Shown here: positions 1 through 64,000 of the stretch, piece by piece
Numbering within the stretch: the first letter of the stretch is position 1
Layout of the letters: the number at the start of each line of letters is the position of its first letter
Source of the DNA: Ecytonucleospora hepatopenaei
Taxonomy: Eukaryota > Microsporidia > Enterocytozoonidae
Length of the DNA stretch: 64,000 nucleotides
Assembly (NCBI GenBank): GCA_026692725.1
Contig: JAPMUG010000003.1
Location: forward strand, 281,075-345,074
Direction of reading: 5' to 3'
The notes under the pieces: model-generated
Databases searched by the model: none
What the model saw: the letters and a program-made list of their open reading frames with translations, nothing else
Told to the model about the DNA's origin: nothing
Made by a program: the position numbers and the translations under genes

Positions 1-100
1 ATATAAAACAGTTTAAAGTCAATTTAAAAAATATGTGAGATAATTTAAATTTAAAGGTTTAATAAAATATTTTAAAACCAAAATATGAATAATAAATATT

Positions 101-1909
101 TTATTCAAACTGCTCAATCAAACTTTTTTCTTCATCCGTAAATTTAGTAAATATTGGAACTACTTCTGATTTAATTTCTAATTTACTGTTTTTTATAAGA
201 TCTTCAAATGTTTTTGGGAATGTTTTGTGCAAATCAACAATCTTTGAAAGTTTTTCTGTTGATGAAGGAACAAAAGGTTCCATTGTTTGTCCAAGAAGTA
301 AAATTAAATTAAACGCAACGGAAAATCCACTGACCATGTTTTCTTTGTCCTGTTGAAGATTTTGTAAAAACCTATTTCCCACTGAACTCAATTCCAAAAC
401 CTTGTTAAGTCCTTCACGAAGGTGAATGGCATTCATTTCCTGTTTGTATTCAATAAAAAGGTTTTCTACTCTTTTATAAAATTGATCTACTTTTTCTTTA
501 AACTCCCCTGTGATATTTTTTTGCTCTTCTGAAATATTAACCTTTCTTTTTTCCAAGAATTTTAAGGTTCTGTTAATAAAATTTCCTAGATTTGAAATTA
601 ATTCTGAATCAACCAACTGTAAGAATTCTTTTGTTGAAAAATCTGTGTCTTTTACCTCCGGTCTTCTCTTTAGAAGGTAAAACCTCCACTTTGAACAGTC
701 TCCCATTGTATTTTCAATCAAATCCAGTCCAAAAATTCCAATTTTCTTAGACTTGGAAAATTTCCTTTTGTTATAGGTCAAGTACTCGGTCGAACTAATA
801 ACCGTTCTGTGATCCAAATCAAAATTCTTATTAATTTCATAATCACCAAATCCATTTGACTTTATTTCACCTATAAGACTTTTGTTTCCAGATAAGCTTA
901 ATTCTTCTAGTTTTTCAATAATTTCTCTCTGTTTTGGATTCTTCAACTTTTTAAGCTTATTTTCCTTCAGTGCATACAAAATGGAAGGAAAAGTTATTGA
1001 ATGAAATGGCACATTGTCTTTTCCCATAAATTGCACCCAGTCTGCCCCGTCCAAAAATTCTTCCACCTTTTTGTAATTTCCTAAGTATTGCATTAAAAAT
1101 GTTAAATACCCTATAGGAGCGTCAAACCACACATAAAAAACCAAATCGTCATAATCCTTAAGAGGAACCGGAACACCCCAATTATACTTAAGCTTACGTG
1201 TAAAACACCTTGGTTCTATATCCATGTTTAACCAATTCTTGTAAATATCCTTTGCATTTTCAGACCATCCATCTGTGTTTATATTTTCAACGTATTTCCT
1301 TAGCAAATCCAATCGTACAAATAAATGTTTTACTTTTCGCAGCTCTGGTGTGTTTCTGCACAACTTGCATTCAACATTTTTAAGTTCTTCAGGCTCAAAA
1401 GTATTGCCGCAATCATCACACTGGTCACCATTTGCCTGTGCTCCACATTTGCATGTTCCCTCCACGTATCTGTCTGCAAGATACTGCTCACATTTTGTAC
1501 AGTAAAACATTTTTATTTCCCTTTCTTCAAAATAATCAATTGTTTTTAAGAAAATTTCCTGTGTCAGTTTAATGTGCTGATCACAGTGCGTGTTTCCCCA
1601 AAAATCAAAATTTATGTCAAACCAGTCATACACCTTTTTATGCTTAACTCTGTTTTCAGCAGCAATTTCTTCCGGCTTCCTTTTTTGCTTCATCGCCTCC
1701 ATTTCCAAGGCCGTTCCAAACTCGTCTGTTCCACAAATGAAATTAAGGTCATACCCCATTCTCTTTCCAAATCTTGCGTAAACATCAGCACTTAGAAGTG
1801 ATCCAATGATATTTCCTAGGTGTGGATGGTTATTTACGTATGGCAATGCACTCGTTACAAAAATCTTTTTTGCTTTATTTTCTTTTATATTGCATGTTTC
1901 TTCTTTCAT
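101..1909 (-). CDS. MES1: Methionyl-tRNA synthetase, cytosolic
   Basis: Class I aminoacyl-tRNA synthetase charging tRNA-Met for initiation and elongation. The HIGH signature appears as HLGN at residues 30-33, and the KMSKS loop appears as FSKS in the second half (RKFSKSKK). The connective zinc-knuckle region carries several CxxC pairs at about residues 136-190. The 602-residue product has no C-terminal EMAP-II/tRNA-binding appendage, so it is a catalytic core plus anticodon-binding helical domain. The start is placed at the ATG at 1909 because a CCC triplet abuts it directly; the frame is open a little further upstream, but only through a TTG codon. The assignment is secure. Confidence 0.95.
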   Translation of the reverse strand: MKEETCNIKENKAKKIFVTSALPYVNNHPHLGNIIGSLLSADVYARFGKRMGYDLNFICGTDEFGTALEMEAMKQKRKPEEIAAENRVKHKKVYDWFDINFDFWGNTHCDQHIKLTQEIFLKTIDYFEEREIKMFYCTKCEQYLADRYVEGTCKCGAQANGDQCDDCGNTFEPEELKNVECKLCRNTPELRKVKHLFVRLDLLRKYVENINTDGWSENAKDIYKNWLNMDIEPRCFTRKLKYNWGVPVPLKDYDDLVFYVWFDAPIGYLTFLMQYLGNYKKVEEFLDGADWVQFMGKDNVPFHSITFPSILYALKENKLKKLKNPKQREIIEKLEELSLSGNKSLIGEIKSNGFGDYEINKNFDLDHRTVISSTEYLTYNKRKFSKSKKIGIFGLDLIENTMGDCSKWRFYLLKRRPEVKDTDFSTKEFLQLVDSELISNLGNFINRTLKFLEKRKVNISEEQKNITGEFKEKVDQFYKRVENLFIEYKQEMNAIHLREGLNKVLELSSVGNRFLQNLQQDKENMVSGFSVAFNLILLLGQTMEPFVPSSTEKLSKIVDLHKTFPKTFEDLIKNSKLEIKSEVVPIFTKFTDEEKSLIEQFE

Positions 1910-1912
1910 GGG
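1910..1912 (-). promoter_or_regulatory. CCC start-proximal motif of the MetRS gene
   Basis: A CCC triplet on the minus strand touches the ATG of the MetRS gene with no spacer. The same motif recurs ahead of about half the genes here, so it supports this start. Confidence 0.55.
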
Positions 1913-2116
1913 CAAAAAATCCTTAATAATTTATTTTGTTGATTTTTGATTTTATCACTAACTAATAAGTTTTGCATTTATTAAATTATTGATATTTCAT
2001 ATATAAGTTAAAAATAAAAATTAAAAATTAAAAAATACAATAATATATCAAAATTAAAAATCGATCATAAAAATAAATAATGTTAAATATATAAATATTT
2101 TAACTAAATAATTTAT

Positions 2117-2998
2117 TTAGGCTGTTTTTTTATTTTCCTTTAGTTTATCGTTCTTAATAAATACAATGGAAAGCGTTAACAAGATGCTTGCAACTGCAAA
2201 GAAAACAACTGGAAAGAACCATCCTCTTTCTGTAATGCCCCTTGTATCCAAAATAGAATATTTAGACCCATCATAAACTATAGGTGGTGATTGCGTAACA
2301 CTGCCTCTGGATGACAATAGATTTGTATTGTATCCCAACTCAAATACATGAGGCTCTTTATTTGAAGACAGACCCAGCTTGTCTAAATCAACTTCAATTT
2401 CTCTCATTTCAAGTTCGTCAAATGCCACCTGAATTAATGCAAAATCCTGGGGCTCTTTAAGCTTTTTTTCGTCTCCACCAAATGCCATTGGCCTATACTT
2501 TGGTACGCTTGCCTTTTTAACCCAATCATCGTAAGAAAGTTTTGAAAGATCCTCGTCGTTTTTTCCTTTCTTAATTTCTGGTCTTCCTTTTTTACTTGCC
2601 TCGTAGATTTCTTTATGTAAATCACTTGTAATCTTTTCATACTGCATTACTCCATCTTTTACACTCAACAATCCAAATATCTTTTGTAATGCATTTTGTC
2701 TTTTTTCTGTATCGTATTTCCCCGTAAAAATAGAATAATCTCCTGAAAATTTTTTTTCGGTTCCCATCGCTATTTTGCTTAAATCTTTACCACTTGATAA
2801 TCTATAAGAATCGAGTGTAAGAAATGCTGTTGTACTGTCTACCAGTGAAATTTTTAAAACATTTTTCTTTTTGTCAATCACGTATGTAGCTGTCTTTCCT
2901 GGTTGGTAATTTGATCCTTTTAAGTCACTTTTATATTTTGATTCGACTGGTTTCCATAAACACTCAACATTTAAAAAATACAAAAAGTTGCAAATCAT
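2117..2998 (-). CDS. Predicted type I membrane protein, unknown function
   Basis: The 293-residue protein is not recognised. The N-terminus is a short hydrophobic stretch ending near residue 14 that could act as a signal sequence. The long middle part is beta-strand-rich and charged. A clear transmembrane helix lies at about residues 262-283 (GWFFPVVFFAVASILL...), followed by a Lys-rich tail of about 10 residues. This topology suggests a luminal or extracellular domain anchored in the ER or plasma membrane. A CCCC run lies 2 nt upstream of the ATG and supports the start. No catalytic motif is visible. Confidence 0.8.
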   Translation of the reverse strand: MICNFLYFLNVECLWKPVESKYKSDLKGSNYQPGKTATYVIDKKKNVLKISLVDSTTAFLTLDSYRLSSGKDLSKIAMGTEKKFSGDYSIFTGKYDTEKRQNALQKIFGLLSVKDGVMQYEKITSDLHKEIYEASKKGRPEIKKGKNDEDLSKLSYDDWVKKASVPKYRPMAFGGDEKKLKEPQDFALIQVAFDELEMREIEVDLDKLGLSSNKEPHVFELGYNTNLLSSRGSVTQSPPIVYDGSKYSILDTRGITERGWFFPVVFFAVASILLTLSIVFIKNDKLKENKKTA

Positions 2999-3182
2999 AG
3001 GGGATAATTTTTTGAAAAATTTATAAAAATCAATTTATTATTGGTTGGTATTTAAATATAAATATTCAATTAAAATTAATATAATTTATCACATTTGAAG
3101 ATTTTTTTAATAATGATAGTGTTATAAGGTGATTATATTTTAAATACATTTTTAAGCTTAATATTTTATTTATTTTCTATTT

Positions 3183-3524
3183 ATGCAAACATTTATGAAA
3201 TTTTTAAAAATAAAAAATGAAAAATTACATATTTACATTGATGATTGTTTATCTACGCATGTAATTGACATAGAGGGTACCTTTTCAAGACCCAAAGGTG
3301 TTTTAATTCGTAACAATAAAATTTTTGTAAATAGAAATGACCTAAATATTACAAAAATCATATGCAAAAAATACTGCAGTTCAAAATTTTTAAAAGAAAC
3401 ACTCCCTGAAGTTTTTAATGAAAAATACATGGAATTTCTTAAAAACAAAAAAATTATTTTTGAAGTTCTTGTAAAAATATTTGGAGAAGATGAAGCAAAA
3501 ACATTTTTTTGTAAATTAATTTAA
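3183..3524 (+). CDS. Small hypothetical protein
   Basis: A 113-residue ORF in a gap between two minus-strand genes. It is basic and rich in Lys, Ile and Phe, with a predicted strand-rich N-terminal half and helical C-terminal half. No family is recognised. There is no CCC motif before the ATG, and an in-frame ATG at codon 5 is an alternative start. Coding probability rests on length against a strongly AT-rich background with frequent stops, and on varied amino-acid use that is not low complexity. Confidence 0.6.
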   Translation: MQTFMKFLKIKNEKLHIYIDDCLSTHVIDIEGTFSRPKGVLIRNNKIFVNRNDLNITKIICKKYCSSKFLKETLPEVFNEKYMEFLKNKKIIFEVLVKIFGEDEAKTFFCKLI

Positions 3525-3583
3525 CAAAAAACTATTAAATTTTAAAATACTTTTTAATCAGCAAATAAGTTAGCAATAAAAAA

Positions 3584-4411
3584 TCATGTATTTTTATTAT
3601 TTATCTTGTTTTTTAACACGTCATATGGTTCAAAATGTATTTTAGAAGGTTTCTTAAAATCAATGGATTTTTTATATTGCACTAATTCCTCTATAAATCT
3701 AAAAGAAGCCATTTTTGCTCCTAAAACTTCCTTTCCTTGATTTAAAATTTTAAAAGTATGCAATTTACTTTTTAAAAGTTCTTCCTTAGTCAAAATGTCC
3801 TGATGTGGTTTAAATTCGTGTAAATACATGCATTCACTGGTTCCATTTGCCCCTTGTACATTTCCTAAGTGATTTTGGCACGGAATATTTTTTATAAAAA
3901 ATGAGCAATATTTTGTGGTTCCAAAGGTGCACCGTATTGTTCTTCCTTCATAAACGGATTCATCAACATATCTAATAGCATTTTCTGCATCTTCCCCTCT
4001 AAAATACGTTATATATGCACATGCACTGTTGTTTTTTAACACATTTACAATAACCTTGTTTATTTTACCATACTGTCCAAAAAAATTATGTCTTCTAAGC
4101 ATTTCTTCTGTCATTTTTGGAGACAGTCCCACAATATACACCAAGTTTTTCTTAATAACCCTTATGGAAAGCAGTTCACTTTCTGTTTTTGTCAAATTGT
4201 TATTTACAATGGCATTGTGATTTCTACACTCAAAATTGGATTCTTCTAATTCTTTAACGGTTTTTGATGTTTTTACAGAAAAATTTTTCACCATATTCGA
4301 ATCTCCGTATTTAGAGATACCTTCGTCACTGGCTGATGCAAATGGTTTTTGATGCGTTTCTGATTTACTTTCGTATTTACCAGAGATTATACCATCATTA
4401 TTTTCCTTCAT
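3584..4411 (-). CDS. NOT4: NOT4-like RRM/C3H1 protein lacking the RING finger
   Basis: CCR4-NOT complex subunit homologue. An RRM follows the block RVIKKNLVYIVGLS (about residues 82-95), which matches the linker and first RRM strand of NOT4/CNOT4. Next comes the family's C3H1 knuckle (TTKYCSFFIKN...CMYLHE) with about 13 extra residues between its second and third cysteines, then the conserved TKEEL helix. NOT4 proteins normally begin with a C4C4 RING E3 domain. Here the first 80 residues have one cysteine and no RING. The start is supported by a CCC motif 7 nt upstream, and nothing RING-like is visible in the 206-bp upstream spacer. It probably keeps RNA or complex binding but not ubiquitin ligase activity. 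Confidence 0.85.
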   Translation of the reverse strand: MKENNDGIISGKYESKSETHQKPFASASDEGISKYGDSNMVKNFSVKTSKTVKELEESNFECRNHNAIVNNNLTKTESELLSIRVIKKNLVYIVGLSPKMTEEMLRRHNFFGQYGKINKVIVNVLKNNSACAYITYFRGEDAENAIRYVDESVYEGRTIRCTFGTTKYCSFFIKNIPCQNHLGNVQGANGTSECMYLHEFKPHQDILTKEELLKSKLHTFKILNQGKEVLGAKMASFRFIEELVQYKKSIDFKKPSKIHFEPYDVLKNKINNKNT

Positions 4412-4617
4412 AAAAATTGGGCAACAAAATTTTTAGATTTTTTTACCAAAATGAGAATAAAACGATTTTAAAAATTTTATAGACGGAATAAAAACATTTT
4501 AATAAATTTTATTACTTACATTTTATTAAGTAAAGTACATTTATATCAAACATACCATATAATAAACTATAAGCTTAATTTTTAACAATAAACAAACCTT
4601 ATAATTTTACCCTTAAA

Positions 4618-5301
4618 ATGTCTAACAACAAACAATATGCACCATACAACATATATGCGCCGGATGGAAATATTTTTCAATTAAAATATGCACATGCAGC
4701 TACTGAATTAGGAAATACAACAGTTGGTTTGACCAATGGACAGATTGCAGTTTTAATGGTTCATAAACCCAAAACAAACAAATATGCATTAGATTCATTG
4801 CATAAAATTACAAAAATAGGAAAAAATGGACTTTTTGCATTTTCTGGTGTTACAAATGATGGTATTAAATACATAGATTATTTACAGCACAACGTATTAG
4901 CTGAAAATATAACAAAAGATAGAGAAATACATCCTATTTATGTTTTTGATGATTTATGTTATGAAATGGCATATAATGCACTTTCCAATCAGAGATTATA
5001 CGGAGCATCAGGGATTCTCATATGCGAATTTGAAGGAAAACTTCACATTACGGAAGTTGTGCCTAATAGCAGTGTAATTGCTGTTAAAGGCACTTCTATT
5101 GGTGCCAGAAATCAATCCGCTAAAACAATTTTAAGCGTTCATGCAGATGATTTAGAAGAATTTGATGAAGGGAAATTAATAGAAACATGCCATAAAGCTC
5201 TTATAAATGCACATCCAGATGCAAAAGAACCTTTGGTCGGAGATCAGGTAGAATGTTATGTGGTAAAGGTAGGTGAAAAGCCACGTCAAATTGTTTTGTG
5301 A
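4618..5301 (+). CDS. PRE5: 20S proteasome alpha subunit, alpha6/PRE5-type
   Basis: Structural alpha-ring subunit of the 20S core particle. The N-terminal signature (YNIYAPDGNIFQLKYAHAA) is the alpha-subunit gate and H0 helix region, which marks alpha rather than catalytic beta subunits. RLYGASGILI and GTSIGARNQSAKT fit the alpha6 (PSMA1/PRE5) subtype best. Length is 227 residues, slightly short for the family. A CCC motif sits 5 nt before the ATG. It is divergent from the NOT4-like gene with 206 bp between starts. Proteasome identity is certain; the alpha6 subtype is likely. Confidence 0.92.
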   Translation: MSNNKQYAPYNIYAPDGNIFQLKYAHAATELGNTTVGLTNGQIAVLMVHKPKTNKYALDSLHKITKIGKNGLFAFSGVTNDGIKYIDYLQHNVLAENITKDREIHPIYVFDDLCYEMAYNALSNQRLYGASGILICEFEGKLHITEVVPNSSVIAVKGTSIGARNQSAKTILSVHADDLEEFDEGKLIETCHKALINAHPDAKEPLVGDQVECYVVKVGEKPRQIVL

Positions 5302-5371
5302 TCTTAAATTTATAATTTATTAGTGATATAAATTTATAAATTTACTGCTTCAAATTTAGTTAACATTATTT

Positions 5372-5506
5372 TTTATTTTTAATGTATTTAGGCAATTTTT
5401 TATTTTAATGTATTTAAGTAATTTTTTATTTTTAATATATTTAAGTAATTTTTTATTTTTAATATATTTAAGTAATTTTTTATTTTTAATGTATTTAAGT
5501 AATACC
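5372..5506. repeat. 27-bp tandem repeat, about 4.5 copies
   Basis: An AT-rich 27-bp unit of the type TATTTAAGTAATTTTTT... is repeated about 4.5 times with a few substitutions. It lies between the convergent ends of the PRE5 gene and the next minus-strand gene, so it may overlap 3' ends. Confidence 0.75.
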
Positions 5507-5536
5507 AAAGGTAAAAAATCTTATTTTATTTTAAAT

Positions 5537-6199
5537 TTATTGTTCATTTTCCCACTTTCCATCTGTTTCTAAATAATAGCAGTGTCTGTGTAAACATTCC
5601 TGGTTAATTTCCCTTGCAAATAACTTTAGACTCTTTGTGTAAATTCCTAAAATTTCTTCATTAAAATCGATTTTTCTTATTTTTTCACATTCTTCAGGCT
5701 TAAGGAAAAAAGATTCATCTGTTTCTTCATTAAAATATTCATTTCTAAATGTTTTTTCATTAAGAATTCTACATCCTTCATCCGCTGCTTGTGGGTTTTG
5801 TTTTTCTGAAACAAACTGTTGGTTGCTTGGATTAATTTGCATTTCTTCATGGTCTGTGTCTTCCACATGCAAACCATTAAGCTTTTTAAATTCTTCATCA
5901 AATGGATTTATGTGAGGAATACTTGACATTTTATTAGTTAGTGATTGTGACTCCATATTGTTAAAAAACTGATCTAAAACCAACAAACATCTCTGTGCTC
6001 CAATATAATAAACATCATCCTTTTTATCCGTTTGTAAAAAGACGTCAAAATATTTGCTTATAGTTTTGTGAATATCATGAGAACTGTTGACATCTGTTAT
6101 GCTATTTATAACTTCAATAAATTCTTTGTTTTCATCCGTGCAAAAAAGATTGTTGGTATCTGCATCTTTTATAACTTGAATAACTTTTTTTAAAAGCAT
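5537..6199 (-). CDS. Hypothetical protein
   Basis: A 220-residue acidic protein that I do not recognise. The N-terminal 80 residues look helical, residues about 90-165 are polar and low in hydrophobics (likely disordered), and the C-terminus is again helical with Cys/His residues (QECLHRHCYY). No signal peptide or membrane segment is seen. A CCC motif lies about 9 nt upstream of the ATG and supports both the start and expression. It is convergent with PRE5. Confidence 0.75.
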   Translation of the reverse strand: MLLKKVIQVIKDADTNNLFCTDENKEFIEVINSITDVNSSHDIHKTISKYFDVFLQTDKKDDVYYIGAQRCLLVLDQFFNNMESQSLTNKMSSIPHINPFDEEFKKLNGLHVEDTDHEEMQINPSNQQFVSEKQNPQAADEGCRILNEKTFRNEYFNEETDESFFLKPEECEKIRKIDFNEEILGIYTKSLKLFAREINQECLHRHCYYLETDGKWENEQ

Positions 6200-6373
6200 A
6201 AAAATACAGGGAAAAAATTAAGCTTAAAAATATTTATTTTTAGTAAATATTTTGAAAATTATCGACACATTATTTAAAAAATTATTTATTTTAACACATT
6301 TTTATCATTTATATTGACAAATAATTCAATGCATGCAAATAATAATTAAGTTTTATTTATAACTTTAAAAACT

Positions 6374-7426
6374 TTAAGGATGCTCCTCATAAAAAATTCT
6401 AAAAATATCTTTCCAAACTTTTAAGTCAGTAAATATTTGTAAATGTCCTAATTTCTCATAAAACAAAACATCTGCATGTTTGTTGTAATTTGCTAAGTCT
6501 TCTGTGTGTTTTGGACCTAAAATTACATCACTTAGTCCATGCATCAAAATTGGCTTTTTAACAAGCTTTAAATTTTCCCTGGTGTTGTATCTAAACAAAG
6601 AACTTAAAATTTTGTCATAAGTTGTAAATGTATCTTTAAAAATTTTGCTTAAAACATATTCCTGCCTTGCAATTTCAAGCGTAGAAAATGGTGCAAGTAA
6701 AAATACACACTTTGGCATTTCTGGTAAATAGCTACCGTCGAAAGGAATTTCTTTATGTTTAAATTCATCAAGATTTATTTTGCTTATTTTATTTTTAACC
6801 TTATTATTTTGGTATTCCTCCTCACTGGTAGAAAAATCATCTGATGATCCTGCATTCTCCTCAAACTCTATACTGTCCTCTGTATTTTTTATCGCTTCTA
6901 TTAAACTTGGTTGTTCTATTTTCTTATTTAATGCATATTTATACCTGAAATAATCTACGGTTAAAGCACATCCAAATGAATGACCAATGAAAGTGGTGTT
7001 TTTTACGCTATAATTTTTAAGCGTCCATTTAAAACCTGCATCTATATCCATTGCACATCCATTTTGTGTAAAAAGTGTTGTATTTTCTCCAAACATTCTA
7101 TAATCTACAATTACAAAAACTAGCGGTCTTTTTGCTAAAGAAAGAATTTTATCAATATCCATATATTCTACTGTCGAAAACCTTTCTAAACTTTTTCCAT
7201 GCATAAAAATAAATGCATCTGTTTCCAAAAGACTTTTGTTGCCCTCTTCTTTAAATTGTGCATGATTGTCGTAAACCATAGCACCTATTGTTTCTCCATC
7301 CTCTGTTTTGTAATATTTATTATTTTTAAAATTTTTATAAAAGTCTTTGTCCCGTCTAAAAGTTTCCGTTCCAAAAACAAGTTTTGTTGCAATGGATAAA
7401 ATTTCATCAAACTCTTTCTTTTTCAT
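6374..7426 (-). CDS. Alpha/beta-hydrolase family protein
   Basis: Serine hydrolase of unknown substrate. The fold is visible from an oxyanion HG (MHGK, about residues 75-78), the beta-strand VIVDYRMFG, the nucleophile elbow GHSFG at residues 148-152 (Ser150), a late acidic region (HGLSDVILG), and a terminal KLGHLQIF supplying the catalytic His. The arrangement resembles the ABHD12/13-like or acylglycerol-lipase-like class. An acidic insert at about residues 175-230 is probably disordered. The start is placed at the ATG at 7426, 2 nt downstream of a CCC motif, giving 350 residues. An upstream in-frame ATG at 7462 would add 12 residues and lacks the motif. Confidence 0.85.
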   Translation of the reverse strand: MKKKEFDEILSIATKLVFGTETFRRDKDFYKNFKNNKYYKTEDGETIGAMVYDNHAQFKEEGNKSLLETDAFIFMHGKSLERFSTVEYMDIDKILSLAKRPLVFVIVDYRMFGENTTLFTQNGCAMDIDAGFKWTLKNYSVKNTTFIGHSFGCALTVDYFRYKYALNKKIEQPSLIEAIKNTEDSIEFEENAGSSDDFSTSEEEYQNNKVKNKISKINLDEFKHKEIPFDGSYLPEMPKCVFLLAPFSTLEIARQEYVLSKIFKDTFTTYDKILSSLFRYNTRENLKLVKKPILMHGLSDVILGPKHTEDLANYNKHADVLFYEKLGHLQIFTDLKVWKDIFRIFYEEHP

Positions 7427-7428
7427 AA

Positions 7429-7431
7429 GGG
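7429..7431 (-). promoter_or_regulatory. CCC start-proximal motif of the hydrolase gene
   Basis: A minus-strand CCC 2 nt upstream of the ATG at 7426. It favours this internal ATG over the upstream ATG at 7462. Confidence 0.5.
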
Positions 7432-7493
7432 TAGAAATTATGTAAATATAATGATTTATCATTTAAATTAAAGCATACTTTACCATGTATAAA

Positions 7494-8012
7494 CTATCTA
7501 AATTTATTTAAATACAAAATTAAGCTTAAACTACAAATGCCAAACATTGTTACCATAACGATTCTAAACAGTTTGTTAAATTTACAGAAAAGTTTTTCTA
7601 TAAGGTTAAAACATTCTACTTCACATTTTCCTCCTTCGCAACATCCCAACTTTTCTCTAACAAACTTTTGGTTGATATTTGACAATATTTTGTATTTTAT
7701 TTCAACCCACTTGTTTATAAATTTCATAAAATCATCCACTCTTAGCAAAATAAGCAATACCATGTTCATAAAAATAACTGACCCTATTACATACAGTTTG
7801 TTACATTTTTTTGCCGTGTGTATTCCTAGCACTGCGGATAGAATACCCAGAGCAGATATAAAAATTAGAAGCAACAGGTTTGTGTATTTTAAGTTGAGAA
7901 CTGCATGTAAATTATCATAAACAATTGTTGAAACTATTAGAAGTGCTGAATTTCCTATTAACAATAATGCGTTTAACAAATAAAACAGAAAAAGCATGTA
8001 AAACACATGCAT
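7494..8012 (-). CDS. Tetraspanin-like four-helix membrane protein
   Basis: A 172-residue protein with four hydrophobic helices at about residues 5-31, 45-65, 73-91 and 148-168. A short loop joins helices 1 and 2, and a 56-residue loop lies before helix 4. That loop has a Cys-Cys pair at 124-125 followed by C130, C134 and C143. This layout resembles tetraspanins, whose large loop carries CCG plus further cysteines, but here the pair is followed by Glu and the loop is short. The tetraspanin label is an inference from topology. No CCC motif is seen before the start. Confidence 0.65.
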   Translation of the reverse strand: MHVFYMLFLFYLLNALLLIGNSALLIVSTIVYDNLHAVLNLKYTNLLLLIFISALGILSAVLGIHTAKKCNKLYVIGSVIFMNMVLLILLRVDDFMKFINKWVEIKYKILSNINQKFVREKLGCCEGGKCEVECFNLIEKLFCKFNKLFRIVMVTMFGICSLSLILYLNKFR

Positions 8013-8058
8013 TAAAATATAAACAAAACGTAAAACAAAACAAAGAAGGAAATATTGC

Positions 8059-8952
8059 TTAATATTTATTCATATATTCTTCAACTATTGTTACAACAGT
8101 ATAAGGTTCTATATATACATTTTCTAAGTTACCCAGAAAAAGCATAAAATCATCATAATTTTTGTGAGAGGTAAAAGTTTTAAGGTCCTCTTCAAAATAT
8201 TTTAAAATTGCAGCAGTAAAAAAATAAAAAACATCAAAACCATAAAATAAAAAGTAATCCCACACCTTGAGACGCAGACTTGAAAATCGAGTAAAATATG
8301 TCAAAAACCACTTAAAAATTACAAAATCAACGTCACACATGATATTTTTGTCCTTTTCAACAAAATATACCTTTTCAAACAATTTTCTATCAATTTCAAA
8401 CAAAGTTTGTTTTTGGTTACGTGAAATTTCAGGCATTAAAGAAAGTTTTTTGTCAAAAATTGATGTTTTTCTATTTCTGAAATAAATTGCATTTTTAAAA
8501 AGAATATATGCTGTATTTTTATCAAAAATGGTCAATATAAATGCACCGATATCACTCATTCCCTGGCAATAACCTATGTTTTTGTGTTCTTTAGCAAATT
8601 TTATTAGTAATTTTTCTAAATTTTCTTTTTTACCTTCGTCTTTAATTGTTCTTGCCACATCTACGCTTATCTGGTGAAATTCGTTTGTTTTATCTGTTTC
8701 TTTTTCATTATAAATATTTTTATTATCTGAATTATTTTGTATATTATCGTGTTTTATTTCGTTAAAATTATCTTCCAAGAGATTTTTCCAGTATTTTTCT
8801 CTATTTTTTTCAAAATCTACTTTTTGAAGCATTTTCTCTGCAATAATTTTATGTCTAAAACTATCTTTATCTGATTCTTTTGACATTATCTTTTCATCTA
8901 CTAATTTAACCTTGCTTTTTTGTTGTTTTTTTAATTTACAGAAAAAACACAT
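8059..8952 (-). CDS. TBC-domain Rab GTPase-activating protein
   Basis: A Rab-GAP controlling vesicle traffic. The 297-residue protein holds a TBC domain from about residue 90 with both catalytic fingers: the arginine finger motif IxxDxxRT at residues 95-102 (Arg101) and the glutamine finger YCQ at 128-130 in the hallmark GYCQGM. The remaining C-terminal helices (motifs around FVIFKWFLTYFTR and VWDYFLFYG) fit the second TBC subdomain. The N-terminus is Lys-rich with a short cysteine pair (CFFC). Intact fingers predict an active GAP; the Rab partner cannot be read. Confidence 0.9.
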   Translation of the reverse strand: MCFFCKLKKQQKSKVKLVDEKIMSKESDKDSFRHKIIAEKMLQKVDFEKNREKYWKNLLEDNFNEIKHDNIQNNSDNKNIYNEKETDKTNEFHQISVDVARTIKDEGKKENLEKLLIKFAKEHKNIGYCQGMSDIGAFILTIFDKNTAYILFKNAIYFRNRKTSIFDKKLSLMPEISRNQKQTLFEIDRKLFEKVYFVEKDKNIMCDVDFVIFKWFLTYFTRFSSLRLKVWDYFLFYGFDVFYFFTAAILKYFEEDLKTFTSHKNYDDFMLFLGNLENVYIEPYTVVTIVEEYMNKY

Positions 8953-9085
8953 GTTTTTTGTTTGTTTTTTATTTTAAACAAAAGTAAAACAAATGCAATA
9001 AGTCATGCTGTCATTCACTTTAATTTAAAATTTTGTAAAAACTGTCACTTATTAAAACAAACATGACAAAATTTACCCCACTCAA

Positions 9086-9784
9086 ATGCAGCAAAACCTG
9101 ACTTCAAAAAATAATTATAAACCAGGGAGAAAATCTCTTTTTATGCTTGCTACACTTTGTACACAGATTTTACACCAAAGACAAGTGGTAAGAAAACAGC
9201 TGCAAAGAGCACAAATTTTAATTTCAGATCCGATGCAAAAAACGTCAAGAAAAAATTTTTATCCATCAAATGATAGCCAAAATTTTTTTCAAAATCTTTC
9301 ACCTTACGAAGAAAGAAAAAACAGAGAAAAAGAGGAAATAGAAAAGACAGCAAAAAGATTTATAAAAAAATTAAAAATAACAAAAAGTAAACTATTAGAA
9401 AAAGAAAATTACAAAAACATTGACTTTAGAAAAGCCCAAAAATCTGTTAAGGAACATGAAATAAACAAAGGACCATGGACAGAAGAGGAAGACAATTTAC
9501 TTAGAGAATTGGTTGAATTTTTTGGTCCTCGTAATTGGTCTTACATTAGCAACATTATACGTACGCGAATAGGAAAGCAGTGTCGGGAAAGGTGGCACAA
9601 TCACCTGGATCCAACCATAAATAAAAAATCTTTTTCAGATGATGAAAAACAGAAGATTCTACAATTACATAAATTGCATGGAAATAAGTGGAGTTTGATA
9701 GCGATGGAATTGCCAGGAAGAACAGACAATTCAGTAAAAAATTTTTGGTATTCACAGTGTAAGAAAGGATCAAAGATGAATTAA
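9086..9784 (+). CDS. R2R3 Myb-type DNA-binding protein
   Basis: A transcription factor with two Myb repeats at the C-terminal end. R2 spans residues 129-175 with Trp131, 151 and 170 and the recognition helix GKQCRERWHNHLDP. R3 spans about 181-222 with Phe183 replacing the first Trp, then Trp202 and Trp221, and the recognition segment GRTDNSVKNFW. Both recognition helices closely match c-Myb type proteins, so an AAC-core site is plausible. The N-terminal 120 residues are basic and coil-like. A CCCC run 6 nt before the ATG supports the start. Confidence 0.92.
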   Translation: MQQNLTSKNNYKPGRKSLFMLATLCTQILHQRQVVRKQLQRAQILISDPMQKTSRKNFYPSNDSQNFFQNLSPYEERKNREKEEIEKTAKRFIKKLKITKSKLLEKENYKNIDFRKAQKSVKEHEINKGPWTEEEDNLLRELVEFFGPRNWSYISNIIRTRIGKQCRERWHNHLDPTINKKSFSDDEKQKILQLHKLHGNKWSLIAMELPGRTDNSVKNFWYSQCKKGSKMN

Positions 9785-9856
9785 ATTTGATAATATTCTT
9801 TAGTTTTATGATATTTTATTTATTAAAAGTATAACAAATAGCTATTAATTAATAAT

Positions 9857-10534
9857 TTATTCATCCTCTTCATCACTATCTTTTTCCATTCCAATTGTTC
9901 CACTATGTTTTTTACCTTCTGATGGTAAAATAATTGTATCCTGAGAAAAAATATTTAATTTTTCTTCCTTGGCTAATCTAAGAGTCTGTTCAAAGATTCC
10001 AGGATCAACCCCATAAAATGGATCTCTTCCTCCATAAATAAATGCCAGACCTGCTCTCACCATGTACAAGTTGATTATTTTATACTGATCACCATCTTCT
10101 AAATAAAGCAGTCCTAGGATTCTTCCAAATCTGTCAATGTGCAAAAATTGTACTGCTACTATTTTCTTAAATACCAGGTGAGACATGTAATCTTTTGCCA
10201 TCTGTGCATATGGTTGATCTTCTTTTCCATTTCTACCCATTTCAGGAGAGTCTATTCCACACACTCTCATCCTAAAAAGACGATAATCAACTAATCTTTC
10301 TCCATTTTCTCCTATTAAATCTTCATATTTCTCATCATTTACCTGCATCACGCTTATTGTATCCCCATCTACTACGTCAACCACGCACATTTTTAAGAAA
10401 GAACCCTTTGGAATTGCTTTGGGTCGGGTATATTTCTCATTATTAAAAATTAATGAATTTTCTTCAAACTTCCTGTTAAGAAAGTTTTCTGTAAATTTGA
10501 AATTTTCAAAATCATAAAAATTAAAATTTGTCAT
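9857..10534 (-). CDS. Staphylococcal-nuclease-like (SNase fold) protein
   Basis: A 225-residue protein with one thermonuclease domain at about residues 48-190. The Ca-binding and catalytic pattern is preserved: DGD at 57-59, Arg90 in RMRVCGIDSPE, Glu98, and Arg138 in DRFGR. It therefore looks catalytically competent, unlike the degenerate domains of Tudor-SN. The overall form resembles fungal LCL3-type nucleases, but no membrane anchor is seen at the N-terminus. The C-terminal 35 residues are Lys/Glu-rich. The likely role is Ca-dependent cleavage of nucleic acid; the cellular location is unclear. Confidence 0.88.
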   Translation of the reverse strand: MTNFNFYDFENFKFTENFLNRKFEENSLIFNNEKYTRPKAIPKGSFLKMCVVDVVDGDTISVMQVNDEKYEDLIGENGERLVDYRLFRMRVCGIDSPEMGRNGKEDQPYAQMAKDYMSHLVFKKIVAVQFLHIDRFGRILGLLYLEDGDQYKIINLYMVRAGLAFIYGGRDPFYGVDPGIFEQTLRLAKEEKLNIFSQDTIILPSEGKKHSGTIGMEKDSDEEDE

Positions 10535-10703
10535 GAGGTATATTAATTTTTAAAATAAAAAATACAACAAAAAATTAAAAAAGTTTAAAATATAAGACAA
10601 ATAATTTATATATGTAACTACAGTATAAAAAATCTATACATTCTAACACAACAACAAACAATTATTTTTAATAAACCAGACTTATCCTTAAAATCTATAA
10701 AAT

Positions 10704-11927
10704 TCAGTTAGCAATTGAATCATTTCTTTTTGCCCTGTAATATCCTCCCTTAACAAGTAGCTCCTCATTAGTTGGTGGTAGCTTATCCAATTCTGCCATT
10801 TTATTCTCAATTTCCTTGTTTATTTCTTCAATTTCATCCCTAAACACCTTAGTTCTCTCGGTAAAGTGCTCATCTGCATTTTCCCTTGCCTTAAGAACCA
10901 TTTCAATTGCGTCTTCCAGACTTTTACTGTCCTTTGGAAGTTTAATTCTATTTTTGAGCAAGTCACTTACCAAATCCAAATTAAGGTTAAAATTAGAAGT
11001 GGCTTTTATTTGTTGTAAATCAATCAAAAGCCTATCAAAAACCTTAGCATCAAATTCACTAATTTTTTTATAAAGTCCCTCAATTTTCTTCCTTAGCAAT
11101 GAAATTTCGTCCTTTATTTTATTTTTACTGTCTTCATTTTCCTTAGCCATTAAAATTTCCTTTTCCAACTTTTTAAACTCAACCTCCAATGCATGCAACT
11201 CCCCTCTTTTTTCTTCTCTAAGGGTATAAAGATTTGTCTTCTGTTCCTTTAGCATTTTTATTTTTTCATTTAGCTGGTCAATTTCAGGGTGTTTCTTCTT
11301 TGATTCCTCATGTAACTTGTCCAACTCTGCCTTGTACTCATTAGACTTGTCCGTCCTGGTTCCAATTTCCTTATTAAGCTTTGCTATTTGTCCCTTTACT
11401 TCTTTGAATCTTACTTCAAGGTTTTTTAAAGTTTTTAAATTTTCCTTAACATCTCCCAATTTTTCCTTCTTAGAAGAAAGCGCAGATAACTCAGATGCTA
11501 TTTGCCTTTCCTCTGTTGCTGTGTGTGTTTTTCTTATCAAATTGACGTTCAGCTGTTCAATTCTCTGGTCAATCTGTTCCTCTGTCATAACACCTGCACC
11601 TGTCTCATTGTTAGTTCTAAGTTCATCAATTTTCTTTTTAATGATGTCATTTTCATTATGCAGTGCACTTCTTTCGTCCTTAAAAACTTTTAACTCTGCC
11701 TTTATTTCCTGCAACTTTGACAAGATTATGCTCCTTGGGCTGTTATCTTTTTCCTTTTTAATGATTTCATGTATTCTTGAGCTAAGTAACTTTATGTCAT
11801 CGTCAATCTTTTTGAGCTGGTCGTTTATTCCTCGTATATTTTTGAGGATTAGTCCTTTGCCTGGTATGTCCAATTTCTTGCTATCAAATTTATTGTCATT
11901 TTTATTTTTCAATGATACCTGGTCCAT
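10704..11927 (-). CDS. BFR1: BFR1-like coiled-coil protein
   Basis: A 407-residue, almost wholly coiled-coil protein. The segment at about residues 115-160 (MTEEQIDQRIEQLNVNL...EERQIASELSALSSKK) fits the conserved BFR1 block, in which EEID, paired EEK and a short Ser/Leu helix recur. Yeast BFR1 is an mRNP- and polysome-associated factor at the ER linked to the secretory pathway. The C-terminus ends with a short conserved-looking GGYYRAKR segment. A CCC motif lies 2 nt upstream of the ATG. Other long coiled-coil families remain possible but fit less well. Confidence 0.7.
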   Translation of the reverse strand: MDQVSLKNKNDNKFDSKKLDIPGKGLILKNIRGINDQLKKIDDDIKLLSSRIHEIIKKEKDNSPRSIILSKLQEIKAELKVFKDERSALHNENDIIKKKIDELRTNNETGAGVMTEEQIDQRIEQLNVNLIRKTHTATEERQIASELSALSSKKEKLGDVKENLKTLKNLEVRFKEVKGQIAKLNKEIGTRTDKSNEYKAELDKLHEESKKKHPEIDQLNEKIKMLKEQKTNLYTLREEKRGELHALEVEFKKLEKEILMAKENEDSKNKIKDEISLLRKKIEGLYKKISEFDAKVFDRLLIDLQQIKATSNFNLNLDLVSDLLKNRIKLPKDSKSLEDAIEMVLKARENADEHFTERTKVFRDEIEEINKEIENKMAELDKLPPTNEELLVKGGYYRAKRNDSIAN

Positions 11928-12393
11928 AAGGGTAAAATTTTAAAAAAATAAAAACATAGAGAAAATGATTTTAAATAGTTTATATTAAGATATAAAATAT
12001 ATTTAACCTTATTTTAATAAAATTTATTTAATATAAATGTTTAAATCAATTAAAGCTACTTATTACAATTTTTTAACGATAAAATTATATTTGACAGTAA
12101 AAATATATGACAAAAATTAGATACATCATTTTAAAATGATATTTTTATTTTTTATTATTTTTTATGATTTTCTAACTCATTTAGTTAGTTTTTTCATCAC
12201 AAAAAAGGCCAATTTTTACAAAATTTTATAAAGAACAAAAATTTTATTAAACGTTAAAAAAGTATAAAATATTTAATATGTTGAATGTTTTTTATTTAGT
12301 AAATTTAACTATTTCAATTGCTATAAACAATTTAATATTAGAACATCTCTTTATTTATTTTTTAGTTTCAAAATTATTTTGCCCATCATAACA
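11928..12393. other. AT-rich divergent intergenic region
   Basis: 466 bp between the divergent starts of the BFR1-like and PUF genes. Apart from CCC motifs at both edges I see only AT-rich sequence, with no RNA gene or convincing short ORF. It probably contains both promoters. Confidence 0.5.
12382..12384 (+). promoter_or_regulatory. CCC start-proximal motif of the PUF gene
   Basis: CCC 9 nt upstream of the ATG at 12394. It lies in the short open stretch before that ATG, which argues that the open stretch is leader and not coding. Confidence 0.5.
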
Positions 12394-14139
12394 ATGGTTC
12401 AACATACGCAACAAAATATAAAAAGAGACATGCATTCAAAAGAACTCATGGATAGCAGGAGAGATGTGAGTGACAGGAAAACTGATTTATTTGACTCAAA
12501 AACCATTGATTTTTTTAAACTTAATAATTTATATTCTTATTACAAAAGTGATCAAAATCTATTTGACCTAAATTTGAAGCAGGAAAAGACCAAAGAATTG
12601 CAAAGTGAAAAATTTAATGAAAGTTTACAGAGAAAATCTAAGAATTTTTTAGGTTCAGGAAAAGGCAATTTACCCCATCAAATTTTTTCTGCTTCTAAAA
12701 CTGAAAAATCCCATGGGTTAGACACGGATTTTTTATTCAATTCCCTTGCAAATGTTTTTAGGGAAGAAGCATCCATGGTTCAGCAAATAGACATTGACTT
12801 TCCAGAATATCATTCTACAGAGGCAACAAAAGAAGATTGTTTTAAAAGAATGTCACCTGTCGGAACACATGCAACAAACACAGATTTACTGCTTAAACTT
12901 TGTTCACACAGGGAAAAGGAAGTTAAAATAGCAGAAATTTTCAGTAAGACAGTAAAAGTCAGTGATTCTTTTTTAAGTGAAAATATAAAGAAAAGTGTCG
13001 ATCTAAAGGAAGGTGATGATGATAAGATGAACATTTATATTTCTTCAAATGCACAAAGCAACAAAAATAAGGAAACATTAAATAAAAAAGCACCTGTTTT
13101 GACTTCTAAAAAATTCCTTTCTGACATTCCTGCCATAAATGCATATTTTGAGAAATATTTGACAGGGGTGCAGCACCCTACAGGATCAAACGTTACTGTC
13201 TTAATTTGTCAGGATCAGGAAGGAAGTAGATTTATACAGAATATAATTGATGGTTTTAGTACAAAGGAAGTTTCTTTGTTTTTCTCTGAAATTGAAGAAC
13301 ATGCACTTGAATTATCCACTAATCTGTTTGGGAATTACGTAATTCAAAAGATAATTTCCCTTCTCTCCGATTCCCAGCGTGAGAAAATTTCGCATAAATT
13401 CAGAAAAAACATTTACGTACTTTCCACTCATGTATATGGCTGTAGAGTTATACAGAAGCTAATTGATCATACAAATGAAATAGATTTTATAATTGAAGAG
13501 TTACAAGATCATATTATTGAGTTAATTGCTTCTCCCAATGGAAACCATGTGATACAAAAATGTATTGATCGCGCCCATTCCAGCAAGTGGACCAGTGCGT
13601 TTATCAACAGAATCATATGGGTATTTGAGGCAGATTGCATTAACCTGGCACAGCAGCGCTACGGCTGCCGCGTCCTCCAGCGCCTCTTTGAAATAAATTC
13701 AGCAGAAAAGGTGGCAAAGCTTTTGGACATAACAGTAGAAAACACAGGCAAATTGATAAATGACAGGTATGGCAATTATGTGATTCAGCATTTGATACAA
13801 ACAGATTTTAATCACAAAGAAGTGATATTTAGTTACATAATAGAAAATGCAGTGGAGTTAAGCAAGTTTAAGTTTAGCAGCAACGTAATAGAAAAGTGCA
13901 TATGCAAAGCAAGCAAAAAGCAGCTCACGCAGTTTTTATCAACGTTTTCACAGCTTCAGGAAGGAAAGCCAGCACTCTTTTACATGTGCACAGATATGTA
14001 TGCAAATTATGTTGTGCAGAAGTTTTATGACACAGTGGATGAAGAGTTAAAAGAAAAAATGAAGGTGATGGTAGGAAAATTTTTAAAGGACATTAAGGTG
14101 ATACCATTTACAAAGCATATTTTATCAAAGTTAAGTTAG
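12394..14139 (+). CDS. Pumilio/PUF-family RNA-binding protein
   Basis: A 581-residue post-transcriptional regulator binding mRNA 3'UTRs. The N-terminal 250 residues are polar and probably disordered; the C-terminal half carries eight PUF repeats. Recognition helices read in order SRxxQ (about residue 276), NYxxQ (313), CRxxQ (349), NHxxQ (383), CRxxQ (424), NYxxQ (460), SNxxE (495) and NYxxQ (536). This is the same residue set as human PUM1, so the predicted target is UGUAUAUA. The ATG at 12394 is chosen because a CCC motif lies just upstream. The 3' half is GC-richer than the 5' half. Confidence 0.95.
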   Translation: MVQHTQQNIKRDMHSKELMDSRRDVSDRKTDLFDSKTIDFFKLNNLYSYYKSDQNLFDLNLKQEKTKELQSEKFNESLQRKSKNFLGSGKGNLPHQIFSASKTEKSHGLDTDFLFNSLANVFREEASMVQQIDIDFPEYHSTEATKEDCFKRMSPVGTHATNTDLLLKLCSHREKEVKIAEIFSKTVKVSDSFLSENIKKSVDLKEGDDDKMNIYISSNAQSNKNKETLNKKAPVLTSKKFLSDIPAINAYFEKYLTGVQHPTGSNVTVLICQDQEGSRFIQNIIDGFSTKEVSLFFSEIEEHALELSTNLFGNYVIQKIISLLSDSQREKISHKFRKNIYVLSTHVYGCRVIQKLIDHTNEIDFIIEELQDHIIELIASPNGNHVIQKCIDRAHSSKWTSAFINRIIWVFEADCINLAQQRYGCRVLQRLFEINSAEKVAKLLDITVENTGKLINDRYGNYVIQHLIQTDFNHKEVIFSYIIENAVELSKFKFSSNVIEKCICKASKKQLTQFLSTFSQLQEGKPALFYMCTDMYANYVVQKFYDTVDEELKEKMKVMVGKFLKDIKVIPFTKHILSKLS

Positions 14140-14424
14140 TAGATTATATTAATACATATTAATACATATTAATACATATTATTATAAAATTAAAAATCAT
14201 TAATATATATTATAAAATTAAAAATAATTAATATAAATATTTATTATAAAAATAATTAATATTATTATAAATATTAATATAAATCTTAATTATGTGAATA
14301 AAATCATTATTAATTTTTTTAATATTTTTATTTCATAAATGTGTTATATTATACAAATTAGTTTAATCTAAATATTAATCAGTTAATTTATTGATTAAAT
14401 ATTTTTATATTTTTTTACCCTCCA
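14140..14424. other. AT-rich spacer with short tandem repeat
   Basis: A spacer between the PUF and PWWP genes. It starts with an 11-bp unit (TTAATACATA-type) repeated about three times at 14147-14182, followed by ATTAAT-rich sequence. No gene is seen. Confidence 0.5.
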
Positions 14425-15174
14425 ATGGAAAATAAAATGACAGATAATGTGACAGTAGAAAAAATTAGTGAAACAAAAGAAAAAGAAGATAATAAAATAA
14501 ACAGTAAACCAGTAGATGATAATAAAATAAACAGTAAACCAGCAATAAAAACATATAAAGTAAAACCAGTCGAGGAATGGAAGGCAGGTGACTTGGTATG
14601 GGCCAAATTTGATGATTTCTGCTACTGGCCTGGTAGAATAGCAACATCAGTCATTAGTGATGCACTGAAACAGCACAAGAAAGGACACGAAGCACAGGAT
14701 AAGCTGGTGTGTGTATTATTTTATGGATTGGAATGTTCGTATGGACTGGTGAATGTGGAGTATGTGTGTGACTTTAAGGAGAATTATACCAGATACTGCA
14801 AGGAAGATGAGACAGATGATTTCAAGCATGCGATAAAAATGGCAAATGAAAACGAGAAGTTCCTTGACCCACCCCTTGAACTGCAGGTGGAAAGTACAGT
14901 GGAGGTACAGAAGGAAACACTGCCAGAGCCAAAGACAGGGGAAATAAATGAGGCAGGTGATATAACAGAGAATACTTTAAATGATGATAACAATATTACT
15001 GATAATAATTTAAATGATAATAAAATAAATACCAATAATAATGTTACTGATAATAATTTAAATGATAGTGATAATGTTAAGAAAGTTAAATTTACAGATA
15101 ATAAAAATATTAATGATGATTTAAATAATAAACATGATAATGAACCAGAAATAGTTAATGATAAAAATAATTAA
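14425..15174 (+). CDS. PWWP-domain chromatin protein
   Basis: A 249-residue protein with a PWWP domain from about residue 51 to 135. The domain opens with KAGDLVWAKFDDFCYWPGRI, in which the signature PWWP reads CYWPG, and continues through the beta-barrel segment VCVLFYGLECSYGLV. PWWP domains read methylated histone H3 tails, notably H3K36me. The N-terminal 45 residues contain a duplicated NKINSKP segment. The C-terminal third is an Asn/Asp low-complexity tail. A CCC motif sits 4 nt upstream of the ATG. Confidence 0.88.
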   Translation: MENKMTDNVTVEKISETKEKEDNKINSKPVDDNKINSKPAIKTYKVKPVEEWKAGDLVWAKFDDFCYWPGRIATSVISDALKQHKKGHEAQDKLVCVLFYGLECSYGLVNVEYVCDFKENYTRYCKEDETDDFKHAIKMANENEKFLDPPLELQVESTVEVQKETLPEPKTGEINEAGDITENTLNDDNNITDNNLNDNKINTNNNVTDNNLNDSDNVKKVKFTDNKNINDDLNNKHDNEPEIVNDKNN

Positions 15175-15293
15175 TAAAGTATTATTTAAAATTAATTTAT
15201 TAAATATAAAAATGTATTAAATATTAAAATAATATATTATATATTAAAATAATATATTATATATTAAAATAATTTAATATTAAATAGTATACA
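15175..15293. repeat. Short AT tandem repeat between convergent genes
   Basis: A roughly 20-bp ATTAAAATAATATATTATAT-type unit is repeated about three times at 15219-15285, between the ends of the PWWP and TAF5 genes. Confidence 0.6.
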
Positions 15294-17000
15294 CTAACTT
15301 ATAAATGGTCCTATACATGATACTATATTTCTGTATCCAAATTTACTTTGCATTATTGGTGTGTTCTTTGTGTAATACGTTGCTATGGGTGGAATGCTTT
15401 CTGCCTTCTTCTTCTTTATATCACTCTTGTCCCACAGCCTGACCGTGTTGTCTGACCCACTTGAACATATTATTGTGCCATAGTATGAAAATGACACACT
15501 AAACACACTTCCTTCATGCCCTACATACACTCCCACTGCCTGCCCACTTTCTATATCCCACAGCACTATTCTCTTATCCCGGGAACCTGTCACCAGCAGT
15601 TTGCCATCGCAAGATACGTCCATGCATGTTATGCCTTCACTGTGACCCACGAAGGTTCTCACCACCTGGGCATCCTCCAACCCATACATCTTCACCTTGA
15701 AATCACTTGACCCTGCAAATATGTAATTACCATTTGGATGCCACTTTACCACGGTAACATCCGAGAGTGATCCAAGTAACACTCTTTCTGGTCGGGTGTT
15801 TTTCGTGCACCACACCACGCACTGCTTGTCGGCCCCTCCGCTGGCAAAGTAAAAGTCATTGGGTGCAAAATCCACTGTCCACACCGGAAACACGTGCGCC
15901 TTATACACTCCTATGCACTCGTACATTTCCAGGGACCAGAGACGGACTGTCCTGTCTGCGCTGGCTGATACCAACAGCTTCCCTGCATGACTGAAGGATA
16001 TGGCATAGACTGGTCCACTGTGTCCCACCAGTCGGATGGTGTTTGTTCCGAGCAGGTGGTAGTGGTCATCATTCTCTGCCTCTCTTAGCTCCTCACTTGT
16101 CTTTAACTTCCTTATGTTTCCATCCAATGAATGTATGTCTATGTAGCTGTCACTGTATCCACACGCTATAAACTTGCTGTCCTTCGATATTTCCGCACAT
16201 GTCAACTTTTCATACGTATTTTGTACGGTGTAGCAGCATATGCTTGGAAGGTAATCTTTATTTACGGTGACTCTTTTGCAAATATCTTTAAGCTTTTCTA
16301 TTTCTGCCTCTACCAGGCTGGGATGCGCCTTTACCTTGTTTTCTGTTTTTCTCTGTCTTTTCAGCTGCTGCACGAATGTCTCCAAATGGTCGTATTTGTA
16401 CTGTTCCGAGTTTAAAACACTCGATTCTGTTTCCACCGTAACTATGTTGGTGGTCAGATCCACAGGTTTGTCATTAGGACCATCAACAATCCCTCCTAAG
16501 ATGCTCTTGTTCAAGTTGGCAGCAGTCTGTACCTTTATTTCCATGTGTGTGTTCATTAGCTTTAAAATGTATAGCATGTCATTTTCCTCTATATAATTTA
16601 TAAGCAGATTATATGCGTATTTAGACATGACCAAGTAATATTTATGGGTGCGGAATCCATTGACAATTGGATTTTGGTAAATGTGCTGGTCGTTGCTAAT
16701 GGACTCAAACGCGCTCATAGGCTCGTAAGTGACGTTGCTCCTCCTCACGCCCTCAAAGTCCCCTCTGAACCTCCCGAAAAAAGCCTTTGCAGTTTCTACG
16801 TCACCCCCGTGTATCAGGTCAATGTAAATGTGCAGGAAGATCGGGTGGAGCAGCGGAAGAAGGTCGTTCTTGAACAGATCCAGAGATTCTTCGATCCATC
16901 CCTTCAGCTTAACAAAAAGTTTAACCCTGTCAATGCCACTTTCATTTAGTAAGTTAATGCCATTGGTATCAATATGTAAAGGAGTTAATTTGTTATTCAT
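15294..17000 (-). CDS. TAF5: TFIID subunit TAF5 (WD40)
   Basis: A 568-residue TFIID scaffold subunit. Residues about 25-155 form the TAF5 NTD2 helical domain (LLPLLHPIFLHIYIDLI...GDVETAKAFFGRF). A linker with charged helices follows, then WD40 repeats from about residue 270 to 545, with clear GH...WD-type blades such as RLVGHSGPVYAISF/SASADRTVRLW and TFVGHSEGITCMDV/TGSRDKRIVLWD. The protein is shorter than yeast TAF5 because the N-terminal LisH-like extension is absent. The gene has higher GC than its neighbours. The neighbouring general transcription genes (RPB7, STE12-like) fit a nuclear role. Confidence 0.95.
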   Translation of the reverse strand: MNNKLTPLHIDTNGINLLNESGIDRVKLFVKLKGWIEESLDLFKNDLLPLLHPIFLHIYIDLIHGGDVETAKAFFGRFRGDFEGVRRSNVTYEPMSAFESISNDQHIYQNPIVNGFRTHKYYLVMSKYAYNLLINYIEENDMLYILKLMNTHMEIKVQTAANLNKSILGGIVDGPNDKPVDLTTNIVTVETESSVLNSEQYKYDHLETFVQQLKRQRKTENKVKAHPSLVEAEIEKLKDICKRVTVNKDYLPSICCYTVQNTYEKLTCAEISKDSKFIACGYSDSYIDIHSLDGNIRKLKTSEELREAENDDHYHLLGTNTIRLVGHSGPVYAISFSHAGKLLVSASADRTVRLWSLEMYECIGVYKAHVFPVWTVDFAPNDFYFASGGADKQCVVWCTKNTRPERVLLGSLSDVTVVKWHPNGNYIFAGSSDFKVKMYGLEDAQVVRTFVGHSEGITCMDVSCDGKLLVTGSRDKRIVLWDIESGQAVGVYVGHEGSVFSVSFSYYGTIICSSGSDNTVRLWDKSDIKKKKAESIPPIATYYTKNTPIMQSKFGYRNIVSCIGPFIS

Positions 17001-17560
17001 TGCAATAAATTAAAATATATTAATAATAATTAATATATAATATATAATATATAATGTTTGTTATTTATATTAAATTGTATTGTATTGTATTGTATTGTAT
17101 TGTATTGTATTGTATTGTATTGTATTGTATTGTATTGTATTGTATTGTATTGTATTGTATTGTATTGTATTGTATTGTATTGTATTGTATTGTATTGTAT
17201 TGTATTGTATTGTATTGTATTGTATTGTATTGTATTGTATTGTATTGTATTGTATTGTATTGTATTGTATTGTATTGTATTGTATTGTATTGTATTGTAT
17301 TGTATTGTATTGTATTGTATTGTATTGTATTGTATTGTTATATTTATATTTATGTTTTTATTTTTATTTTTATTTTTATTTTTATCTTATATGGGTTAAA
17401 TATTTTATTTATATTTTAAACTATTAGTTTTATTTTATACTATTAGTTATATAATATATTTATATTAGTTATATTATTATATAATTTATATTTTGTATTA
17501 TAAATTAAATAATATCAAGTATTGTTATAAAATATAAAAATTAGTGCAAAATATTCCCCC
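17001..17560. other. Divergent TAF5/RPB7 promoter region filled by microsatellite
   Basis: 560 bp between two divergent general transcription genes. Nearly half of it is a pure pentamer array, followed by a T-rich hexamer stretch (17341-17390) and AT-rich sequence. The long reading frames through the array are artefacts of the repeat. Confidence 0.7.
17074..17338. repeat. ATTGT pentanucleotide microsatellite, about 53 copies
   Basis: Roughly 265 bp of uninterrupted ATTGT repeats with no visible substitutions. It starts about 75 bp from the TAF5 start and ends about 220 bp from the RPB7 start. The purity suggests ongoing slippage. Confidence 0.95.
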
Positions 17561-18025
17561 ATGTTTTTTAAAAAGACATTCAACCATACCATACACATCT
17601 CTCCTCAAATGATCACTGCCAATGTTGAAATGCTTGTCAAGCAATACTTGGCCACCAACATAGAGGGCAAGTGCACCATATACGGACACACCGTATGCGT
17701 AACAAACATAAACAGCATTTCAGAAGGTTACATCCTTATGAACGGGTACATAAAGTTTGTGGTGGAATACGACGCAGTGGTGCTCAACCCGGTAAAGAAC
17801 GAAGTGTTAGAAGCACCCATCGTATCCACCAACAAGATGGGGTACTTTGCAGCAGTGGGTCCTTTATCAGTGTTTATTAGCATCCACCAAATACCACAAA
17901 ATGTGTTAAATAACATAAAGGTAAATGATATGGTAAGACTGAGGATTATAGGGACAAAAGCAGATAATATGAATGTGGTAGCAATAGGGACATTAAATGA
18001 GGATTATTTAGGATTGGTATATTGA
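17561..18025 (+). CDS. RPB7: RNA polymerase II subunit RPB7
   Basis: A 154-residue stalk subunit of Pol II that pairs with RPB4. The start MFFKKTFNHTIHISPQ and the following tip-domain pattern (VKQYLATNIEGKCT...GHTVCVTNI) match RPB7. The C-terminal half is the S1/OB domain and ends in the family signature AIGTLNEDYLGLVY. It is about 17 residues shorter than yeast RPB7. Five Cs directly abut the ATG, the strongest start motif in the window. It is convergent with the STE12-like gene, 22 bp apart. Confidence 0.95.
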   Translation: MFFKKTFNHTIHISPQMITANVEMLVKQYLATNIEGKCTIYGHTVCVTNINSISEGYILMNGYIKFVVEYDAVVLNPVKNEVLEAPIVSTNKMGYFAAVGPLSVFISIHQIPQNVLNNIKVNDMVRLRIIGTKADNMNVVAIGTLNEDYLGLVY

Positions 18026-18047
18026 ATATATAAATTATATTATAAAT

Positions 18048-19052
18048 TTATTCTGCATTTTTCTTTGCCTCTCCTGATACAAATGCTACTTTACTTCCCA
18101 TTTCCATCGCCTCTTCTTTCCTCTCTCTGCTGGTATAAAGGAAGTCATTTATGTCTATGTACGGTGACTTTTTGGCTTGCGCACTTTCTTGCAGGCGCAG
18201 GTCGGCTGACTCGATCAGCTGGTCCAACTCGCTCAGATTTGTGTTGCGCAGGGTGGTCGACTCGGTTGGAACGCTGCTGGTGCGGTCGAAGCGCTGGTTC
18301 TTGCTGAAGAGAAACTCGTCTGAGACTGACTCCTTCTTCACCGTTCTCTTGTTGTAATTTACAATTTCATCCAAAATGTTGCTTTTCTTCTGGCTCTTCT
18401 TTATAATGTTGGACATGCTGTCGTCCTGGTTGAATAGGGCCTTGGACAGAATGTCTCCTTTCTCCTTCCTTTCTGTTCCAAACAGGTCTGTGTCCATGAA
18501 CAGACTGTCTTTTCTTTGTTTTGTTGTGTTTCTGTTTGTTTTTGGACTGCTAAATATCAGGTTATTCATGGCGTAGCTTTTATTGCTGTAGTTTTTAGAA
18601 GACACAAAGAATGTTTCTCTGCGCATGTCCCTTTCCATTGCGTCGCAGAAGAGGGCGTCGTGGGGGACGGAGTACCAGTAAAAGACCTTTTGCTTTTTTT
18701 GGGTGCGTATGCACCCATTCTTGTACATGAATTCCAAAAAGTCAGACCTGGGTCCTTCCAAGGTTGCGTCTATTCCTGGCTTTAAGTTTCTCAGGTCACT
18801 GAAAATTCCCTCCTCAAATTTCTTTAAATTGTTTATTTGCCTACCCTCCAACTGAAATCTATAAATTAGTATTTTAACAATGTCTGTTCCTGAAATGTAG
18901 AAGTGGTAGTTCCACAAGCAGCAGTGGATGAAATCACCATTTTTCATCTGGAACTTTTTGATGCGTTCGTTTTCACGGAACTTCTTAGGGGCGTTGACCA
19001 GAAAGTCGTGCAGCTCACTGTCATGCAATTCTGTGGCATAATTGTGTTCCAT
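18048..19052 (-). CDS. STE12-like transcription factor
   Basis: A 334-residue fungal-type transcription factor. Residues about 25-150 form the STE DNA-binding domain, a homeodomain-like fold, with highly conserved blocks: SGTDIVKILIYRFQLEGR, KKFEEGIFSDLRNLKPG, NGCIRTQKKQKVFYWYSVPHD. Ste12 proteins act downstream of MAPK cascades in mating, filamentation and virulence programmes. The C-terminal half is Ser/Lys-rich and probably disordered, with no C2H2 fingers visible. The 3' half of the gene is GC-richer than the window. No CCC motif precedes the ATG. Confidence 0.93.
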   Translation of the reverse strand: MEHNYATELHDSELHDFLVNAPKKFRENERIKKFQMKNGDFIHCCLWNYHFYISGTDIVKILIYRFQLEGRQINNLKKFEEGIFSDLRNLKPGIDATLEGPRSDFLEFMYKNGCIRTQKKQKVFYWYSVPHDALFCDAMERDMRRETFFVSSKNYSNKSYAMNNLIFSSPKTNRNTTKQRKDSLFMDTDLFGTERKEKGDILSKALFNQDDSMSNIIKKSQKKSNILDEIVNYNKRTVKKESVSDEFLFSKNQRFDRTSSVPTESTTLRNTNLSELDQLIESADLRLQESAQAKKSPYIDINDFLYTSRERKEEAMEMGSKVAFVSGEAKKNAE

Positions 19053-19500
19053 ATAGTTGTTATGACAAATATTATTTTTATATTTATTTATTTACATTTT
19101 GCTACGCATGTTTTAAAAACAATAATAAAAAAATATTTAATATTTAATAAAAATGAAAAAAGTGATCAAAATATAAAAAATAATTAATTATTAAAAAACA
19201 TTTGACAGGTGTTATTTTATATTTGTTTATTTAATTATTGATTTTATATTATAATATTTTCATATAATAATATAATATTATATTAATTATATTAATTATA
19301 TTTAATATATTATTATATAGAAATATAATCATTATAAAATATTTTTTTATTTTTTAACCTAAAAATTATATTTTATATTTTATTGTATAATACGTATATA
19401 TAATTATATTTTATATTTTATTGTATAATACGTATATATAATTATAAATTATATTTTATATATATTTTTATATAATAGTTTATAATAAACTATATTAAAT
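19053..19500. other. AT-rich intergenic region with duplicated segment
   Basis: 448 bp of AT-rich sequence between divergent genes. An approximately 38-bp segment containing TGTATAATACGTATATAT is present twice in tandem at about 19370-19450. No RNA gene or ORF is supported. Confidence 0.5.
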
Positions 19501-20115
19501 ATGTTTAATAAATGCATTCTAATGAAAAATGATAATTTACATGATGTATTTGTATTAACCATACTTAAATATTTATTTGATATGGAAAGGAAAGAATGTG
19601 TTTGTCATGATTATTTTAAGGAGGGAAAAGAAGTTGGTAAAAGATGTGTTGATTTGTTTAGTATAAGGTGTAGTATATTTAGTAAGATACATAAGAGTAA
19701 TATAGTGATATATGTAAAAATGTTTATAATAATGTTTATTAGTGATATAGATATATCAGTAGAATATTATATAGAAGATAATATAAATAACACTGATAAT
19801 GATATTGATAATATAATCAGTGATTTAAACAGTGATAATAGTATAAATAACAATAATAATAATATAAACAGTAATATAAACAGTAATATAAACAGTAATA
19901 CTAATAATATAAATAAACATAATAATAATATAAATAGTGAAAAGTGTTATGTTATTGTTTCTTTTAGTCATATGCTTGATATTTTTGAAAATAAAAACAC
20001 ACTATGCTTTTTTGCTGGAATCATACAGGAAGTTTTTAGTAAAATATCAAATTGCACTATTACCATTGATAAAGATAAATTTACTAATAGAACATTTATA
20101 ATAGAGATAAATTAA
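19501..20115 (+). CDS. TRS31: Probable TRAPP subunit, TRS31/BET3 family
   Basis: A 204-residue protein. The N-terminal part (HDVFVLTILKYLFDMER...EGKEVGKRCVDLFSIR) and the C-terminal block (CFFAGIIQEVFSKI) fit the TRS31/TRAPPC5 branch of the BET3 fold, a core subunit of the TRAPP tethering complex in ER-Golgi traffic. About 50 residues of Asn/Ser/Ile low complexity (residues about 100-150) interrupt the middle, an insertion not typical of the family. Identity is inferred from two short blocks, so it is moderate. No CCC motif is seen. Confidence 0.6.
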   Translation: MFNKCILMKNDNLHDVFVLTILKYLFDMERKECVCHDYFKEGKEVGKRCVDLFSIRCSIFSKIHKSNIVIYVKMFIIMFISDIDISVEYYIEDNINNTDNDIDNIISDLNSDNSINNNNNNINSNINSNINSNTNNINKHNNNINSEKCYVIVSFSHMLDIFENKNTLCFFAGIIQEVFSKISNCTITIDKDKFTNRTFIIEIN

Positions 20116-20419
20116 TATTATATTTAAAATTTATTATATAATATAAATAAATTAAAATAATTATATTTAAAATATATTAAATTTTATTAGGTTAAATATC
20201 AAAAATGAAATCTCCTTTTTCCTATCAAAAAATATTAATAGTACCCTTCTATTACAATTTATAATAAAAATTACATATTAAGTTATATAATATCATTATA
20301 TATTGGTTATATAATATCATTATAATATAATATCAGTATAATATTATTATAATATAATATTTAATTTTATAATATTTTTATAATATTTAATTTTATAATA
20401 TCAGTATAATATCATTATA
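20116..20419. other. AT-rich intergenic region
   Basis: 304 bp of AT-rich sequence with several near-copies of TATAATATCATTATA between 20280 and 20420, just upstream of the E2 gene. No gene is seen. Confidence 0.45.
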
Positions 20420-20890
20420 ATGACCGTAAATACAACCACTGAAATGAGAATTAGAAAAGAAGGGGCCATGGCTGCTAAAAACACCTCTAAAAACATACAA
20501 ATTATTCCTGCCCACGGAGATGACTTATACGCTTGGAAGGCTTTCATTACCCCTGACAAGACTTCCATATACCACGACTGTGTTTTTGAATTAAGCATAA
20601 ATATACCTTCTTCTTATCCATACACTCCACCTCGGATTTCTTTTGACACGCCTATTTACCACCCTAACATAAATTCAAATGGACTTATTTGCATTTCTTC
20701 ACTGGGGAAGGACTGGTCACCGGCACTTACGATCGAAAAATCTTTGTACTCCATTTTGAGCTTGTTAGAGGAACCAAATCCTATGGATCCGCTAAGACCT
20801 GAAGCAGCTGAACTCTTTTTATCGGATAAAGAAGCATATAAAAATAAATGCAGAGAAATATGTGATGAAAATAAGGCAAATAGTAAATAA
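20420..20890 (+). CDS. Ubiquitin-conjugating enzyme E2
   Basis: A 156-residue E2 consisting of the UBC core only. Helix 1 is the RIRKEG segment near the N-terminus. The core shows [11 protein letters not shown], the HPN motif at residues 81-83, and the active-site Cys91 in [19 protein letters not shown]. The C-terminal helices ([16 protein letters not shown]) match the UBC4/UBC13 type. The residues after Cys91 deviate from the common LD.L pattern. The first ATG retains helix 1; the ATG at codon 9 is an alternative start, while starting at codon 17 would truncate helix 1. Confidence 0.92.
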
Positions 20891-21012
20891 ATCTAATAAA
20901 CCTATTTTATTATACCGTAAATTTTATAAATAATTTTAAACTTATATTTATCCATATTATTTATAAACATAATTATAAAAAACATTACAGTTAAATATAA
21001 AAAATATATAAA

Positions 21013-22728
21013 TTAAAGGCTCTTATTTATATCATCATGAACAGCACATGCATCAACTTCTTTTTCTTGTATAATTGATATGCTTTGAAATATTTCCTTT
21101 TCTTCTTGTGTTTTTAAATTGTTTTCCTTTGTACAAAATAAATTATTGCTAAAAATAATTTCTTTTGATAACAAATATCCTTCAACTTCTTTATAATTAT
21201 CTAATTTCACTAAATACATGTAATATTCATGTATATAGTGCAATTTATTTTCAAATATGCATTGATCTATAAATAATTTGTAAATATGATAATTATAGGT
21301 AACCAACAAAAATAAACTATATGCTGATAACATTTTGTTGTTTGACAAATTAATGCTTATAGACTGCATTTTTTCAGAAATCTTACTATTTTTTCTTAAA
21401 CAAGTGTGTCTATCACACAAAAGCCTATAAATTTCTTTTTTACATTTTTCATCCACCATTTTATACGCTTTACACAATATTTCAGTGCTGCAACTTTTTA
21501 TAAAATTGTTGTAAAAATCCTCTGGAACTTTATTTTCATAAATTTCATGTGTAACAACTTTACACACCATCCTCTCACTTTTTAAATTTATCATGTTTTT
21601 TGCGTTAAACATTTCCTTATTGTTTTTCATAAACATACTGTGTAACACTACCAGTCCACTTATGTCAATTTCATGAATATAATTGTGAATGACTAGTCTT
21701 TCTGGAACTATCCTAATATACCCTCTACACTTCATAAAGACATAAATATTGTTGTGGAACACATAAACACCATTTAAAGTTAGTGCTATAAAAAACGTTA
21801 ATTTTTTGGATGGTTCCTTGTTTGTTTTGTTTACTCGCATAAAATTATATTCTGTGTTAGCATCAGAAGATTCATTTAAAATAAAATGTTTTACTGAAAT
21901 AACGTCTTTTATAATTACATTTTCAGAATATATAAAAATATCATCCATTGAAAAAATTGGCTTATTTTCCTTATTAAACACCTTAACAATTCCCTGTTTG
22001 TTTATGACCAGATATCCTTCCAAATGTGTGTGGTTGTCTGGTAAAGAATGTATACATTGGTAACAATTACACATTTCTTTGTTCAATTTGTCATTACTTG
22101 TTGGGTTTCTTATTTTTTGCTCATTTTGGTCAATAATTTTTTCGTGTTTAATTCCGTCTTCTTTCTTAAAACCAAGCAAAACCTTTTCTTCTTTTTCCTC
22201 AATTGCTTTTAGTTCAGAATTTTCTGTTTCTTCAAAAATATAAAAAATTACACCTTCCTCTGTATAATAAATCAAATTGTCTAAAATTTCATCATTTCCC
22301 ACAACAAATGCTGTCTTGGTTGAAAAAATGTCCGTTTCTTCACTTTTCTCAATCCATAACACATACTTTTTATTGCCACTTCTGATCAAAAAAAGACCGT
22401 TGTTATCAATTATTGTTTTGTCACTGAGATAAGTTTTTTGTTTTTTACCATTTTTATAGATGGAAATTTTAGTGTCATGAAGTTTTAAAACTAAGGCATT
22501 TTCTGTTGCTGATTTTTGTTTATCATTCATTAAAATTGTATTTTTAACATTTGCTAATGTTTTACCAAACAAATATGTTGTGACTCCATTTTTGTTGTAT
22601 TCCAAAATGTTTGGATTTCGTAATATTTCATATTCATAAATAAGATCCATATGCTTAACATAAAACATTTCAGAATGTTCATCAATTTTGTGTTTATTGT
22701 TGTAAATAGCATTCAATTTATAATCCAT
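21013..22728 (-). CDS. Hypothetical protein, 571 residues
   Basis: Unrecognised. The N-terminal two thirds are strand-rich with recurring short hydrophobic strands (IYKNGKK, KYVLWIEKSE, VIFYIFEE, GYLVINKQGIVKVF), suggestive of a degenerate beta-propeller. The last 170 residues are helical with paired helices (AYSLFLLVTYNYHIYKLFIDQ...). A propeller plus solenoid would fit coat or pore components, but no family signature is visible, so no function is assigned. There is a small Cys cluster (CNCYQC) at about residue 221. No signal peptide or transmembrane helix is visible. Confidence 0.75.
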   Translation of the reverse strand: MDYKLNAIYNNKHKIDEHSEMFYVKHMDLIYEYEILRNPNILEYNKNGVTTYLFGKTLANVKNTILMNDKQKSATENALVLKLHDTKISIYKNGKKQKTYLSDKTIIDNNGLFLIRSGNKKYVLWIEKSEETDIFSTKTAFVVGNDEILDNLIYYTEEGVIFYIFEETENSELKAIEEKEEKVLLGFKKEDGIKHEKIIDQNEQKIRNPTSNDKLNKEMCNCYQCIHSLPDNHTHLEGYLVINKQGIVKVFNKENKPIFSMDDIFIYSENVIIKDVISVKHFILNESSDANTEYNFMRVNKTNKEPSKKLTFFIALTLNGVYVFHNNIYVFMKCRGYIRIVPERLVIHNYIHEIDISGLVVLHSMFMKNNKEMFNAKNMINLKSERMVCKVVTHEIYENKVPEDFYNNFIKSCSTEILCKAYKMVDEKCKKEIYRLLCDRHTCLRKNSKISEKMQSISINLSNNKMLSAYSLFLLVTYNYHIYKLFIDQCIFENKLHYIHEYYMYLVKLDNYKEVEGYLLSKEIIFSNNLFCTKENNLKTQEEKEIFQSISIIQEKEVDACAVHDDINKSL

Positions 22729-23018
22729 TTGAAAAAAACAATAAGCTACAGATATTTAAAATATAAAGAATAACTAAAAAACCTTAATAAAGAAATATCG
22801 GGGTTATTTTATAAAAAATATTTTTTAACATTACTTTACTTTATTTCGTATAGTTTTTGTATTTTAATATCATAAATAGTGATAGTTACATACATTTAAA
22901 AAATTAAATATGCTAAAAAGATGGTTATAAATTTAAAAAAACTATTTCCAACCCTTCATTTTTATTTGTTTGTTTTTATAATAAGTTTATACGCATAAAA
23001 TATAAAATATAAAATAAA

Positions 23019-24317
23019 ATGACAAACAGCAACAATTTATTTGAACTTGAAAGAATTGCCAGAACCAACAATGATTCTAATTTATTAGAAATACAGGAAA
23101 AGATTATAAACACATGTTCTGATTTTACTGAAATAGTAGCAACCTTAAAAGTTTTGCAAAATAAAAGAAGACAAAATATGCTTAATTTTAAAACAATTTT
23201 AAATAAGGTTATTGAGTGTCGGTATGATACACTTGCCCCTATTTTAAATACTGACGCATATATTAAAATGTTAGATGATATTTTGAATATTATTGTTAGT
23301 GGTAAAATCTACCTTGAACAGGAAAGAATAAAAATTGCTGAAATAATTTTGACATATATTAGTCAAAGCAAGGATGAACAAAAACTTGAAAAAATGCACA
23401 AAGTGATCAGTGATGTTCCTGTTGAAACTTTCATCAACGTTGATGACAAAAAGAAAAATGAACTTTTGTTTTCTTCATTTTCATTTGCATATTTACTGGG
23501 AAAATTTGATGAATGTGAAATGATTCTAAGAAGAATAGTCCGTTCAGGTATGGAAGACGAGGACAAATATGTGCTTTATATGTACGAAGCCATGCTCAGT
23601 GTTTGTTTTAAAAATTACAAAGAAGCAGCAAGCAAATATCTTTTGGTTTCTGAATTGTCTAAAAGCAGTAAAATATGTGTTAGCATGAAGAAGTATGTTG
23701 TTTTAGGGAGTTATTACATGATTTTAAACAATTTACAGCTTAAAAACAGGAAAATAAACACTAATTTAGAGATAAACAGTAAACTTCAAACAGGTGACAT
23801 TTCATACCGCTCATTTTACGTTCACAGCCATAATGATGAAGTAATGAGAAATATTTTATATGAATTTATAAACAACAATATTATAAATTATAGCAGTATG
23901 TTTGCAAAATTATCAAAAGTTATGTCTTGTTATGAAAATGACACTCTTATAAACAGTAACAAATATGTTTCTAGTGCAGGATATGCTAAAAAACATGCAT
24001 CTAGCAGCTTTCAAGAAAATGTCGTTAACGATGAAAATATTCTAAGAAATGCTGTTAATGAGCATAATTTATTTGTTTGTGTCAAGTTTTTTAGCGCAGT
24101 TCATGTAAGTCAATTAGCTTTTTTGATGCAAATGGATGAAAACACGACAATTGAATTTTTATCATTTATGGTAAACAATGGGTATGTGAACATTAGGATC
24201 AATCAACAGACAAATATTATAAAAATATGTGAAAATAAGAATTATAATAACAATGTTAACAAGGTTTTGGATGGTATTAAGAATGTTGCACATGTTATTG
24301 AGTCGTATGAATTGTAA
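23019..24317 (+). CDS. RPN5: 26S proteasome lid subunit RPN5
   Basis: A 432-residue lid subunit (PSMD12). The N-terminal helical repeats include VLQNKRRQNMLNF, the block SGKIYLEQERIKIAEIIL and DVPVETF, which follow the RPN5 pattern. The C-terminal PCI winged helix is visible at about residues 350-405 (FVCVKFFSAVHVSQLAFLMQMDENTTIEFLSFMV). It would sit in the 19S lid next to RPN9 and RPN11. RPN9 lies 1.4 kb downstream on the same strand, with one unassigned gene between. Confidence 0.9.
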   Translation: MTNSNNLFELERIARTNNDSNLLEIQEKIINTCSDFTEIVATLKVLQNKRRQNMLNFKTILNKVIECRYDTLAPILNTDAYIKMLDDILNIIVSGKIYLEQERIKIAEIILTYISQSKDEQKLEKMHKVISDVPVETFINVDDKKKNELLFSSFSFAYLLGKFDECEMILRRIVRSGMEDEDKYVLYMYEAMLSVCFKNYKEAASKYLLVSELSKSSKICVSMKKYVVLGSYYMILNNLQLKNRKINTNLEINSKLQTGDISYRSFYVHSHNDEVMRNILYEFINNNIINYSSMFAKLSKVMSCYENDTLINSNKYVSSAGYAKKHASSSFQENVVNDENILRNAVNEHNLFVCVKFFSAVHVSQLAFLMQMDENTTIEFLSFMVNNGYVNIRINQQTNIIKICENKNYNNNVNKVLDGIKNVAHVIESYEL

Positions 24318-24537
24318 TCTATTGCTTTTTATGGTATTAAATAATATTTTATTATAATTATCTGTATTTTAGATATATTTTATATTTATTATCAATTTTT
24401 TAAATTTGATTTGATTTTTTACAATAATTTATACCGTTTAGCAAAAAAATACAAAAAGTTTATAAATTTTATTAATTTATTTTTATATAGAAGTTTAAAG
24501 AGTTTAAAAAGTACCATTATATACATTTTTTTGAATT

Positions 24538-25521
24538 ATGGTTAAAACTAACAGAAAAAACATTCCTTTTGAAAACGAAAAGTTTTTATTTTTTAAAAAT
24601 ATTCAGAATGCAGATATTTTTAAAGACTGTATTATTTTTACTGGAATAAAAGAAGAAAAAAATAACACTACTTGTTATGATGTTTTGTTACATAACATAC
24701 TTACTGAGAGTAATCAAACACTTATCAACGATAGTGTTAACAAACATGTTAAGCTTAAAGATTCTTCTTTGTTTTCAACCAGTGGTGCTTTGGGTCTTAA
24801 AGTTTTTGATTTGCATAAAAATACAGAAACAACAAATTACAGAATTGAAAAACTATATGATCATAAATGGAATTATGATACTGAAAGTCATTATAAAGAC
24901 TGTATAATAACACATGATGATATAAATATAAAAATATACGATTTAAGAATGAGGTATATGGTGGAAAGCATTAATACAAAAAACATGTTGAAAAAAGAAG
25001 CTTATGAAGGATGTTTTAATTGTATAAATTGCGTAGATTGGTATAAAAATGGATATGTTGTTAAGTGTGAAGATGTAATTTTTAGTATTGAAGACAAAAA
25101 ATTTAAAAGATATTATGCAAGTAATGAAGATAAAAATTTAGGAGGTTTTGATTTTGCAATATCTAATGGAATTTTATTTATAAATGCAAATAATCAAATA
25201 AAATATTATGTAGATGATAAAGTGATAGTTAAGGCTAGTAAATACAAAAACATATCAGGTATAAAAAATGGAACTGTTTTTAATGACAATAATTTAACAG
25301 GAATTTCAGGAATTATTAATTCATCAGACAATATATCAAATAAGAAGGCGAAATTTAACAAAACAACGGGTTATTTACAAATAGAAACCACCAAAAAAGT
25401 AATTATAAAGGAAAACATAGGCGGTTATCATTTACACAATTTTTTATTCCACAATTCAACAGCATATTTTCAGTTGGATAGAAATTTTTATAAATTTGAC
25501 ATGAAATTATTTAATAATTAA
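24538..25521 (+). CDS. Hypothetical protein, possible degenerate WD40 propeller
   Basis: A 327-residue Lys/Asn-rich protein without a clear family. Alternating short strands and elements such as IKIYDLRMRYMVESI resemble the final strands of a WD40 blade, and the whole length would suit a seven-blade propeller. GH and WD dipeptides are mostly absent, so this is weak inference. It lies between RPN5 and RPN9 on the same strand. No CCC motif is seen. Confidence 0.75.
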   Translation: MVKTNRKNIPFENEKFLFFKNIQNADIFKDCIIFTGIKEEKNNTTCYDVLLHNILTESNQTLINDSVNKHVKLKDSSLFSTSGALGLKVFDLHKNTETTNYRIEKLYDHKWNYDTESHYKDCIITHDDINIKIYDLRMRYMVESINTKNMLKKEAYEGCFNCINCVDWYKNGYVVKCEDVIFSIEDKKFKRYYASNEDKNLGGFDFAISNGILFINANNQIKYYVDDKVIVKASKYKNISGIKNGTVFNDNNLTGISGIINSSDNISNKKAKFNKTTGYLQIETTKKVIIKENIGGYHLHNFLFHNSTAYFQLDRNFYKFDMKLFNN

Positions 25522-25677
25522 GTTTAAATATACAGTATAAAAGCATTTTATCAGGCTTAACTAAAAACAAACATTATGTTGTAAAATAAGAAACGATAAG
25601 GTTATTAGATTATTTTAGTGTGCTTTTATGCTTAAAAATTTTTATGCATAACCAACAAAAAACTTTTTTGTTTATAA

Positions 25678-25680
25678 CCC
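25678..25680 (+). promoter_or_regulatory. CCC motif upstream of RPN9
   Basis: CCC 23 nt before the ATG at 25704, further than usual in this window. With homology it favours that ATG over an in-frame ATG at 25644. Confidence 0.35.
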
Positions 25681-25703
25681 TTATAAATTTTACAAACAAA
25701 TAT

Positions 25704-26723
25704 ATGAAGAACAATGAATTTTATGAATTAGTCAAAAAAAGAATGTGGTATGATGTTGGGAATGCAATTATTGAAAATGCAACAAATGGTGATTTTATCA
25801 AGGTATTTTTTGAAAACATCAATAAGATTCATCATTCAACAATTGCCGATGTTACTATGAAAATTATTGATTCAAACAAGAATGACAACAATTTACTGCT
25901 AACAAATGCACTAGAAGTCATTGATTTGAGTGATTTAGATAAATCAAAAAATTCACAAACCAGGATCCTTATTTCCTATGCTCTTTATTTGATTAAAAAC
26001 AACAAATTGGACAATATTGAGGTTCAGTTGTTTGAATTTATGAAAAACAAGAAATTAAAGAGAGAAACGCATGTTTTATTGTCCTATTTAGCATTTAGAC
26101 TTTATGAAAAAATGGAAAATTGGGACAATTGTGTTTCATTTGCACTTAAATTTATAAAAGATAGGAAAAACATAAAATCTAATTTTATTGTCAACACAGA
26201 AATTGACATTAATGATGTTTTTATATATGCAGTGGTTTCAAACAATTTTTTTGATTTTACGCAGCTTCTAAACTTAGAGGAAGCTAAAAGCGAAAAAACT
26301 AACAAAGAACTTGTTAATTTCTTAAAAAACATGATAAATGGAAATCTAGCAAGGTCAAATAAGTTTGAAATTCCAAAGGTCATTGAAACAAAATTCAATG
26401 GTATTTACAATTTTATTAAGGAAAAAGTGTTTTTGATAGAAATTGTTAATGTTTGTCATGCACATATTCAAAAAAGAGAAGTTTCCTTTAAGGTTTTGAT
26501 AGAAAGTTTAAATTTAAAAGATATAAATTCTTTGATTTATCTGTTAATTAAAGCATTAGGAATGGAATTAGTCTGTGGTTGGATTGATAGTGAAAATGAA
26601 ATGTTTTATTTTGATAAGTTAATGACCAAAGAGTTAAATGAAAGTGAGTTGGAAGCACTTAAAAATACATTTGTAGAGTTAAGAGATAAAGTTAGAAAAA
26701 CAGTGGAAATGTTAAAGCTATAA
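25704..26723 (+). CDS. RPN9: 26S proteasome lid subunit RPN9
   Basis: A 339-residue PCI-domain lid subunit (PSMD13). The N-terminal segment FYELVKKRMWYDVGNAIIENA aligns with the LYxKKLWHQL region of PSMD13. Further blocks are FIYAVVSNNFFDFTQLL, INGNLARSNKF, and the PCI winged helix FKVLIESLNLKDINSLIYLLIKALGMELVCGWID, then the terminal LRDKVRKTVEML helix. The ATG at 25704 is preferred because the family N-terminus begins here and a CCC motif lies 23 nt upstream; an ATG at 25644 is possible. Confidence 0.88.
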   Translation: MKNNEFYELVKKRMWYDVGNAIIENATNGDFIKVFFENINKIHHSTIADVTMKIIDSNKNDNNLLLTNALEVIDLSDLDKSKNSQTRILISYALYLIKNNKLDNIEVQLFEFMKNKKLKRETHVLLSYLAFRLYEKMENWDNCVSFALKFIKDRKNIKSNFIVNTEIDINDVFIYAVVSNNFFDFTQLLNLEEAKSEKTNKELVNFLKNMINGNLARSNKFEIPKVIETKFNGIYNFIKEKVFLIEIVNVCHAHIQKREVSFKVLIESLNLKDINSLIYLLIKALGMELVCGWIDSENEMFYFDKLMTKELNESELEALKNTFVELRDKVRKTVEMLKL

Positions 26724-26852
26724 GCAAAGCAATATTCTTTTATTTTAAACATTTTATGATATTTAGTTTATATTGTGATTAAATTGTTAAGATTAAAGTT
26801 TAATGTGATTAAACTATTTTATATAATATATTATTTATATAGATATGTTATT

Positions 26853-27794
26853 CTATTCTGTAGATTCACTCTGATGAGATGTAAATTTAGTAGCACTTAA
26901 AAACTTCTCTAAATCCAATTCTTCCTTTTCCAGTACTGCCTTTTTAGCTTCAAATTTTTTATTTCTGATTGTTTTCATTTGCTCCACTAATTTTCTGTAC
27001 ATTTTTGTTTTATCAAAAGAATTAGAAGCAATTTCCTCTCTGTAATTTGTATAAAAAATGTTGTCAATTTTTTCATGGAAATCCTCATAATTTTCATAAA
27101 CAACCATACGCTGTAATGCAGCAAAATCCAATACTTTTTCTACCCTGATAAATCCCCAAGGATATCTTCTTCCTCTTACCTGTATGCCATCTATATCATG
27201 TATTTCTTCGCTAGCAGTAACAGACATAATAGGAGAATACATTTTTTCTGTTTTTATTTTTGTATTTAAAAAGCTTATGTAATCAGAAAGTTCATTTTCT
27301 GTGTAAACATCAGCCTTTGCTACAACTGGAATTACATTGGTGTATTCTGACAGTTCATTCAGATATTCAATTTCTTCATCTGAGACGGAATCATTAGGCA
27401 ACATAAAGATACAGAGGTGGATTCTTTGGTCGTTAATGTGACCAAAAACAAGCTTTTTCTCTTCAAAATACATTTCATTTTTGGCCTTGATAAAATTAAA
27501 AACTTCTTTTCTTGCGCTGATTTTATGGCATGTTGTAATTCCAACCCTCAATTTTACCGTGTTTTCAACCAATTCACTTATAACCGTGTTAATGTCATCA
27601 GATCGATGGGAAGAAAGCAGGGGTGCGTTGAAAATGGAATTTATTAGCGTTTTGGTGCCCAATCCTCTTCTACCAACTACAAGAATGTTAGTCTTAAAAC
27701 CATTTTCTATGCTTTTTTCTCTCATTTGATCAGGTATGCAAGTAAAACCAACGGGTTCTGTTAAAATAATTGTTTCTTCATCAGTAATATTCAT
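26853..27794 (-). CDS. Septin with degenerate GTP-binding motifs
   Basis: A 313-residue septin. The septin unique element and interface are clear (RGRRYPWG at residues 207-214, followed by VEKVLDFAALQRMVV), and the G4 motif AKAD is intact at 159-162. G1 is altered: residues 41-49 read GRRGLGTKT, so the P-loop lysine is displaced by one position. The G3 DxxG motif is not visible where the hydrophobic strand LVFGHINDQRIHLCIFML lies. The C-terminal coiled coil is short. It probably forms filaments as a non-hydrolysing subunit. Confidence 0.9.
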   Translation of the reverse strand: MNITDEETIILTEPVGFTCIPDQMREKSIENGFKTNILVVGRRGLGTKTLINSIFNAPLLSSHRSDDINTVISELVENTVKLRVGITTCHKISARKEVFNFIKAKNEMYFEEKKLVFGHINDQRIHLCIFMLPNDSVSDEEIEYLNELSEYTNVIPVVAKADVYTENELSDYISFLNTKIKTEKMYSPIMSVTASEEIHDIDGIQVRGRRYPWGFIRVEKVLDFAALQRMVVYENYEDFHEKIDNIFYTNYREEIASNSFDKTKMYRKLVEQMKTIRNKKFEAKKAVLEKEELDLEKFLSATKFTSHQSESTE

Positions 27795-27975
27795 TTTTAA
27801 TTATTAAGTTATAGTATTGTATAAAATTATGTGGTAAATATTATATTATAAAATATATTACAGTATTATATTATAAAATATATTGTTACAGTATTATATA
27901 AAATTATAATATAAAATAATGTTTTTATAAATAAAAATATAAATTAACAATCTGAAACAATAAATAAAAACATTT

Positions 27976-28566
27976 TTATAATAAATTTTTATTTTTAATA
28001 TATTTTTTATATTCATATGTCATGCTTTTACCATCTATCTCTTCTTTAAACCTATAAACACGCAAAGTCAGTTGTGGACCGAGTTGTAGAAATTTAGTTT
28101 TTGTATTTTTTACTTTTTTATTGGAAAGATTGATGGCAAATCTATAAAATCTAAAATATACAAAATCCTTGTGCACTGAAAAGTTTGCCACCTGGTTTGC
28201 CTTCATGTCCAATGGGAAAATATCCATGAAAATATTTGCAATTTTTATGCCAAGATCCGTTGTAAAATTGGAAAGGACGAGCTGTGAAGATCCACTTTCT
28301 ATAGAATTGTCTTTTGATATGGATTTAAAAGATCTATAGTTAATGATTTTAAAAACAACTTGCTTTTTAAAAATATCAAACAAAATAAATTGTGGTTCAA
28401 TATCCTCATGTATTCTGATGGTTGCTAATTCCTCGCTTTCCGGGTGTTTATACTCATTTTCTACTATTTTGCTATTTGGTAAAATACGTGCAAAATCATC
28501 ACAAAGTTCCTTTCCTCTTGCGGACAGTTTTTTTTCTTTATAAATAAAAATTTGTGCCACCGTCAT
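27976..28566 (-). CDS. RPF1: Brix-domain ribosome biogenesis protein, RPF1-like
   Basis: A 196-residue protein that is essentially one Brix domain. The N-terminus (SARGKELCDDFARILPNSKI) matches the first Brix segment. LVLSNFTTDLGIKIANIFMDIFP and DFVYFRFYRFAI lead into the LGPQLTLRVYRF block typical of RPF1. Brix proteins act in 60S (RPF1, RPF2, BRX1) or 40S (IMP4) assembly in the nucleolus. RPF1 is favoured because a separate IMP4 gene exists at 34.6 kb. Sequence beyond the domain is reduced. A CCC motif lies about 16 nt upstream. Confidence 0.75.
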   Translation of the reverse strand: MTVAQIFIYKEKKLSARGKELCDDFARILPNSKIVENEYKHPESEELATIRIHEDIEPQFILFDIFKKQVVFKIINYRSFKSISKDNSIESGSSQLVLSNFTTDLGIKIANIFMDIFPLDMKANQVANFSVHKDFVYFRFYRFAINLSNKKVKNTKTKFLQLGPQLTLRVYRFKEEIDGKSMTYEYKKYIKNKNLL

Positions 28567-28619
28567 AAATTTCTAATAAAATGGGTAAATTTTTATGTCC
28601 TTGTAATTTGATTTAAAGG

Positions 28620-28850
28620 ATGATTAAAGAAATAAAAGCAGCTATAGAATCAAAAAACATAGACAAATTGTTAACATACACAAAAGACATACCAGAAGAA
28701 GAAATTGAAAACGCAATAAATCTTTACGAAAAATTCTACGAAGAAGAAATGGGCAGATCCATGTTTATTTACAATTTTATACAAAGTATTAGAGAATATA
28801 GAGAAAATCAGTTTACAGGGGAGGAAGGTATAAAAATTATTGAAAAATAA
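28620..28850 (+). CDS. Small acidic helical hypothetical protein
   Basis: A 76-residue Glu/Lys/Ile-rich ORF, nearly all predicted helix, beginning 53 bp from the divergent RPF1-like start. Its composition differs from random AT-rich sequence, and it ends cleanly before an AT-rich spacer. No family is recognised and there is no CCC motif. It is probably real but unproven. Confidence 0.5.
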   Translation: MIKEIKAAIESKNIDKLLTYTKDIPEEEIENAINLYEKFYEEEMGRSMFIYNFIQSIREYRENQFTGEEGIKIIEK

Positions 28851-29078
28851 AATTATTTTGATATTTTACCTAAAAAATATTTTTTCACTCATTTTTTATA
28901 ATAAAAACATTTTAATTACATATTTTATATAATTCAATATATTTATATTACATTTTACATACATATATTATATTTTTATATCATACAATGCTATACTTGT
29001 ATATTTTAAACACAATTAAAATTTAAAAAACTCAAAAATTTAAAATAAAATTTTATATTTACCCTCTAATATTCTAAC

Positions 29079-30977
29079 ATGGCAAGACAAAATAGAGTCT
29101 CAAAATACGTCCAATTAGAAGCAGAATCAAGCGATGAAGATATTGACTCTTCTATTGACAGCCAAGATATGGATGGGTTAGATGGATTTGTTGAACCAGA
29201 TTATAGGGCAGCCCCACGCAATTTATATGAAGATAAAATAAGGGATTTGGAAGCTAGATATGCTAGACCAGGAACAGATGAAGAGGATGAAGATGTTTTT
29301 GAAAAAACTTTGGAAGCACCGTGCCAAGCCAAACTTCTCCCTCTGCCAAGCGATCCTGTTTTATTTTTATGCAGAGTAAAATTTGGAAAGGAAAAGACAG
29401 TTGCCGCTAATATCATAGAAGCAGCAAAGGAGATACCAGATGTAACAGCTGTACTTCAAAAAGATGGTTTAAAAGGATACATTTATATAGAAGCATTTAA
29501 AAAAACTGCAGTAGATGAAGCTGTTTATAATGTTAAGAATGTGTATAAAAGCAGAATTACTGCAATTAACCTTTCTGAAATGGTGGATGTCATGAACTGT
29601 AACAAAGACTACAATGTTGGTGATTATGCACGCATGAAGTCAGGTAAATATAGGGGAGATTTGGTGCAGATTATAGAGAATTTTGATGATTGCTGCCAAA
29701 TAAAAGCAATACCGCGTATTAACAACAACAAGAAGCTATTTGACCCAGAAGAGTTTAGAAATGAAACACAATACAATAATGGTGGGTATTATTTTAACAG
29801 GGATTATTATAAAGATGGATATCTTATAAAATCAGTGCTCAAAACAAATTTGGAATTTGACGTAACGCCTACTTTTGAAGAGCTGAAGGATCTTTCAGGC
29901 GAAAATGTTGTTCATCTCAATGACCAAGTGGTCGTTACAAAGGGAGAACTTGCAAATTTTAAAGGTAAAATTGTAAATGTTTCTGGAAATACGTGCACAG
30001 TCACAAACAAAGAGAAAACATTTGATGTAGATATTGGTCTTCTTAAGAGGCACGTTGAAGTTGGTGAAAATTATTCATACCAAGGTAATAATGGGATGGT
30101 GTTAAAAGTTAACACAGATGGGTTGGTCGTCTTGGGTATAAAAAACATGACAGAGGAGGTAACGGTAAATGTGACAGATTTGGAAGCACCTGTCGCACAA
30201 AAAATAGCACCACCCAAAAAATTTGCCTATGCCAGAAATAGAGCAGATCCACTTGTTAACAAAAAAGTGTCAATAGTTGCAGGAGAATACAAAGGAATGG
30301 TAGGCAGAGTTCAGGGAGTAAACAAAGACACGTATAGAGTGCAACTGAGCACAACATTTGAAAGCATTAATGCGTTTAAAAATGACCTGAGAGTTATTGA
30401 GCCTGTGTATACATATGCATATACGTCAACACCCGGATATAAGACACCTGGAAAAACACCAGGGTATACAACACCCGGATATGCTACGCCTGGATACAAA
30501 ACACCAGGCTATACAACTCCAGGATACAAAACACCGGGATATACTACGCCTGGGTATAAAACACCTGGTTATACTGAGCCAATGATGGAAGAAGAGGTTG
30601 AAGAAGGTAAGGCAGTAATGAGTGATTTGGATATTTTACTGGTAGGTGTAAATGTGTATGTAAATGGTGTATTGAAAACTGTGGAGAGAATTTCAGGTGA
30701 AAAGTGTTTTGCTGGAGAAGAGTCTTTTTACATTAGCGAAATACAAAATTATGATGAGGAACAGCTGAAAATGGCAAGACTAAGCAGTGGGGAAACAAAA
30801 AGCATAATGGCAGACAAGCCCAAGAACAAGTTTGAGACAGTATTTGTTTTTAAGGGAGAACATGCTAATAAAGTTGGAACAGTAACAGAGTATAAAGAAT
30901 CAATTGCAAAAATACAGTGTATGACAGGAGAGTGTATTAGAGTTGATGTTAGTGATTTAACAACAAAAAGGAAATAA
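29079..30977 (+). CDS. SPT5: Transcription elongation factor SPT5
   Basis: A 632-residue DSIF/SPT4-SPT5 subunit. An acidic N-terminus is followed by the NGN domain (about residues 90-165, FLCRVKFGKEKTVAANII...) that binds SPT4 and Pol II, then KOW domains at about 185-230, 275-330 and 385-435. A CTR of about ten TPGY-type units (TPGYKTPGY...) lies at about 445-500. Another KOW-like domain follows the CTR (FVFKGEHANKVGTVTEY), the order seen in metazoan SPT5 and not in budding yeast. A CCC motif lies 14 nt upstream of the ATG. Confidence 0.96.
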   Translation: MARQNRVSKYVQLEAESSDEDIDSSIDSQDMDGLDGFVEPDYRAAPRNLYEDKIRDLEARYARPGTDEEDEDVFEKTLEAPCQAKLLPLPSDPVLFLCRVKFGKEKTVAANIIEAAKEIPDVTAVLQKDGLKGYIYIEAFKKTAVDEAVYNVKNVYKSRITAINLSEMVDVMNCNKDYNVGDYARMKSGKYRGDLVQIIENFDDCCQIKAIPRINNNKKLFDPEEFRNETQYNNGGYYFNRDYYKDGYLIKSVLKTNLEFDVTPTFEELKDLSGENVVHLNDQVVVTKGELANFKGKIVNVSGNTCTVTNKEKTFDVDIGLLKRHVEVGENYSYQGNNGMVLKVNTDGLVVLGIKNMTEEVTVNVTDLEAPVAQKIAPPKKFAYARNRADPLVNKKVSIVAGEYKGMVGRVQGVNKDTYRVQLSTTFESINAFKNDLRVIEPVYTYAYTSTPGYKTPGKTPGYTTPGYATPGYKTPGYTTPGYKTPGYTTPGYKTPGYTEPMMEEEVEEGKAVMSDLDILLVGVNVYVNGVLKTVERISGEKCFAGEESFYISEIQNYDEEQLKMARLSSGETKSIMADKPKNKFETVFVFKGEHANKVGTVTEYKESIAKIQCMTGECIRVDVSDLTTKRK

Positions 30978-31333
30978 ATAAAGTTATGTTTTATTATAAT
31001 AATATACTATATTTAGTATAGTATAATAAATTATTATAATTTATTATTTTAACTATTTATAATTTTTATAAATAAGGTTAAATATATTATAATATAATTA
31101 TATATAAAATATACAGTATAATATAAAATATACATTATAAATTATATTTTAAAATATAAACATAAAGAATAATTATAATAAATTTAAAGAATATTTTTGT
31201 TTTTAACTTTTTACCCCATTGTTTTAGATTTAAATTTAAAAATATATTTTAACAATAACATTATATTATATAACATTATATTATACTTAATAACAATATA
31301 ACAATTACATAAAACACAATTTAAATTATAAAA
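30978..31333. other. AT-rich intergenic region
   Basis: 356 bp of AT-rich sequence with local TATAATATAA repetition between SPT5 and the Derlin gene. No RNA or short coding feature is supported. Confidence 0.45.
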
Positions 31334-33379
31334 ATGGCTAATGTTTTAGTTTACCTTTTTAAAACAACACCTGCAATTACAAAAGTGCTCATGCTTTTGA
31401 TCTTTATACTCAATGCTTCTACTTCTTTGGGTTATGTGCATGGATCTAGCTTTATGATTAGCAGGTACCATCTAAAGGAAATATTAAAGGGCGACTTGCT
31501 TGCTTTTTACAGATTTTTTACTTTTAGCTTGTATTTTGGTGCGCCAAATATTGACAATTTTTTGCACATTTTATTTTTTTACAGGTACAGCTGCATGCTT
31601 GAAGAGAGCTATATGTACATAAGTGAATATATTTGGGTTATTTTATGGGTACAAATATCTTTGTTAGTTAGTTCCATGTTCACCATTTCTGCTATGGGAC
31701 CTGCGCTTGCCTGTGTGGTTACTTTTTTGTGGACCAGAAAAAATCCAAGAGCGCTTGTGCAGGCCTATGGGTTTGTTAGTTTTAATGCATTTTACATTCC
31801 TTTCATTTTACCTGTTTTTTCCCTGTTACACACACAAACTATAAATATTGAAGAATTGCTGGGAATTGTTTGTGGACAAATAATTTATTTCTTTAAGGAA
31901 TGCTATTCTAAGTTTGGATACAATATTTTAAAGACACCATGCTGGTTGCATAAAATATGTAAAGAAACGCATGAATGTTGTAAGAAGAAAAAAGAGGAAA
32001 TATCAAAAAGTAGCATTGATAATAAAATAAGAAATGACATAAGAATTGCAAAAGAAAAGGCAATAGAAGAGTCAGGCAAAGATGCAGATGATTATGATAG
32101 TGATGATTTTACTGAAAAAACAATAACACCAAAAACACAGGAAATGTTTAAAAAGAAGTTTATGAGCGTAGATAAACATTTAGAGGATAAAAGTGACGAA
32201 GAGTCTTCGACAAAAGATGAAGAAAATAAATTTAATGTATTATCAAAAAATAAAAAAAGAAGTGTTTTAGAAGGAATTCATAAAGAAGTACAAGAAGAAA
32301 ATATAAAGGAAAAATCAGATGCTGACAAAAATATAAAAGATGATAATAAAAAAACAATTGCAATAAAAATTAAAAATGAGAAAAATATTACAGAAAGTGA
32401 TGATAATACTCAAGATGAAGAAATTGAAAAATTAAGCAACGACTTAATTGCGTTAACTGATATTAAAAATAAAGAAGGTAAAGAATTAACTAATGAATTA
32501 ATTAGTGAAGAAAACAAAGAATTAAACAATAAAGTAGATAGTATAAATAGTGAAGAAAATAAAGAATTAATTAGTGAAGTAGATAGTGAAAATAGTGATA
32601 AAAATGGATCAAATGCGTCATTTTACAGTGGATCAATGGTTGAAAAGAAAAAATTTCATAACTTGGAATCTTCTGAGGAATCTTTAAAAGAAATAGAAGA
32701 GGAAGACAAAAACAATAGCAAAACTAAATTGTATGATCAGGCAGAAAAAGGAAGTTCAGTAACAAATACAATTTCATCAGTGTTAGGTAAAATTGATAAG
32801 GAAAAGTTAAAAAGTGCATTTTCAAATGTAACATCAAAGGTAAATCAATTTATTACAGCAGGAGAAGATTCTGATGGAGATAATTTAAATGATATCAATG
32901 ATACTAATAATACTAATAATAATTTAAATTATATCAATAATACTAATAATAATTTAAATGATATCAATGATAATAACACATTATGTAATATTAGTAATGT
33001 TCATGATGAAGATAAAATAAGTGAAAAAGATTCAATTTTTAATGATGAGTGGGAAGAAGAAGTTGAAGATTCTCAAAAGACACAGAAGGAAGAAGAACAT
33101 GTTGGAAGCAACGCAAGTTTTTTAACGAGTGAAAGTTTAGAAAAGAAAAATCTGGATGAAATATTTGAAAAGAATGAGGAACAAAGCAGTTGGGAAAGTA
33201 ACGATGGAGTTGTTTTAAAAAATGAAGAAGAAAATAATAAAGATAATCAATCAGAAAACAGTGAAGATAATCAATCAGAAAACAGTGAAGATAATCAATC
33301 AGAAAACAGTGAAGATAATCAATCAGAAAACAGTGAAGATAATCATACAGAAAACAGTGAAGAATGGGGAAGTGCTTAA
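31334..33379 (+). CDS. Derlin-family ERAD protein with long acidic tail
   Basis: Residues 1-220 are a Derlin (DER1-like rhomboid pseudoprotease), the retrotranslocation component of ER-associated degradation. Family blocks visible are FFYRYSCMLEE, FLWTRKNPRALVQAYGFVSF and LLGIVCGQIIYFFKE, ending in LKTPCWL, with several membrane helices. Derlins are usually 200-300 residues, but here about 460 more residues of Glu/Asp/Lys/Asn/Ser-rich, probably disordered cytosolic tail follow. The tail ends with five near-perfect EDNQSENS octapeptide repeats. No rhomboid catalytic Ser motif is seen. Its 3' end is 5 bp from the convergent TFIIE-beta gene. Confidence 0.9.
   Translation: MANVLVYLFKTTPAITKVLMLLIFILNASTSLGYVHGSSFMISRYHLKEILKGDLLAFYRFFTFSLYFGAPNIDNFLHILFFYRYSCMLEESYMYISEYIWVILWVQISLLVSSMFTISAMGPALACVVTFLWTRKNPRALVQAYGFVSFNAFYIPFILPVFSLLHTQTINIEELLGIVCGQIIYFFKECYSKFGYNILKTPCWLHKICKETHECCKKKKEEISKSSIDNKIRNDIRIAKEKAIEESGKDADDYDSDDFTEKTITPKTQEMFKKKFMSVDKHLEDKSDEESSTKDEENKFNVLSKNKKRSVLEGIHKEVQEENIKEKSDADKNIKDDNKKTIAIKIKNEKNITESDDNTQDEEIEKLSNDLIALTDIKNKEGKELTNELISEENKELNNKVDSINSEENKELISEVDSENSDKNGSNASFYSGSMVEKKKFHNLESSEESLKEIEEEDKNNSKTKLYDQAEKGSSVTNTISSVLGKIDKEKLKSAFSNVTSKVNQFITAGEDSDGDNLNDINDTNNTNNNLNYINNTNNNLNDINDNNTLCNISNVHDEDKISEKDSIFNDEWEEEVEDSQKTQKEEEHVGSNASFLTSESLEKKNLDEIFEKNEEQSSWESNDGVVLKNEEENNKDNQSENSEDNQSENSEDNQSENSEDNQSENSEDNHTENSEEWGSA
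33236..33366 (+). repeat. 24-bp coding tandem repeat in the Derlin tail
   Basis: About five copies of a 24-bp unit encoding EDNQSENS (the last has His-Thr instead of Gln-Ser), at the extreme 3' end of the Derlin gene. Confidence 0.9.
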
Positions 33380-33384
33380 TAAAT

Positions 33385-34053
33385 TTATTCATCATCTTCC
33401 ATGTTATTTAAGTCTAAACCTTCTACGTGAGTGTTTGTTATTTTTATTTTTCTTTTGTATTTTTTCTTTTTGGCAGGCGTCCTTAAAATTGGTTTTTTAG
33501 CTACCTGTGTATTTGTTTTAATTCCTCGTTCTTTCAAGTAGTCACATACATTTTGATAATTGGGTGTTTCAATAGAGTCATACAATTCCTTTATTTTTTC
33601 TAAGGATTCATCTTCAGAAGGTAAATTTTCTATTTTTTCATTTAAAAAAACAACTTCTTGTCCGTCTAAATCTCTTAAAATTATAAAATCATCTGTCATA
33701 ATTGGAGGCAGTGCATTCTTTGCTCTTTTTCTAACACCAACATGCTGGGGCTTAGGTTCAGAAATTTCCATTAATTTCCTAACATCCACAAAACAATCAC
33801 TAATACGGTCCATTTCTATGCCCTCATTTTTGACAATATTTATGATATCCTGCTTGGTTTTAATGTCAAATTCTGGAACATATTTTAAAAAATTGTTTTC
33901 TAATGATATTTTTGGATTGTTTTTGAGCAAAGAAGTCAAATTAACGACCTTAACTCCACTTTTTGCTTCTACTTCAGCAAAAGAAAATTTTCTGTCTTCT
34001 TTTTTTATAATTTCTATAATTTTATGGACATAGGTGTTGAAGTGTTTGTTCAT
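33385..34053 (-). CDS. TFA2: TFIIE beta subunit (TFA2-like)
   Basis: A 222-residue general transcription factor subunit that recruits and positions TFIIH in the Pol II preinitiation complex. Winged-helix-like segments occupy residues 1-75 and 75-135. The C-terminal part shows the family's basic patch KKKKYKRKIKITNTHVEGLDL, close to the TFIIE-beta THxxGL block. The protein is shorter than yeast TFA2 and lacks its N-terminal extension. Several other Pol II factors in this window fit the role. Confidence 0.8.
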   Translation of the reverse strand: MNKHFNTYVHKIIEIIKKEDRKFSFAEVEAKSGVKVVNLTSLLKNNPKISLENNFLKYVPEFDIKTKQDIINIVKNEGIEMDRISDCFVDVRKLMEISEPKPQHVGVRKRAKNALPPIMTDDFIILRDLDGQEVVFLNEKIENLPSEDESLEKIKELYDSIETPNYQNVCDYLKERGIKTNTQVAKKPILRTPAKKKKYKRKIKITNTHVEGLDLNNMEDDE

Positions 34054-34217
34054 AAAAAGTTTACAAAATTAATGTAAATAATAATTAGTTTATATCTTAT
34101 ATAAATTTATATTTATAACTTTAATGTATTCGTAAATCACTTTGTATTAAATATTCTAAATGTATATTCTATATTTAATGTTATTTTTATTTTAGTTAGT
34201 AGACTGAGGGTAAATTT

Positions 34218-34631
34218 TTATAATTTTAAAAAACGTGTGTTAATATTTTGCCCTTTGGTTTCAATCTGAAGGGTCGTTCTAAAAATTCCTGAATTTGCCC
34301 TTAACAAATCTTTTAGCATGTAAAAAACATCCTTTGCAATTTCAGGATTGCTTGCATGATGAAAATCTGGCTTGTTTTTCTTAAACCTTGCCATTAGAGT
34401 AAATTGACTCAACAACATAATCTCCTTTCTTTCTTCTATATTTTCTTTTATAAAGTCATGTGATTTTTTTGCAAAAAAATTAATTTTATTTTCGTCAAGA
34501 CCTTTATATTGTTCTATATCTTCTTTTTCTAATCCAAAATAAATTATGTATCCTTTTTGAATTTTATCCACTAAAGTGTTGTTTTCATCTTTAACTATAC
34601 ATTCATCTACATTTTGTACTACAAACAACAT
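34218..34631 (-). CDS. DTD1: D-aminoacyl-tRNA deacylase (DTD) with altered C-terminal motif
   Basis: A 137-residue chirality-proofreading enzyme. The SQFTL motif is intact at residues 75-79 and is followed by KKNKPDFHHAS, the family pattern. The second invariant element, the Gly-cisPro motif NxGPxT near the C-terminus, reads NINTRF (129-134), so both Gly and Pro are replaced. This could impair D-aminoacyl substrate selection, or the gene may be diverging. It begins 21 bp from the divergent IMP4 start and is otherwise intact. Confidence 0.85.
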   Translation of the reverse strand: MLFVVQNVDECIVKDENNTLVDKIQKGYIIYFGLEKEDIEQYKGLDENKINFFAKKSHDFIKENIEERKEIMLLSQFTLMARFKKNKPDFHHASNPEIAKDVFYMLKDLLRANSGIFRTTLQIETKGQNINTRFLKL

Positions 34632-34644
34632 TTTTTTATTTTCA

Positions 34645-34647
34645 CCC
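34645..34647 (+). promoter_or_regulatory. CCC start-proximal motif of IMP4
   Basis: CCC 5 nt before the ATG at 34653, inside the 21-bp spacer separating the divergent DTD and IMP4 genes. Confidence 0.5.
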
Positions 34648-34652
34648 TAAAA

Positions 34653-35477
34653 ATGAGTTTTTTTAGTAAAAAAAATTTACACAAGATCATCAGCTTAAAA
34701 AAAGAAAACACTAAACAGCAAAAAGAAACACTTAAAGGGTGCTTAGAAACAAACACACGGATACCACATAATTTAAGAGAAAATGCAAAAGAATTACTTG
34801 AGGATATGGTTTATAATGAAAGCGAAGAAGAAACTTATAGCTGGCCAAATATTTCAGTAACAACAAGTCACGATCCGAGTAGTTTTTTGAAAGAGTTTGC
34901 AAAACATTTTGCATTGATTTTTAATGGCAAATATTTATCACGTTCTAAAATGACAAACGAAGAGCTATCTGAATATGCACATTGCAATTCTATAACGCAT
35001 TTATTTATTCTAACAGAATGTAAAGGCAGAGTAAGTTCAGTGCTTATGAGTGTCTTTCCATATGGCAAGACATATTATTTCAATGCAACGACAAAACTAT
35101 TTTCAAAAAGAATGGCATCTTTGAAAGAAAACGTTTATTTAGTTTGTGATGGTTTTAAAACAGAAAAGATTGGTCAACCTTTACTTTTTGATATAAGAAG
35201 AATGTTTCCTAAAATAAAAGAGGAAAATAAAAATAAAGAAGGTGCTGCCAAAAAGTATAAACCAAAAAATAAAAAAGACTGTAGAATTTGTGCTTTTATA
35301 AACTCAGGGGGTACCATTGTTTTTAAACATTATTATGTTAAGAATAGAAAATTTCAAGCAGATCTTTCAATGGAGCTTAATTTGTTTAAAATAAGCAGCG
35401 GTACATTTGAAATGGAAGGAGATGTTGAATATCAAATTAATGGATACAAAAATATTATAAATTACGATGTTATATAA
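34653..35477 (+). CDS. IMP4: IMP4-like U3 snoRNP protein (Brix domain)
   Basis: A 274-residue SSU processome component. The N-terminal helix (KETLKGCLETNTRIPHNLRENA) matches the IMP4-specific pre-Brix helix. The Brix domain starts at about residue 67 with VTTSHDPSSFLKEFAKHFALIF and continues through THLFILTECKGR and VLMSVFPYGKTYYF. A Lys-rich insert (KENKNKEGAAKKYKPKNKK) precedes the last segment. The ATG at 34653 is chosen because a CCC motif lies 5 nt upstream and the family N-terminus begins here. Confidence 0.88.
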   Translation: MSFFSKKNLHKIISLKKENTKQQKETLKGCLETNTRIPHNLRENAKELLEDMVYNESEEETYSWPNISVTTSHDPSSFLKEFAKHFALIFNGKYLSRSKMTNEELSEYAHCNSITHLFILTECKGRVSSVLMSVFPYGKTYYFNATTKLFSKRMASLKENVYLVCDGFKTEKIGQPLLFDIRRMFPKIKEENKNKEGAAKKYKPKNKKDCRICAFINSGGTIVFKHYYVKNRKFQADLSMELNLFKISSGTFEMEGDVEYQINGYKNIINYDVI

Positions 35478-35556
35478 AGTTATTTAAAAATAAAATTATT
35501 TTATCCATTTTAATATTATTAACTTTTAGTTATATACACGTATTATTTTTATTACA

Positions 35557-35630
35557 GGTACTGTGGCGCAATAGGTTAGCGCGTCCGACTGTTAATCGGG
35601 AGGTTGTGGGTTCGAGACCCACCAGCACCG
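35557..35630 (+). tRNA. tRNA-Asn (GTT anticodon)
   Basis: A 74-nt cloverleaf. The acceptor stem GGTACTG/CAGCACC has one A-C mismatch at position 4. The D stem is GCGC/GCGC, the anticodon stem TCCGA/TCGGG encloses loop CTGTTAA with anticodon GTT at 35591-35593, and the T arm is a perfect GTGGG/CCCAC around TTCGAGA. Box A (TGGCGCAATAGG) and box B (GGTTCGAGACC) are present. No intron and no encoded CCA; the discriminator base is G. Confidence 0.95.
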
Positions 35631-35631
35631 C

Positions 35632-35637
35632 TTTTTT
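35632..35637 (+). terminator. Pol III T-run terminator of tRNA-Asn
   Basis: Six Ts, 1 nt after the discriminator base. This is the only clear Pol III terminator context in the window. Confidence 0.7.
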
Positions 35638-35646
35638 GTTAAAAAT

Positions 35647-36936
35647 TTAATTATTTTCTGCTAGCTGTACATTGCTGCTAGATCTGCTAAATAAAATACC
35701 CACCCATTTAAATCTAAGTTGTTCATTTTCATCATACTCAAATGCTATGTTTGAATTTTCTTTTAACATGCTTTCTATATAAACCCATACTTCATCTTTT
35801 ATTTCAAAAGCATCCTGTAACTGGTTTGAATAAACCAAACTAGAAATTGTTGTTGTTTTTGCAGCAATAACGGCCTGTTTGTTTAAACCAACCAAAATTC
35901 TTGGTAAATTTGCCTGTGCTTCTGCCTTGTTTTTGTTTCTCTGTGCTCTTCCATAATACACAATTTTAAAAAATACAACAATAAAGGCAATACCAAGAAA
36001 TCCTTTAATGCATTTCATGATATAAAAACGAATTAGTAATTTTATAGAAACACGCGTGTTTAAAGATTCCACATATGCACCTTGAAATAAGAGCAAATCA
36101 CTTTCTTTTAATATGTTAAGCACAACTTCATCTGCTTCAATTTCCCTTGCTTTTATTTTTGCCGTTTCTTTAAATCCATATTTATACTCGCCCTTTAGAT
36201 ATTCCAAATTTTTAATGATTTTTGCTGCTTTCATTCGATTATTATATTCAATACGCGTATCATACACACAATAATCAATTATTGAGGAAATTTTTCTAAA
36301 TCCACGGTCGCAAAATAATTTTGAATCTATCAAATGTCCATTTTTTGGCAAAGGTATGCAATATCTTTTGTTTTCCTCACTACAATACGGAATAAAAAAC
36401 TTTAACCAAATAATTAAAGATAAAAAAGAAGTCATAAACAATATTTTTATAATTTTTGCTAAACAACACAGTCTTTTTGCGCTTTTTAGTGCTTTTAATT
36501 TTTCACCAACATTTTTTACATTTTTATCTGCTTCTGAATAAACAAATTTTTCAGGTACAGATTTTTTAATAGTGTTCTTTACGTCAGGTTTTCTTTCAGT
36601 GGCTTTTTTCTCTTTACCATTTTGTGTGTTTTTATTGGGTAAAGATTCAACACTCTTTTTCTTTTCTGTAATTTTTTCAGACGTGCTTTTATTCTGTTGG
36701 AATGTATTTTGTTTACTAAAATTCTTCTTTTTAAATGTAAAAGTTTCTTCGTCAATATCATCGAGTCTATCGTAAACCTGTTCTTTATATGCACTTAGCA
36801 ACTCATCCTTTTTAACATATAAACTTGGAATATTTTCAACATTAAGCATAGACATTACTTCTCTTAATTGTGGCTTGGTAAGTCTTTTAAAGTCGTATTC
36901 CTTGTTTAAAATGTCTTTTTTATTTATTGCAGTCAT
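35647..36936 (-). CDS. MAN1/HEH (Src1)-like inner nuclear membrane protein
   Basis: A 429-residue LEM-related protein. Residues about 10-55 form a HeH fold (FKRLTKPQLREVMSMLNVENIPSLYVKKDELLSAY), then a basic linker and a transmembrane helix at about 150-170. A luminal cysteine-bearing region (YCSEENKRYCIPLP...FCDRGF) and a second transmembrane helix at about 305-325 follow. The C-terminal MAN1-type winged helix ends with LKENSNIAFEYDENEQLRFKWVGI. The family tethers chromatin and surveys nuclear pores with ESCRT. The ATG at 36936 follows a CCC motif by 5 nt. Confidence 0.88.
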   Translation of the reverse strand: MTAINKKDILNKEYDFKRLTKPQLREVMSMLNVENIPSLYVKKDELLSAYKEQVYDRLDDIDEETFTFKKKNFSKQNTFQQNKSTSEKITEKKKSVESLPNKNTQNGKEKKATERKPDVKNTIKKSVPEKFVYSEADKNVKNVGEKLKALKSAKRLCCLAKIIKILFMTSFLSLIIWLKFFIPYCSEENKRYCIPLPKNGHLIDSKLFCDRGFRKISSIIDYCVYDTRIEYNNRMKAAKIIKNLEYLKGEYKYGFKETAKIKAREIEADEVVLNILKESDLLLFQGAYVESLNTRVSIKLLIRFYIMKCIKGFLGIAFIVVFFKIVYYGRAQRNKNKAEAQANLPRILVGLNKQAVIAAKTTTISSLVYSNQLQDAFEIKDEVWVYIESMLKENSNIAFEYDENEQLRFKWVGILFSRSSSNVQLAENN

Positions 36937-36941
36937 TATTA

Positions 36942-36944
36942 GGG
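36942..36944 (-). promoter_or_regulatory. CCC start-proximal motif of the MAN1/HEH gene
   Basis: Minus-strand CCC 5 nt before the ATG at 36936. It lies in the short open leader and argues against an upstream non-ATG start. Confidence 0.5.
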
Positions 36945-36990
36945 CAAACAAAAAAGAAAATTTTTGGAAACCTTGGAGGGAAAATACAAT

Positions 36991-37581
36991 TTAATAATAT
37001 TCCATGTCTAAAGGCATTTTTGTTTGCGTAAATACCGTCAAAAGATCAAACAATAGTTGTGTAAATACAGCCAGAGTATAGAATGTAGGTGTTTTATAAA
37101 CAAATATATTAAAATAAATTTTTATCAAATCACCCATTATCCATACAGCAAATAGCTCAATAGGCTTTTGTGGATCTTCTCTATATACAATAAAATGTGC
37201 ATATGTTGTAAAAACATCCAAAAAGAGTGCCAAATAATTAAAAATAAACGACAATTTTAAGTTATCTAGCATAAATAACAACAAAATAAGCGCAGAAATT
37301 CTTTTTAAGATATAAAAAAGCTGGTTGTCTTCAAAACCATATCTATTTACTGTTTTTATTTTGTTTTTGTAGACCAAAATCAAATGCAAAAAGATAATGA
37401 AAAAGTTCTGTATAAAAATAACTTTATCATATTTTTTATAAAACCAATCAAATATTTTTATAATAGCAGTCATTATGTTAATTAGTGATAGAAAAGGTTT
37501 GTAAGTCACTTCATTTTTATATATCTGTGGTATAAATCCAAAAAATGGAGAAGTTATAAATAATATGTCAATTAAAAACAT
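36991..37581 (-). CDS. PQ-loop membrane protein (PQLC1/Any1-like)
   Basis: A 196-residue multi-pass protein with about six or seven hydrophobic helices. The first PQ-loop repeat reads FFGFIPQIYK (Pro18-Gln19). The second half has the block WIMGDLIKIYFNIFVYKTPTFY...QLLFDLLTVFTQ, which resembles the W..GD.FK..YF pattern of PQLC1/SLC66A2 and yeast Any1. The second PQ dipeptide is replaced. The family is linked to endosomal lipid asymmetry and cation transport. No CCC motif is near the start. Confidence 0.75.
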   Translation of the reverse strand: MFLIDILFITSPFFGFIPQIYKNEVTYKPFLSLINIMTAIIKIFDWFYKKYDKVIFIQNFFIIFLHLILVYKNKIKTVNRYGFEDNQLFYILKRISALILLLFMLDNLKLSFIFNYLALFLDVFTTYAHFIVYREDPQKPIELFAVWIMGDLIKIYFNIFVYKTPTFYTLAVFTQLLFDLLTVFTQTKMPLDMEYY

Positions 37582-37599
37582 TTTCCTGTTAAATTTTGT

Positions 37600-37690
37600 T
37601 TGTTTTTCTTTAAACTTTCTTTAAACTTATTTTTAAACTTTACTGTTTAACTTTCTTTAAACTTATTTTTAAACTTTACTGTTTAACTTT
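37600..37690. repeat. Tandem duplication upstream of the PQ-loop gene
   Basis: A T/A-rich segment of about 36-38 bp (AACTTTCTTTAAACTTATTT...) is present twice in tandem in the spacer between the PQ-loop and NSP1 genes. Confidence 0.75.
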
Positions 37691-37838
37691 TTCAAGGGGT
37701 AAATCATTTAAACTTTATAAAAAAATACTAAAATGACTTTCAACTCATTTTAAAAAAAGTTGATATTACCTAAAAATTAAAAATTATTTTTAAATTAAAA
37801 TATTAATACATCACAAATTTATAAAATTTACTTTAAAA

Positions 37839-38705
37839 CTACAAACCTGCTTTATAACTTAAATTATCAAGTAATGCATCAATTTTTTCTACATACTCAT
37901 AATTTTCATTTATCAAATCCATGACTCCCTGATTTTCATCATTGAAATTTTCTATTTTTTCATAAAAATTATCACAAACTACTTCAAAATCATTCAAAGT
38001 TTCAGTTGTTTGCAGTCTGCTGCTTTCAAAATCAACCTTTTCCATTTCTTTTTCCTGTGCTTCAAGCTTTTTTTCCAATTCTTTTTGGAAAAAATCCAAA
38101 CCCTCCATAAGTTCATTGATTCTTGTAGTATTCACTTTTATTTTATTTTGAACCTTCAGATAGTTTGTCTTTGCTGCTATCAATTTCATGTCTTGTTCAA
38201 AAACATCCTTTACAGAAGACTCGAATTCTTGAATGTTTTTGTCTAAAATTTGCGATTGTTTTTCAATTATTTCTTTAACAGTCAAATTATACAAATTAAG
38301 GCTACTGTCCTGAATAGAAGTGATAATTCCACTCTTGTTAATTTGTGTTTGATTGCTGTCCAAAATAGTTTCCCTCGATTTATTGTCATTACTAAACAAT
38401 GAAGTATTGCTCGCATTATCTTTAACAGCATTTCCATCTGTTAGATTTTTCAAATTATCCACTGAACTTGTTACAGAACCTGTGTTACCAAATAGATTGC
38501 TTTTATTTGTTTCTGTGTTTCCAAATAAATTATTACTAGAATTATTGTTGTTTACATTACTACTATTTACATTACTATTATTTGTATTAAATAAATTATT
38601 ATTGCTATTATTTGTATTATTTGTATTAAATGGATTGGTATTACTATTATTTGTATTAAATGGATTAATATTACTATTATTTGTATTAAATGGATTGTTG
38701 CTCAT
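37839..38705 (-). CDS. NSP1: Nucleoporin NSP1/NUP62-like
   Basis: A 288-residue central-channel nucleoporin. The N-terminus holds repeated NPFNTNNSN units and two NLFGNT motifs, a reduced FG-like region in which most Gly is replaced by Asn. The C-terminal 150 residues (from LYNLTVKEIIEKQ) form the NSP1/NUP62 coiled coil that assembles with NUP57/NUP49 homologues. The protein is much shorter than yeast NSP1, which has about 35 FG repeats. A CCC motif lies 4 nt before the ATG. The near absence of canonical FG dipeptides is notable. Confidence 0.8.
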   Translation of the reverse strand: MSNNPFNTNNSNINPFNTNNSNTNPFNTNNTNNSNNNLFNTNNSNVNSSNVNNNNSSNNLFGNTETNKSNLFGNTGSVTSSVDNLKNLTDGNAVKDNASNTSLFSNDNKSRETILDSNQTQINKSGIITSIQDSSLNLYNLTVKEIIEKQSQILDKNIQEFESSVKDVFEQDMKLIAAKTNYLKVQNKIKVNTTRINELMEGLDFFQKELEKKLEAQEKEMEKVDFESSRLQTTETLNDFEVVCDNFYEKIENFNDENQGVMDLINENYEYVEKIDALLDNLSYKAGL

Positions 38706-38789
38706 TTAAGGGAAAAAATTCGAGAAATTTTAAATTGTAAAATTTTTTTTCTAGAAAGAGAATTTACAATTTAACCAAAATTTTTGAAA

Positions 38790-38792
38790 CCC
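38790..38792 (+). promoter_or_regulatory. CCC start-proximal motif of the HSP110-like gene
   Basis: CCC 6 nt before the ATG at 38799, in the 93-bp divergent spacer shared with NSP1. Confidence 0.5.
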
Positions 38793-38798
38793 TTTCAT

Positions 38799-40916
38799 AT
38801 GGTACATAAGATAGGAATTGATATAGGAAATACCAAAACAGTTATTTACAGTTCAAAACAAAATGGCACGGTTGTCACTGATAACATGGACAAACGTGAG
38901 ATTGCGACGGTTATAGAACTAACTTCCCCACAGCGTTTTTATGGTAAAGGATGTGGTTCAGATAACATTGAAAACATAAACTTAAGGAACAGACAGTTTA
39001 TGAGAAATTTAAGCGATGAATCTGGAAGGGCATGCTTGTTTATGTGGTTAGAATATTTGCATAGAATATGCGCAGTAGATAATTACAAAGCAGCAGTTTT
39101 GACAATACCTGAGTATTTTAGCGCACAGGAAAAGAACATTTTAAAACAACTTTGCGATGCAAGCCACTTGAATGTTGTTGGATTTGTTACCCACATAACA
39201 GCAGTTAGCACGTATGCGGGTCTTTTAAGCGCATCTACACCAGATGAATTTATGATTATGGATTTTGGAAGTCAAAAAACAACAATAGGTCTGTTTAAAA
39301 AGGTAGAGAAAAAAGTAATTCCTGTTAGCAGATTTTGCATAACACGCGGTGCAAATGATTATGACGAGGCAATATATAGAACGATAATAGAAAAGTATGG
39401 ATTTAAAGATAGCAAAATTATGAAAGAACGGATTTTGAAGGAAACTGAAAAAATAAAAAAAGCCATGAACACTCTTGATGAGGTAAATGTAGTTATTATG
39501 GATGAAAACTATAAAAACATAAATGTTGTTTTTACCAAGAAGGAATATACAGAGCAAACAAAGATGGCAACAGAGGAAATTTCATTTTTTGTGGAAAGTG
39601 TTTTGAAAGAAACAGGGTATAAGGGCCATATAGAAGTAGTAGGAAAAAACTACCAAAATGTTTTTATAAAAAATTTATTAGGGGACTTGGAAGTAAAGCA
39701 GCTGTTGCATGCATCTGAATCTGCGGCACACGGTGCTTGTATGTATTTGGCAGTTAACATCAGCAAAGACATTCCATATAAAGTAGAAGAAATTATAAAC
39801 TGCTCTGTAACTGCTTCTTTTATTGAGCAGGATGTTCCTGTTTTTAGCAAGGAAGACTTTTTAGGCGTCCACAGGAAAATAAAGTTTGAAGCAAAAAATG
39901 CACAGGTGGACAACGATTTTTTGGTAGTTGTTTTAAAAGAAAACGAAGTACCATTTGGTAGAATCATGATAAATAAAAGTCAAGTAGATGAAAATGATTT
40001 AATTACTGTAGAAGTCAAATACAATTCATTTTTACTGTTTGAAGTTGTAAGCGCTACAAAAAATGAAGAAAAAATAGAATTCACGTATGACACTTTTTCG
40101 CTCCCTAAGGAAGAAATTTTAAAGTGTGTAGATGCAGAAAAGATATTTGCAGAAAAAGAGGAAAAGTACAGAATGGCAGGTGAATTAAGAAATAAGACAG
40201 AAAAACTGTTTGATGGTCTAGTATCAACATTACAAGACAAGTTTAGTGATATTTTTACAGATAATGATTATACCAAAATCAATGATGTAATTGATGAATA
40301 TTTTGATTTAAGCATAACCAAAGACTATGAAATTGAAAAGCTAAATGCAGATAAGTACATGGAAAAATTAAAGTTTGTTTCTGATAAGTTAGAGGATAAA
40401 GAAGTACTTTTTAAGGAAAATTTGAATGAATTTGTACAGAACACAAACAAATTATTTAATGAAAACAAAGAGTATGTTCGTACTACTTTAGGAAGTAAGT
40501 TGGAAATGTTAAAAAACAAAGTTACTTTGTTTTTGAATGATTTTAGTCTTAAACTTGTTAATTTGGAAAACTTTAAGGATGATTTAATTAAGGAAGTAGG
40601 ATTTGACTTTGTTGAAATGAGAGGGAAAATAATACAAGAACATGAAGATAAAAAGAAAGAGGAAGAAGAACGCAAAAAGAAAATGGAGGAGATTGAGAAA
40701 AGATGTAAGGAAGAATTGAAAAAGAAAGAAAAGGAAAAGAAAGAAGAGAATGAAAAAGAAGAGGATAAAGAAGAAATACAAAGTAAAGAGGGAGAGAAAG
40801 CAACAAAGGAAGAAAGTACAGAAAATAAAAACAAAAATAAAAAAGAAGAACCAGAAACTAAAAAAACAAGTAAAAAGAAGAAAACTAACAAAGCTAATCA
40901 AGATAAAAAAGTATAA
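38799..40916 (+). CDS. HSP110/SSE-like HSP70-superfamily chaperone
   Basis: A 705-residue HSP70-family protein. The ATPase domain shows phosphate-1 (IGIDIGNTKTVIY at residues 5-17) and phosphate-2 (IMDFGSQKTTIGLF at about 153-166). The divergent ATPase sequence, weak substrate-binding region and long charged helical C-terminus (residues about 480-650) suit HSP110/SSE1, which acts as nucleotide-exchange factor for HSP70. It ends in about 90 residues of Lys/Glu low complexity. The ATG at 38799 follows a CCC motif by 6 nt. Confidence 0.82.
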   Translation: MVHKIGIDIGNTKTVIYSSKQNGTVVTDNMDKREIATVIELTSPQRFYGKGCGSDNIENINLRNRQFMRNLSDESGRACLFMWLEYLHRICAVDNYKAAVLTIPEYFSAQEKNILKQLCDASHLNVVGFVTHITAVSTYAGLLSASTPDEFMIMDFGSQKTTIGLFKKVEKKVIPVSRFCITRGANDYDEAIYRTIIEKYGFKDSKIMKERILKETEKIKKAMNTLDEVNVVIMDENYKNINVVFTKKEYTEQTKMATEEISFFVESVLKETGYKGHIEVVGKNYQNVFIKNLLGDLEVKQLLHASESAAHGACMYLAVNISKDIPYKVEEIINCSVTASFIEQDVPVFSKEDFLGVHRKIKFEAKNAQVDNDFLVVVLKENEVPFGRIMINKSQVDENDLITVEVKYNSFLLFEVVSATKNEEKIEFTYDTFSLPKEEILKCVDAEKIFAEKEEKYRMAGELRNKTEKLFDGLVSTLQDKFSDIFTDNDYTKINDVIDEYFDLSITKDYEIEKLNADKYMEKLKFVSDKLEDKEVLFKENLNEFVQNTNKLFNENKEYVRTTLGSKLEMLKNKVTLFLNDFSLKLVNLENFKDDLIKEVGFDFVEMRGKIIQEHEDKKKEEEERKKKMEEIEKRCKEELKKKEKEKKEENEKEEDKEEIQSKEGEKATKEESTENKNKNKKEEPETKKTSKKKKTNKANQDKKV

Positions 40917-41051
40917 ACTATTAAATTATTTATTATTATTTTTATAATCTTACTTAATAATTATTAATATTTACTTAATAAGTATTATCATCAATTATTA
41001 AATAAATTATCAAATAAAATTATACATATTATATAAAAATTACTATATAAA

Positions 41052-41552
41052 TCACACTTCCATCTGTTGTATTTGCTGTATTTCAGCATTTTTTGTGATT
41101 CTTTTAATGTATGACAATTTTATTATACTTTGATACATTTTCATTGTTGTGGTAATTACCAGAGCAGAAAGACAGAATGAAATTGCAAAAAATAGAAATT
41201 TAAAATATACGTTGGTTGAAAATAAGTTGAATATTGTTGGTTGTTTTGGAATTATACGCTCTGTTATGTCAAATTCTGTGATTTTCACGCCATTATCATT
41301 GATGATTCTTTTCTTTATTAAGAATAAATCCCTATATTTATTTCTGTCTACATTTGAAGATTTTAAATTTTTTGTGATGTTTTTAAGGACTTCAGGATGC
41401 ACATCCTTAAGCTCTTTGCTTATCATTTGGTCAGCACTTAGTTTTTCAGTTTTTACGCTCTTTACACCCTTTTGGTCTTTAATTTGGTCTTTAAAAGTGC
41501 TATCCAGCAAGGTAACTCCCCTTATAAAATCATAAAAAAGTTCTAAAAACAT
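41052..41552 (-). CDS. Hypothetical single-pass membrane protein
   Basis: A 166-residue protein of unknown family. A basic, charged region of about 110 residues is followed by a transmembrane helix at about 115-137 (FKFLFFAISFCLSALVITT) and a basic tail of about 25 residues. The first 15 residues are mildly hydrophobic, so orientation is uncertain. It lies convergent with the HSP110-like gene and has no CCC motif. Confidence 0.65.
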   Translation of the reverse strand: MFLELFYDFIRGVTLLDSTFKDQIKDQKGVKSVKTEKLSADQMISKELKDVHPEVLKNITKNLKSSNVDRNKYRDLFLIKKRIINDNGVKITEFDITERIIPKQPTIFNLFSTNVYFKFLFFAISFCLSALVITTTMKMYQSIIKLSYIKRITKNAEIQQIQQMEV

Positions 41553-41758
41553 TAAAAAATAAATTCACATGTTATTTTGTTTTATGGTGAGACAATAAAA
41601 ATAAATAATGAAAGATTTAACTTTTTATAATAAAATACCATCAACTATATATTTAATATATACTAAAACATAACTTATTTAATTTTATCAAATTATTTAC
41701 AATTAAATATAATTTTAATAAATTTAATAAAAATAAAATCGTTAAAATCTAGTCTTAT

Positions 41759-42016
41759 TTAAAAGTCTTTTAACTTTTTAGAAAAATTTGTATGCTTTTC
41801 GACCAAACCTGATCCTTCATTTTCTCCACCTTCTGCATTTTCACCCCCTTCAGGAGCACCTTCTTCTCCACCTGTTTCTGCACCTGCATCATCTCCACCT
41901 GTTGGGTCTAGTTTATCTACAGCCTCTGCAAATGATTTTGGGTTGTTTACATAAAGAACAACCAATATGAGTAGTTGTAAAGCTAAAATAAAAAGCAACA
42001 ATAATTTACCAAACAT
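41759..42016 (-). CDS. Small secreted or membrane-anchored Gly/Glu-rich protein
   Basis: An 85-residue ORF. An N-terminal hydrophobic helix (residues 2-22, KLLLLFILALQLLILVVLYV) is a signal peptide or anchor. The middle is Gly/Glu/Ala-rich with loose GGEN repeats, and the C-terminus is basic. The Gly/Ala-rich part uses GC-rich codons that stand out in this AT-rich setting, which argues for selection on the protein. Function unknown. Confidence 0.6.
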   Translation of the reverse strand: MFGKLLLLFILALQLLILVVLYVNNPKSFAEAVDKLDPTGGDDAGAETGGEEGAPEGGENAEGGENEGSGLVEKHTNFSKKLKDF

Positions 42017-42110
42017 TATATTTTGTTATCATTTGAAAAATATAAAAGATGTTTTAAAAATATAAACACAATCATAACATGTAATATTAAAAATATTAGC
42101 ATTAATTGAA

Positions 42111-42200
42111 TTTATTTAATACTTTATTTACAATATTTAATATTTAATACTTTATTTACAATATTTAATATTTAATACTTTATTTACAATATCATATATT
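42111..42200. repeat. About 30-bp tandem repeat, three copies
   Basis: Near-perfect AT-rich unit with the core ACTTTATTTACAATAT in three consecutive copies; the last is diverged at its end. Confidence 0.8.
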
Positions 42201-42204
42201 TAAT

Positions 42205-42250
42205 ATTTTGTTGAATAAGAGTGTAGATAAATTTTTATTTAGGTTAAACA
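42205..42250 (+). repeat. Diverged copy of the 94-bp dispersed element
   Basis: About 46 bp resembling the first half of the element at 50990-51083 (TTGTTGAATAAGAGTGTAG, then TTTATTTAGGTTAAACAT), with scattered mismatches. Same orientation as the 50990 copy. Confidence 0.6.
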
Positions 42251-42463
42251 TCGTCACATCTATTATATTATATTTGTAATGTAAAAATCTGCTAATTTTA
42301 AAATAAACTTTAACTTAAAATAACATGTTAAGAAGTGATAAAAATAAAGAAAAATTAAATCACAAAAATTTTAAAACACATAATATATAATCTTTAGTGA
42401 GTTACAAATACATAATGAAGTTTTTTAAAAACATTTAGAAAAATATTACATAAATTTATTATA

Positions 42464-43582
42464 TCAACAATATAATTCTTCTTTTAATAAAATTGTATTT
42501 TGTTCTTTTTTATCATAAATTTTGTTAAAGTCTTTAAATGGTTTAAGGTTATTAATGTATTTAACATTTACATCCAACATAAAACTCTTTATATCTTGTT
42601 TAGTACATTCAATGTGTTTTAGTTTATGTTTACCATAAAAATGATCACGCCTTATACGAAATGTACATTTTTTCTTATACTTATTTATTTCATCCCAATC
42701 TTTATATATGCTTTCTAGTTCATTTAATGTAACATTGTTTTGACAAAAAGATGTTTTTTTAAGAATACTTAAATTTTTAAGTCGATTAAAATATTTTTTA
42801 AATCCAATCATTTTGTTATAAAAAGAAAAATCAATGGAAAATATTATTTTTACATTATCCAAAGAAGTTTCTAATAATTCTTTAAACTCATCAGTAAGAG
42901 TAAAACCCTGTATAATATGTGCAACAATAACATGCATGTACAGGTCTGTCACCATCATTTTATATTTTAAATTTTCCCCAACTTTTTTGTAATTTATAAT
43001 CACAAACTTATGATACTTATGTGCTGCAACAATTAGATTTGTAATGGAATTTAAATAGATACTAAAATATAAATTCCTATATTCTAACAAATCTGCTCTT
43101 ATATTTGAATTTTTCCAATAGGTAAATATAGTACTTTCGTGAAAAAAATTATTAATGTTTAAATTAGTAAGCATTTCAAAGTTATACAAAGGTAAAAGTT
43201 CTTTTACTAGAAAATGATAAATATTTGAACATAAAGCTTTTGAACCTATTACAAAATCACAGAAGCTCGGTTTCTTTAAGCTAACAAAAATACTTTTGAT
43301 AATTTGTGAAGATTCGTGGTGCTTTGGACCAGTCCATATTCTTGAGAATATATTATAAAGAAATATATAGTCCGTATTTTTTAAATTGTAGTTTTTAAAT
43401 AAACTTCTCATTTCTTTAAAAAATTCTTCATTATCAATCTCTAAAAATGAATTGGTATTATGTAAATTATAAAAAGTATTATGTATATTTGTATGGTTTG
43501 TTTTATTTTCTCTACTAACATCATTAGAATTATAAATTATATTATAAAATAATAATAAATTTATAAATTTTAAATAAATCAT
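42464..43582 (-). CDS. Secreted-type paralogous family protein, copy 1
   Basis: A 372-residue protein of an unrecognised family that also occurs at 49.8-51.0 kb (broken) and 56.4-57.6 kb. The N-terminus is a signal peptide-like helix (MIYLKFINLLLFYNIIYN). The body is helical with the family-shared blocks SKALCS, FFHEST, NSITNLIVAAHKYHKFV, LKYKM, IFSIDF, YNKMIGFKKYF, YKDWDEIN and a conserved Cys-containing end (KHIEC). Divergence from the other two copies is substantial. A CCC motif lies about 13 nt before the ATG. It is probably a host-interface protein by location and export signal, which is inference. Confidence 0.75.
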   Translation of the reverse strand: MIYLKFINLLLFYNIIYNSNDVSRENKTNHTNIHNTFYNLHNTNSFLEIDNEEFFKEMRSLFKNYNLKNTDYIFLYNIFSRIWTGPKHHESSQIIKSIFVSLKKPSFCDFVIGSKALCSNIYHFLVKELLPLYNFEMLTNLNINNFFHESTIFTYWKNSNIRADLLEYRNLYFSIYLNSITNLIVAAHKYHKFVIINYKKVGENLKYKMMVTDLYMHVIVAHIIQGFTLTDEFKELLETSLDNVKIIFSIDFSFYNKMIGFKKYFNRLKNLSILKKTSFCQNNVTLNELESIYKDWDEINKYKKKCTFRIRRDHFYGKHKLKHIECTKQDIKSFMLDVNVKYINNLKPFKDFNKIYDKKEQNTILLKEELYC

Positions 43583-43921
43583 AATGTTATTTTAAGGGTG
43601 TAACTATAAAAATAGTAAGAAAAATATAATAAAAAATTAATTTTATATTAACAAATAGGTATATACAAATAGTAGACAAAATATAGAATTTTACCACAAA
43701 ATTAAACAAATTTATTAGATTTATTAACATTACAAATATTTAATCATAACTTTATAGTTATAAAAATATTTTTATTTATTGTTTGTTATTTAAGCTTAAA
43801 AACTAAAAATAAACACACTTATTATTTAATTTAAAAAACATTCATTAAACACAATTCAGTCGTTCTGTACTATAAACAAAGGAATAATTAACTAATTGCA
43901 TCTATTATCTAAATGTATTAT
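43583..43921. other. AT-rich intergenic region
   Basis: 339 bp of AT-rich sequence between the paralogous family gene and the next minus-strand gene. Nothing beyond the CCC motif at 43596-43598 is supported. Confidence 0.4.
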
Positions 43922-44953
43922 TTATTTCCAATTGACTTTGCAACAAATAACTGCACTTATGACAATAAAAACAATAAACAAAGCAGGTAAAATCATAACA
44001 ATTATAAGTTCTAAATTGGACATTTTTTTAGATCCTGCTTCTTTTTTATCATCTGTTTTTAAACTTGTTTTATCTACTTTGGTTACTTCTGTATCTGAAG
44101 ATTTTAATACTTTAATCCCTGCTTTAAAATTATCTAAAATATCAAAAGATAAATCATCCTTTACAATAGCATCAAAATAAAATTCAAAAGTTTTTCGCTT
44201 ATTAGGATTACTATTTATATACTTCAAAGTACTTAAAAAATCACTTTCAAATAATAAAAGAGCATCTTTTTTGTTTTTTATTTCATCTTTTTCTATATTA
44301 TTGCATACAAATTGAATCAATTCTATTTTTGAACTAGTAAAAGTTTTTTTTGATTCCACAAATTTTCTGTATAAACAAAATTTCTTATTTTTATTAATTG
44401 ATGCATCTGCAATGTTCAAGTTTCCGTTTTTAACATTCAAAATAGGTTTTTGGTCTTTTAAAGTTGGTATTAAAAAAATCTGTTTCTTTGCTCTATGTAC
44501 AGGTTCATTTTCTGAATTCGTAGTGTATATTTCTTTACTAGTAACTGTACAAATAATTGTAGATTCTTCATCTAACAAAATATTACCACGGTTCAAATTA
44601 ACCTCCAAATTTTCTATAAGTTTAAATTTTTCTGAATTATGTGTTAATTCCGTATCTTTTGGAATAAAATACTTTTGTTCATATTTAATCATTAAAGAAT
44701 GATCTAAATTTTTATTTCTATATTCTCCATTTGTAAAGAGTGGTATTAAAAAATAGTTGGAACAATTTTTTTCTTTTTGTATGTCCTTTGATAAAACTGG
44801 ATCAATTTTATTTTTTATAACCAATTTGGTACCAGCTGGAAGAGATAAACCATTAAATTTTTCTTTATCAATAGTCTGATACTGAATATTAGAGCAAATA
44901 ATTGAGTTATAATATTTTAAAAAATTAAAAATACTTAAGATCTCAAAAAACAT
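43922..44953 (-). CDS. Predicted type I membrane protein, unknown function
   Basis: A 343-residue protein with a signal-like N-terminus ending near residue 22 (YYNSIICSNI). About 280 residues of strand-rich extracytoplasmic sequence follow, then a C-terminal transmembrane helix at about 316-338 (LELIIVMILPALFIVFIVIS) and a very short tail. Several conserved-looking cysteines lie in the ectodomain. No family is recognised. A CCC motif lies 3 nt before the ATG. Its upstream region (45105-45335) is homologous, inverted, to the upstream region of the gene at 51859. Confidence 0.7.
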   Translation of the reverse strand: MFFEILSIFNFLKYYNSIICSNIQYQTIDKEKFNGLSLPAGTKLVIKNKIDPVLSKDIQKEKNCSNYFLIPLFTNGEYRNKNLDHSLMIKYEQKYFIPKDTELTHNSEKFKLIENLEVNLNRGNILLDEESTIICTVTSKEIYTTNSENEPVHRAKKQIFLIPTLKDQKPILNVKNGNLNIADASINKNKKFCLYRKFVESKKTFTSSKIELIQFVCNNIEKDEIKNKKDALLLFESDFLSTLKYINSNPNKRKTFEFYFDAIVKDDLSFDILDNFKAGIKVLKSSDTEVTKVDKTSLKTDDKKEAGSKKMSNLELIIVMILPALFIVFIVISAVICCKVNWK

Positions 44954-45671
44954 AAAGGGATAAATAAATTATTTTTTTATTAAAAGTTATAATTTGATCA
45001 AAAATCAATAAATAATTGACCACATGTTTTTAACTAAAATTGCAAAAACATTTTATCACATCCAAAAACGTTGTTTCATTATACAATTTTACCTTAAATT
45101 TCAACAGATTTTTTATTTTACAAATTTAATATAAAAAGTAAAACCCATGATCATACTTTACATTATATACATCGGAACTGACATTAGAATAGTTTTTTAT
45201 GAAATTAATTTCAAAATTGTTTTTTACTGCTTAAAAATTTTAAGAATAAATAAACCCATCAGCATCATCCTTATTATTAATACATAATTTTGATTTTTAC
45301 TAAACTATTTTATTTATAAATAACCTTAGATGTAACACTTTTTAATTATAAATATTTTATAGAATCATTGTGTATTTATTTTAAAAATAAAATGCAATAT
45401 TTTGATTATTTAAAATATGTGATCGTATATAAAATAATAGTAAATTAACTTATTATATAATCAATTGTAAAAATATAAAAAAATAAAAAATATTTTTACA
45501 CCTTAAAAAACGTTTATTAATTTATAACCCCTTACACAATTTAAAATTTAAAATTTTAATATTCTTATATTCTTATATTTTTAAGTATTTACTATTTATT
45601 TATATAATAGAAATATAATTAACAATAACATAACATAGTATACTATATTCATAATACTAAAATATCTAAAA
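44954..45671. other. Intergenic region carrying the inverted E element
   Basis: 718 bp between divergent secreted-type genes. The segment 45105-45335 is a diverged inverted copy of 51510-51745. The remainder is AT-rich without a supported gene. Confidence 0.6.
45105..45335 (-). repeat. E element, copy 1 (shared upstream region)
   Basis: The reverse complement aligns over about 230 bp with 51510-51745. Shared blocks include ACATCTAAGG, TATTAATAATAAGG, TTTTGAAATTAATTTC, TTCCGATGTATATAAT and TATTAAATTTGTAAA, in the same order. It ends about 150 bp upstream of the start of the membrane protein gene at 44953. Confidence 0.75.
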
Positions 45672-48600
45672 ATGAACAACAAATTAATTTTATTTTTAAT
45701 AACACAATTTACAAAAATAATTTATTGTTTAACTATAAATGTTACACCTACAAATGATGGTTATGAAATATCAAATAGTATTCAAAATGTCAGTTTATCA
45801 TTTAAACATTTAAGTACAACACGTAAGCCACTATCACTAAATACAAAGTTATGTAGCAGTCAAGAAACTACCAATTTAATATCAAAAATGAACTCATTAA
45901 AAGCAAATGGTTTATTTTCACATAGTTTTTTACCTTTTACACCCAGTTCACCATTGATTATTCCATTTTCAGAAATAAATAGACATAATTTACACGCAGA
46001 TCCTAATAACAAGTATACAGTAATGTTTATGAATGATTATTCATTAGACATATTAATATTTTATGACTATCACAAAGTAATTCATACACATACAAGTCTT
46101 ATAGATTTTAATACAGAAAATAAGGATAAATTAAAGAGAGAATTCAAAATTGAAGAAATTATAGAAAGTTGTTTTATTAGAACAAATAGAAATAAAGGAA
46201 CAAAAACAAGTCATGTTAAAATACATGTAATAATTAAAGATACCATATCATATGAAACATATATGTTTTTACATCATTATGATTTTACAAAACCTATTAC
46301 TAGACCAGAAAAAACAAAAGGTGCAACAAGCACAAAATACAATAAACTAACAAATACACAAACAAATACATTAACAGGTACACTAACAGGTACATTAACA
46401 GATTTTAGTTATTCAAGTAATGTTATACCAAGAAGGAGTACTTATGGTTTTCAAAAACAACATGCAGTTAAAATTATACCAAAACCATTTGAACAAAAAA
46501 ATGTAAATGAAGATGGTATAAAAAAGAAATCTATAAAATCAAAAATACCTTTAGTATTACCATCACTTAAAAAACTAAGCTTAAAAGGTGTTACACAAAA
46601 TAAAGAAGAAAAAGGTACTTCAGGTGGTAATGATACTGCATGTATAGAAGAAGAAATACAAGAAAATAAAAATTTACAATATGAAGAAAAAGATTCATTA
46701 AATGGAGACAAAGATTTACCTAGCGGAAATTCATCTTGTAAAGAAAAAGAAAAAGTAAAAGTAAAGGAAAAAGTAAAAGAAAAGGAAAAAGAAAAAGTAA
46801 AGGAAAAAGAAAAGGAAAAAGAAAAATCAAGTGATACTAACATTACAACAGAAGAAAATGATAAGATTAGTATAAAAAGTAAAAATAAATATAAAATTAC
46901 AAACACAAACAAATATTTAAAAGATAAAAGAAAAAGTAAATTTTATGCGCATAAAAACATAAGAATTAAAAGCAAAAAACAAAAAAATATATTCGTATTA
47001 CACAAATCATTATTAAATAAATACAAAATATCAGAAAATAATCAAACAAAACCAATACAAGCTACAAACAGTACTAATACTAAAACATCAGATGTAACTG
47101 CCAATACACCAAATTTAACTAATACAAGTAATATAAGTAATATAAGTAATTTATCTAATTTAAGTAATACATCAAATTTAACCAATACAAGTAATACAAG
47201 TAATATAAGTAGTAAAGAGAGTAGTTCAGATTTAGATATTAATAAAAATTTATCAGAGACATTATCAGAAAATGATTATGATAATATCAAACAAAATATT
47301 AATACTGAAAATAGTTCAGAAATAAAAATGAATCTTGATGAACATGCATTAAACACAGCACTACCAGATAGTAGTGAAGAAAGCAACAAATCATTAACAA
47401 ATAATATTTTTGATGAAAAATCATTAAATACAGCACTACCAGATAGTAGTGACGAAAGTTTAAAAATACTAAAAAATAATATTTCTGATGAAAATTCAAA
47501 AACATCAAAAGAAAATAATAGTATAGATATTTTAGAAACAAAAGACAATAGTTATGAAATAGAAATTATTTCAGATAATAATTTATTAAAAGATCAAAAT
47601 TTACACACAATACCAAGTATAACAATTGAAGAGTGTAGTTCAAATTCATGTACTTCACTTAGAGAAAGTTCATCAATAAATATTGATGAATTATTTGATG
47701 AAACAAACAATACACCTTTACCTGTTGATAATTTATTTGATAAAAATTCTAATAAAACAAACAATAAAATAGAAAATACAATATTTTCTACTGATATAAA
47801 TAAAACTACATCAAATACCACTAGTAACATTGATAATACTGTAATTGAAGAAAAAGTATTATTAAGAAATAAAAAGAAAAGTAATACAACAGTAGATACT
47901 TCACTTAATACATTATATAGATTATCATATGGAGAAGAAATAGAAAGTTCAGATGATAGTTTAATAAATATGGAAATATCATCTGAAGATAGTAATATTA
48001 TCAATAATACACATAATATAACAAATGGCAATAATATTTATAATAATACAATTATAAATACAAATAACAGTAATATAAGTATATTAGAAGAAAAAGGTAA
48101 TATGGAATCTGAGTTATCTACTTATGATTTATATAGTTTATTTGAAAATACAATAACAAATACAACAAATACTACAAATACTACTAATACCACTAATATT
48201 AATGATATTAATGATACAATAACAAATACTACTAATACTACTAACACTAATACCAATGATATTAATGAAAATAATAAATTAAATAATTTAACTAAAAAAG
48301 AAATAAAATTAATAACTGATCCAATAACTACAGAAGCAATAAAAAACAAATGGATTTTATCTATAACAAAAATAAACAGAAATAAATTAAAGAGAATGTT
48401 AAATTATATAAAACAATATAATATCAATAATACTGATACTAATATAAAACATACTATTATAAGTATATTAACAAGTAACATATTTATAGAGGATAAAGTA
48501 GATAATATAGAAAAACATAATAGAATAATAAAAAGACATAAAGAGAATATACTAAGTAATTTAAGTATACGTAATTTATTAACATTATATTTATCAATAA

Positions 48601-49565
48601 GGAATTATACTGTAAATAATAGATATAAAAATAGTATAAAATTATTACAGATAATAAATGAGTGTATAACAGAAAAACAAATAGAATGTTATAAAAAGGT
48701 AAAAGATAAGACAAAGGGATTAATAGAATTAATACAAATAATAATAAAAAGTTATAAACTATATACTAATACCAATAATAGATATAATACTAATAATAGA
48801 TATAATACTAATAATAGATATAATACCAATAATAGATATAATACCAATAATAGATATAATAATTTTAATATTAAATTATCATTATATAGAAGTAAAAGAG
48901 ATATATTAAAATTAATAGAAAACCTAATAGAAAATAAAGATACAAAATATAGTGTTATATCATTATTAATAGAAAATGATAATTTTACAAAAAGTAAGTA
49001 TTATAGATATATACCAAGGGAAGGTAAGGTAAAAATAAAAAATATTATAAATAAAGAAATAAATAGTAAACAGTATAAAATAAGAAGGTTTTTAGATAAT
49101 ATAACAAATACTACTATTAATACATATAATACATATAATACTGATATAACACACACTAATGATAATAATGATAATAATGACAATAATGATAATAATGATA
49201 ATAATGTATATTACAATAATGTATATGATAATAACAATAAATTAAAGAAAATAAACAAATTAATAAAAAAGAATAATAAAAATATAAAATACAATATTAC
49301 TCATAATGATAGTAGTATAAGCAATATAAAAGAATATGATATAAATGAAGAAATTATATTAGATGAGGTAGAAGATATAAAAACAAGTACATTTATGATA
49401 ATATTTTATATACAGGTAATATTATATATAATAAGTATAATAATATTAATAAGTATAGGTATAATATATTATAAGGAAAAATATAATAATAAAAAATATA
49501 ATACTAATAGTATAAACAGTAATACTACTACTACTCATATTATAGTTAATGCATATAAAGTATAA
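45672..49565 (+). CDS. Giant Asn/Thr-rich surface-type protein
   Basis: A 1297-residue, Asn/Thr/Ser/Lys-dominated protein. A signal peptide covers residues 1-23 (LILFLITQFTKIIYCLT). A unique domain of about 180 residues follows, then long low-complexity tracts: KEKEKVKEK (about residues 358-385), NTSN/SNL runs (about 480-515), two copies of a segment starting LNTALPDSS (about 558-600), NTTNTTNT, and five NNRYNT units (about 1033-1060). A C-terminal transmembrane helix is at about 1243-1266 with a short tail. No family is recognised. The topology is a type I surface protein. No CCC motif lies upstream. Confidence 0.75.
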   Translation: MNNKLILFLITQFTKIIYCLTINVTPTNDGYEISNSIQNVSLSFKHLSTTRKPLSLNTKLCSSQETTNLISKMNSLKANGLFSHSFLPFTPSSPLIIPFSEINRHNLHADPNNKYTVMFMNDYSLDILIFYDYHKVIHTHTSLIDFNTENKDKLKREFKIEEIIESCFIRTNRNKGTKTSHVKIHVIIKDTISYETYMFLHHYDFTKPITRPEKTKGATSTKYNKLTNTQTNTLTGTLTGTLTDFSYSSNVIPRRSTYGFQKQHAVKIIPKPFEQKNVNEDGIKKKSIKSKIPLVLPSLKKLSLKGVTQNKEEKGTSGGNDTACIEEEIQENKNLQYEEKDSLNGDKDLPSGNSSCKEKEKVKVKEKVKEKEKEKVKEKEKEKEKSSDTNITTEENDKISIKSKNKYKITNTNKYLKDKRKSKFYAHKNIRIKSKKQKNIFVLHKSLLNKYKISENNQTKPIQATNSTNTKTSDVTANTPNLTNTSNISNISNLSNLSNTSNLTNTSNTSNISSKESSSDLDINKNLSETLSENDYDNIKQNINTENSSEIKMNLDEHALNTALPDSSEESNKSLTNNIFDEKSLNTALPDSSDESLKILKNNISDENSKTSKENNSIDILETKDNSYEIEIISDNNLLKDQNLHTIPSITIEECSSNSCTSLRESSSINIDELFDETNNTPLPVDNLFDKNSNKTNNKIENTIFSTDINKTTSNTTSNIDNTVIEEKVLLRNKKKSNTTVDTSLNTLYRLSYGEEIESSDDSLINMEISSEDSNIINNTHNITNGNNIYNNTIINTNNSNISILEEKGNMESELSTYDLYSLFENTITNTTNTTNTTNTTNINDINDTITNTTNTTNTNTNDINENNKLNNLTKKEIKLITDPITTEAIKNKWILSITKINRNKLKRMLNYIKQYNINNTDTNIKHTIISILTSNIFIEDKVDNIEKHNRIIKRHKENILSNLSIRNLLTLYLSIRNYTVNNRYKNSIKLLQIINECITEKQIECYKKVKDKTKGLIELIQIIIKSYKLYTNTNNRYNTNNRYNTNNRYNTNNRYNTNNRYNNFNIKLSLYRSKRDILKLIENLIENKDTKYSVISLLIENDNFTKSKYYRYIPREGKVKIKNIINKEINSKQYKIRRFLDNITNTTINTYNTYNTDITHTNDNNDNNDNNDNNDNNVYYNNVYDNNNKLKKINKLIKKNNKNIKYNITHNDSSISNIKEYDINEEIILDEVEDIKTSTFMIIFYIQVILYIISIIILISIGIIYYKEKYNNKKYNTNSINSNTTTTHIIVNAYKV
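48768..48862 (+). repeat. 18-bp coding tandem repeat (NNRYNT)
   Basis: About five copies of an 18-bp unit encoding Asn-Asn-Arg-Tyr-Asn-Thr inside the giant Asn/Thr-rich protein. Alternating ACT/ACC codons show the copies are not all equally recent. Confidence 0.9.
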
Positions 49566-49639
49566 AATAATAAGTAATATAAAATAATAAGAAATATTAG
49601 GTTAATAAAATATAATTAAAATTATTTTAATAGTAAATT

Positions 49640-49715
49640 TATTATTAACATTTACTCATTAATTATTAACATTTACTTATTAATTATTAACATTTACTTA
49701 TTATTTATTAACATT
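49640..49715. repeat. About 22-bp tandem repeat, four copies
   Basis: ATTATTAACATTTACTTATT-type units in the convergent spacer after the giant gene, with minor variation. Confidence 0.75.
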
Positions 49716-49814
49716 TAATGATCATTGCATAATAATTTAAATAAGATTTAATATGTAACATTATTATATGAAAATATACACAGTATATTTAAGTGATATA
49801 AGGTTATTTAAATA

Positions 49815-50980
49815 TTAAAATTCTATTTCTTCTTTTACAATATCTATATCTTCTTCTTGTTTTATTGATATATTGTCATTTATATTAGTAATATCTTTAT
49901 CACCTTCTTCCTTTATAAATATTTTATTATCATCATTGTTTTTTGTTATATTTTTAAGGTTATTTTTATATACATCATTTATATCTTTCATAAACTTTTT
50001 TATATCATGTTTACTACAATCAATATGTTTTAACTTATATTTATCACAAAACTGTTTACGCTTTACACGTAAAATATATTTGTTTTTAAGTTTATTTATT
50101 TCATCCCAATCTTTATATTTCTTTTCTAGTTCATTATTTGTAATAATATCTGTAACATTATTTTGTATAAAATTCATTTCTCCCAATATACAAAAGTTTT
50201 CTAATTGTATAAAATATTTTTTAAACCTTATCATTTTGTTATATAATTTAAAATCAATAGAAAATATTAACTTTATCTTATTTAAAGATGAGTTTAAAAA
50301 TTCTTTAAGTTCATCAAATAAAACACAACTTTGTAAAATATGTGCAACACTGACATGCACTATTAAGTCAGTTGCAACCATTTTAAATTTTAATTTTTCT
50401 TCAACCTTTTTATAATTTTTTAGTACAAATTTATGATATTTATGTGTAGCTAAAATTAGATTAGTAATTGAATTTATAAAAACATTAAAGTATAATTTTT
50501 TAAAATCTAAATGATCTGCTTTAAGATGCGTGGTACTCCAAAAACTTGCAACAGTGCTTTTATGGAAAAAATCATTAACATCTAAGTGAGTATTCATTTC
50601 TTTATAATGGTATAAGTTCCTTTTTTACAAAATAATAAATTGTTGAACATAAAGCTTTGGAACATAATGTAAATTTGTTAAAATCAGGTTTTTCTAATTT
50701 TTTAAAAATATTTTTGATTGTTATAACATATTTCATGTGCATTGGACCAGACCAGTTTATGAAAAATAGTCTCCAAACAAATAATTTTCCAAAAACTTCT
50801 TTGTTATGACCTTTAAATAATTCTTCCATATCTTTAAAATATTCATTATCATTATCTAAAACTGTTTCTGTTGTATTGTTTAATTCTTGTTCTACACAAT
50901 TATGTAAATGTGAATTGGTAAGGTTGTATTCAAATTCTTTTTTTTATAATAATAGCATTATAAATAATATTAGAAAAAAA
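49815..50980 (-). pseudogene. Broken paralogous family gene, copy 2
   Basis: Closely related to the intact copy at 56375-57574 along most of its length, but disrupted. Reading from the 5' side, the signal-peptide start is missing and is replaced at 50990 by a dispersed element. A homopolymer at about 50938-50945 has eight As where the intact copy has seven, shifting frame into a stop. Near 50602-50610 five bases are missing compared with copy 3, giving an immediate TAA after KKELIPL. The remaining frames (50602-50829 and 49815-50597) are still open, so the damage is recent. Confidence 0.85.
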
Positions 50981-50989
50981 CATATAATT

Positions 50990-51083
50990 TGTTGAATATG
51001 AGTGTAGTTAAAACTTTATTTAGGTAAAACATGATGGGTGTAAAAAGTATTAAAATATATCAAGATGCCATAATATACCAACA
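50990..51083 (+). repeat. 94-bp dispersed element D, copy 1
   Basis: Identical to the reverse complement of 57951-58044 except at one position (C/T). It abuts the truncated 5' end of the broken family gene. Core: TTTATTTAGGTAAAACATGA. Confidence 0.95.
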
Positions 51084-51509
51084 AACTCATAACAATGTTT
51101 AATTTTATACAATATATTTTGGCAATAAAATGTGTTTTAACAATTAATTTATATAATTTACATGAAAATTCTTTTTTAATTAGTTATCACTCTTTGAAAT
51201 TTATACTTACACCAATTTACCTTTGTTTTAGTTTACATTTTACAAACAAAATAAAAATTAAGATAAACAAAAATTTTGAAAAAAAGATTTATGTGTTTGA
51301 ATAACATTTTAGAAAAAAAACAGTATATATTATTTTAATATAAATAAAAAACTTATTTAATTGTCTTTATGATTATTTTTATTAAAAATACTAATGAGCG
51401 TAGCGTAATAGTTTTTTATGAAACGTCAAAATAAGGTAAAAACAACCATTTTGATCCTGTCAAAATTTAGTCTCAATAAAGTAATCCCTACTTCAATTTT
51501 ATTAAAAGA

Positions 51510-51745
51510 TGCCACATCTAAGGTGATTCATAAATAAAATATTTTATTAAAACTAAATAAATATATTAATAATAAGGTTCAGGATGGGTTTATTTTTTTA
51601 AATTTTATTAAGCGGCAAAATTTAATTTTGAAATTAATTTCTTGAGAAAACTAATATAATATCATTTCCGATGTATATAATATAAAGTATAATGATTCTT
51701 CTCACTTATTATATTAAATTTGTAAATTAAAAAATTTTTTAATTT
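51510..51745 (+). repeat. E element, copy 2 (shared upstream region)
   Basis: Diverged inverted homologue of 45105-45335. It lies about 115-350 bp upstream of the secreted-protein gene at 51859, the same relative position as copy 1 to its gene. Confidence 0.75.
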
Positions 51746-51858
51746 TAAAATCTTGTAAGATTAGATTCTAAATACTATTTATAAAATATCACAAATTTTT
51801 ATAAAAAAATTAATACAAAATTTTGTAAATTAAAATTAATTTTCACCCATTCTTTAAA

Positions 51859-52653
51859 ATGCTTATTATATACAATTTTTTGTCAATTTTAAATGCAGCA
51901 AGATGGGATGGTAATCCAGATGAAAATGAAGAAAATCAAGATCAACCCAATCCATCTACCTCAACTAGTTTAATTAGACAAATTTTTAGTTTAAAAGTAC
52001 CTGTTACAATAGCTGATTATAATTATTATTATGCATTACTAACCCCTGATCAAGTGGCAGAATTTAAAACAGAAATTTGTAATAATGCATTATCTACAAT
52101 GGATTTAGATGTTAAATGTCATAAGATATATTGCTTTTTAAACAAATTAATTGATAAAAATTGGGAGACAACAACTTTAGAGTTTACAAAAACATTATCA
52201 AAGTTATTGGCAAGCTCTTTTATTATCGGGCCAACTCAAGATCAAACAGAAAAAAACAAGTTAAAAAGCTGTTCTAATTTTTTACAATATTATTGTTTTT
52301 TAAGAGAAAACATGGACAATTCCACTAGAATTAAAACAAACTTTATAAAAAAAGAAATAAAAAAAATTATTTCACAAAATCAAGAGATCTGTACTTCAAT
52401 TCTAATTTTATTAAAATTAAATTTAACTGATTTAAAAAAGAGAAAAAGTAAAAATGAAGCTGATTTAAATTTTTATAGAAATGAAATAGAAAGATTAAAA
52501 GGCATAGAATCAGAGAAAACAAAAACAATAAGTAGATTAAACATATTAATCACAAGTCAGATTTTTCTTGAATCAATATATGAAAGAGAAATGAAAGAAA
52601 TTTTTGTTTTAGAATCAGCTATTGGTGATTTTGAAATAAGTCAAAATGAATAA
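51859..52653 (+). CDS. Small secreted-type helical protein
   Basis: A 264-residue protein of unknown family. A short N-terminal signal-like segment (IIYNFLSILNAAR) is followed by an acidic polar linker (NPDENEENQDQP) and a mostly helical body with several cysteines (residues about 74-150). A C-terminal coiled-coil-prone stretch (KKRKSKNEADLNFYRNEIERLK) follows. A CCC motif lies 10 nt before the ATG. Its promoter region is the E element shared with the unrelated membrane protein at 44.9 kb. Confidence 0.7.
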   Translation: MLIIYNFLSILNAARWDGNPDENEENQDQPNPSTSTSLIRQIFSLKVPVTIADYNYYYALLTPDQVAEFKTEICNNALSTMDLDVKCHKIYCFLNKLIDKNWETTTLEFTKTLSKLLASSFIIGPTQDQTEKNKLKSCSNFLQYYCFLRENMDNSTRIKTNFIKKEIKKIISQNQEICTSILILLKLNLTDLKKRKSKNEADLNFYRNEIERLKGIESEKTKTISRLNILITSQIFLESIYEREMKEIFVLESAIGDFEISQNE

Positions 52654-53814
52654 TTTTGGTTATTTGTTCTGATTTTTACTTATTAAACTTTTTTAATTTT
52701 AATATTGCTATGATTTATCATATATTTTTTCAACAACGATAAAATTATTATGTTAGGCTAAACAAAGTTCATATCCATAAGTAAACTATTAGCCTTATCA
52801 CAATATGATAACAATTTTGATATATAATGTTTTTATCATAAAAATTGTAATCATACCTATTTATATATTAGATATGGAGTAAATTAATGCAAAGTATTTT
52901 AATCATTAATTAATTAATATAAAATTAGTAAAGTAGTTTACTAAATAATAAGGAAAAAAGTTAATAAAAAAGTTGTTGTTTTGAATATAATGAACTAAAG
53001 TTTTTGACAAATAAGATTTTTAGATATAAGATACGTATAATACTTGATTTATAATCTGATTTTGATATATATAATTGTATTTCACATTTATTTAGGCTAA
53101 ACATGATTATTATAATGCATCAAAATATACTATTTTTTATAAGGTTAATTTTTTTTCAATTATTCTAATATAGTAAACTAACACGTTTTAAAATTCTTTT
53201 ATTACCGTATATAATTAAATTTAAAATATTTTAAATACACTTTTATGATATATGAATGTGATTTTTTAATTATAGATAAATATATTTTTACAAAACATTT
53301 GTATTAAATCTATTAAATATAATTTATTTAACATATAACTTTTTACATATATTTTAAGATATCATAAAAAATGATATAATAATATTAGAGAATTTCTTTC
53401 CATTTTGTTTATACAAACTAATAAGATATAGTCTTGCTCTTTGTTTATCAAATAAACTTAAATTAAAAATATAAACGTTTTATATAGTTTAGCTAATCCT
53501 TTGAGTTATAAGTAACTATTAATAAATTTCAACAGAACCTGATAAATAATCTGACAAACATAACATTGTCACACAACAAAAATATTACATATATTTTTAA
53601 TAAGTATTCATTTTTAATTTTTTAGTAAACCTCTCTATTTATTATATTATATTTTTTATTATTTATTTTTTATTATTTATTATTTATTATATTTTATATT
53701 GTGTTTTTATTGTATTTGTAATTATAAACTAACATAAAAATATTTAAAACATTCCTTTGATAAATCACTTTTTATATTAAAACGTTTTATAATAACATAT
53801 AATATTAAACAACA
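52654..53814. other. Long AT-rich spacer with a weak D-like element
   Basis: 1161 bp with frequent stops on all frames. At 53087-53132 there is a diverged relative of the D element core (TTTATTTAGGCTAAACATGA). Otherwise only AT-rich sequence is seen. Confidence 0.5.
53087..53132 (+). repeat. Weak D-like element
   Basis: Shares TTTATTTAGG-TAAACATGA and a following ATCAAAATATA-like block with the D element, with several mismatches. Confidence 0.45.
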
Positions 53815-55818
53815 TTATGTCCCACATGAATCACCCTTTTTACGTGGATCAGCAACTGCATAAATTTTACCATTTTTTATAGCAACTGCATTTACACTTG
53901 TAAATGATCCTATATTTTCACATTGCATAATATTATGTCCTAGTTCTTTAAGTTTAATTTGCAGTTCAGGACAAAATGATGGTTCAACATAAACAACACT
54001 ATTGAGTTGTTCATGTAGTCTTGGTGCAGATATTGCATTATATAAATTTCTATCTAAATAGTAAAATAAAATTGTTGAGATAATAGATGTAGGTATTTTA
54101 GTACCACCAGCTGCACCTATAAGAAATGTTTCTTCTAATAAACTATTATTATCTAAACTAATATTTTCTAAAATATTATAACTAGTTATATTATTATCTA
54201 ATAAATTTTTAGTATTATTATTTTCTGATATTTTTTCTAATATAGTTGGTGCAGCTGAACTAAATGGTCTTTTATATGGTTCTATTCTATTAAATAAACC
54301 ATTACCTATAATATTATATGCACTTTTTACATTTGGAACTGAAAAGTCATCCATGTGGTTGTTAAATATTATACCTGTTTCTGGATCCATAACTTTTGAA
54401 CCAAATTCTAAATTTATTGTTGTAGTTAGACAAACACAAATATCTTCATGAAATACATTTAGGTGTGTAGTACCATGATCATCCTTGAAAGGTAACATAT
54501 CTGTAAAATAACTTTTATCAATAGGTGAGTCAAAGTTAATTGTTTTGAAATATTTGTTAGCCAATTCTTGAGAAATGAAATTCTGTATTTTAGCATCAGC
54601 TGCATTCAAATTGTAATCATTATTATTAGTATATATATTTTTATCAATATTATTGCTATTTATAGTTTTATTAAGATTATTCTTTAAATTCATAAAAAAT
54701 GGATCTTCTACTTCTCCTCTTCTATAAAACATAAATTTAAATATTTCAATTAAGAAGTGATAAATGTATACATTCTTAGTATCTTTGAGTATTTTAGCAA
54801 AATTGTTTAAATCGTATTTTGACAGAATATTTAGAGCTAATACAATAAATGGACCTGAACTAGGTAAAGAAGTTGTAATAACATTAAACTCTTTAAATGT
54901 TGATTTTAACACACCTCTCTCTTCACACTTATATTCATTTAAATCTTTCAGTGTGATAAACCCATCATTTCTTTTGCTGAATTCTGCTATTTTATTTGCT
55001 ATTTCTCCATTGTAAAAATCTTCAGGGTCTTTGGAAATTTTACGTAAAGTTTTACCAAGGTTTTTACGTATAACAATATCACCTACTTTAATAATTTCAC
55101 CATTTCTAGTAAATATCTCTCTAAATCCTTCATCATTAAGAATATCCTCTTTATTGTTATTTAACTTTCTTATAAGTAATTCTGAAGCAGGAAATCCTTC
55201 TTCACATATTTTTATATTTTCTTCAAATAATTCTTCCCATCTAAGCTTACCATATTTTTTATGTACCTGAGAAAGACCTTTTATTTCACCAGGAACACAT
55301 GCAGACCTAATTGTGTATTGAAGTTCTTTAGGATTATTTATAAAATATTCTTCTGTTACACTACCAGGAGTAGTTTCTCTGAAATCAAAAAATTTAGCAT
55401 CCTTAGTTTTCTTGTCATAAAACAACAAAAAACCACCTCCACCAATACCAGCTGAAAATGAGTTTATAATACCAATGGTGATAGCAGAAGCAATTGCTGC
55501 ATCTACTGCGTTTCCACCTTTTTCTATCATTTTTTGTCCAATCTTAGAAGCAACAGGACATTCAGTATTTATAACATATTTATCATATTCTTTACTTTGT
55601 GAACAATTAACCATTAAACTATTGAAATTAAATAATATTAATTGATTAATTTTTAAACAAACACTTAAATTTATAATTAAAATAATACTTAAAATAATTT
55701 TTAAACTATCACTCAAATAATTACTAAAATTATTTTTTAAATTATTACTAAAAATATTCCTTAAATTATTCCTTAAAATATTTTTAAAATTATTTTTTAG
55801 TTTATGAAAGGGTAACAT
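53815..55818 (-). CDS. Gamma-glutamyltranspeptidase
   Basis: A 667-residue GGT-family Ntn hydrolase that cleaves or transfers the gamma-glutamyl group of glutathione, normally on the outer cell surface. The first 60 residues contain repeated NNLRNIF/NNLKNNF-type units and a membrane anchor at about 40-58, giving type II topology. The large-subunit part shows GGNAVDAAIA and GIGGGGFLLFYD. The autoprocessing Thr450 lies in DDHGTTHLNV, and the small subunit shows TINLEFGSKVMDPETGIIFNNHMDDF, GAAGGTK and APRLHEQ. An Asn-rich insert interrupts the large subunit, and another the small subunit. It looks catalytically complete. Confidence 0.93.
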   Translation of the reverse strand: MLPFHKLKNNFKNILRNNLRNIFSNNLKNNFSNYLSDSLKIILSIILIINLSVCLKINQLILFNFNSLMVNCSQSKEYDKYVINTECPVASKIGQKMIEKGGNAVDAAIASAITIGIINSFSAGIGGGGFLLFYDKKTKDAKFFDFRETTPGSVTEEYFINNPKELQYTIRSACVPGEIKGLSQVHKKYGKLRWEELFEENIKICEEGFPASELLIRKLNNNKEDILNDEGFREIFTRNGEIIKVGDIVIRKNLGKTLRKISKDPEDFYNGEIANKIAEFSKRNDGFITLKDLNEYKCEERGVLKSTFKEFNVITTSLPSSGPFIVLALNILSKYDLNNFAKILKDTKNVYIYHFLIEIFKFMFYRRGEVEDPFFMNLKNNLNKTINSNNIDKNIYTNNNDYNLNAADAKIQNFISQELANKYFKTINFDSPIDKSYFTDMLPFKDDHGTTHLNVFHEDICVCLTTTINLEFGSKVMDPETGIIFNNHMDDFSVPNVKSAYNIIGNGLFNRIEPYKRPFSSAAPTILEKISENNNTKNLLDNNITSYNILENISLDNNSLLEETFLIGAAGGTKIPTSIISTILFYYLDRNLYNAISAPRLHEQLNSVVYVEPSFCPELQIKLKELGHNIMQCENIGSFTSVNAVAIKNGKIYAVADPRKKGDSCGT

Positions 55819-56374
55819 TTGTTTATAACTGTTTCATTGAAAACTTAAATATCAATTTTTGTTTATTTCTCTATTTTTATTTAAAATAAACACATATCTA
55901 ATTGTTAATACCTTTAATCTTTTATAATTTTGTAGATTATTATTATAACAAATTATGTAGAGATTGTCATCATTTTAAATAAACTAATTTATACTAATTT
56001 GACTTTAACATTATTTTTTAAAACTATTTTTTAAAATTTATTTATAGGTATAATAAAAGTTAGTAATCAATAAAAAATATTTAAAAGCAATACATTTACT
56101 TATTAATAAAAATATTTTCATTTATATGCTTATAATGTTTTAAAAATATTTAATCTTATTTTATTACATCAGAAACTCAATGTATTTTATATTGTTTATA
56201 AAAATTAAATTACACCTACATATAAATATACTTGATTTAAAAATTACTTGTAATAAAAAATAATAGAAAATACATTAAACTAAACTCTTATAAAATATTT
56301 TAACTTACTAAAAAATTAACTATTTTTCAATATACTGTAAAAGGTTATAATATTTTTATAAAAAACTTATTATA
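55819..56374. other. AT-rich intergenic region
   Basis: 556 bp of AT-rich sequence between the GGT gene and family copy 3. No feature is supported. Confidence 0.4.
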
Positions 56375-57574
56375 TTAACAATCTAATTCTTCTTTAACAA
56401 TATCTATATCAACTTCTTGTTTTATTGAAATATTTTCATTTATATTAGTAATATTTACATCACTTTCTTCCTTAATAAATATTTTATTATCATCATTACT
56501 TTTTGTTATATTTTTAAGGTTATTTTTATACATATCATTTACATCTTGCATAAATTTTTTTATTTCATGTTTACTACAATCAATATATTTTAACTTATAT
56601 TTATCACAAAACTGTTTACGTTTTACACGTAAAATATATTTGTTTTTAAGTTTATTTATTTCATCCCAATCTTTATATATCTTTTCTAGTTCATTAGCTG
56701 TAACATTATCAGTAGCAATATTTTGTATAAAATCCATTTCTTCCATTATACATAAATTTTCTAATTCTTTAAAGTATTTTTTAAACTTTATCATTTTGTT
56801 ATACAATGTAAAGTCTATAGAAAATATTAACTTTATCTTATCTAAAGATGTGCTCAAAAATTCTTTAAATTCATCAAATAAAACAAAACTTTGTAAAATG
56901 TGTGCAACACTGACATGTAATATTATGTCAGTTGCAACCATTTTAAATTTTAATTTTTCTTCAACCTTTTTGTAATTTTCTAATGCAAATTTATGATACT
57001 TATGTGCAGCTAAAATTAGATTAGTAATTGAATTTATAAAAACATTAAAGTACAATTTTTTAAAATTTAAATGATCTACTTTATGATGTGTGGTACTCCA
57101 AAAACTTGCAACAGTGCTTTTATGGAAAAAATCATTAACATCTAAATGGTTATTCATTTCCGTATTAATTAATGGTATAAGTTCCTTTTTTACAAAATAA
57201 TAAATTGTTGAACATAAAGCTTTGGAACATAATGTAAATTTGTTAAAATCAGGTTTTTCTAATTTTTTAAAAATATTTTTGATTGTTATAACATATTTCA
57301 TGTGCATTGGACCAGACCAGTTTATGAAAAATAGTCTCCAAACAAATAATTTTCCAAAAACTTCTTTGTTATGACCTTTAAATAATTCTTCCATATCCTT
57401 AAAATATTCATCTTCATTATCTAAAAGTGTTTCTGTTGTATTGTTCAATTCTTTTTCTACACTATTGTGTAAATGTGAATTAGTAAGATTGTATTCATTT
57501 TCTTTTTTTATAATAATAGCATTATAAATAACATTAGAAAAATATAAAAAATTTAAAAATTTTAAATAAATCAT
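56375..57574 (-). CDS. Secreted-type paralogous family protein, copy 3
   Basis: A 399-residue intact relative of the broken copy at 49815-50980 and a more distant relative of copy 1. It has a signal peptide-like N-terminus (MIYLKFLNFLYFSNVIYN), an acidic segment, then the helical family body with NWSGPMHMKYV, SKALCSTIYYF, DVNDFFHKSTVASFW, NSITNLILAAHKYHKF, IFSIDFTLYNKM and YKDWDEINKLKNKY. An acidic tail has two Ile-Lys-Glu/Gln-Glu motifs. A CCC motif lies 1 nt before the ATG. Function unknown; export is inferred from the N-terminus. Confidence 0.78.
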   Translation of the reverse strand: MIYLKFLNFLYFSNVIYNAIIIKKENEYNLTNSHLHNSVEKELNNTTETLLDNEDEYFKDMEELFKGHNKEVFGKLFVWRLFFINWSGPMHMKYVITIKNIFKKLEKPDFNKFTLCSKALCSTIYYFVKKELIPLINTEMNNHLDVNDFFHKSTVASFWSTTHHKVDHLNFKKLYFNVFINSITNLILAAHKYHKFALENYKKVEEKLKFKMVATDIILHVSVAHILQSFVLFDEFKEFLSTSLDKIKLIFSIDFTLYNKMIKFKKYFKELENLCIMEEMDFIQNIATDNVTANELEKIYKDWDEINKLKNKYILRVKRKQFCDKYKLKYIDCSKHEIKKFMQDVNDMYKNNLKNITKSNDDNKIFIKEESDVNITNINENISIKQEVDIDIVKEELDC

Positions 57575-58822
57575 AGGGTTTATTTTTTATAGAGTTTAAA
57601 AAATATAAAATATCATCTAATTAGAAAATCAATATATATTTAACATTAATAACAATGTATAGAAAAGACATAGTAATAAAGTGTATTCTTTTAAATAAAT
57701 ATATTCATTAAATTATTTAACCTTAAAAGTTTAAAAAAATAAAAATATTTATATTTTTACATACATATAATGTAAGAAAAATATTTATTAAACTTTTAAA
57801 CATATTTTTATTATATAGCAATTTATTAGTAATAGAAAAACAACAAAAACTTATTTATTTATTCATAAAAATAAAAAAGATTTTTAATAAATTTTATTTT
57901 ATACAAAGGAAAAGAACAAGGTTTATACAAAAAGTAAAAATAATCATAATGTTGGTATATTATGACATCTTGATATATTTTAATACTTTTTACACCCATC
58001 ATGTTTTACCTAAATAAAGTTTTAACTACACTCATATTCAACACATAAAATAACAAATAGAAGCAAATATGTAAAAAAAATTTTATCACTATATGGTTAA
58101 GAAACAAAGATATAAATAAAAAATACGTTTTTATTACTAATACACATGATACTATTAAAATTTTGAATTATTATAAAATGAACCATATAACTTAATGTAT
58201 AGTAAAATAGTATCATTTAAATCAATATTATGTATAGGTAAAATTTCAAGGGCAAAAAGTAATGTAAACTTTTTAAAAGTTAAATTTTATTAGTAAAAAG
58301 TTACAAAAATAATTTCAACTTTTTAGGCAAAAATATTTTATAAAGCACAATTAAAACAAGAAAAAGGTAAAAAACTAACTTAAACATAATTTTATCAAAT
58401 TATTTAACACCTCTTTTATTAGATAACATGTTTTTTAAATAAAATTGTTTTTTTATTGTTGTATGCCACATCCTGACAAAATTTACAAATAATAGGTGTT
58501 TAAAATAAACTTGTGTATTTCTAAGTTTTAGCATTTTTATGTAAGTACAAGCATTATAGCATTCTTTTATATTTAATTAGTTTGAAAAGTTTATTTAAAC
58601 TTTACAGCTTAAAAAACAAGTATTAGATAAAGTCATCCGTAGTTATTTATTCAGTGATAAGTTTTTAATCAAAATAGAGTTTATTAATAAGTAGTGTTAA
58701 AAAAATAAGAACCATAATTTTGATAGGTTAAAAAATGTTATTTAGTAAATAAAAAAAGGTTTAATAAATAAATCTCTAATTTTCAAACTAATATTTATTT
58801 TGTCTCCTTTAACATGAAAGTC
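57575..58822. other. AT-rich region containing D element copy 2
   Basis: About 1.25 kb without a supported gene. The inverted D element copy is at 57951-58044. The rest is AT-rich with many stops. Confidence 0.5.
57951..58044 (-). repeat. 94-bp dispersed element D, copy 2
   Basis: Reverse complement of 50990-51083 with one mismatch over 94 bp. It lies 377 bp upstream of the start of family copy 3. Confidence 0.95.
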
Positions 58823-59140
58823 AATAATGTAATAATGTAATAATGTAATAATGTAATAATGTAATAATGTAATAATGTAATAATGTAATAATGTAATAAT
58901 GTAATAATGTAATAATGTAATAATGTAATAATGTAATAATGTAATAATGTAATAATGTAATAATGTAATAATGTAATAATGTAATAATGTAATAATGTAA
59001 TAATGTAATAATGTAATAATGTAATAATGTAATAATGTAATAATGTAATAATGTAATAATGTAATAATGTAATAATGTAATAATGTAATAATGTAATAAT
59101 GTAATAATGTAATAATGTAATAATGTAATAATGTAATAAT
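58823..59140. repeat. 8-bp satellite AATAATGT, about 40 copies
   Basis: About 318 bp of uninterrupted AATAATGT units. The minus-strand frame through it is open only because 24 bp encodes a stop-free octapeptide; it is not a gene. Confidence 0.95.
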
Positions 59141-59240
59141 TTCTGCGTTGGAAAATCCAATAAATTTTTAATTATCATTGAATATATTTTTAAGTTATCA
59201 TTGATTATTTATGGAAGGAAAATCTTTTGTTTGTTTTTAA

Positions 59241-59996
59241 ATGTGGTTTTTTGTACTCTAAATTTTATTTTTAAAATAAAATATGAGCATAATAATGCAG
59301 AAACAGAAGATATATGGGAAGAACTTGATAAATAAAGGGATAATAATGAAATAAAGATAAATGACCTTATTGACAGTTAATTTTCAACTAACAATAAAAT
59401 GGTAACTTACAATAAAATGGTATAACACAATAAACAATTCTAATAATAGTTTAAGTAATAGTGGAAAAGTAGAAAAAATATTATTTGATAAAACAGAAAG
59501 AACAATTCATAAACTACTAAACAACTTTATAAGTTTATTTTAAAATATAATTTATTATTTTAAATTAAAAGAATATTTTATAAAATTAGTTGAAGAAAAA
59601 TACTATGCATTAGATTTGAATACAGATGATGCTTTAAATTTAGTAGCAGATTTTTTTGAATTTTCAATAACATTAAATAGATAAATCAAATAGAATTGTA
59701 TATAGAAAAACAATAATAAATAATAAATGTAGTAGAAAAAGAGACAAATTATGAAGTAATTGAAAATGTATTAATGAATTTGAATTTTTTGAAAAATGCA
59801 TTTTAAGATAATAATGTTAAACATTTCAAATTACACTTTAAAGATATGCAAAACAAAATAATCGAGAAGAGATTAAAAAACATAAATTTAAGTAAAGAAG
59901 CAAATAAAGAGAAGACAGTAAATGATTTATGCATCGATAGTTTAGCAGTAACCATAGGAGTACATAATTGTATTTTTAAGGTAGAGAGCACATAAG
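59241..59996 (+). pseudogene. Decayed secreted-type gene
   Basis: A coding-like remnant with multiple lesions. A hydrophobic start (MWFFVL, stop, ILFLK) begins at 59241. An acidic piece follows at 59285 (AETEDIWEELDK, stop). A segment at 59406-59682 reads through one internal TAA (KVEKILFDKTERTIHKLL... then KLVEEKYYALDLNTDDALNL). A frame change then leads to 59732-59994 with one internal TAA (NYEVIENVLMNL..., MQNKIIEKRLKNINLSKE). Codon-like composition and frame continuity across stops argue for a dead gene. The family is not recognised. Confidence 0.65.
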
Positions 59997-61140
59997 TGTT
60001 TATTAGAAAATATATAGAAAGAAGTATTTAATGTCACTAAGAAAAAAATAATTTTATCAAACAATTTTATAACTATATATAATTAGTTAGTAGCTAACAA
60101 TAATAACAAATTTAAAATAGTATTACTACTATTACTTTTATAAAATATTTTGTAATACACAACTATACTATATATTAAAAACTAAAAACTTTTTATATGT
60201 TTTGTAAATAAATTGTATAATAAATAAAATTATTTGTGTATATTATATATTAGTAGTTTTAAGATATTTTATGTTAAAAAACAATAAAAAACAAAATATA
60301 ATAGATATAAAAAACACGTAGGTAATAAAGGAAAAGAAAAAAGATGAAATAAAAGTATATATAGAATGCAATGATATTGAAAATTGAATAGTTTTAGGTA
60401 GGTGCATTTTTCAATTTTTTGTATTTGTTAGTATACCCTTTGTTGTAAATATTGTTAATAAAATTACTAATAATTATTTTTTAACCCTTATAGTAAAATA
60501 AAATATAACTAAAATAATAGTAAAATCATAATTTAAATGTATTAATATAAGTGTAAAACATAATATAAACAATAGTAAATAAATTATAAATATATAAAAT
60601 GCATTAGTTTAGTATATTTTATTAAATAAATTATTATTTTAAGAAATTTAGAAAAAAATAAAGAAATATTCTAATAAAATATAATTAAAGGTATGAATGA
60701 TAAAGTTAATATGTATTTAAATAGTATTAATAATTATAAAAAGATACTTTATTAACTATTTACATGTTTTTAATAAATAAATTATAAAAATATATACATT
60801 TATTAGGAAATATTATAAAATTTATAAAAAAATATAAATATTTTAAAAGATAATAAAATTTAAGAGAAAAACAATGAGTGTATTAAATAAAAAAAATATA
60901 AAGTAAAAAAAATAAAAAAACTAAAATAAATACTTAAATATATTTACATATAAAAATTATAAAACTATTAATAAATTTATAAACCTATTAATAAAATGAT
61001 AATAATAAAATAGAAAAAATAGTAGAAATAATTACAAAAAGTTTAGTTTAATTTAACAGTACCTAAAAAACATTATAATACTATTTTATGAATAGTAAAA
61101 GTAAAAACAAAGAAAAGAAAATACGTGAAAACAAAAATTA
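59997..61140. other. Degenerate AT-rich subtelomeric sequence
   Basis: About 1.1 kb of very AT-rich sequence. One short coding-like scrap is visible at about 60321-60388 (KEKKKDEIKVYIECNDIEN, stop). No intact gene or RNA is supported. Confidence 0.5.
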
Positions 61141-61153
61141 GATTATGATTAGT

Positions 61154-61203
61154 AGCGCGAGAAAACTTGACGGAGTGTAACGAAGTTAAAGTTTTGGAGC
61201 GCT
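61154..61203. other. Imperfect hairpin bordering the 30-bp satellite
   Basis: Arms 61154-61168 (AGCGCGAGAAAACTT) and 61189-61203 (AAGTTTTGGAGCGCT) pair except for a 3-nt internal mismatch, with a 20-nt loop. The sequence is GC-richer than its surroundings. The right arm ends on the GCT that opens the first satellite unit. Confidence 0.7.
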
Positions 61204-62070
61204 ATTGACTAGATATCTTACCTACGGTAAGCTATTGACTAGATATCTTACCTACGGTAAGCTATTGACTAGATATCTTACCTACGGTAAGCTATTGACT
61301 AGATATCTTACCTACGGTAAGCTATTGACTAGATATCTTACCTACGGTAAGCTATTGACTAGATATCTTACCTACGGTAAGCTATTGACTAGATATCTTA
61401 CCTACGGTAAGCTATTGACTAGATATCTTACCTACGGTAAGCTATTGACTAGATATCTTACCTACGGTAAGCTATTGACTAGATATCTTACCTACGGTAA
61501 GCTATTGACTAGATATCTTACCTACGGTAAGCTATTGACTAGATATCTTACCTACGGTAAGCTATTGACTAGATATCTTACCTACGGTAAGCTATTGACT
61601 AGATATCTTACCTACGGTAAGCTATTGACTAGATATCTTACCTACGGTAAGCTATTGACTAGATATCTTACCTACGGTAAGCTATTGACTAGATATCTTA
61701 CCTACGGTAAGCTATTGACTAGATATCTTACCTACGGTAAGCTATTGACTAGATATCTTACCTACGGTAAGCTATTGACTAGATATCTTACCTACGGTAA
61801 GCTATTGACTAGATATCTTACCTACGGTAAGCTATTGACTAGATATCTTACCTACGGTAAGCTATTGACTAGATATCTTACCTACGGTAAGCTATTGACT
61901 AGATATCTTACCTACGGTAAGCTATTGACTAGATATCTTACCTACGGTAAGCTATTGACTAGATATCTTACCTACGGTAAGCTATTGACTAGATATCTTA
62001 CCTACGGTAAGCTATTGACTAGATATCTTACCTACGGTAAGCTATTGACTAGATATCTTACCTACGGTAA
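61201..62070. repeat. 30-bp subtelomeric satellite, 29 identical copies
   Basis: Twenty-nine head-to-tail copies of a 30-bp unit with no visible sequence difference. Each unit contains the palindrome AGATATCT and the inverted repeat CTTACC-TAC-GGTAAG (6-bp stem, 3-nt loop). One frame is open throughout (LTRYLTYGKL per unit) but has no ATG and is not called as a gene. The last unit runs directly into TTAG repeats. Confidence 0.97.
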
Positions 62071-62271
62071 GTTAGTTAGTTAGTTTAGTTAGTTAGTTTA
62101 GTTAGTTAGTTTAGTTAGTTTAGTTAGTTTAGTTAGTTTAGTTAGTTTAGTTAGTGTTTAGTTAAGGTTAGTTAGTTAGTTTAGTTAGTTTAGTTAGTTA
62201 GTTTAGTTAGTTAGTTAGTTTAGTTAGTTAGTTAGTTTAGTTAGTTAGTTAGTTTAGTTAGTTTAGTTAGT

Positions 62272-62302
<31 letters not shown>

Positions 62303-62405
62303 AGTTAGTTTAGTTAGTTAGTTAGTTAGTTAGTTTAGTTAGTTTAGTTAGTTTAGTTAGTTAGTTTAGTTTAGTTAGTTTAGTTTAGTTAGTTAGTTAG
62401 TTAGT

Positions 62406-62445
<40 letters not shown>

Positions 62446-62533
62446 GTTAGTTAGTTAGTTTAGTTTAGTTAGTTAGTTAGTTTAGTTAGTTTAGTTAGTT
62501 AGTTTAGTTAGTTAGTTTAGTTAGTTAGTTAGT

Positions 62534-62564
<31 letters not shown>

Positions 62565-62609
62565 AGTTAGTTAGTTAGTTTAGTTAGTTAGTTAGTTTAG
62601 TTAGTTAGT

Positions 62610-62640
<31 letters not shown>

Positions 62641-62665
62641 AGTTAGTTTAGTTAGTTTAGTTAGT

Positions 62666-62745
<80 letters not shown>

Positions 62746-63339
62746 AGTTAGTTAGTTTAGTTAGTTAGTTAGTTTAGTTTAGTTAGTTTAGTTAGTTAGT
62801 TTAGTTAGTTTAGTTAGTTAGTTAGTTTAGTTAGTTAGTTAGTTTAGTTTAGTTAGTTAGTTAGTTAGTTTAGTTAGTTAGTTAGTTTAGTTAGTTAGTT
62901 AGTTTAGTTAGTTTAGTTAGTTAGTTAGTTTAGTTAGTTTAGTTAGTTAGTTAGTTTAGTTAGTTAGTTAGTTAGTTAGTTTAGTTTAGTTAGTTAGTTA
63001 GTTTAGTTTAGTTAGTTTAGTTAGTTTAGTTAGTTTAGTTAGTTAGTTAGTTTAGTTAGTTTAGTTTAGTTAGTTAGTTTAGTTAGTTAGTTAGTTTAGT
63101 TAGTTAGTTAGTTTAGTTAGTTTAGTTAGTTAGTTTAGTTTAGTTAGTTTAGTTAGTTTAGTTTAGTTAGTTTAGTTAGTTAGTTAGTTTAGTTAGTTAG
63201 TTAGTTTAGTTAGTTTAGTTAGTTAGTTAGTTAGTTTAGTTAGTTAGTTTAGTTAGTTTAGTTAGTTAGTTAGTTTAGTTAGTTAGTTAGTTTAGTTTAG
63301 TTAGTTTAGTTAGTTAGTTAGTTTAGTTAGTTAGTTAGT

Positions 63340-63370
<31 letters not shown>

Positions 63371-63373
63371 AGT

Positions 63374-63441
<68 letters not shown>

Positions 63442-64000
63442 AGTTAGTTAGTTTAGTTTAGTTAGTTTAGTTAGTTTAGTTTAGTTTAGTTAGTTAGTTT
63501 AGTTTAGTTAGTTTAGTTAGTTAGTTTAGTTTAGTTAGTTAGTTTAGTTAGTTAGTTTAGTTAGTTAGTTAGTTAGTTAGTTTAGTTAGTTAGTTTAGTT
63601 AGTTAGTTTAGTTAGTTAGTTAGTTTAGTTAGTTTAGTTAGTTAGTTAGTTTAGTTAGTTAGTTAGTTTAGTTAGTTAGTTTAGTTAGTTAGTTTAGTTA
63701 GTTAGTTAGTTAGTTAGTTTAGTTAGTTAGTTTAGTTAGTTAGTTAGTTTAGTTTAGTTAGTTTAGTTAGTTAGTTAGTTTAGTTAGTTAGTTAGTTTAG
63801 TTAGTTTAGTTAGTTAGTTAGTTAGTTTAGTTAGTTAGTTTAGTTAGTTTAGTTAGTTAGTAGTTAGTTTAGTTAGTTAGTTTAGTTAGTTAGTTAGTTA
63901 GTTTAGTTAGTTAGTTAGTTTAGTTTAGTTAGTTAGTTTAGTTTAGTTAGTTTAGTTAGTTAGTTTAGTTAGGTTAGTTTAGTTAGTTAGTTAGTTTAGT
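62071..64000 (+). repeat. Irregular TTAG/TTTAG telomere-like array
   Basis: About 1.93 kb composed almost only of TTAG and TTTAG units in irregular order, continuing past the window edge. Rare exceptions are at 62152-62168 (GTGTTTAG and TTAAGG), about 62441 and about 63970 (TTAGG), and 63858 (TAG). The G-bearing strand runs 5' to 3' toward the right, as expected for a right-hand chromosome end. Confidence 0.9.

Follow-up and report, generated by a model that had tools for sequence, protein, structure and literature searches.

Irregular TTAG/TTTAG arrays as probable telomeres of the microsporidian Ecytonucleospora hepatopenaei

Single-G telomere repeats in Enterocytozoonida

Telomeres with a single G per repeat unit have been reported for two members of the Enterocytozoonida. 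Glugoides intestinalis carries TTAG telomeres in a PacBio HiFi assembly (PMC12449221), and TTAG is also the repeat described for Microsporidia sp. MB, a species with a TERT gene in which shelterin and CST components are reported to be lacking (PMC13174016). Elsewhere in the Microsporidia, the described repeats are TTAGG (Encephalitozoon, Ordospora and Vairimorpha) or TTAGGG (Hamiltosporidium and, on one contig, Mitosporidium) (PMC12449221, PMC11592040, PMC10542269, PMC10759460). Nosema muscidifuracis is described as having a composite TAGG/TTAGG telomere (PMC11592040). A search of the open-access literature, with subscription journals outside its scope, found no description of the telomeres of E. 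hepatopenaei or of any of the Enterocytozoonidae, nor did it find a mixture of TTAG and TTTAG.

Here we describe such a mixed array at the end of a 64,000-nucleotide stretch of E. hepatopenaei DNA (hereafter, the window), which spans bases 281,075 to 345,074 of contig C7. With a probability of about 0.85, we regard this array as the right telomere of an E. hepatopenaei chromosome, made as one-G units by conventional telomerase. A preliminary description of the same DNA had stated that fungal and microsporidian telomeres on record generally carry at least two Gs per repeat, a premise that the microsporidian record does not support, given the TTAG repeats of G. intestinalis and Microsporidia sp. 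MB (PMC12449221, PMC13174016). Because TTAG has been published for these two species, we treat one G per unit as a trait of the clade. The single-G telomere was already known in relatives, and what is new here is the irregular mixture of TTAG and TTTAG and its layout.

Layout of the array and subtelomere

The array takes up the final 1929 bases of the window and contains 447 G-ending units followed by one trailing T. The units between 62072 and 64000 comprise 303 TTAG, 139 TTTAG, 2 TTAGG, 1 TTAAGG, 1 TAG and 1 TG, so that TTAG and TTTAG together account for 442 of the 447 (98.9%). This bears out the preliminary description of an irregular T(2–3)AG array oriented as a right telomere. The extent given there (62071 to 64000) was correct at its outer limit but one base too long at the other, for base 62071 is the last G of a neighboring 30-bp satellite. 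Base 345,074 is the final base of contig C7, so the array reaches the contig end and no sequence lies to its right, as the preliminary description would have it for a telomere. The longest pure T(2–3)AG stretch in the array measures 1414 nt, against at most 9 nt elsewhere in the window and a maximum of 34 nt in 20 order-1 resamples of the window array. A single-G array had also been expected to lack ordinary quadruplexes, and the window array indeed contains no GG-based quadruplex motif; among the 21 arrays scanned for this motif, C6L and C10R (L and R stand for left and right contig ends) have one each. These observations indicate that the window array is very probably telomeric rather than an internal satellite. 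The features at this end of the window are:

62072..64000, + strand: probable telomere, an irregular TTAG/TTTAG array with its G strand toward the chromosome end (unit count; contig C7 stops at 64000)
61201..62071, + strand: telomere-associated satellite, 29 exact copies of GCTATTGACTAGATATCTTACCTACGGTAA, directly abutting the telomere
58823..61200, + strand: conserved subtelomeric block that begins with about 40 copies of AATAATGT (matches at 87–100% identity)
56375..57574, − strand: copy of a subtelomeric multigene family, 399 aa, no Pfam match, with relatives on other chromosome ends
53290..58822, no strand assigned: recently shared subtelomere; together with the adjacent block, it matches C8L at 99.8% in a single stretch of 7919 nt

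This layout is the classic order of telomere, telomere-associated repeat and subtelomere. The 30-bp satellite, which the preliminary description does not mention, lies inward of the array in the same orientation at all 20 telomere-like places compared and directly adjoins it at all 19 with a readable junction. The fewest satellite copies, 5.7, stand at C2R and the most, at least 40, at C11R, where the piece starts within the satellite. The 60-bp inner flank of the satellite is visible at 18 places, identical at 17 of them and slightly different at C2R. The repeat unit holds a small inverted repeat (CTTACC-TAC-GGTAAG), and two satellite copies, taken as DNA, have a better fold than the majority of their shuffles (z −2.4, with 3 of 200 shuffles equally good). 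An open reading frame of 292 aa at 61205–62083 proved to be only the satellite translated in frame. Neither the satellite nor the mixed array was found in viral contigs.

The subtelomeric block behind the satellite matches, over part or all of its length, 17 of the 20 other end loci; the three without a match (C2R, C9R and C11R) are pieces with little or no sequence on the inner side of the satellite. The AATAATGT microsatellite at the start of the block (about 40 exact copies, 58823–59140) recurs on other ends. A match of 99.8% to the window, beginning at 54423, was also found at the left end of C5. A gamma-glutamyltranspeptidase gene (PF01019; 53815–55818) lies within the 7.9 kb common to the left end of C8. 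Related copies of the multigene family are located in the window at 42464–43582 and 49815–50597, and two of the three window copies were scanned against Pfam without a match. Across 19 end loci (134,450 bases, reaching 3.5–10 kb inward), no Rfam family scored over its cut-off. The G+C content of the window's 2-kb segments ranges from 15 to 34%. Farther from the end, the window contains a perfect microsatellite of 53 exact copies of ATTGT (17074–17338) and an Spt5 gene (29079–30977) with a TPGY-type motif repeated in the C-terminal part of its product, which we take to resemble the CTR of other Spt5 proteins.

The assembly comprises 13 contigs with 3,094,744 bases (3.09 Mb), and we scanned both ends of all of them for T(1–4)AG(1–2) in both orientations. 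At 17 of the 26 contig ends (right ends of C1, C2, C5, C6, C7, C9, C10, C11, C12 and C13; left ends of C5 to C11), the mixed array extends to the tip and is oriented as a telomere. The possibility raised in the preliminary description, that every contig end carries the array, holds in part: in addition to the 17, a tip array is reached via a fold-back at C2L and C13L, and seven ends have no terminal array (C1L, C3L, C3R, C4L, C4R, C8R and C12L, the very tips of C1L and C4L being unread). An array is located about 15 kb inward of the contig end at C1L, and C4R ends within the 30-bp satellite. The final ~145 nt of the C2R tip are irregular.

We counted 9150 units in 21 arrays (the sum of the individual rows), including 5905 TTAG (64.5%) and 2495 TTTAG (27.3%) as well as the minor units TAG (167), TTAGG (127) and TTTAGG (101). 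This count omits the inner C2R array, the 448-nt C13L tip and the arrays in loci L046 and L047, and takes in satellite letters at some segment edges. The main unit is TTAG, with one G per unit, as in the TTAG-type telomeres of Enterocytozoonida. The arrays depart from the uniform 4-mer of those telomeres in that TTTAG makes up 24–39% of TTAG plus TTTAG in each of them (0.238–0.386 per array; heterogeneity p 5e-4), a proportion to be read with the caveat of read error discussed below. No TTAGG array was present at any readable contig end, and TTAGG, likewise TTTAGG, reached at most 4.5% of the units in any of the 21 arrays. This rules out conventional TTAGG arrays at the readable ends, a finding which the preliminary description had named as one that would overturn a single-G telomere.

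Read error, recombination and unit order

The mixture itself could be an artefact. The true repeat would then be a uniform TTAG, with TTTAG introduced by errors in the basecalling or polishing of nanopore data, a reading that we consider unlikely. The assembly looks nanopore-based, and nanopore miscalling of telomere repeats has been documented, with miscalled strings named in that report that differ from the ones found here (PMC9414165). Several arrays fold back on themselves, and stretches of GGTGGG or CCACCC, superficially like TG(1–3) repeats, grade into TTAG arrays (L026:1336–2440, L014:1890–2500, L046:1430–2560 and L047:1–270). This drift is probably nanopore miscalling, which lowers the trust to be placed in single T-run calls. 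The single G is safer than the T2/T3 mixture because the TTAG of Glugoides comes from a PacBio HiFi assembly. Furthermore, both sister reports give the repeat as plain TTAG, and a word-start search of their main texts returned no instance of TTTAG (PMC12449221, PMC13174016). Past an exactly matching stretch, the inner arrays of C7L and C9L can still be aligned by eye and differ by single Ts and Gs, the single-T differences being of the kind that miscalling would leave.

However, the TTTAG share does not behave as read error would suggest. It is unrelated to array impurity across the 21 arrays (Spearman −0.13, p 0.57) and amounts to 31–35% of TTAG plus TTTAG in the two cleanest of them (C7R and C2L, each about 1% impure). 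The order of the units is also non-random. In the 21 arrays, the probability of TTTAG is 0.178 after TTTAG versus 0.355 after TTAG (chi2 244), and in the window array alone it is 0.147 versus 0.393 (Fisher p 1.3e-7). The T2/T3 mixture rests on this order and on exact mixed stretches across contigs: stretches with six to seven TTTAG units are letter-identical between C9L and C12R (231 nt) and between C6L and C10R (132 nt), an identity to which shared reads and polishing may contribute.

The similarity between arrays is confined to their inner parts. Beside the satellite, C7L, C9L, C11L and C12R are exactly alike over 113–231 nt (C11L with one 5-nt indel), as are C6L and C10R over 132 nt. Only 14–32 nt are common to another seven pairs whose junctions are alike (among C6L, C9R, C10R and C13L, and C5L with C8L), and the remaining pairs share (158 by our own count) no more than 8 nt. 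In the outer arrays, unit strings matched between any two of the 21 over at most 31 units, against 28, 33 and 31 units in three sets of simulated arrays built from the two main units only. The longest repeats within arrays fell inside the simulated range in 20 of the 21; the 27-unit internal repeat of the window array compares with at most 26 units in its own 60 simulations, an excess that is unremarkable among 21 tests. The likeness of the inner arrays, together with an outer order at simulation level, suggests that the inner part was inherited and exchanged between ends and that the outer part was newly made at each end. The private outer order fits renewal by telomerase.

Unit order also has a short-range memory, best described by order 2 according to BIC and by three units according to AIC, and models based on addition words ('45', '54' and the like) outperform independence. 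The order is nearly time-reversible, and we therefore claim no template direction. The avoidance of TTTAG by TTTAG fits the copying of a template of about 2–3 units with variable realignment or stuttering. The preliminary description had attributed the irregular 4/5 order to template copying rather than to decay, and the short-range memory does fit copying better.

Recombination could also maintain the ends, with subtelomeric amplification taking the place of telomerase. The 7.9 kb at 99.8% that C8L has in common with the window end, the inner array parts common to several ends and the variation in satellite copies (from about 6 to at least 40) are all consistent with exchange of this kind. 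A TERT gene is present in the genome, however, and each end has an outer array order of its own, with no more sharing than in simulation, which makes maintenance by recombination very unlikely.

Telomere-like arrays are also found away from contig tips, on C1, C4 and C5. The C1 array adjoins the same 30-bp satellite, as misjoined ends would give, and so would the arrangement at L046 (C5:219000–222400), where the satellite, a TTAG array and an inverted CTAA array follow one another within C5, at 811 kb the largest contig. As misjoins, the C4 cases are less clear-cut, the letters next to them being unread. We interpret the C5 locus at about 219–222 kb as two chromosome ends probably joined tail to tail in the assembly, the other possibility being a real end-to-end fusion. 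The alternative named in the preliminary description, an internal satellite, or equally a subtelomeric one at a chance contig break, could draw on these off-tip arrays and on the one array in 21 (the window's) whose repeat exceeded its simulations. It is nevertheless very unlikely, and we reject it on the grounds of terminal position, polarity and generality across ends: the array is the last sequence of its contig, such arrays terminate 17 of the 26 ends with the polarity of a telomere, the outer arrays have no common blocks beyond simulation and a reversed control pattern gave 0.

Telomerase, capping and related telomeres

Synthesis of one-G units by a conventional telomerase, the reading that we prefer, agrees with the presence of a TERT gene on contig C12. 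Its 850-aa product matches PF12009 (Telomerase_RBD) over the curated cut-off in two scans (41.5 and 36.1 bits) and is 100% identical to EHP00_886 of E. hepatopenaei, which bears the UniRef name telomerase reverse transcriptase. By eye, the protein carries the reverse transcriptase motif C signature as YVDD. Searches for relatives gave the own-species record only, the best TERT match among solved structures had an E of only 0.51 and single-sequence structure prediction reached a mean pLDDT of 32.

A template-word search of the assembly found no telomerase RNA. A gapped template pattern had 222 + 144 matches versus 13 + 18 for its reversed control and, among the 100 matches listed, these were mostly within arrays. 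The composite words CTAAACTAACR (7 sites versus 9 for the reversed control) and CTAACTAAACR (7 versus 2) gave 14 sites, 5 of them outside arrays and none convincing. Three of the five overlap open frames of 125 to 434 codons, and the other two lie in gaps of about 100–200 nt, one beside a tRNA gene; we claim no candidate among them.

In the mechanism that we propose, telomerase would extend the 3' strand in one-G units, using as its template a short RNA sequence related to CUAA and CUAAA. With a template about 2–3 units long, uneven realignment or stuttering would yield TTAG and TTTAG at about 70% and 30%, respectively. Turnover of the outer array would proceed separately on each chromosome. 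The innermost array (as much as about 230 nt) and, inward of it, the 30-bp satellite and the conserved block would be older, and subtelomeric recombination would exchange them between ends. We infer the length of the template, the role of the C12 TERT as the maker of the array and the origin of the T2/T3 difference in synthesis rather than in a read artefact.

Candidates for end binding were sought among known families. Ku gave 0 matches in the assembly, in a search whose only ringing control was bacterial, and core NHEJ proteins including Ku are reported absent from the parasitic lineages analysed by others (PMC12134460). The POT1 family was silent in the assembly and equally in the controls. 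The Myb profile returned six rows, three of them over the cut-off. Two of these are repeats of one R2R3 protein (window 9086–9784), and the third is a single-Myb protein of 360 aa (L042:1180–2262, − strand) that is 100% identical to EHP00_659. The latter has weak matches to solved structures (MYB21, E 0.046; TBF1, E 0.38; Reb1, E 0.87) and is for this reason only a lead as a telomere binder. It is possibly a telomere or Reb1/TBF1-like binder.

We tentatively suggest, as a possibility that leaves considerable doubt, that enterocytozoonid telomerase uses a degenerate one-G template, from which TTAG and TTTAG are written in random order with limited memory. The resulting ends would almost never form ordinary quadruplexes and would have no GG telobox. 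If so, they must be capped in another way, be it through the 30-bp satellite, through a divergent Myb protein or through neither of the two, and without detectable Ku.

The arrays of E. hepatopenaei extend the loss of telomeric G (from TTAGGG to TTAGG to TTAG) to the Enterocytozoonidae and add to it an irregular T2/T3 mixture. Together with the two published TTAG species, they argue that a eukaryotic telomere can do without GG tracts and, with these, without quadruplexes and the usual telobox. They also offer a small genome in which the order of units can reveal how a divergent telomerase uses its template. Furthermore, the telomere and its satellite provide a marker for finishing the assemblies of an economically important shrimp parasite.

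Like G. intestinalis and Microsporidia sp. MB within the Enterocytozoonida, E. hepatopenaei has one G per unit at its chromosome ends. Those two species are described as having plain 4-mer TTAG (PMC12449221, PMC13174016), whereas E. hepatopenaei mixes in about 30% TTTAG. The sequence beside the telomere is a 30-bp satellite in E. hepatopenaei, in contrast to the LINE groups often described in Microsporidia sp. MB. Similarly, rRNA genes are reported to follow the telomere in Encephalitozoon and at many Glugoides ends, whereas none was found in the 19 E. hepatopenaei end loci (3.5–10 kb inward). Encephalitozoon, Ordospora, Vairimorpha, Hamiltosporidium and Mitosporidium have in common with E. 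hepatopenaei short terminal repeats of the telomerase type, but theirs are described with two or three Gs. Nosema muscidifuracis resembles E. hepatopenaei in its irregular mixture of 4-mers and 5-mers, with units one T apart, but differs from it in having two Gs per unit and in belonging to the Nosematida (PMC11592040).
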